Part shown: positions 1 through 21,580 of the stretch, piece by piece
Numbering within the stretch: the first letter of the stretch is position 1
Layout of the letters: each line of letters begins with the position of its first letter
Source of the DNA: a virus
Strand: one strand, 5' to 3'
IMG/VR virus record: IMGVR_UViG_3300035698_010998
Coordinates: 1 to 21,580 of that record
DNA: 21,580 nt
Made by a program: the position numbers and the translations under genes
Notes under the pieces: model-generated
Seen by the model: only the letters and a program-made list of their open reading frames with translations
Database searches by the model: none
What the model was told of the DNA's origin: nothing

Positions 1-39
1 AAATATGAGCAGTACAAAGATCAGGGGATTCCTTTTTGA
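1..39 (+). CDS. Possible 3' end of an upstream gene (partial)
   Basis: From the first base, frame 1 reads twelve codons (KYEQYKDQGIPF) and then TGA. The gene, if real, begins before the window. Another frame is also open to a TAA at 56-58, so which frame is coding cannot be decided from so short a stretch. No function can be given. Confidence 0.25.
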   Translation, partial: KYEQYKDQGIPF

Positions 40-62
40 TCACACTAGTAGGGTTTAAGACA

Positions 63-161
63 ATGCAATGGGGCTTAGGACTCATAACCGGGTTCATATT
101 CACTAAGGTTATCATAATGATTCTTGAGTGTATAAGCGAACGACCCAATAGAGAGATGTAA
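63..161 (+). CDS. Possible small single-pass membrane protein (32 aa)
   Basis: ATG at 63 opens a 32-residue frame ending in TAA at 159-161. An AGGG at 50-53 lies 9 bases upstream and could serve as ribosome binding site. An in-frame TTG at 36, overlapping the TGA at 37-39, would make it 41 residues. The protein starts MQWGLGLITGF, continues as an unbroken hydrophobic stretch to about residue 24, and ends in a short charged tail (ECISERPNREM). That fits one transmembrane helix with a polar C-terminus. I do not recognise a family. Small membrane proteins of phages include holin-like and accessory lysis proteins, but nothing here proves such a role. It sits just before a 12-bp tandem repeat and the RusA gene. 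A chance ORF is quite possible. Confidence 0.3.
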   Translation: MQWGLGLITGFIFTKVIIMILECISERPNREM

Positions 162-187
162 GAAGAGATGTAAGAAGAGATCTACGA
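152..187 (+). repeat. 12-bp tandem repeat, three units
   Basis: Two exact copies of AGAGATGTAAGA (152-163, 164-175) are followed by a diverged third, AGAGATCTACGA (176-187). The repeat ends a few bases before the RusA ribosome binding site. Each exact unit contains ATGTAA, a start codon immediately followed by a stop, preceded by purine-rich sequence. Confidence 0.85.
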
Positions 188-202
188 TATGCAGGATCAA
201 TT

Positions 203-607
203 GTGAATTTTATAATTGAAATACCAGGACCTCCTTTGGCGCAAAAAAGACCGAAATTCGCTAGAAGAGGAAAGTTTGTACAAGTCTACAGCGCTTCAAA
301 GAAAGATCAAGACGCAGTAAGAGCGATGGTAGCCAAATTGTGGAAGAACGAAAAAATTATCAGTGCTGTAGAGCTGAATATTGTTTTTTATATGCCAATA
401 CCTCCAAGCTGGTCGAAGAAAAAAAGAATGGATTCAGCTGGAAAGCCGCACGTTAACACCGCAGATCTTGATAATATTTTGAAACTTTATCTGGATTCCA
501 TCAATAATTTAGTATATGCGGATGATCGACAAATCTATAAAATACATGCACAAAAAATATACGACGAAAATCCAAGAACCGAAATTAATGTTGTATGGAA
601 AGGTTGA
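203..607 (+). CDS. rusA: RusA-like Holliday junction resolvase
   Basis: This is a 134-residue protein, close to the usual size of RusA endonucleases (about 120 residues in E. coli). RusA cuts four-way DNA junctions as a dimer. In phages it probably removes branches before or during packaging. The N-terminus has the family opening IEIPGPPLAQKRP. The catalytic signature is clear: D88-L-D90-N with K94 four residues after the second Asp, then the acidic pair D107-D108. This matches the spacing of E. coli D70, D72, K76 and D91. The start is GTG at 203, chosen because AGGA at 193-196 is 6 bases upstream. Its position just before the terminase genes fits a packaging role. About 170 non-coding bases separate it from terS. 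Confidence 0.9.
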   Translation: MNFIIEIPGPPLAQKRPKFARRGKFVQVYSASKKDQDAVRAMVAKLWKNEKIISAVELNIVFYMPIPPSWSKKKRMDSAGKPHVNTADLDNILKLYLDSINNLVYADDRQIYKIHAQKIYDENPRTEINVVWKG

Positions 608-781
608 TAATCCAAAAGAATAATTCCCTTCCCTAGAGTGCGATTGCGCAGATTTGTTTCCTCCATTCAAATCAACTTTAAGGGGGGGGATCTTTAATAG
701 TTCCAATGAGGATCAACGGATACAAAACTCAATAATATTAACACTAACACGCAACACAATACAACAAAACGGAGAGTGACA

Positions 782-1189
782 ATGGCCACTAGAGGGCAAT
801 CAGTACTGGAAGAATTCCCAGTCGAGAAAGTTCAAGATTTATTCATAGAGGCGTATGGACGGGTTGTTGTAGTCGCGGATATGATGAATTGCTCAGTAAG
901 AACAATTTACGATTTGCTAGATATATACCCTGAAATAGTGGAAGCAAGAGCAATCGGGACCAGAAGAAAAAGAAATCTTAAAATTGAAACAGCCGAACAA
1001 GTTCTTCAAAAAATGCTAGACAGGGTTGATACTGAGGCTGATCTAGCAGCAAGACAAGCTCAATTTATATTGAGGTATGCTAAAGACTCTCCATACAACA
1101 ACACCACAAACAACAACCCCCTTGAAGAAGAAAGAGATAATGCTAAATCTTTAATTGGCGAAATAAGGCAACAGATCCAAAGTGATTAA
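782..1189 (+). CDS. terS: Terminase small subunit
   Basis: This is a 135-residue protein. Small terminases form a ring that recognises the packaging start on viral DNA and hands it to the large subunit. An N-terminal helix-turn-helix is suggested by residues 28-50 (VVVADMMNCSVRTIYDLLD), followed by basic RRKR at 61-64 and a helical middle (ETAEQVLQKMLD) likely used for oligomerisation. The C-terminal tail is polar and Asn-rich and then acidic. The start at ATG 782 is preferred over an in-frame GTG at 776, because GGAG at 771-774 lies 7 bases before the ATG but only 1 base before the GTG. The 3' end overlaps terL by 8 bases, which suggests translational coupling. The family call rests on size, HTH and position rather than a strong signature. 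Confidence 0.8.
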   Translation: MATRGQSVLEEFPVEKVQDLFIEAYGRVVVVADMMNCSVRTIYDLLDIYPEIVEARAIGTRRKRNLKIETAEQVLQKMLDRVDTEADLAARQAQFILRYAKDSPYNNTTNNNPLEEERDNAKSLIGEIRQQIQSD

Positions 1190-2975
1190 ACCTGATATTC
1201 CATTGCTTAGCAAAAAGCAAAAGTTGGCTTACTCTCAAGCCAATAAAAGAATAAACATCTGGTGCGGGGCTGTCCGTAGTGGGAAGACGTACTCATCACT
1301 CATAAAGTTCATTGAGCTACTTACAGAGGGCCCACGTGGCGACACTCTGGTAGTTGGGGTAACCAGGGATGCTATACAGAGAAACGTCATTACAGACCTT
1401 TGCAAGCTGATTAACGCTAAGGTTCCATCGTCCAAGTCTAACGAAATGACTTTTCTTGGTAGAAAAATCTATTTTGTCGGTGCAAATGACGAACGAGCAG
1501 TTCGTCGCATTCAGGGATCTACTCTAGCACTAGCGTACGTTGACGAGTGCGCAGAGGTACCAGAAAACTTTTGGAACATGCTTTTATCAAGACTTAGCGT
1601 TCCCGGCGCACAGCTTCTAGCTTCGTGCAACCCGTCCAATCCGATGCATTGGCTAAAACAAAAGTTTCTTGATCATGAAGATGAATTAAATCTTATTTCT
1701 TGGAAGTTTGTACTAGATGACAATCCGATATTGACTGACGAGTACAAAAATGCATTGAAAAAAGAATACACGGGAATGTGGTACAAGCGATATATCCTCG
1801 GTGAGTGGGCAGTCGCTCATGGGCTGATTTACGATCAGTTTGATAATGATAATTTGTATACTCAAGAGCCAAATAACCCAGATTTCTTAGTATGTGGTAT
1901 CGACTATGGGTCAGCAAACCCCACAGCGGCGGTAATACTGGCATGCTCACCATCAAGATATCCTCAACTGAGGGTTCAAGACACCTTTTACTTTAATTCA
2001 GCTGAAGCAGGACGAGGAAAAACCGATTCTGAGTTAGCAGATGATATTGAAGAGTGGCTTAAGGGGTACCCGGTAAAAACAATATACCTAGATCCTTCTG
2101 CTTTAAGTTTTAAATTAGAGCTAGGAAATAGGGGCCTTCCTGTAAAATCAGCAAACAATAATGTTGAAGTGGGGATCCAAACAGTGAATAAGTGGATTGG
2201 TGGAAAGAATTTGGTAGTCCACTCCTCGTGCAAAAAACTAATTGAAGAAATAAAATCGTATTCATGGGATCCTAAGGCTGTTGAGCGTGGAGAGGACAAG
2301 CCAATTAAGAAATTCGATCATCTGTGCTTTGTTAAGGGCACAATGATTTCTACTGATTCCGGTGATGTTCCAATTCAAGATTTGTGTGTTGGCGATTCTG
2401 TATTGACTAGGCGTGGCTACAAGAAGGTCGTTGCGACAATGTCCAGTAGGAGTTGTGATATATGGGAACTCAAGGCTGGAGATAACACACTTACAGCAAC
2501 GGGAAATCATCCTATTTGGACAGTTGAAGGCTATAGACCATTGAATTCTTTAAATGGATGCTTTAAGATATGTCGCTCAAACCGTCAAAAAATCGATTCT
2601 GTAGCAATAATTGAAAAGCAAAACACCGAAGAGATTCAGGGGTTGATAATTAAAATAGAAGCTGTAAGTTGTGTATCCAAACCTTTGTCACAAACAAATA
2701 TAATAGAACTATGTTTTGCTCGGGAAGATGTGCAGGAAAATTTAATAGACGTTTACAACTTGACCGTTGAAGACGAGCACGAGTACTTTGCAAATGGAAT
2801 TTTAGTGTCAAACTGTGACGCACTTCGGTACAGTGTTTTTTCCACATTTCCAAAAGGAACATTTGGCGAGTTAGATAAAGATTACTCCATAGACGCAGTG
2901 AGACAAAGAGCCTATGGAAGCCAATCAAATGGACACAATATATTTGGAGAAATAAATTCATCAAGTTATTTCTGA
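1182..2975 (+). CDS. terL: Terminase large subunit with an embedded mini-intein
   Basis: TerL is the ATP-driven packaging motor and the nuclease that cuts the concatemer. The 597-residue reading frame holds the ATPase first: Walker A GAVRSGKT (29-36), Walker B YVDE (119-122) and the coupling motif SCNP (148-151). The RNase H-like nuclease follows, with D241 (GIDYG) and D304 (YLDPSA). The third catalytic region reads DH (379-380) plus CDALRY (545-550), but a 163-residue intein (382-544) sits between them. Removing it leaves 434 residues and restores DHLCDALRY, the normal C-terminal nuclease motif. The start is GTG at 1182, overlapping terS, with no strong ribosome binding site, so translation is probably coupled to terS. 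Before splicing the precursor should lack nuclease activity because the metal-binding Asp546 is displaced. Confidence 0.95.
   Translation: MIKPDIPLLSKKQKLAYSQANKRINIWCGAVRSGKTYSSLIKFIELLTEGPRGDTLVVGVTRDAIQRNVITDLCKLINAKVPSSKSNEMTFLGRKIYFVGANDERAVRRIQGSTLALAYVDECAEVPENFWNMLLSRLSVPGAQLLASCNPSNPMHWLKQKFLDHEDELNLISWKFVLDDNPILTDEYKNALKKEYTGMWYKRYILGEWAVAHGLIYDQFDNDNLYTQEPNNPDFLVCGIDYGSANPTAAVILACSPSRYPQLRVQDTFYFNSAEAGRGKTDSELADDIEEWLKGYPVKTIYLDPSALSFKLELGNRGLPVKSANNNVEVGIQTVNKWIGGKNLVVHSSCKKLIEEIKSYSWDPKAVERGEDKPIKKFDHLCFVKGTMISTDSGDVPIQDLCVGDSVLTRRGYKKVVATMSSRSCDIWELKAGDNTLTATGNHPIWTVEGYRPLNSLNGCFKICRSNRQKIDSVAIIEKQNTEEIQGLIIKIEAVSCVSKPLSQTNIIELCFAREDVQENLIDVYNLTVEDEHEYFANGILVSNCDALRYSVFSTFPKGTFGELDKDYSIDAVRQRAYGSQSNGHNIFGEINSSSYF
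2325..2813 (+). other. Mini-intein (HINT domain, no homing endonuclease) in TerL
   Basis: This in-frame insertion encodes TerL residues 382-544. The N-terminal block is Cys382 followed by FVKGTMISTDSG and VGDSVLTR. The TxxH block is T440-G-N-H443 in the context TATGNHPIWT. The C-terminal block reads VYNLTVEDEHEYFANG, with the block-F His at 533. The intein ends at Asn544 and the +1 extein residue is Cys545. These are the residues used in standard class 1 splicing. At 163 residues it is near the minimum for a HINT fold, and no LAGLIDADG or HNH motif is visible. The residue before the terminal Asn is Ser543 instead of the usual His. The insertion point splits the nuclease motif DHL/CDALRY, a typical highly conserved intein site. 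Confidence 0.93.
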
Positions 2976-3020
2976 TTTCTGATATTTTGTGATAATATAA
3001 CAAATTAAATTGGATTGTAA

Positions 3021-5165
3021 ATGCTATCTCCCATATCTGACAGCTCGACCGATGCCGACATAAAGCAGCTAATGACTTATCACTACGATAGCTCGTATAC
3101 TGCATCATCTGCTTTCTGGAGAGAGGCAGAAATCGATAAGAGATTTAAGATCGGAGATCAAAACTTTCTAAATTCGTATGGTCAGAGAAACAACGTATCA
3201 TTTAATTATATTCGTCGACAAACGAACATGATCGAAGGTTATCAACGGCAGAACCGAAAATCTTCTGCTCTCATTGCTGTGGAAGACAAGGATCAAAAGC
3301 TATCTGATCAGTGGACCAAGCTTAGCCTTTGGTCAGAGCGAAGGGAAGGCTTTCACGAGTACTTTTCACAAGCCTTTGGCGGAGCACTAGACACAGGGCT
3401 TTCACTACTTCATCTCTACAACGACTTTACCACAGACCCAGTATCTGGGGATCTTATGTGCGATAATGTGTCGTACAATAATTTTATGATCGATCCATTC
3501 TTTCGAAAGCAAGATTTGAGCGACTGTAATTTTGTTTGGCGAAGGAAGTGGGTGAGCAAGCAAAAAGCTAAGCAATTACTTCCCCAGATGGCCGAAGAAA
3601 TTGAAAAAATGCGCCCAGACGGCGTGAAAGATGGACGATTTCCAATTCAGGCCGAGGCTCTATACTCTCAGAACTCAAAGCTTTTTACCTATGACGAGTT
3701 CCATTATATGGATACTCGACCTAGTACCATAGTAGTAGACACTAAGACTGGCGAGACTATGGAGTGGGAGGAGAATCCGGACGACGATAAAAATGAAATG
3801 GAATTAACTCTATCGCAACAACCATGGCTAAGGATCAAAAAGATTCAAAAGCCGACTGTAAAGCTCGCAATTGTTCTTAGCGGAAAAGTTATGTACTCAG
3901 GTACAAATCTTTTAAATGTTGATAGGTATCCTTTCATCCCTATTCTTTGCTATCACGAGCCTGATGTAGCCAATTCCGCTTGGAGATTTCAGGGAATAGT
4001 AAGAAATCTTAGAGACAGTCAGTTTTTGTTTAACAGGCGTAGAGTAATTGAACTGGACATCCTCGAGAGTCAAATAAACTCAGGATACAAATATAAAGTT
4101 GGTTCAGTTACAGACGAGAAAGTATTTAGACAGACAGGCCAAGGGTTTCTCATTCCGATGAACTCGAATTCTGAAATGAGCGACGTAGAGAGAATTGACC
4201 CCCCTGGGATTCCTCAGTCTATGACAGAGCTATCTAGATCGCTAGCGGACGATATATCAAAGATTTCAGGCGTTAACGAAGAGCTACTAGGATCAGCTAC
4301 TGATGATAAGTCCGGAATTCTCTCTATGCTTCGACAAGGTGCAGGTCTTACAACCCTTCAGACAATTTTCGATAAGCTTGATTATAGTCAGAAATTATTT
4401 GTAAGTCTTAGAAACGAAGCGATTAGAAAAAACTGGAGCAATGGAAAGATTAGAAATATTATTGGAGAGCAGCCAGATGAGAGACTTCGCCTAACCAATA
4501 CACAAAAATTTGATGTTGCAGTAGAGCAAGGAAGTTATTCAATCACACAGAAGCAAATGGAGCTCAAACAGCTAATTTACTTTAGAGAGTTGGGTGTTGC
4601 TATCTCAGATGAAGATCTACTTCAGGCTTCAACGATGCAAAATAAATCAAAAATTATAGAGCGTCATAATCAATCCAAGCAACAACAGCAAGAGCAGCAA
4701 GAGCAGCAAATGCAGATGGAAGCTCAGAGACAAGAGCAGTCAGCTGCTAATCAGCGCATGCTTGATTACTCTAAGTCTAAGCTAGACATGGCATCAGCTA
4801 AAGACAAAGAAGCTAGTGCATTTGAAAAGATATCCAAGATAGATGACAACAAGGCACAGGCTGAAGAGTCTAGAACACAGGCCGAGCTTAATCTTGTTAA
4901 AACATTGATTGAGCTTGAAGATATGGACCTAAGACAGCTAAAAGAATCCATTGCAATGGCCGACATACTAAAAGCCAAGCATCAAGCAGACGTCCAGCAA
5001 TCAGAAATTCAGCAAGTTTACCAAGAGCAGCCACCACAAGCACCGGTTTACCAAGATCAGCCACCAGTAGTATCCGAACCAGTGCCAGGGCTAGAGCCAG
5101 GGCTAGAGCCAGGGCTAGAGCCAGGACTAGAACCACAACTAAACCCCCAAGGAGATCTAATATGA
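3021..5165 (+). CDS. Portal protein (P22-type)
   Basis: At 714 residues this is close to the P22 gp1 portal (about 725). The portal is the dodecameric ring at one capsid vertex through which DNA enters and leaves, and on which TerL and then the adaptor dock. The N-terminal half has P22-portal-like text (IGDQNFLNSYGQRNNVSFNYI, then IEGYQRQNRKSS, then YNNFMIDPFF). From about residue 545 to 675 the chain turns into Gln-rich, highly charged helix with KQQQQEQQEQQ near 553-563, a probable coiled coil resembling the long C-terminal barrel of P22 portal. It ends in a Pro-rich tail with four PGLE-type repeats (689-704). The start is ATG at 3021. It lies 45 bases after terL, and its stop overlaps the next gene as ATGA. 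Confidence 0.88.
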   Translation: MLSPISDSSTDADIKQLMTYHYDSSYTASSAFWREAEIDKRFKIGDQNFLNSYGQRNNVSFNYIRRQTNMIEGYQRQNRKSSALIAVEDKDQKLSDQWTKLSLWSERREGFHEYFSQAFGGALDTGLSLLHLYNDFTTDPVSGDLMCDNVSYNNFMIDPFFRKQDLSDCNFVWRRKWVSKQKAKQLLPQMAEEIEKMRPDGVKDGRFPIQAEALYSQNSKLFTYDEFHYMDTRPSTIVVDTKTGETMEWEENPDDDKNEMELTLSQQPWLRIKKIQKPTVKLAIVLSGKVMYSGTNLLNVDRYPFIPILCYHEPDVANSAWRFQGIVRNLRDSQFLFNRRRVIELDILESQINSGYKYKVGSVTDEKVFRQTGQGFLIPMNSNSEMSDVERIDPPGIPQSMTELSRSLADDISKISGVNEELLGSATDDKSGILSMLRQGAGLTTLQTIFDKLDYSQKLFVSLRNEAIRKNWSNGKIRNIIGEQPDERLRLTNTQKFDVAVEQGSYSITQKQMELKQLIYFRELGVAISDEDLLQASTMQNKSKIIERHNQSKQQQQEQQEQQMQMEAQRQEQSAANQRMLDYSKSKLDMASAKDKEASAFEKISKIDDNKAQAEESRTQAELNLVKTLIELEDMDLRQLKESIAMADILKAKHQADVQQSEIQQVYQEQPPQAPVYQDQPPVVSEPVPGLEPGLEPGLEPGLEPQLNPQGDLI
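5085..5132 (+). repeat. 12-bp tandem repeat in the portal 3' end (PGLE x4)
   Basis: Three exact units of CCAGGGCTAGAG (5085-5096, 5097-5108, 5109-5120) and one variant, CCAGGACTAGAA (5121-5132), encode a run of Pro-Gly-Leu-Glu repeats at the portal C-terminus. In-frame 12-bp units change copy number without shifting frame, so the tail length is probably variable among relatives. Confidence 0.9.
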
Positions 5166-5341
5166 AAACATATGACGGAAAAATGAAGTCTTACAGCAAG
5201 ACAAACGGCGATTGCGGTGTAGTAAAAGAATACAAAGAAGAAACAGTTACGTCTACTGCGTATGGAATGAAGCCTTATTCAAAAAACAGCTTGAAAGAGA
5301 TGGACCAAAGCGAAAAAGAACTTTCCAAAGTTGTTGATTAA
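5162..5341 (+). CDS. Small hypothetical protein between portal and next head gene (59 aa)
   Basis: ATG at 5162 overlaps the portal stop (ATGA), and its TAA at 5339-5341 overlaps the next ATG (TAATG). The gene is therefore locked on both sides into a translationally coupled chain. CAAGGAG at 5149-5155 supplies a good ribosome binding site 6 bases upstream. The protein is Lys-, Ser- and Tyr-rich, hydrophilic and has no membrane segment. It contains two similar segments, GKMKSYSKTNG (about residues 6-16) and YGMKPYSKNSL (about 34-44), which suggests a short duplicated motif. I do not recognise a family. Position suggests a minor head or assembly factor, but that is inference only. The tight overlaps and the good Shine-Dalgarno site make it more likely real than its size alone would suggest. 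Confidence 0.75.
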   Translation: MKTYDGKMKSYSKTNGDCGVVKEYKEETVTSTAYGMKPYSKNSLKEMDQSEKELSKVVD

Positions 5342-5910
5342 TGATTGAAGAAAAAACAGCCGGACAAAAAGCAAGCGACGCGTTTAGTGATAAATCGAAT
5401 TATTGTGCATTAGATATCGGAAACGAGATGGTTAAAGATATCGATGCACAAATTCGACTTTGTATTGATAATCATATTAATCATTTTGATCAGGATGAAT
5501 TTTGCGTTGTAATGGTTCTTGCAAAAGATCAAATGCTATTCAATATGATACGAAGAAAGTTTTATGCTTGGCCATTTCTTCCAAAGCCTAGGGCAAACCA
5601 AACTGTATGGCTATACAACAAGAAAACTGATACCACTAGAGGGCTTTGGTGCCTTCCAGAGCCTGAAATGATGGCCACACTCTCAGTGATTATCAATGTC
5701 GATAAAGAACATAAGAATATGCAACGGTGGTCAAACTATTTCTTTACCACTAAATTCTGGGAAAGCATTAGAAAAGAGACCGGAATTGAAATGTTGTCAG
5801 AAGAAGAGCACCTACAGCGTATCAATCCCAAAAACGACAAGTCTCTTGTAAATGACACTAGCCCTGACGTCACTAATCCCCTTGATACTTTTGAGTTCGA
5901 TCCCGAGTAA
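5341..5910 (+). CDS. Conserved-looking hypothetical protein in the portal-scaffold interval
   Basis: This is a 189-residue protein starting at ATG 5341, overlapping the preceding stop. The centre is a compact, folded-looking domain (about residues 25-160) rich in aromatic and hydrophobic residues, for example DEFCVVMVLAKDQMLFNMI and KFYAWPFLPKPRANQ. The last 30 or so residues look like a disordered acidic tail (TSPDVTNPLDTFEFDPE). No signal peptide, membrane segment or catalytic motif is visible. I do not recognise its family. Its place between portal and scaffold, in one coupled operon, points to a role in head assembly. The final 99 bases are overlapped on the opposite strand by the alpha-CTD-like ORF at 5812-6066. 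Confidence 0.85.
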   Translation: MIEEKTAGQKASDAFSDKSNYCALDIGNEMVKDIDAQIRLCIDNHINHFDQDEFCVVMVLAKDQMLFNMIRRKFYAWPFLPKPRANQTVWLYNKKTDTTRGLWCLPEPEMMATLSVIINVDKEHKNMQRWSNYFFTTKFWESIRKETGIEMLSEEEHLQRINPKNDKSLVNDTSPDVTNPLDTFEFDPE

Positions 5911-6066
5911 ATCGGATACTCTCAAGAATTTATTTTTCTTAAGGAATGTGTTGATTACTCTTGGAAGACACAAAACCTCAATGGGAACATTCGAATATTC
6001 TTTTCGAGTGTTTTTTTTGTAGTCTGCGAAATCATTTATGACAGAAGATGTGGGCTTGTTATTCAA
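5812..6066 (-). CDS. Possible small protein resembling RNA polymerase alpha C-terminal domain
   Basis: This minus-strand frame of 84 codons starts at TTG 6066 and fills the gap between the preceding gene and scaffold. Residues 28-84 read like an alpha-CTD or related helix-hairpin-helix fold: PIEVLCLPRVINTFL, then VSDLLGIELKSIKGI, then VIYKRL. Compare the alpha-CTD pattern of a short 'L-L-(S/T)-V-R-x-x-N-x-L' helix, 'V-x-D-L-L', an 'L-x-x-I-x-x-(L/I)-G' hairpin and a final helix. In bacteria that domain binds DNA UP elements and activators. A free-standing phage version could redirect or inhibit host transcription. Against it: no ribosome binding site before the TTG, a strand opposite to all neighbours, and a 99-base overlap with the gene ending at 5910. 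The family resemblance is by eye only. It could be a chance open frame. Confidence 0.42.
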   Translation of the reverse strand: MNNKPTSSVINDFADYKKNTRKEYSNVPIEVLCLPRVINTFLKKNKFLRVSDLLGIELKSIKGISDVRASVIYKRLVVFGIDTL

Positions 6067-6091
6067 ATTAAACTAAATGTAAGGATAAAAA

Positions 6092-6925
6092 ATGGATGAT
6101 ACACAAAATAGTGATGCTCTAGAAGAGAAAAAAAAAGAAGTTCAGTTAAATACTGAAGATACCAATATAGCCCCTACTGATGAAGCCGGGTCATCTAACA
6201 ATTCAAACAATAATGACGATGAAAACTTATCAGAAGCACAAATAAATTGGAAAAAAGCACGGCAGGAAAGAGATAGAATTAAAATTCAGTCCGAGGAGCA
6301 AGAAAAGATAGCAAAAGAAGCAGCTCGAAAGAATGAAGAAAAAGACGCTCAAATTAATATGCTGACTCAAGCACTAGAAAAAATTGCAATTGGAAGAGAA
6401 AGCGGGGCAATCAGCAAAACAGAAGAAAAACAGTTGATATACGATATCATGGATGATGATATCCCAACTGGTGGCGAGCTTAAGAGCTACCTAAAAGACT
6501 TTATTCCAAACGCGATTAAAGAAATCCTATCAAAACAGAATGAAGAGAAAGAAAATCAGAAACGAAAAGATAGTATAGATAAAATTCCTGATATGTTGAT
6601 GAAGAATCATCAAGACTTTGAAAAAGTTGTTAATGAGGAAAACATTTTCTATCTAAAGTATCACTACCCTGAAATTGAAGCTACCATCAGCGATCTACCT
6701 CACTCATATGATAAGTGGAGTCGAGTATACGGGCTAATCAAGAAGCTAGTCCCTGAGAGTGATAAAATGGCATCCTCTGTCGTGGATAAGAACTTAAACA
6801 AGCCTCAAAACATTCAGACGGCAGTTGATGTAAGAAAAGCAGAGTCATCAAGTGGAAGGCGCATATCAGATACTGAGAAAGCAGCCAACTATCAGCGAAT
6901 ATTAGCGATGGCCCGCAGTGTTTAA
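6092..6925 (+). CDS. Scaffold protein
   Basis: This is a 277-residue, strongly charged protein with no hydrophobic core. It has a disordered acidic/Asn-rich N-terminus (about 1-48), a long helical coiled coil (about 50-105, EAQINWKKARQERDRIKIQ), a second helical region around 110-160 and a basic C-terminal segment (RRISDTEKAANYQRI) suited to binding the inner face of the capsid protein. Scaffold proteins of P22-like phages (gp8, about 300 residues) guide assembly of the capsid shell and then leave. Its place directly before the major capsid gene supports the call. AAGGA at 6081-6085 is 6 bases before the ATG. The family is called from composition and position, not from a sequence signature. 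Confidence 0.75.
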   Translation: MDDTQNSDALEEKKKEVQLNTEDTNIAPTDEAGSSNNSNNNDDENLSEAQINWKKARQERDRIKIQSEEQEKIAKEAARKNEEKDAQINMLTQALEKIAIGRESGAISKTEEKQLIYDIMDDDIPTGGELKSYLKDFIPNAIKEILSKQNEEKENQKRKDSIDKIPDMLMKNHQDFEKVVNEENIFYLKYHYPEIEATISDLPHSYDKWSRVYGLIKKLVPESDKMASSVVDKNLNKPQNIQTAVDVRKAESSSGRRISDTEKAANYQRILAMARSV

Positions 6926-6938
6926 GTGCTAGCGTTTT

Positions 6939-6989
6939 ACCTAAAGAAACGGGTCGACACCTTAAAACAGTGGATCCAGTTCTTTAGGT
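6939..6989 (+). promoter_or_regulatory. Perfect 10-bp inverted repeat in the capsid gene leader
   Basis: ACCTAAAGAA at 6939-6948 is repeated exactly in inverted form as TTCTTTAGGT at 6980-6989, with a 31-base loop. It begins 14 bases after the scaffold stop. No T-run follows, so it does not look like an intrinsic terminator. Possible roles are an mRNA processing or stability hairpin that sets capsid output apart from scaffold, or a protein binding site. The structure is seen directly and the role is inferred. Confidence 0.55.
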
Positions 6990-7004
6990 CAAATGCTACT
7001 TCGC

Positions 7005-7033
7005 TTGTGTGCAAAAAAATATAGTGGTAATAT
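7005..7033 (+). promoter_or_regulatory. Candidate sigma70-type promoter for the major capsid gene
   Basis: TTGTGT (7005-7010) and TAATAT (7028-7033) are separated by exactly 17 bases. Each matches the consensus only partly (3 of 6 and 4 of 6). It lies about 120 bases before the capsid start, in a non-coding leader, where a separate capsid promoter would make sense. Without expression data it is a weak call. Confidence 0.3.
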
Positions 7034-7040
7034 TTAATTA

Positions 7041-7122
7041 GCTGTATTCGGCTTCGCTAGCCACCGTTGAGAAATCAACCATCTATAAAATATCTTTGGC
7101 TGTAATTACGGCTCGCCACCTG
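7041..7122 (+). repeat. Two imperfect repeats in the capsid gene leader
   Basis: A segment at 7041-7070 (GCTGTATTCGGCTTCGCTAG, then CCACC) recurs in diverged form at 7099-7122 (GCTGTAATTACGGCTCG, then CCACC). The shared core is GCTGTA, CGGCT, CG and CCACC. The first copy can fold as a small GGCT/AGCC hairpin. The second copy ends about 35 bases before the capsid start codon. Confidence 0.4.
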
Positions 7123-7156
7123 AAAAGTATACAGATACCTTACCCAGGAGCCAATG

Positions 7157-8113
7157 ATGGCATCAGGAACAACTACACCTGGAAATTTCCAGAGTGAACT
7201 GCCAATTCAAGCGGCAGAGGAGCTTTTAAGTACTCCACAATTCAATTTAATTCATTCATTTGCTGCTGATCTGCATGAAGCTAAAGAAAACATGTCAGAT
7301 ACATATCGAATGAGTCGAATCGAGCGACTTAACACAGACGGCGGTCGTCTTGATGGTTCTGGAATTGATCCAGCACCAGAAATTCCAGTTCGTACGGATG
7401 TAGACGCGAAAACAGAGATCTTTGCAAAAAGTATTATAGTGAATGAGCAGGTGGATCTATTTAATTCACCAGGCATACAAGCTAAGTATAAAATCGTACT
7501 AGGACAGTGGCTTCGTAACAAAGAAGATCTACTAATGCGTGACTTACTTAGCCAAAACATTACGTTTGTTACGGCGACTGCCGGCTTGAGTGCTGACAAT
7601 CCTACCGAAATTAACAGGTCTGATATCAACAATATCGAGCAAGTTTTGCTGTCTGCTGACGCTAAAACGATGATGGAATCGATTGACGCTGAAGATAAGT
7701 TTGCAACAGCAGGGGTAAGAGATGCTTTTGTTGCATTATGCAACACTGGAATTACAACAGATCTACAAAATGTATCTGGTGTGCTTCTTAAAAATGCATA
7801 TCCTACACAAGCTGGACTAAAGAAAGAAGAATACTGCTCCGTAAGCCGATTTAGATTTTTCGTTTCTTCAAAAGGCGCGAAAGTCGACAATGCCTCACTT
7901 CTTGGAAATACTGTCTATAGAGTTCCAATGTGCGGAATGGAAGCATATTCAAAAATTGAGCAAAACGGATACAGTACACGAGTTGGTATTATTCCAAATT
8001 ATGTAATGTCAAATGTGGCGCAAAATTACGGAATGTATGCTAAATTTGCTATTGCTAGAGCTATTACTAATATGAATTGGATTTCTGGTCTAGAAGTCAC
8101 AAAAAGACTATAG
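7157..8113 (+). CDS. Major capsid protein (N4 gp56-like)
   Basis: This is a 318-residue protein from ATG 7157. An ATG at 7154 is also in frame, but AGGAG at 7146-7150 sits only 3 bases from it and 6 bases from 7157. The protein forms the icosahedral shell. The middle has the look of N4 gp56-type capsid proteins: EIFAKSIIVNEQVDLF (about 93-108), a helical LRNKEDLLMRDLLSQN spine (about 122-137), a 'DAFVALCNTG' segment, and near 230 KKEEYCSVSRFRFFVSSKGA, which parallels the gp56-family 'G-x-x-x-RF' signature. It follows the scaffold and precedes a decoration-like protein, the expected order. A P22 coat-type fold cannot be excluded, but P22 coat is longer (about 430 residues). A dedicated structured leader precedes it. 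Confidence 0.88.
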   Translation: MASGTTTPGNFQSELPIQAAEELLSTPQFNLIHSFAADLHEAKENMSDTYRMSRIERLNTDGGRLDGSGIDPAPEIPVRTDVDAKTEIFAKSIIVNEQVDLFNSPGIQAKYKIVLGQWLRNKEDLLMRDLLSQNITFVTATAGLSADNPTEINRSDINNIEQVLLSADAKTMMESIDAEDKFATAGVRDAFVALCNTGITTDLQNVSGVLLKNAYPTQAGLKKEEYCSVSRFRFFVSSKGAKVDNASLLGNTVYRVPMCGMEAYSKIEQNGYSTRVGIIPNYVMSNVAQNYGMYAKFAIARAITNMNWISGLEVTKRL

Positions 8114-8123
8114 GAGATAGCAA

Positions 8124-9089
8124 ATGTCATCATTAACTTTATTCCAACAAGAAACATTTACATCAGACGGTGCAGGACGAAGAATTCAACTTCCTGCCGG
8201 TGCTGATTATTTTAAAGTGGTTAACCAGACAGAATTGGCAGCCACTAATGATGTTAACTTTATCTTTGAATGGGCTCCTAATCTGAACCCAAATGAAGCA
8301 ATGGTAACGTTGAAGACTGGTGGAGCAAATACCACACAGATGACTCTAGATACTACAAAGAACTTTGTATATAGAGAGTCTATCCCTTCACCAGAGGCTC
8401 CGGTAACAGGAACTTCAATCACTGCAGCTAACCCAGCGGTTTGCACAGCAACATCTCACGGATATGCTGTCGGTGATCGTGTTCGAATTTCAGAAAATGC
8501 TGCAATGCGACAGATTGGCGGAATGGATTTCACTGTAACAGCTGTCGGCAGTTCCAGTGTTTTTACACTTGGGTATCTGGACGCTAGCGGATTTGCTGCA
8601 GCTGAAACAGCTTTTGTAGCTAGACGAATCCCGGATGAGCTTGAAGTTCTTCCAGGGGCTCTGTTCATCACTAGCATTTCGAAAGCTGCAAGTGCGGTTG
8701 TGACTTTCTCAACAGCACATAACTACACAGTAGGCGATGTCCTGTATTTGAAGTGTCCTTCTGACTTTGGAATGGTTGAGATCGACGGACTAGAAGGAAA
8801 AGTGACTGCTATTTCAGCAAGCACAGTGACAGTTGATATTGCATCGACTGCTTTCACTACTTTTGCTTTCCCAGCATCGTCAGTTGTTCCGCACGACTGG
8901 GCTCTAGCTGGACTAGCTGGTAAGCGTGGTCTTTATAACGACTGGTTCTCTAGCAGCAGAACGCTTCTTGATCTGAATCCTTTTAGATCTGGTCTTGAAG
9001 TTCCTTACATGTGGCTAGCAGGTGGACAAGGAAGCCCAGGTGGTGCCACTAGTGATGTTGTCACATGGCAAGCATGGAAGAAAGCATAG
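8124..9089 (+). CDS. Structural protein with two E1-FCCH-like beta repeats (probable capsid decoration or spike)
   Basis: This is a 321-residue, Ala/Thr/Val-rich, beta-dominated protein. The N-terminal part (1-90) resembles a small beta-sandwich. It is followed by two similar modules: about 98-157 (SITAANPAVCTATSHGYAVG, then FTLGYLDASGF) and about 184-249 (SISKAASAVVTFSTAHNYTV, then VEIDGLEGKVTAI). Their 'HGY-x-VGD' and 'H-N-Y-TVGD' turns match the phage-structural domain annotated as ubiquitin-activating-enzyme E1 FCCH-like, which has no enzymatic meaning here. The C-terminal 70 residues are distinct and Trp-rich. AGGAG at 8112-8116 is 7 bases before the ATG. It lies 10 bases after the capsid gene and before a terminator, so it is probably highly expressed as a decoration protein. 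It could instead be a minor head or tail component. Confidence 0.7.
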   Translation: MSSLTLFQQETFTSDGAGRRIQLPAGADYFKVVNQTELAATNDVNFIFEWAPNLNPNEAMVTLKTGGANTTQMTLDTTKNFVYRESIPSPEAPVTGTSITAANPAVCTATSHGYAVGDRVRISENAAMRQIGGMDFTVTAVGSSSVFTLGYLDASGFAAAETAFVARRIPDELEVLPGALFITSISKAASAVVTFSTAHNYTVGDVLYLKCPSDFGMVEIDGLEGKVTAISASTVTVDIASTAFTTFAFPASSVVPHDWALAGLAGKRGLYNDWFSSSRTLLDLNPFRSGLEVPYMWLAGGQGSPGGATSDVVTWQAWKKA

Positions 9090-9098
9090 AAAAACAAC

Positions 9099-9130
9099 GG
9101 TGGGGGGGCTATGCCCCTCACCATTTTAAC
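9099..9130 (+). terminator. Probable intrinsic terminator after the capsid/decoration genes
   Basis: GGTGGGGGGG at 9099-9108 pairs with GCCCCTCACC at 9113-9122 to make a stem of about 9 bp with one G-T wobble and a loop of 6 bases, followed by ATTTT (9123-9127). It sits 10 bases after the stop at 9089. The short T-run may allow partial read-through into the tail genes. Confidence 0.7.
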
Positions 9131-9147
9131 TAAAAAATGGGAATTAT

Positions 9148-9564
9148 ATGACTCTAGAAATGAAAAAGCTAAGAACGAAAAATGGGCAAGAGCACGGGTT
9201 GATCGATAGTATTGCGAACGCTGTTCAAGATCACGGATACAAGAATTTATCAGAGCTAAATCGCAAAGAAATGCTATCTCGCCGTAAGAATGATTTAGAA
9301 TTAATACCAGTCACATACCAAAATCTTAAAAACCAAGAAAATGGAAAGTGGGAATCGCCATATGCTGACCACCCAGGTGAGCCAATAAGACTTTTTAGGT
9401 TTTTTCACGGTAACTCTTACGTAATTCCTAGAGGACTAGCAAAGAAAATAAACGCGCTTAAAGTTCCAGTTCAGTCAGGAATCACCGATTTAAATGGTAA
9501 TGAACTCAACGTTGAAGGAAAGTTTGATCAAACACATCAAATTGTAGCCGATATTCAACTTTAA
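9148..9564 (+). CDS. Hypothetical protein between capsid and head-tail adaptor
   Basis: This is a 138-residue soluble protein. GGGAA at 9139-9143 is 4 bases before the ATG. The N-terminus is basic and helical (MTLEMKKLRTKNGQEHGLID). The second half looks like a beta-rich fold with PIRLFRFFHGNSYVIPRGLA (about 82-101) and a C-terminal strand HQIVADIQL. No catalytic, membrane or nucleic-acid motif is clear. I do not recognise the family. The place between the decoration protein and the adaptor suggests a minor head or head-completion protein, by position only. It is the first gene after the terminator at 9099-9130. Confidence 0.8.
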   Translation: MTLEMKKLRTKNGQEHGLIDSIANAVQDHGYKNLSELNRKEMLSRRKNDLELIPVTYQNLKNQENGKWESPYADHPGEPIRLFRFFHGNSYVIPRGLAKKINALKVPVQSGITDLNGNELNVEGKFDQTHQIVADIQL

Positions 9565-9578
9565 AAAACGGATTGGTA

Positions 9579-10577
9579 ATGGTCGCACAGATAAATAGCA
9601 CTGTTCAAAACATTCGCACTAAAGTGCGACGCATTACTGGTTTATCTTCTAGTTTGCAGCTCAGTGATGATGCTTTAGATGAGTACATCAACACCGCATA
9701 CTCGCAAGATTTGCCTGCGGACATAAAGTCAGATCTATTTTATGAGGTGATCGAAGTCTATACAAAGCCAAATGTCGATAGATACGCACTTGACGGAACA
9801 CTAGCTGCCAATACAGGACCCAACGTTTTCGAAAGTGTCAGGAGTCCTGTATATGTACAGGGCTCTTTAGCCAGATTTTCAAAGTCTCGTGAGGAATTCT
9901 ACGCGCAGTTTCCGCTTACATCAACACTGGATATATCTTTAACCGGTGACTCAGTAACTACAGCGTTTTCTCTGGCAGTAGGAGCGCCGATTCTGCAAAA
10001 CGAATTGGTGGTAGGTGCTACGTTCGGTGGAGCATATTCGACATTCAAGGACAATGGTGACCCAACGGGTACTGGAACAGGTACTATTGTTCCTGTGGGC
10101 GGAGGATCATCTATAGGAACAGTTGTGTATGCGACTGGAGCCATTACACTTACTTTTACTTCTCCACCCGATTCAAGTGAAATTGCGATTTGGTACTACA
10201 CGTACCAAACATCAGCGCCTATTTCGGTACTATGGTGGCAAAATGAACTCATAGTTCGCCCGGTACCTGATAGAGTGTATAAGATAGAGCTACAAGCTTA
10301 TCGATTCCCTACTCAGTTTACGCAAGACACCGATAAGCCGATTTTAAATCAGTGGTGGCAATACATTGCTTTACTAGCTGCTGCAAAGATAATGTCAGAC
10401 AAGCAAGACATGGAAGGACTTGAAAACATTATTCCAATCGTTGATAGGCAAGAGTCGCTGGTTAGAAATCGTATAGCAAATGAGCAAATTGGACAGAGAA
10501 ACGCAACAATCTACACAGAAAACAATTTATCACCATATTTTAAACTTGGTAATCTTGGAAGTTTGGGCGGTTTTTAA
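9579..10577 (+). CDS. Head-tail adaptor / tail tube-type protein with inserted beta domain
   Basis: This is a 332-residue protein. The start is set at ATG 9579 because CGGA at 9569-9572 is 6 bases upstream. An in-frame TTG at 9573 has no such site. The N-terminal 70 residues are helical (IRTKVRRITGLSSSLQLSDD, then EYINTAYSQDLPADI), resembling phage head-completion adaptors such as P22 gp4. A beta domain (about 117-208) with GTVVYATGAITLTF interrupts the chain. A strand-rich part (WWQNELIVRPVPDRVYKIE) and C-terminal helices (WWQYIALLAAAKIMSD, then ESLVRNRIANEQIGQRNATI) follow. The protein would form the ring joining portal to tail. The inserted domain has a counterpart in the next gene. The stop overlaps the next ATG as TAATG. 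Confidence 0.72.
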   Translation: MVAQINSTVQNIRTKVRRITGLSSSLQLSDDALDEYINTAYSQDLPADIKSDLFYEVIEVYTKPNVDRYALDGTLAANTGPNVFESVRSPVYVQGSLARFSKSREEFYAQFPLTSTLDISLTGDSVTTAFSLAVGAPILQNELVVGATFGGAYSTFKDNGDPTGTGTGTIVPVGGGSSIGTVVYATGAITLTFTSPPDSSEIAIWYYTYQTSAPISVLWWQNELIVRPVPDRVYKIELQAYRFPTQFTQDTDKPILNQWWQYIALLAAAKIMSDKQDMEGLENIIPIVDRQESLVRNRIANEQIGQRNATIYTENNLSPYFKLGNLGSLGGF

Positions 10578-12865
10578 TGGCTAAATACAACCCTATAAAA
10601 ATATCAGGGTTCGAAACTGGACTAGTGAAAGATCGAGAGGAGTTTCTACTAGTCGAGGATGCCTTTCCTACTCTAGAAAACGCTTATATCTTTAGAGAAA
10701 AGATCTTGAAAAAGCGTGGAAAAGAATTTTATGGACGACTGAGAAGATCTTTAAGCCAGCAAGCACTAGCTGTAACTGGAGCTTCGCCTTACACAGATGC
10801 TGACGTTATTGCGACACTTTCACTTCGTGCTACTGAAGCGGATGCACAGATACAATGTGGGCAGTTTGTGATTGTATTAGACAGGGGTGGTGCTGATGAG
10901 ACCACTATAGAAGATGCTTCAGGACTAGGAACTTTGACTCTACAGTTAGTTCCTGCAAGCGCCAATTCCATGGGGTTTACAGCCGGAACGATCAACTACA
11001 CCACTGGTGCTATATCTCTGGCCTTTTCTGCACTTACTGTCGGTGTGACGGTTGACATAACGTTCAAATACTATCCTTCTCTTCCAGTAATGGGTCTGAG
11101 AACAAGGGAGCTAAATACAATAAATGATGAGGAGGTTATCGCCTTCGATACTAAGTATGCGTACACGCACACGTCTGCTACAAATTGGCAAGAAGCTGCT
11201 ACAGCTGGTACAACTTGGTCAGGAACAGATAGCAATTTCTTTTATTCTACAAATTATTGGGTAGACGCAAGCAATAACAAATTGTTTTGGGCTACAAACT
11301 TCACGAGTGGTGCTGGAAGCGATCCCATAAGATATTTCAATGGGACTTCATGGACAAACTTTATACGTTTGACCACAACACTAGATAGCCTATATTCAGC
11401 GAGAATTATCATTCCATTTAGGGGCAGGTTGCTGGCTCTAAATACATACGAAGGATTGACGGCTGGCGGATCGGCTGCATCAGTGCAATACGGACAAAGA
11501 ATCAGGTGGTCGCAGATTGGAACGCCTCTAGCCACAGACTCATGGCAACAGACTGTAAGGGGAAAGGGAAGCTTTCTTGATATACCAACAAGTGAGCATA
11601 TCGTAAGCGCTGGGTTTGTTCGTGATAATTTGGTTATTTACTGTGAAAGATCAACTTGGCAGCTTAGATATGTTGGAAGAGATATTACGCCCTTTCAAAT
11701 TGAGAGAGTTAACAATGAATTAGGGTCAGACTCCACGTTTTCATCTGTTACATTTGACAAAGCGCTTGTTGGAATCGGAGATAAGCGAATTGTAAGCTGT
11801 GATAGCTTCTCGTCAGAACCAATTGATATAAAGATTCCTGATTTCGCCATAAACATAGAAAATGAAAACGATGGAAATAAACGTGTTTATGGAATTCGAG
11901 ACATACAAAAGCATCTGAGCTTTTGGGCGTATACATCAAACGACGGTGGGGAGTTTCAAGGTAAATTCCCAAATAAAGTATTAGTTTACAACGACGAAAA
12001 TGATTCATGGGCTATATTTAAAGATTCTGTAACATGTTTTGGTTATGTTTGGTTGACTGAAGACCCTACTTGGGACGAAGTTGGTGATATGACATGGGAA
12101 CAATATAATTTATCCTGGAGTTCCCAGCAAAAAAACGAGCCGATAGTTATTTCTGGTAATCAGCAAGGTTTTGTACATAAAAATGGTGTCCTAATTTCTA
12201 ATGACCAAAGCTTGCAGATCAAAGCAATCACTGGAAATGTAACAACCCCCACAACAATTTCGAGCCCTAATCACAATTTGGCTGAAGGTGATATTATATA
12301 TATCATCAACATACCGACCGGGACACCATTCGCCTCATCTTTAAATGACAAAGTCTTCTACGTCTCACCTTCAAGCAATGATCTCTTTGAGTTATATACA
12401 TATGATTCAACCACAGACTCTTGGGACAATCCGCAGCTTGACGCTGCTGGTGTCTATATAGGCTGTGGAGAAATAAAGATAAGGGATAACTTTAGAGTTC
12501 TGACCAAGAAGTTCCATCACATGGATGAGGGAAAGAAAATTCAAATCGGGTATATCGACGCATTGCTAGAAGCGACTGACGATAGCGAAATTCAGTATAA
12601 AGTTTATGCAGACTATCAAAATGATGTTTCAGTAAACGTTAATGATGTGTTTTTCAACACACGAGTACCAACATACGGTAGTGATTTCGACATCATCGGA
12701 GCATCTAAGTACTGGCATAGGATCTTTACACAGCAAAACGCGAGCTTTCTTCAAATTGAATTTAGCCTAAGCAACTCCCAAATGAATGGAAATTCAGCAA
12801 TTACAGATGTTCAAATTCATGCCCTGATTATTTGGGAAAGAATAGCAGGAAGAATAACAAACTAA
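10577..12865 (+). CDS. Large tail nozzle/stabilisation protein (P22 gp10-like)
   Basis: This is a 762-residue beta-rich protein. The opening, ISGFETGLVKDREEFLLVED then TLENAYIFREKILKKRGK, is the typical start of podovirus nozzle or tail stabilisation proteins such as P22 gp10, which close the portal channel. Residues about 66-168 are an inserted beta domain (GTINYTTGAISLAF) similar to the one in the adaptor. The middle (about 170-545) has regularly spaced Trp/Tyr strands and turns consistent with a beta-propeller (RGRLLALNTYEG, SFLDIPTSEHIVSAGFVRD). Residues about 548-630 hold an E1-FCCH-like module (ISSPNHNLAEGDIIYI). It is translationally coupled to the adaptor and is followed 11 bases later by the next gene. 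Confidence 0.75.
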   Translation: MAKYNPIKISGFETGLVKDREEFLLVEDAFPTLENAYIFREKILKKRGKEFYGRLRRSLSQQALAVTGASPYTDADVIATLSLRATEADAQIQCGQFVIVLDRGGADETTIEDASGLGTLTLQLVPASANSMGFTAGTINYTTGAISLAFSALTVGVTVDITFKYYPSLPVMGLRTRELNTINDEEVIAFDTKYAYTHTSATNWQEAATAGTTWSGTDSNFFYSTNYWVDASNNKLFWATNFTSGAGSDPIRYFNGTSWTNFIRLTTTLDSLYSARIIIPFRGRLLALNTYEGLTAGGSAASVQYGQRIRWSQIGTPLATDSWQQTVRGKGSFLDIPTSEHIVSAGFVRDNLVIYCERSTWQLRYVGRDITPFQIERVNNELGSDSTFSSVTFDKALVGIGDKRIVSCDSFSSEPIDIKIPDFAINIENENDGNKRVYGIRDIQKHLSFWAYTSNDGGEFQGKFPNKVLVYNDENDSWAIFKDSVTCFGYVWLTEDPTWDEVGDMTWEQYNLSWSSQQKNEPIVISGNQQGFVHKNGVLISNDQSLQIKAITGNVTTPTTISSPNHNLAEGDIIYIINIPTGTPFASSLNDKVFYVSPSSNDLFELYTYDSTTDSWDNPQLDAAGVYIGCGEIKIRDNFRVLTKKFHHMDEGKKIQIGYIDALLEATDDSEIQYKVYADYQNDVSVNVNDVFFNTRVPTYGSDFDIIGASKYWHRIFTQQNASFLQIEFSLSNSQMNGNSAITDVQIHALIIWERIAGRITN

Positions 12866-12876
12866 AGGATTGAATT

Positions 12877-13455
12877 ATGGTTTTCGTACCTACAATACCA
12901 CAAGGAACTGACAAATTAAAAATTAGTCAGCCACAGATTTTAGAAAACAATTCAAAACTAGATTCAATATTCGATGTGGATCATATAAAATTCTCTGACG
13001 TAACAGGCGACGCAGGCAAGCACGTTTACAGCAATTATGTGAATCTTACAGCTAAAACCATTGCATCACCAACGACTAGCTCAACAGAGGTGGCAATATA
13101 CAATAAAGACGATCCTGCAGGAAATGCCCAGTTATTTTACAGAGAGGTAAGCAGTGGCACAGAGGTCCAGCTCACGGGCTCCGTAATCGCTTCAGCTAAC
13201 GGAGAATCAACGCTTCCTGGTGGATTAAGCATCAAGTGGGGTGTTGCTAATGTAAATGCACAGGTAACAGCTGTTACCTATATTACAACTTTTGGACTAA
13301 CAGATTTTACAACCGCCTCATATTCAGTTGTAGCTACATCACTCGACAGCGCAAGCGAAGTAGCAGTACTCTCGCAAGCAGTAAATGGATTTTCTCTTAC
13401 TAAAAGCAAGTTTTTTAACCCTGGAAAAATTACGTGGATAGCAATCGGTAAATGA
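12877..13455 (+). CDS. Tail fibre/tip-type protein with gp53-like C-terminus
   Basis: This is a 192-residue protein. AAGGA at 12866-12870 is 6 bases before the ATG. The N-terminus (IPQGTDKLKISQPQILENNS, then DVDHIKFSD) is a common virion-attachment opening of phage tail proteins. The C-terminal half ends in a beta fold with SIKWGVANVNAQVTAVTYIT and closes with ITWIAIGK, resembling the C-terminal domain of gp53-type tail fibre proteins. The middle is a short linker, and no long repeat is present, so it would be a stubby fibre or tip. Its position after the nozzle gene matches the P22 needle gene (gp26), but no long coiled coil is seen, so a needle is not supported. The stop overlaps the next start as ATGA. 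Confidence 0.65.
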   Translation: MVFVPTIPQGTDKLKISQPQILENNSKLDSIFDVDHIKFSDVTGDAGKHVYSNYVNLTAKTIASPTTSSTEVAIYNKDDPAGNAQLFYREVSSGTEVQLTGSVIASANGESTLPGGLSIKWGVANVNAQVTAVTYITTFGLTDFTTASYSVVATSLDSASEVAVLSQAVNGFSLTKSKFFNPGKITWIAIGK

Positions 13456-13961
13456 TACCAACAAGCGATTTTGAAACATACATCTCAGTATATGATTTTA
13501 TTCCAAAGGATTGGGAAGACGCTAGAGGCTTTATCACTGAGAGGCTCAGAGATGTAACTAACGGTGTCAACTCTCGCGATTATGCACAGTATATCGACAG
13601 GGAGACGCTTACCGGGCAAAGCTGGATACCAGGAACAGGAAACGAGTTTAGAGATGTTTTTAGAAAAGTAATTAACATTGGTCCTCTTCCTGACTTTGCT
13701 GTTACTAATCCAAAAAATGTGCCTCACGGGATAACGTTTAGTGCGAACACCTGTATCACTCGATTTTACGGGGGAGCTACAGATAGAAGTGGTGTGGCAT
13801 TTACTATTGGGATTCCACTTCCACACGTCGATCCCGTCGCAAGTTCAAATATTGGTATATCAATAGATAATACTAATGTGATAATTTCAGGTGACGGCGC
13901 AACTGACTATTCCGCGTATGATTGTGCGTACATTGTTATTGAATATATTGATCAGGCATAG
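13452..13961 (+). CDS. Virion-associated hypothetical protein
   Basis: This is a 169-residue protein that overlaps the previous gene by ATGA, so its expression is probably coupled. The N-terminal half is helical and charged (FIPKDWEDARGFITERLRDV), followed by a segment with several conserved-looking aromatic and Pro residues (GQSWIPGTGNEFRDVFRKVI, then INIGPLPDF). The C-terminal half is beta-rich (HGITFSANTCITRFYGGATD, ending YIVIEYIDQA). I recall such proteins as common uncharacterised virion components next to tail genes, but I cannot name a defined family. The context (tail-tip protein before, ejection cluster after) makes a tail component most likely. Confidence 0.75.
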   Translation: MIPTSDFETYISVYDFIPKDWEDARGFITERLRDVTNGVNSRDYAQYIDRETLTGQSWIPGTGNEFRDVFRKVINIGPLPDFAVTNPKNVPHGITFSANTCITRFYGGATDRSGVAFTIGIPLPHVDPVASSNIGISIDNTNVIISGDGATDYSAYDCAYIVIEYIDQA

Positions 13962-13969
13962 GAAGAAAT

Positions 13970-14566
13970 ATGGCATTTTTAAAATCACCACAACAACGAT
14001 CTCAAAGTCGCGGATTCTGGCAAGACACTCCTGAGAGTATTGGATACTCTAGCGACTTGTCTCCAGATCAGCAAAGATTTCAGCAGGAATATTTAAAGTC
14101 TCTTACACAAAAGGGCGTTGGCGGAGCCGCAGGGGAGACCACCGATTACTTTAGAGGGCTTGTTTCTGGAGAAGGTGACGAAGCATTTTCACAACCTTTA
14201 ATGAGACAGTTTAACGAAGATATTATGCCTGGTATCGCTGAGCAGTTCGCTGGTTTAGGTTCTGGTGGATTATCAAGTGGAAATTTTGTTCAAGAAACCG
14301 GGCGAGCTGCTACAGATCTTTCAGAGAGAATTGGACAAATGCGTGCAGATCTCAGACAGAGAGGTGCAGAGGGACTATCAGGACTAGTAAGGGGAGGAAT
14401 GTCACCAACTGGCCAAGGTACATACACCCCACGTCAGCCGAGTCTAGGAGAGAGTTTTCTAACTTCCTTTGGCCCAGCTCTGGCGACGGGACTTGGAACA
14501 GCTGTAGGTGGCCCGATTGGTGGCGCTGTGTCGAATGCTATGACAAATAAATTCCTAACAAAATAA
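13970..14566 (+). CDS. Probable internal virion/ejection protein (P22 gp7 position)
   Basis: This is a 198-residue protein. AGGA at 13960-13963 is 6 bases before the ATG. The N-terminus is polar (FLKSPQQRSQSRGFWQDTPE). The core has MRQFNEDIMPGIAEQFAGLG followed by GSGGLSSGNF and a helix ATDLSERIGQMRADLRQRGA, a pattern often seen in phage internal proteins near DNA-ejection genes. The C-terminus is Gly/Ala-rich and weakly hydrophobic (PALATGLGTAVGGPIGGAVS, about 167-186), which could insert into a membrane. In P22 this gene position encodes gp7, one of three proteins ejected with the DNA. Homology is inferred from order and composition, not proved. Confidence 0.6.
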   Translation: MAFLKSPQQRSQSRGFWQDTPESIGYSSDLSPDQQRFQQEYLKSLTQKGVGGAAGETTDYFRGLVSGEGDEAFSQPLMRQFNEDIMPGIAEQFAGLGSGGLSSGNFVQETGRAATDLSERIGQMRADLRQRGAEGLSGLVRGGMSPTGQGTYTPRQPSLGESFLTSFGPALATGLGTAVGGPIGGAVSNAMTNKFLTK

Positions 14567-14581
14567 AAAGCTGGTGTAACC

Positions 14582-16051
14582 GTGGTACAAATAATTGAGA
14601 AAACAACACCGTATGGAAAGCTAGCTGAGAATTTTGGCAGAAATCTTGGCGAAAGCATGAGTTCTGAGTTTTCTAAACAAAATACTAGTTCCGGTATTTC
14701 AAATTTAGCAAACCAGCTTTCCAAAGAGGGCGTTACCGATCGTCTTCAACTATACACTAAATTGCGCTCTATACCTGGAATGACAGATCAAGAGTTGCAG
14801 CGAGTTCTCCCGCTTTTTGAGAGCTCACTACGGGAAAGGGATATAGAAAATCTAGATAAAAACGGTAGTCAGCTAGATCGTCAAAGAACAAGTACACCAA
14901 GTAATAGGGTAGAATCTACCTCTACTGGTGTTCAAGCTATCGACAATCAGACTACTAGACAGCCTAATAGCCCTGTCGCTGCGCCTGTCGCTGCGCCTCC
15001 TGATGACAGAGTTAACAGAAGTGGAATCAGAACAAGTTTAGTTTCTCAAGAAGACCAGAAAGCATTAACTGACAAAGAGTTCATACCGAATGAAAGAGAT
15101 ATTTTAATCGGTGCAAATCAACTCAGAAAAACAACTGGAAATTTGTACCCAACAATTAACGAAGCAGCCCAAGCATATTTAAAAGATGTAGAAGCTCAAA
15201 ATAAACAACTTCAGCAAAGACAAAAGATCGCCGGCACTAAAGAAGCTCTGACGCAAAAAGTGCGTGACGATACAAATTCAAGAATTCTCAGCAAACTTCA
15301 ATCTCAATCTCTGCAAGACGCATGGAGAGAGCTACCTGGTACTCTTCAGGATACACTAATAAACAAGTCAATCGACAAAGTGTACAACGGAAAGACAACA
15401 GCACAGGCAGCAGAAGAAGTAGCACGAGAAGCGCTAAATACCGTTAAGTCTATAAATGATTTCAAGAGTTATTCAAATGCTAGTTGGTTCGGTAGAGGAT
15501 CGGAAAAAACCCTCAAAGAATTATCTAATTACAGAAAAACATTTGAAGACCAGGATGCACTAGATGAGTACCGTTCGATGCTAATCGAAAAAGGGTATGG
15601 CGAACATGTTGCATCATCTTTGGCTTATCCTATGGGGACGAATGTCAAAAAACAGCTTGCTCAACTCGAAAAACGGTCATCATACTCAGGTCTTCAAAAA
15701 ATCATGCCTGAAAGTGCTGCTAGACAAGTAAATATAAAAATGAATGAAGCGTCAGCCCAGCAGTACGCACAATCACTAGCACAGTCTATGAGTCCACTGG
15801 ATTCTGTTGAATCAATTTCATTAGCATTCAATGATCTTGGTTTTGATGAAGGAATGTTTTTTAATGCTTTAGATAGACTCGTAGAGTCGGAAGAGATATC
15901 TTTAACAGTAGAACAGCAAAGAGAGCTAGATAGAAGGCTTCCAGTTAACCCGTCGCTTACAGATCTTATAGCTTCAGCTAGTTTTGGCAAAAAAACTGGG
16001 AAATATGGGTTTTTTCAGTCACTGTTACGAAAAACAACAGGAAAAAGATGA
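14582..16051 (+). CDS. Probable internal virion/ejection protein (489 aa)
   Basis: The GTG start at 14582 gives MVQIIEKTTPYGKLAENFGR. The ribosome binding site is weak (GGTG at 14573-14576). The protein is polar and mainly helical. The first 90 residues contain SKEGVTDRLQLYTKLRSIPG, which looks like a folded helical bundle. Residues about 95-150 are a disordered Ser/Thr/Pro linker with a short repeat PVAAPVAAP. The rest is helical, with Gln-rich stretches such as AQNKQLQQRQKIAG. No catalytic motif is visible. Length and order match P22 gp20, an ejection protein of about 470 residues, but sequence alone does not prove it. The stop overlaps the next start as ATGA. Confidence 0.6.
   Translation: MVQIIEKTTPYGKLAENFGRNLGESMSSEFSKQNTSSGISNLANQLSKEGVTDRLQLYTKLRSIPGMTDQELQRVLPLFESSLRERDIENLDKNGSQLDRQRTSTPSNRVESTSTGVQAIDNQTTRQPNSPVAAPVAAPPDDRVNRSGIRTSLVSQEDQKALTDKEFIPNERDILIGANQLRKTTGNLYPTINEAAQAYLKDVEAQNKQLQQRQKIAGTKEALTQKVRDDTNSRILSKLQSQSLQDAWRELPGTLQDTLINKSIDKVYNGKTTAQAAEEVAREALNTVKSINDFKSYSNASWFGRGSEKTLKELSNYRKTFEDQDALDEYRSMLIEKGYGEHVASSLAYPMGTNVKKQLAQLEKRSSYSGLQKIMPESAARQVNIKMNEASAQQYAQSLAQSMSPLDSVESISLAFNDLGFDEGMFFNALDRLVESEEISLTVEQQRELDRRLPVNPSLTDLIASASFGKKTGKYGFFQSLLRKTTGKR
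14972..14995 (+). repeat. 12-bp tandem duplication in ejection gene linker
   Basis: CCTGTCGCTGCG occurs twice in a row (14972-14983, 14984-14995) and encodes PVAA PVAA in the disordered linker of the ejection protein. It is the third 12-bp tandem repeat in the window. Confidence 0.8.
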
Positions 16052-16827
16052 TAGATAAAATAATCCCATTTTTGAAGCAGGGAATTCCTGCCACTGTAGC
16101 TATGAAAGGAATGTCTTCGGTAAGCCCAAAGATAAAATCCTTTATCTTATCTGCTACCACTGCTGGTTACGGAACCGATTACATAATGGACTTTCTTCGT
16201 AATACGTTTTCAGGATCTAAAGAGGGTTCCGCTAGCTATCAGCAGGGTAAACGGAAAGCTCAAGGCGTTGCTAGACCTGATGAGCTGGCGAATGTTTCGC
16301 AAGATGAGCAGGCGAAAGGTGCTCAGAAAATTGGACAAGCTGGCTTAGCAGTAGGTGCAGGACTCTTATCCGGTGGCGCAGCATTAGCAGCAGCCCCGGC
16401 ACTGGCTCAAGCGTCAAGAGCCGTAGCACCAGCTATGTTGGCAGGAGAAGTAGCCCCGGCACTGGCTAAGTCTGTTACAGGCGCAGTAGCTCCAATAGTA
16501 AAAAAATCTCGTAGCTTCTCACAAAAAGCAATGGAAGGTATAAGTTTCTTTGATTTGTCAGATAGGGCAAAATCAAATGTTGGAAAGCTAACAAAAAGAC
16601 TTGAGCAGCTAGAGCATGAAGGAGCATCTTATACAGACTCATCAGTAAAGAAAGTTGTAAATACTATCCGTAGAATGCTTAAGAAACCTGGAGCAATCGA
16701 AAACGATATTGAAACTTTTGAAGCAGAACAGACACCTCAAGTTAGAAATACAGGGCAACAACACTCCTCTACAGACGATCAATTTTCGGCACTACTAGAT
16801 CAGTTTTCACAAAAATACTTGAGCTAA
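16048..16827 (+). CDS. Probable ejection protein with membrane-active Ala/Gly segment
   Basis: This is a 259-residue protein starting at ATG 16048, coupled to the upstream gene by ATGA. The N-terminus (1-50) is mildly hydrophobic (MIDKIIPFLKQGIPATVAMK). A charged linker follows. Residues about 97-152 are a long Ala/Gly/Val-rich hydrophobic stretch (QAGLAVGAGLLSGGAALAAA) containing a roughly 20-residue imperfect duplication (APALAQ and then APALAK). The C-terminal 100 residues are helical and charged, with KLTKRLEQLEHEGASYTDSS and a polar tail. The mix of a hydrophobic Ala/Gly core with charged flanks is typical of phage proteins that are ejected and insert into the host envelope to form a DNA channel. 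Function is inferred from composition and context. Confidence 0.6.
   Translation: MIDKIIPFLKQGIPATVAMKGMSSVSPKIKSFILSATTAGYGTDYIMDFLRNTFSGSKEGSASYQQGKRKAQGVARPDELANVSQDEQAKGAQKIGQAGLAVGAGLLSGGAALAAAPALAQASRAVAPAMLAGEVAPALAKSVTGAVAPIVKKSRSFSQKAMEGISFFDLSDRAKSNVGKLTKRLEQLEHEGASYTDSSVKKVVNTIRRMLKKPGAIENDIETFEAEQTPQVRNTGQQHSSTDDQFSALLDQFSQKYLS
16392..16511 (+). repeat. 60-bp imperfect tandem duplication in ejection gene
   Basis: AGCCCCGGCACTGGCT at 16392-16407 recurs exactly at 16452-16467, 60 bases later. The encoded 20-residue units align as APALAQ...AVAP and APALAK...AVAP, while the rest has diverged. It lies in the hydrophobic segment of the protein. Confidence 0.7.
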
Positions 16828-16830
16828 CAA

Positions 16831-17496
16831 ATGGAAATAAATATTGACGAGTTTAAGGGCGACTTAAGAAGTCTTGTGGGTTTCGTACAATCCAATTTGT
16901 CAAATTTGAATCCAGAATCAAAAGCAAAATTCTCTCAGTTTCTTAAACTCGCAGAATCAAAAATTTCTTCTGTACAGCAATCACAAGTTGAATCACCTAG
17001 CACTCAGACTGAGCTAGTGCCAGACAGTGCACGGCTACTTTGGGTTGCTTCAGGTGGAGACATTCGGGCTTTTGTAAATTTCATTGGACAGTATCCAGAC
17101 CCTGATCTACAGGCTATAGCTACGAACTCGGCACGTCTTAAGCAAGTCATAGAAATACTTCAAGGCGAGATACCTGAAGGAATTCCAGTTACTGTCGACG
17201 GAATGGAAAGCGCCTGGCTTCCGTCTTCCAATATTTGGGGTTTCGAATATGATAAGAACAGCAAAAAGTTAAAAGTTAAATTCAATGGAAAGCGTTCAAA
17301 AGATGACGGACCAGTATACGAGTATGACAACGTCCCGCCAGTAGTTGCACAAATTGTAGAATCTGGAGCGATTCCAGCGAAAACAACTGGTAGTAATCGA
17401 TGGGGTACTTGGTGGAAATCTAAGTCACCTAGCCTAGGGAGTTCTGTAAGTGCTTTGCTAAAAAATGGTGGATACTCTTACAGAAAACTTTCATAA
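16831..17496 (+). CDS. KTSC-like domain protein at the end of the ejection cluster
   Basis: This is a 221-residue protein starting 4 bases after the upstream stop, without a strong ribosome binding site, so probably coupled. The N-terminal 60 residues are helical and polar. Residues about 65-115 form a second helical region (ARLLWVASGGDIRAFVNFIG). The C-terminal part, from SSNIWGFEYDKNSKKLKVKF (about 132-151) through VYEYDNVPPVVAQIV (162-176), has the strand pattern of the KTSC domain: an 'S-S-x-I' start, a 'G-x-x-Y-D' turn, an 'L-x-V-x-F' strand and a 'Y-x-Y-x-x-V-P' strand. Its extension with NRWGTWWKSKSPSLG is not part of the short KTSC family and looks specialised. KTSC function is poorly known (nucleic-acid association has been suggested). 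Here a virion or ejected protein is likely. Confidence 0.6.
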   Translation: MEINIDEFKGDLRSLVGFVQSNLSNLNPESKAKFSQFLKLAESKISSVQQSQVESPSTQTELVPDSARLLWVASGGDIRAFVNFIGQYPDPDLQAIATNSARLKQVIEILQGEIPEGIPVTVDGMESAWLPSSNIWGFEYDKNSKKLKVKFNGKRSKDDGPVYEYDNVPPVVAQIVESGAIPAKTTGSNRWGTWWKSKSPSLGSSVSALLKNGGYSYRKLS

Positions 17497-17497
17497 A

Positions 17498-17522
17498 ACA
17501 TAAAACAAGAAAAGATTTATGT
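17498..17522 (+). other. AT-rich inverted repeat after the ejection cluster
   Basis: ACATAAA (17498-17504) and TTTATGT (17516-17522) are inverted copies with an 11-base loop, starting right after the stop at 17496. The stem is too AT-rich for a strong terminator. It could be a weak terminator or processing site. Confidence 0.3.
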
Positions 17523-17591
17523 GATATTTTGTCAGAAAAATAACCACAAGCAAATAAGACCTAAAAAAAATCCATGTCAGGAGATGACAGT

Positions 17592-19943
17592 ATGACAACA
17601 TTTAATTCAGAAAATCCACTTGGGTATCTAGGAATCACAGATTCAAACCCAGGTGTCCAGGTAGCAGACAGAGACCCAGCAACTACAGATAATTCTTTTC
17701 CATTGGGAACATCGTGGATCAATAAATCTACTGGAGCATACTTTACATATGTTTCTGATTCTAATTGGGATTCCGGGGGAAATGTCGATGCAACTACAAC
17801 TGTTGCTGGTATTGTGAAAATCAATACAGACGTAACTTTAGCCGGGGCAGATAATACTACTGTACCTACAGCTCTAAGTACAAAAACGTACGCGGATAAT
17901 TTGGCTATTGCGGGTGCTCCAAACGGTTCAACAACTGTTAAGGGTATATTTGAAGAGGCTACAGACGCAGAAGTTGTGGCAGGTACTACCATGGGCGGAA
18001 CAGGCGCACAGCTAGCAGTCAATCCAGGTTCTCTTGCTGCTTTAATGGCTGCTCCAGGCGCTATCGGCGGAACAACTGCAGCAGCTGGTAGCTTTACGAC
18101 TGTTGCAGCAAGCGGACTGTCATCTCTTAGCGGATCGGCTACAGTTCTAACCGCTGGCACAGCATTAAATCTAGGATCCGATAATAGCGCAGATGCAGTT
18201 AACCTAGGAGTTGGTACCACTGCACGAGCCATCGGAATCGGGAACTCGGCAGCTGCCCACGTGGTTACTGTTGGTTCTGTTACGGGAGCCTCACAAGTCG
18301 TACTGAACTCCGGTACCGCTGGGATCCAGCTAGCGTCAACCGGCGCTGGAGACATCACAATTAACTCGGACGACACTCTGCTACTCGATGCTGACGGAGT
18401 CCTAGAGATTAACAGCTCAGCGGGCGTAATAGGAATTGGTAGCGACGCTGATGCAAATAACATCAATATTGGAACTGGCGCTGCGCAACGTGTAATTACA
18501 ATAGGAAACGATACTTCAGCCTCTAGTTTTGTCGTAACGGCAGGAACAGGCGCTGTCGATATTGGTGTAAACGCAATTGCTCACACCACAAGCATCGGTA
18601 ACAAGACTGGTGCCTCAGCTCTAATTCTAGATACTGGAACGGGAAATTTCGCCCTAAATGGTGTAGGTTCAACGACTTACAACATCGGAGCAGCTACTAC
18701 ATCAGGCACAATCGACATCGGAGGCACAGCAGCCACAGGAACAATGACCCTAGGCGATTCCAGCGGTACTAACATTGTTCAAGTAGGTTCGGGTGAAGGT
18801 GCTACTACTGTGGCAATTGCCGGAGGTGCTACAAATCCTAAGGCGGTCACCATAGCTGATGGTGCAGTTGCTTCTACCGTAGTAGTTGGATCTGCAAGCG
18901 CTGGAGCTATTACAGTCGACACAGCAGCAGGAATTAGCTTTGACGCTGCTACAGCTTCGAATTTTACTGTTACAACAGCAGCCGCAGATTTAACGCTTCA
19001 GTCGTCAGCTGGTCGAGTAGTAGTTAAAGGTGAAGAAGCAGCTGTTTCAGCAGTCGAGTTAGTATCGGCAGCAGGTGGTATTTCAGCATCTAGCGCACTT
19101 CAATTAAGTTTAATTTCTAGTGAAGCAGCACAAGTAGACTCTGTTAGAATTCAAGCAAGTGCAGCCGATGGCGGTATCGACGTGGATGCTGGAACCGGAG
19201 GGATCACAATTGATTCAACTGGTGCTGTTTCTATTGATGCAGCAGCGGCTTCAAACTTCAGTGTTTCCGGGGCAGGAATTGATCTAGATCTAGCTTCAAC
19301 AGGCGGTCGTATCATTGCTACTTCTGGAGAAGATTCAGCAGATTCAATTTATCTACGCGCTAATGCTGGAACTAGTGAAACGATTCGCCTACATTCTGAT
19401 CAGGGAACAGGCGCGGCAAGTGTCCATCTTGAATCTGATGTTGGTGGTGTTACACTCACATCCGGTCTTGCAAGTGCTGACGCGATCAACTTCGTTTCAA
19501 CAAACGGAGGCGTAGATTTAGATGCTGCGCTTCAGGTTAACATTGCGAGTTCACAGGCAACAGCAGGTGCAATTACTCTGGTAGTTTCAGATGCCGCTGG
19601 TTCGATCGCACACACTGGAAGATGTGTTTATACACCGGATAGCATCACTAGCGATAACGCTGGCGTTGCAGCTAGTGTTTCAACTGTCACAACTCTGATT
19701 ACAACGGATGGCGACAGTAATGAGGATAATGTTACCATTGCGGATGGAATCGCGGGTCAGGTTAAGATTTTCTCTGTAGTTGCAGCAGGAAACGCAGCTG
19801 ACTCTATAAAGATTACCCCGGCTAACTTCTCACAAGGCACAAAAATCACCTTTGCAGCCGATCCAACAGGTAAAGGATGCAGTATGGTGTTCGATGGAAC
19901 AAATTGGAATATTTTTTCCAATAACGGCGGAACTATCGCATAA
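17592..19943 (+). CDS. Long repetitive tail fibre protein
   Basis: This is a 783-residue protein. ATG 17592 is chosen because AGGAG at 17579-17583 lies 8 bases upstream. An in-frame ATG at 17574 lies before that site and has none of its own. The N-terminus (NPLGYLGITDSNPGVQVADR, then PLGTSWINKSTGAYF) is a virion-attachment module common in phage fibres. From about residue 180 to 680 the chain is built of short Gly/Ala/Thr/Ser/Val repeats of roughly 15-25 residues, such as NIGTGAAQRVITIGNDTSAS and SIGNKTGASALILDTGTGN, with regular 'IxIG' strands. That pattern predicts a trimeric beta-roll shaft. The last 90 residues are a distinct non-repetitive tip (ENVTIADG-like turns, then PTGKGCSMVFDGTNWNIFSN), likely a receptor-binding or trimerisation end. 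It probably mediates host recognition. Confidence 0.8.
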   Translation: MTTFNSENPLGYLGITDSNPGVQVADRDPATTDNSFPLGTSWINKSTGAYFTYVSDSNWDSGGNVDATTTVAGIVKINTDVTLAGADNTTVPTALSTKTYADNLAIAGAPNGSTTVKGIFEEATDAEVVAGTTMGGTGAQLAVNPGSLAALMAAPGAIGGTTAAAGSFTTVAASGLSSLSGSATVLTAGTALNLGSDNSADAVNLGVGTTARAIGIGNSAAAHVVTVGSVTGASQVVLNSGTAGIQLASTGAGDITINSDDTLLLDADGVLEINSSAGVIGIGSDADANNINIGTGAAQRVITIGNDTSASSFVVTAGTGAVDIGVNAIAHTTSIGNKTGASALILDTGTGNFALNGVGSTTYNIGAATTSGTIDIGGTAATGTMTLGDSSGTNIVQVGSGEGATTVAIAGGATNPKAVTIADGAVASTVVVGSASAGAITVDTAAGISFDAATASNFTVTTAAADLTLQSSAGRVVVKGEEAAVSAVELVSAAGGISASSALQLSLISSEAAQVDSVRIQASAADGGIDVDAGTGGITIDSTGAVSIDAAAASNFSVSGAGIDLDLASTGGRIIATSGEDSADSIYLRANAGTSETIRLHSDQGTGAASVHLESDVGGVTLTSGLASADAINFVSTNGGVDLDAALQVNIASSQATAGAITLVVSDAAGSIAHTGRCVYTPDSITSDNAGVAASVSTVTTLITTDGDSNEDNVTIADGIAGQVKIFSVVAAGNAADSIKITPANFSQGTKITFAADPTGKGCSMVFDGTNWNIFSNNGGTIA

Positions 19944-19961
19944 CCGAAGTTTATAAAGAAA

Positions 19962-19990
19962 ATGGGGGCCAGTAATGGCCCCCATATTTT
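19962..19990 (+). terminator. Strong intrinsic terminator after the fibre gene
   Basis: ATGGGGGCC (19962-19970) and GGCCCCCAT (19977-19985) form a perfect 9-bp GC-rich stem with a 6-base loop (AGTAAT), followed by ATTTT (19986-19990). It begins 19 bases after the fibre stop and closes the fibre transcription unit. Confidence 0.88.
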
Positions 19991-20062
19991 GCAGGACTGG
20001 ATACCCGACTTGATTCGCAAAGGTTCGAAGCGGTGGACACTCTGAAAATCCAATAAATTCTT

Positions 20063-20131
20063 TTGACTGCACTAGGTTAATCCCCTGTACAAGCTATCAA
20101 TGTTGTGTTAGAAAATCTTTTGTAGTATTGT
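20063..20131 (+). promoter_or_regulatory. Two candidate promoters before the distal virion genes
   Basis: The 260-base gap after the fibre gene holds the terminator and two sigma70-like pairs. The first is TTGACT (20063-20068, 5 of 6 to consensus) with a poor -10 near 20086-20091 (TGTACA). The second is TTGTGT (20103-20108) with TATTGT (20126-20131), 17 bases apart. The second -35 is identical to that of the capsid leader candidate. A promoter is expected here because a strong terminator precedes and a new gene begins at 20204. Confidence 0.35.
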
Positions 20132-20203
20132 GAAAAATAGACATAGAAATACACACCATACACAGCAGACACACCAGAAATCGAATAAATAAAGGAACGT
20201 CTT

Positions 20204-20542
20204 ATGTCAGAGAGAAATAGGCTAGATTTTGAAGTGTTGACTAACTTCGATGCCTCAACTTTAACCGGTACGTATCAAGCCGTTAACGGAACTGGAACAG
20301 TCGGGTCATGTCTTTCATTCAAGTTTTATAATTCGTCTGCAAGTCTAGTAATTCTTTCATTCAATGGCGTTGACGATCAAGATTTTGTTCCCCCTGGTGG
20401 AACTTTTATTTTTGATGCACAAACAAATGCTAGAAATGTGGGAAATGTGGGATCCGGAGTAAAAGAACTGGCGGACAAAACCATTGTTTACGCTAAAACA
20501 TCGTCTAACACAGACCGTCTAATCATGGCCGGCTATAAATAA
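20204..20542 (+). CDS. Small virion-type hypothetical protein
   Basis: This is a 112-residue, beta-rich protein with no membrane segment or signal peptide. AAAGGA at 20191-20196 is 7 bases before the ATG. Hydrophobic and polar residues alternate (SCLSFKFYNSSASLVILSFN) and there is a turn VDDQDFVPPGGTFIFDAQTN (about 63-82), the look of a small jelly-roll or Ig-like domain that caps fibres or decorates a surface. It is the first gene after the strong terminator and may be driven by its own promoter. I do not recognise a specific family. A fibre-associated or receptor-contact role is inferred from its position between fibre genes. Confidence 0.78.
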   Translation: MSERNRLDFEVLTNFDASTLTGTYQAVNGTGTVGSCLSFKFYNSSASLVILSFNGVDDQDFVPPGGTFIFDAQTNARNVGNVGSGVKELADKTIVYAKTSSNTDRLIMAGYK

Positions 20543-20555
20543 ACAGGGGCTTTGA

Positions 20556-21086
20556 ATGTCACAGGTCTATCTAGGAGTATCAGGTACACCGTCAGTATCT
20601 ACGTCTTTTGCTACAGATAGCGGAACAGCAACGCCAGCGGCGAACATTATCACTATTCTAGGGGTAGACTCAACCGATAATAATGATAATGGAATTCAAA
20701 CGGTTGGATCTGGAAGCACTGTTTCTGTTCAGCTGACAAACCGATATACTGCGGCTCTAACCACAGCTGATGCCACTATAACCACAATAGTAACCCTTCC
20801 AATGACCGCAACACCCGGAACGTTCTACGTACATGGAAACGTTCAATTATTTGAGTCAGCAACACCAGCATCTGCGGGATTCTCATTTTCTGGAGCATAC
20901 AGGACAGATGGCGCAACATCAGTAGAGCTTGGCACTGAATTCCATGATACCTTTCAAGATCCATCATTGGCTGCATCTGATATTTTCCTTTCAGTTTCAG
21001 GAAATAACATACTTTTACAGGTCAAAGGGATAGCTGCTACATCAATCAATTGGAATTCACTTATGGAATACAGAATTGTAGGGTAG
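20556..21086 (+). CDS. Hypothetical virion protein, probable fibre-associated
   Basis: This is a 176-residue protein. AGGGG at 20545-20549 is 6 bases before the ATG, 13 bases after the previous stop. It opens with a low-complexity Ser/Thr/Ala region (SQVYLGVSGTPSVSTSFATD, then ATPAANIITILGVDSTDNND), continues with ADATITTIVTLPMTATPGTF and ends with a beta domain containing FYVHGNVQLFESATPASAGF (about 90-109) and VSGNNILLQVKGIAATSINW (about 146-165). The C-terminal half resembles globular heads found on phage fibre and appendage proteins that also end 'N-W-x-x-x-x-E-Y-R'. No catalytic residues are apparent. The role is inferred from its place in a fibre locus. Confidence 0.75.
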   Translation: MSQVYLGVSGTPSVSTSFATDSGTATPAANIITILGVDSTDNNDNGIQTVGSGSTVSVQLTNRYTAALTTADATITTIVTLPMTATPGTFYVHGNVQLFESATPASAGFSFSGAYRTDGATSVELGTEFHDTFQDPSLAASDIFLSVSGNNILLQVKGIAATSINWNSLMEYRIVG

Positions 21087-21107
21087 GACAATATTAATCG
21101 ATAGGAG

Positions 21108-21124
21108 CAGTCAACAGTTGACTG
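21108..21124 (+). promoter_or_regulatory. Dyad next to the ribosome binding site of the last gene
   Basis: CAGTCAAC (21108-21115), A, GTTGACTG (21117-21124) is a perfect 8-bp inverted repeat around a single base. It touches the Shine-Dalgarno GAAGG (21124-21128). It could be a protein operator or, with an opened loop, a small hairpin affecting translation start. Confidence 0.35.
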
Positions 21125-21135
21125 AAGGTAAATAA

Positions 21136-21580
21136 TTGGCAGGAAACAATTCAATTCGCGGTGATGAGACTATAACCTTTACCGATAACATGTCTTTCGA
21201 TGGAACTGAACGGGATGGAAAGCTAGATACCGACGGCCAAATTTGGGTAGGATCATCGACGCTTCCAAAAGTACGAAAAGGGGCTTTTACTACTACTGAT
21301 AGCTCGCTTACCGTCACCTATAGCGAGCCAACAGCTCTAACCGCATCGCTGGACTTGGCAATTAACGGTCCTGTTTCCATAGCGAATGGCGGAACCAATC
21401 AGACAACGTACACCACTGGTGATGTTCTCTATGCATCAGCAGCTAACACTTTATCGAAGCTAGCAGTTGGCACTAATGCTGACGTGTTAACATTAGCCGC
21501 CGGCATACCAAGTTGGGCAGCACCAACAGTAGGTACCGTTACGTCCGTATCAGGAACTACAAATCGAATTTCGTCTACAG
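21136..21580 (+). CDS. Tail fibre protein, 5' part (runs off the window)
   Basis: A TTG start at 21136 is supported by GAAGG at 21124-21128, 7 bases upstream. The frame MAGNNSIRGDETITFTDNMS stays open for 148 codons to the window end. Around residues 80-140 it has the well-known phage fibre module: SIANGGTNQTTYTTGDVLYA, then LSKLAVGTNADVLTLAAG, then PSWAAP and GTVTSVSGTTNRI. This pattern ('GGT-x-x-x-x-Y-x-x-GD-x-L-Y-A' through 'P-x-W') is common in long tail fibres and appendages. It is the third fibre-type gene of the locus. The C-terminal, receptor-binding part lies outside the window. Confidence 0.82.
   Translation, partial: MAGNNSIRGDETITFTDNMSFDGTERDGKLDTDGQIWVGSSTLPKVRKGAFTTTDSSLTVTYSEPTALTASLDLAINGPVSIANGGTNQTTYTTGDVLYASAANTLSKLAVGTNADVLTLAAGIPSWAAPTVGTVTSVSGTTNRISST

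Follow-up and report, generated by a model that had tools for sequence, protein, structure and literature searches.

The large terminase (TerL) gene of the virus recorded as IMGVR_UViG_3300035698_010998 is interrupted by a 163-residue mini-intein, which very probably decayed from a family of inteins that hide an HNH homing endonuclease in an overlapping -1 frame; for this family we infer splicing, expression, and homing from sequence. Our confidence that an HNH endonuclease was hidden there is high, and it is lower for the expression of the HNH protein, for homing, and for any regulatory role. The window analyzed here is the whole stretch of 21,580 nucleotides.

A Mini-intein Splits the Nuclease Motif of TerL

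The terminase region of the window contains the following features.

776-1189, plus strand: probable small terminase subunit (by position and a weak HTH-type PHROG match), overlapping the TerL start
1182-2975, plus strand: TerL precursor gene, GTG start, 597 amino acids, reading through; matches Terminase_3, Terminase_6N, TIGR01547, and 5OE8, a structure that we take to be the terminase of phage D6E
1182-2324, plus strand: N-extein
1902-1904, plus strand: Asp241, invariant in the TerL alignment
2091-2093, plus strand: Asp304, invariant in the TerL alignment
2325-2813, plus strand: mini-intein of 163 amino acids, HINT fold
2325-2327, plus strand: intein Cys1 (TerL Cys382), the block A nucleophile, invariant across the aligned inteins
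2499-2510, plus strand: block B TxxH, TerL Thr440 to His443 (intein Thr59-x-x-His62), Thr and His both invariant
2778-2780, plus strand: block F His, TerL His533 (intein His152), invariant
2808-2816, plus strand: splice junction with penultimate Ser543, terminal Asn544 (intein Asn163), and +1 Cys545 (NCBIfam intein_Cterm)
2814-2972, plus strand: C-extein, followed by the stop codon
2817-2819, plus strand: Asp546, the third of the acidic nuclease residues, opposite D6E Asp408 and invariant in the TerL alignment

Just 5' of the terminase genes lies a RusA-like Holliday junction resolvase gene (203-607; PHROG E 3e-36). Far downstream, positions 17574-19943 encode a 789-amino acid low-complexity, repeat-rich protein, possibly tail fiber-like, which had no PHROG match at E 0.001; a 301-amino acid open frame (17561-18466) runs antisense to its gene.

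The first-pass annotation had proposed a mini-intein with a complete set of HINT splicing residues, and Cys382, Thr440-x-x-His443, His533, Asn544, and Cys545 were all found at the positions it gave. These are the block A Cys, TxxH, block F His, terminal Asn, and +1 Cys of a class 1 intein, and they belong to a HINT-fold insert that lies in frame within a host protein existing elsewhere without it (locus L002, D6E); the residue before the terminal Asn is Ser543, not His. The intein matched Pfam Hint_2 (E 2.8e-10) and NCBIfam intein_Cterm (E 4e-6) above their cut-offs, and Pfam Intein_splicing (E 6e-5) below its cut-off. An AlphaFold2 model of the intein built from 24 relatives reached a pLDDT of 87 and could be superimposed on the Mtu RecA intein (Z 18.4, rmsd 1.9, 128 residues), and over its whole length it resembles solved inteins (Foldseek E down to 4e-8), gp41-1 and DnaB inteins among them. 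The model of the entire precursor was poor (pTM 0.38) and unreliable in the nuclease part, and no placement of the intein relative to the active site was drawn from it. The HINT parts of the window and of loci L003 and L004 differ mostly by synonymous changes, with a dN/dS of about 0.22-0.25 where computable, and such purifying selection fits continued splicing after endonuclease loss. The domain matches, the fold, the intein-free homologues, and the selection on the HINT part all support the proposed 163-residue mini-intein, which is probably splicing-competent. A split-intein reading of the window TerL was ruled out, both halves lying in a single open frame. TerL itself is a PBSX-type large terminase, with TIGR01547 above cut-off, three acidic nuclease residues, and an alignment to the D6E terminase.

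As had also been claimed, the intein separates DHL from CDALRY just before Asp546, the third catalytic Asp of the packaging nuclease. When the spliced TerL was aligned to its intein-free homologues, the alignment was gapless across the junction for D6E (DHLCDALRY against DHQLDADRY), for L002, which is 74% identical to the window TerL and reads NDHAIDSLRY, and for L006, which reads FDHLQDSTRY. At the position of the +1 Cys these intein-free proteins (D6E, L002, and L006) have Leu, Ile, or Gln. The same motif III site is occupied by an intein in L003, L004, and Microcystis phage Mic1, and is empty in L002 and D6E.

In phage G20c, catalysis by the TerL nuclease cannot proceed without its three metal-binding Asp residues (PMC5389553). 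A coupling of packaging nuclease activity to splicing is plausible in the window, since the counterpart of D6E Asp408 reaches its position only once the intein has been removed; a catalytic codon that is conserved would also make a good target for homing in its own right. One could go further and suppose that the intein has been kept as a regulator, its conditional splicing timing the activation of the packaging nuclease in response to, for example, redox or DNA state. The split catalytic motif, the purifying selection on a mini-intein that outlasted its endonuclease, and the sensor role put forward by the authors of the Mic1 study (PMC7156551) point in this direction, but such selection is equally expected if TerL merely must be made, and a conserved motif is the usual site for homing elements, which leaves regulation an unlikely reason for the persistence of the intein.

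Full-size Relatives Carry an HNH Gene in the -1 Frame

The relatives of this intein in viral contigs are much longer than that of the window (241-364 residues), and under each of them runs a second long open reading frame in a constant relative frame, -1, in which the HNH codons begin two bases after the TerL codons. All 10 of the hidden frames tested were HNH_3 endonucleases according to Pfam, with zinc-finger-like CxxC pairs in their C-terminal parts. The hidden frame begins past HINT block B and stops 1-85 bases, most commonly 43 or 55, short of the intein end. The same -1-frame HNH_3 gene is present in isolated or deposited phages, namely Tetrasphaera phage TJE1, Acinetobacter phage Highwayman, and Rhodobacteraceae phage LS06, whose GenBank records annotate TerL alone at this place and leave the HNH gene unannotated.

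The main survey covered 181 loci, which gave 130 distinct intein-like stretches, and used an HNH profile threshold of 20 bits. Matches were found in the -1 frame in 79 cases (fossils and two composite duplicates included), on the reverse strand in one, and in neither the intein frame nor the +1 frame in any, a tally that describes the family and not inteins at large, since the survey loci were retrieved by similarity to the intein family of the window. Among 54 bacterial and archaeal loci from genome contigs there were 22 rows in the -1 frame (one a composite duplicate and one a short weak match, leaving about 20 inteins), none in frame, and four in the +1 frame. As a control, the in-frame HNH of the dCTP deaminase intein of Aphanizomenon phage CL131 was detected in frame by the profile (43.6 bits). 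Inspection of the exteins showed that the survey hosts are mostly terminase-like. The statistics below draw on 72 full-size inteins from viral contigs and isolated phages (63 of them non-redundant), whose insertion sites, classified by a simple pattern, were motif III-like in 43, CDE (Walker B-like) in three, and unclassified in 26. Together with those from genome contigs, about 90 relatives have the HNH gene hidden in this way.

Two further observations were made in these loci. The reverse-strand match (33.5 bits) is the best HNH match of an intein-like stretch of 393 amino acids (L128). Five loci (L041, L047, L058, L060, and L061) contain two to three tandem HINT-like units of about 149 residues each, which end in HN followed by Arg or Lys, not by Cys, Ser, or Thr.

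The Overlapping Frames Are Probably under Different Constraints

The HNH frame was more identical in amino acids than the linker frame in 98% of 2,556 pairs (medians 0.35 versus 0.25), although the pairs in these frame comparisons are not independent. In 68 closer pairs, the nucleotide differences at the first, second, and third positions of the HNH codons numbered 3324, 2838, and 4532, the third being highest; in the HINT-N part the corresponding values of 754, 585, and 1499 gave a third-position excess in the intein frame. Stop codons of the intein frame within the last 150 codons were found in none of the 63 genes, against 2.1 expected when synonymous codons were permuted, and Met was likewise never seen before Lys, Asn, Thr, Ile, or Met, although 16.8 such pairs, each of which would place a stop in the intein frame, were expected. 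Stops in the third frame (15.2) agreed with expectation (15.5). The simplest reading of these data is that the two overlapping frames are under different constraints, the HNH frame being held for its sequence and the intein linker for its openness.

How the HNH protein would be made bears on the same overlap. A Shine-Dalgarno-like motif precedes 19 of 62 HNH starts, a threefold enrichment over control ATGs (9.6%), and a candidate ATG stands at a similar distance 5' of the HNH core in 55 of the 62. Internal initiation of the HNH gene is likely from these signals and, by the Shine-Dalgarno test, not universal. The visible ribosome-binding motif at only about a third of the starts could instead favor ribosomal frameshifting, yielding a fusion to the N-terminal half of the intein, or removal of the segment as an intron. 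Against these routes stand the regularly spaced ATG codons, a TerL frame that is open throughout, and a search of five loci in which no Rfam intron family was matched, and we consider it doubtful that either replaces internal initiation.

Intein and HNH distances were weakly correlated (Spearman 0.19, a value reached by one of 1,000 permutations), which suggests some shared history of the two parts plus exchange.

Other Arrangements of the HNH Gene and a Second Kind of Hidden Endonuclease

Relatives of the hidden HNH also occur as free-standing genes next to the terminase genes of Acinetobacter phage BP10 and Exiguobacterium phage EauM-23. In Lactobacillus phage CL2 (L069, 1640-2760), TerL runs into an N-intein half closed by a stop; downstream come an annotated HNH gene and, in another frame, a C-intein half joined to the TerL tail, the apparent split falling at the motif III site. 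This arrangement may be a natural split intein. In EauM-23 (L072, 2600-3710), the annotated TerL ends in NNHSMAA, the HNH gene is next, and a CDATRY-like tail lies in another frame. No recognizable HINT motifs and no Rfam intron match were found in the HNH insert between NNH and CDATRY. The three phages look like alternative arrangements of one HNH type around the same target. The adjacency to terminase genes in BP10, EauM-23, and CL2 would also be expected if the hidden HNH served DNA packaging and not homing, like the HNH proteins encoded beside terminases, but the same HNH type occurs in inteins at sites other than motif III, the HNH has been lost repeatedly while TerL stays (the window, L088, L095, and L098), and the intein-free L002 exists, making a packaging function quite improbable.

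More distant inteins hide a DUF559 nuclease in the +1 frame, in open reading frames of 187-297 codons (Pfam E down to 8e-15), most of which carry zinc-finger-like CxxC pairs. These inteins are mostly inserted behind a DE or similar motif of helicase-like proteins, and two others hide a +1-frame HNH (PF01844).

L059, 5190-5750: DUF559, +1 frame
L201, 2462-3127: DUF559, +1 frame
L207, 1768-2439: DUF559, +1 frame
L221, 2276-3013: DUF559, +1 frame
L222, 2162-3052: DUF559, +1 frame
L234, 2267-3052: DUF559, +1 frame
L039, 5200-5793: DUF559, +1 frame
L210, 3062-3934: HNH (PF01844), +1 frame
L220, 2213-3016: HNH (PF01844), +1 frame

It thus seems that inteins acquired out-of-frame endonucleases on more than one occasion. 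We think it probable that there is a broad class of phage inteins whose endonuclease is independently translated from an overlapping, out-of-frame gene of multiple origins (with HNH_3 in the -1 frame, chiefly at terminase sites, and with DUF559 or HNH in the +1 frame at other sites), and that mini-inteins arise in it by decay of the overlapping gene with the splicing frame preserved.

An HNH Fossil Lies under the Mini-intein of the Window

A profile of 15 hidden HNH proteins, from which the window was excluded, was compared with 593 six-frame segments of the window. It located a fossil of the hidden gene.

2585-2752, plus strand: fossil of the hidden HNH endonuclease, -1 frame, with parts of two C-terminal zinc fingers (50.9 bits, stops read as X)
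2612-2614, plus strand: fossil stop codon TGA
2651-2653, plus strand: fossil stop codon TAA
2654-2770, plus strand: last uninterrupted fossil piece, 38 codons and the terminal stop TGA (2768-2770)

Of the -1-frame segments, 2654-2767 reached 26.8 bits (E 1.2e-7), and the part of the fossil upstream of this last piece scored 15.1 bits alone, a value reached by none of 2,000 shuffles. The core of the HNH gene is gone, and the C-terminal fossil is all that remains of it, in the frame and place of the family; it extends over 2585-2752, and the intein linker thus consists almost entirely of former endonuclease DNA. An intact endonuclease is absent in every frame, the fossil with its two stops standing in its place, as befits a mini-intein. 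The earlier statement that no homing endonuclease was visible holds for the intein frame and fails for the -1 frame. Reverse-strand open reading frames over the intein (2262-2510 and 2650-3108) were considered and rejected, as the listed matches to the HNH profile include no reverse segment above about 3.5 bits. A search of the rest of IMGVR_UViG_3300035698_010998 found no HNH_3.

One could instead read the element as an ordinary mini-intein with no out-of-frame endonuclease in its past and a zinc-finger match due to coincidence, and in favor of this the mini-inteins of L004, Mic1, and vir335, at the same or a neighboring site, gave no fossil above threshold in the profile scan. Against it, the 26.8 bits of the window compare with 5.7-5.8 for the runner-up among the 593 segments and with 10.7 for the highest-scoring of 3,000 dinucleotide-shuffled versions of the intein, and the score rises to 50.9 bits with the stops masked, in the frame and position of the full-size relatives. 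Three to four further mini-inteins also have such a fossil, again in the -1 frame (L088, 55.4 bits; L095, 41.9; L098, 32.4; and, weakly, L078, 17.6). A coincidental match is extremely unlikely. The out-of-frame HNH fossil shows where the mini-intein of the window came from, and this intein looks like a degenerate member of a large class with out-of-frame homing endonucleases.

Comparison with Known Systems

Inteins in TerL are familiar, and the DHL/CDALRY insertion site is not new, being already occupied in Mic1, whose TerL (MN013189) was described in 2020 as having a nuclease-domain mini-intein (PMC7156551); the Mic1 sequence places it at the identical junction. The two elements share the protein, the junction, the mini-intein format (146 amino acids in Mic1), and the Ser before the terminal Asn; they differ in that they are only about 26% identical (tblastn), in that no HNH fossil was detected in Mic1, and in that the Mic1 TerL bears an ATPase-domain intein as well. 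The mycobacteriophage TerL inteins are likewise inserted at functional motifs of large terminase subunits, but all lie in the ATPase domain, and the two tested for cleavage have in-frame LAGLIDADG endonucleases (PMC5050341). The dCTP deaminase intein of CL131, with reported self-excision in E. coli (PMC6293099), is also a phage intein with HNH_3, but there the HNH is in frame with the intein. The ShiLan domain is an out-of-frame HNH gene in a phage insert without an intein (PMC11855218). It resembles the family of the window in that the HNH is hidden out of frame and the insert leaves the host frame open, and differs in having no splicing domain, whereas the hidden gene of the family sits inside a complete HINT intein. 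The window, with its complete HINT domain, does not belong to the ShiLan type.

A 2025 preprint by Gosselin et al. reportedly deals with actinobacteriophage inteins of "non-canonical architecture" and may describe out-of-frame endonucleases in inteins; the newness of the hidden-HNH class depends on its content. Among the titles and openings of abstracts that were searched, no other description of an HNH hidden out of frame in an intein was found. The ShiLan paper cites the preprint for overlapping reading frames (PMC11855218).

Proposed Mechanism and Significance

We propose that the intein would be excised after translation by a class 1-type reaction, with an N-S shift at Cys382, transfer to Cys545, and cyclization of Asn544, and that excision would restore DHLCDALRY and bring the third metal-binding Asp into place. 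The endonuclease would come from a separate HNH gene that starts and stops independently and occupies the -1 frame in the interval from block B to block F, so that in the full-length members one stretch of DNA would be read twice, giving a disposable linker in the TerL frame and the HNH endonuclease in the overlapping one. TerL genes that lack the intein would be cut at motif III by the free HNH protein, and the element would be copied into them. The HNH gene of the window would have been largely deleted and its remainder would have gained stop codons, while the splicing part would have been kept under selection because TerL needs splicing. Points that weigh against this account are the Ser in place of a penultimate His, the minority of HNH starts with a Shine-Dalgarno-like motif, the weak correlation of intein and HNH distances, and the retrieval of the survey loci by similarity to the family.

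An intein is usually pictured as a single protein with a splicing domain and an endonuclease domain. In the family described here, splicing and endonuclease would be separate proteins encoded by the same DNA in different frames. If this is true, annotation misses the endonuclease altogether, as has happened in the GenBank entries for TJE1, Highwayman, and LS06; the linker of the intein would be a meaningless peptide, open solely through the avoidance of stop codons; and "mini-inteins without endonuclease" would call for a check of every frame. The family would offer a natural and testable case of genetic entanglement, in which a lost partner can still be read as a fossil within the surviving one.
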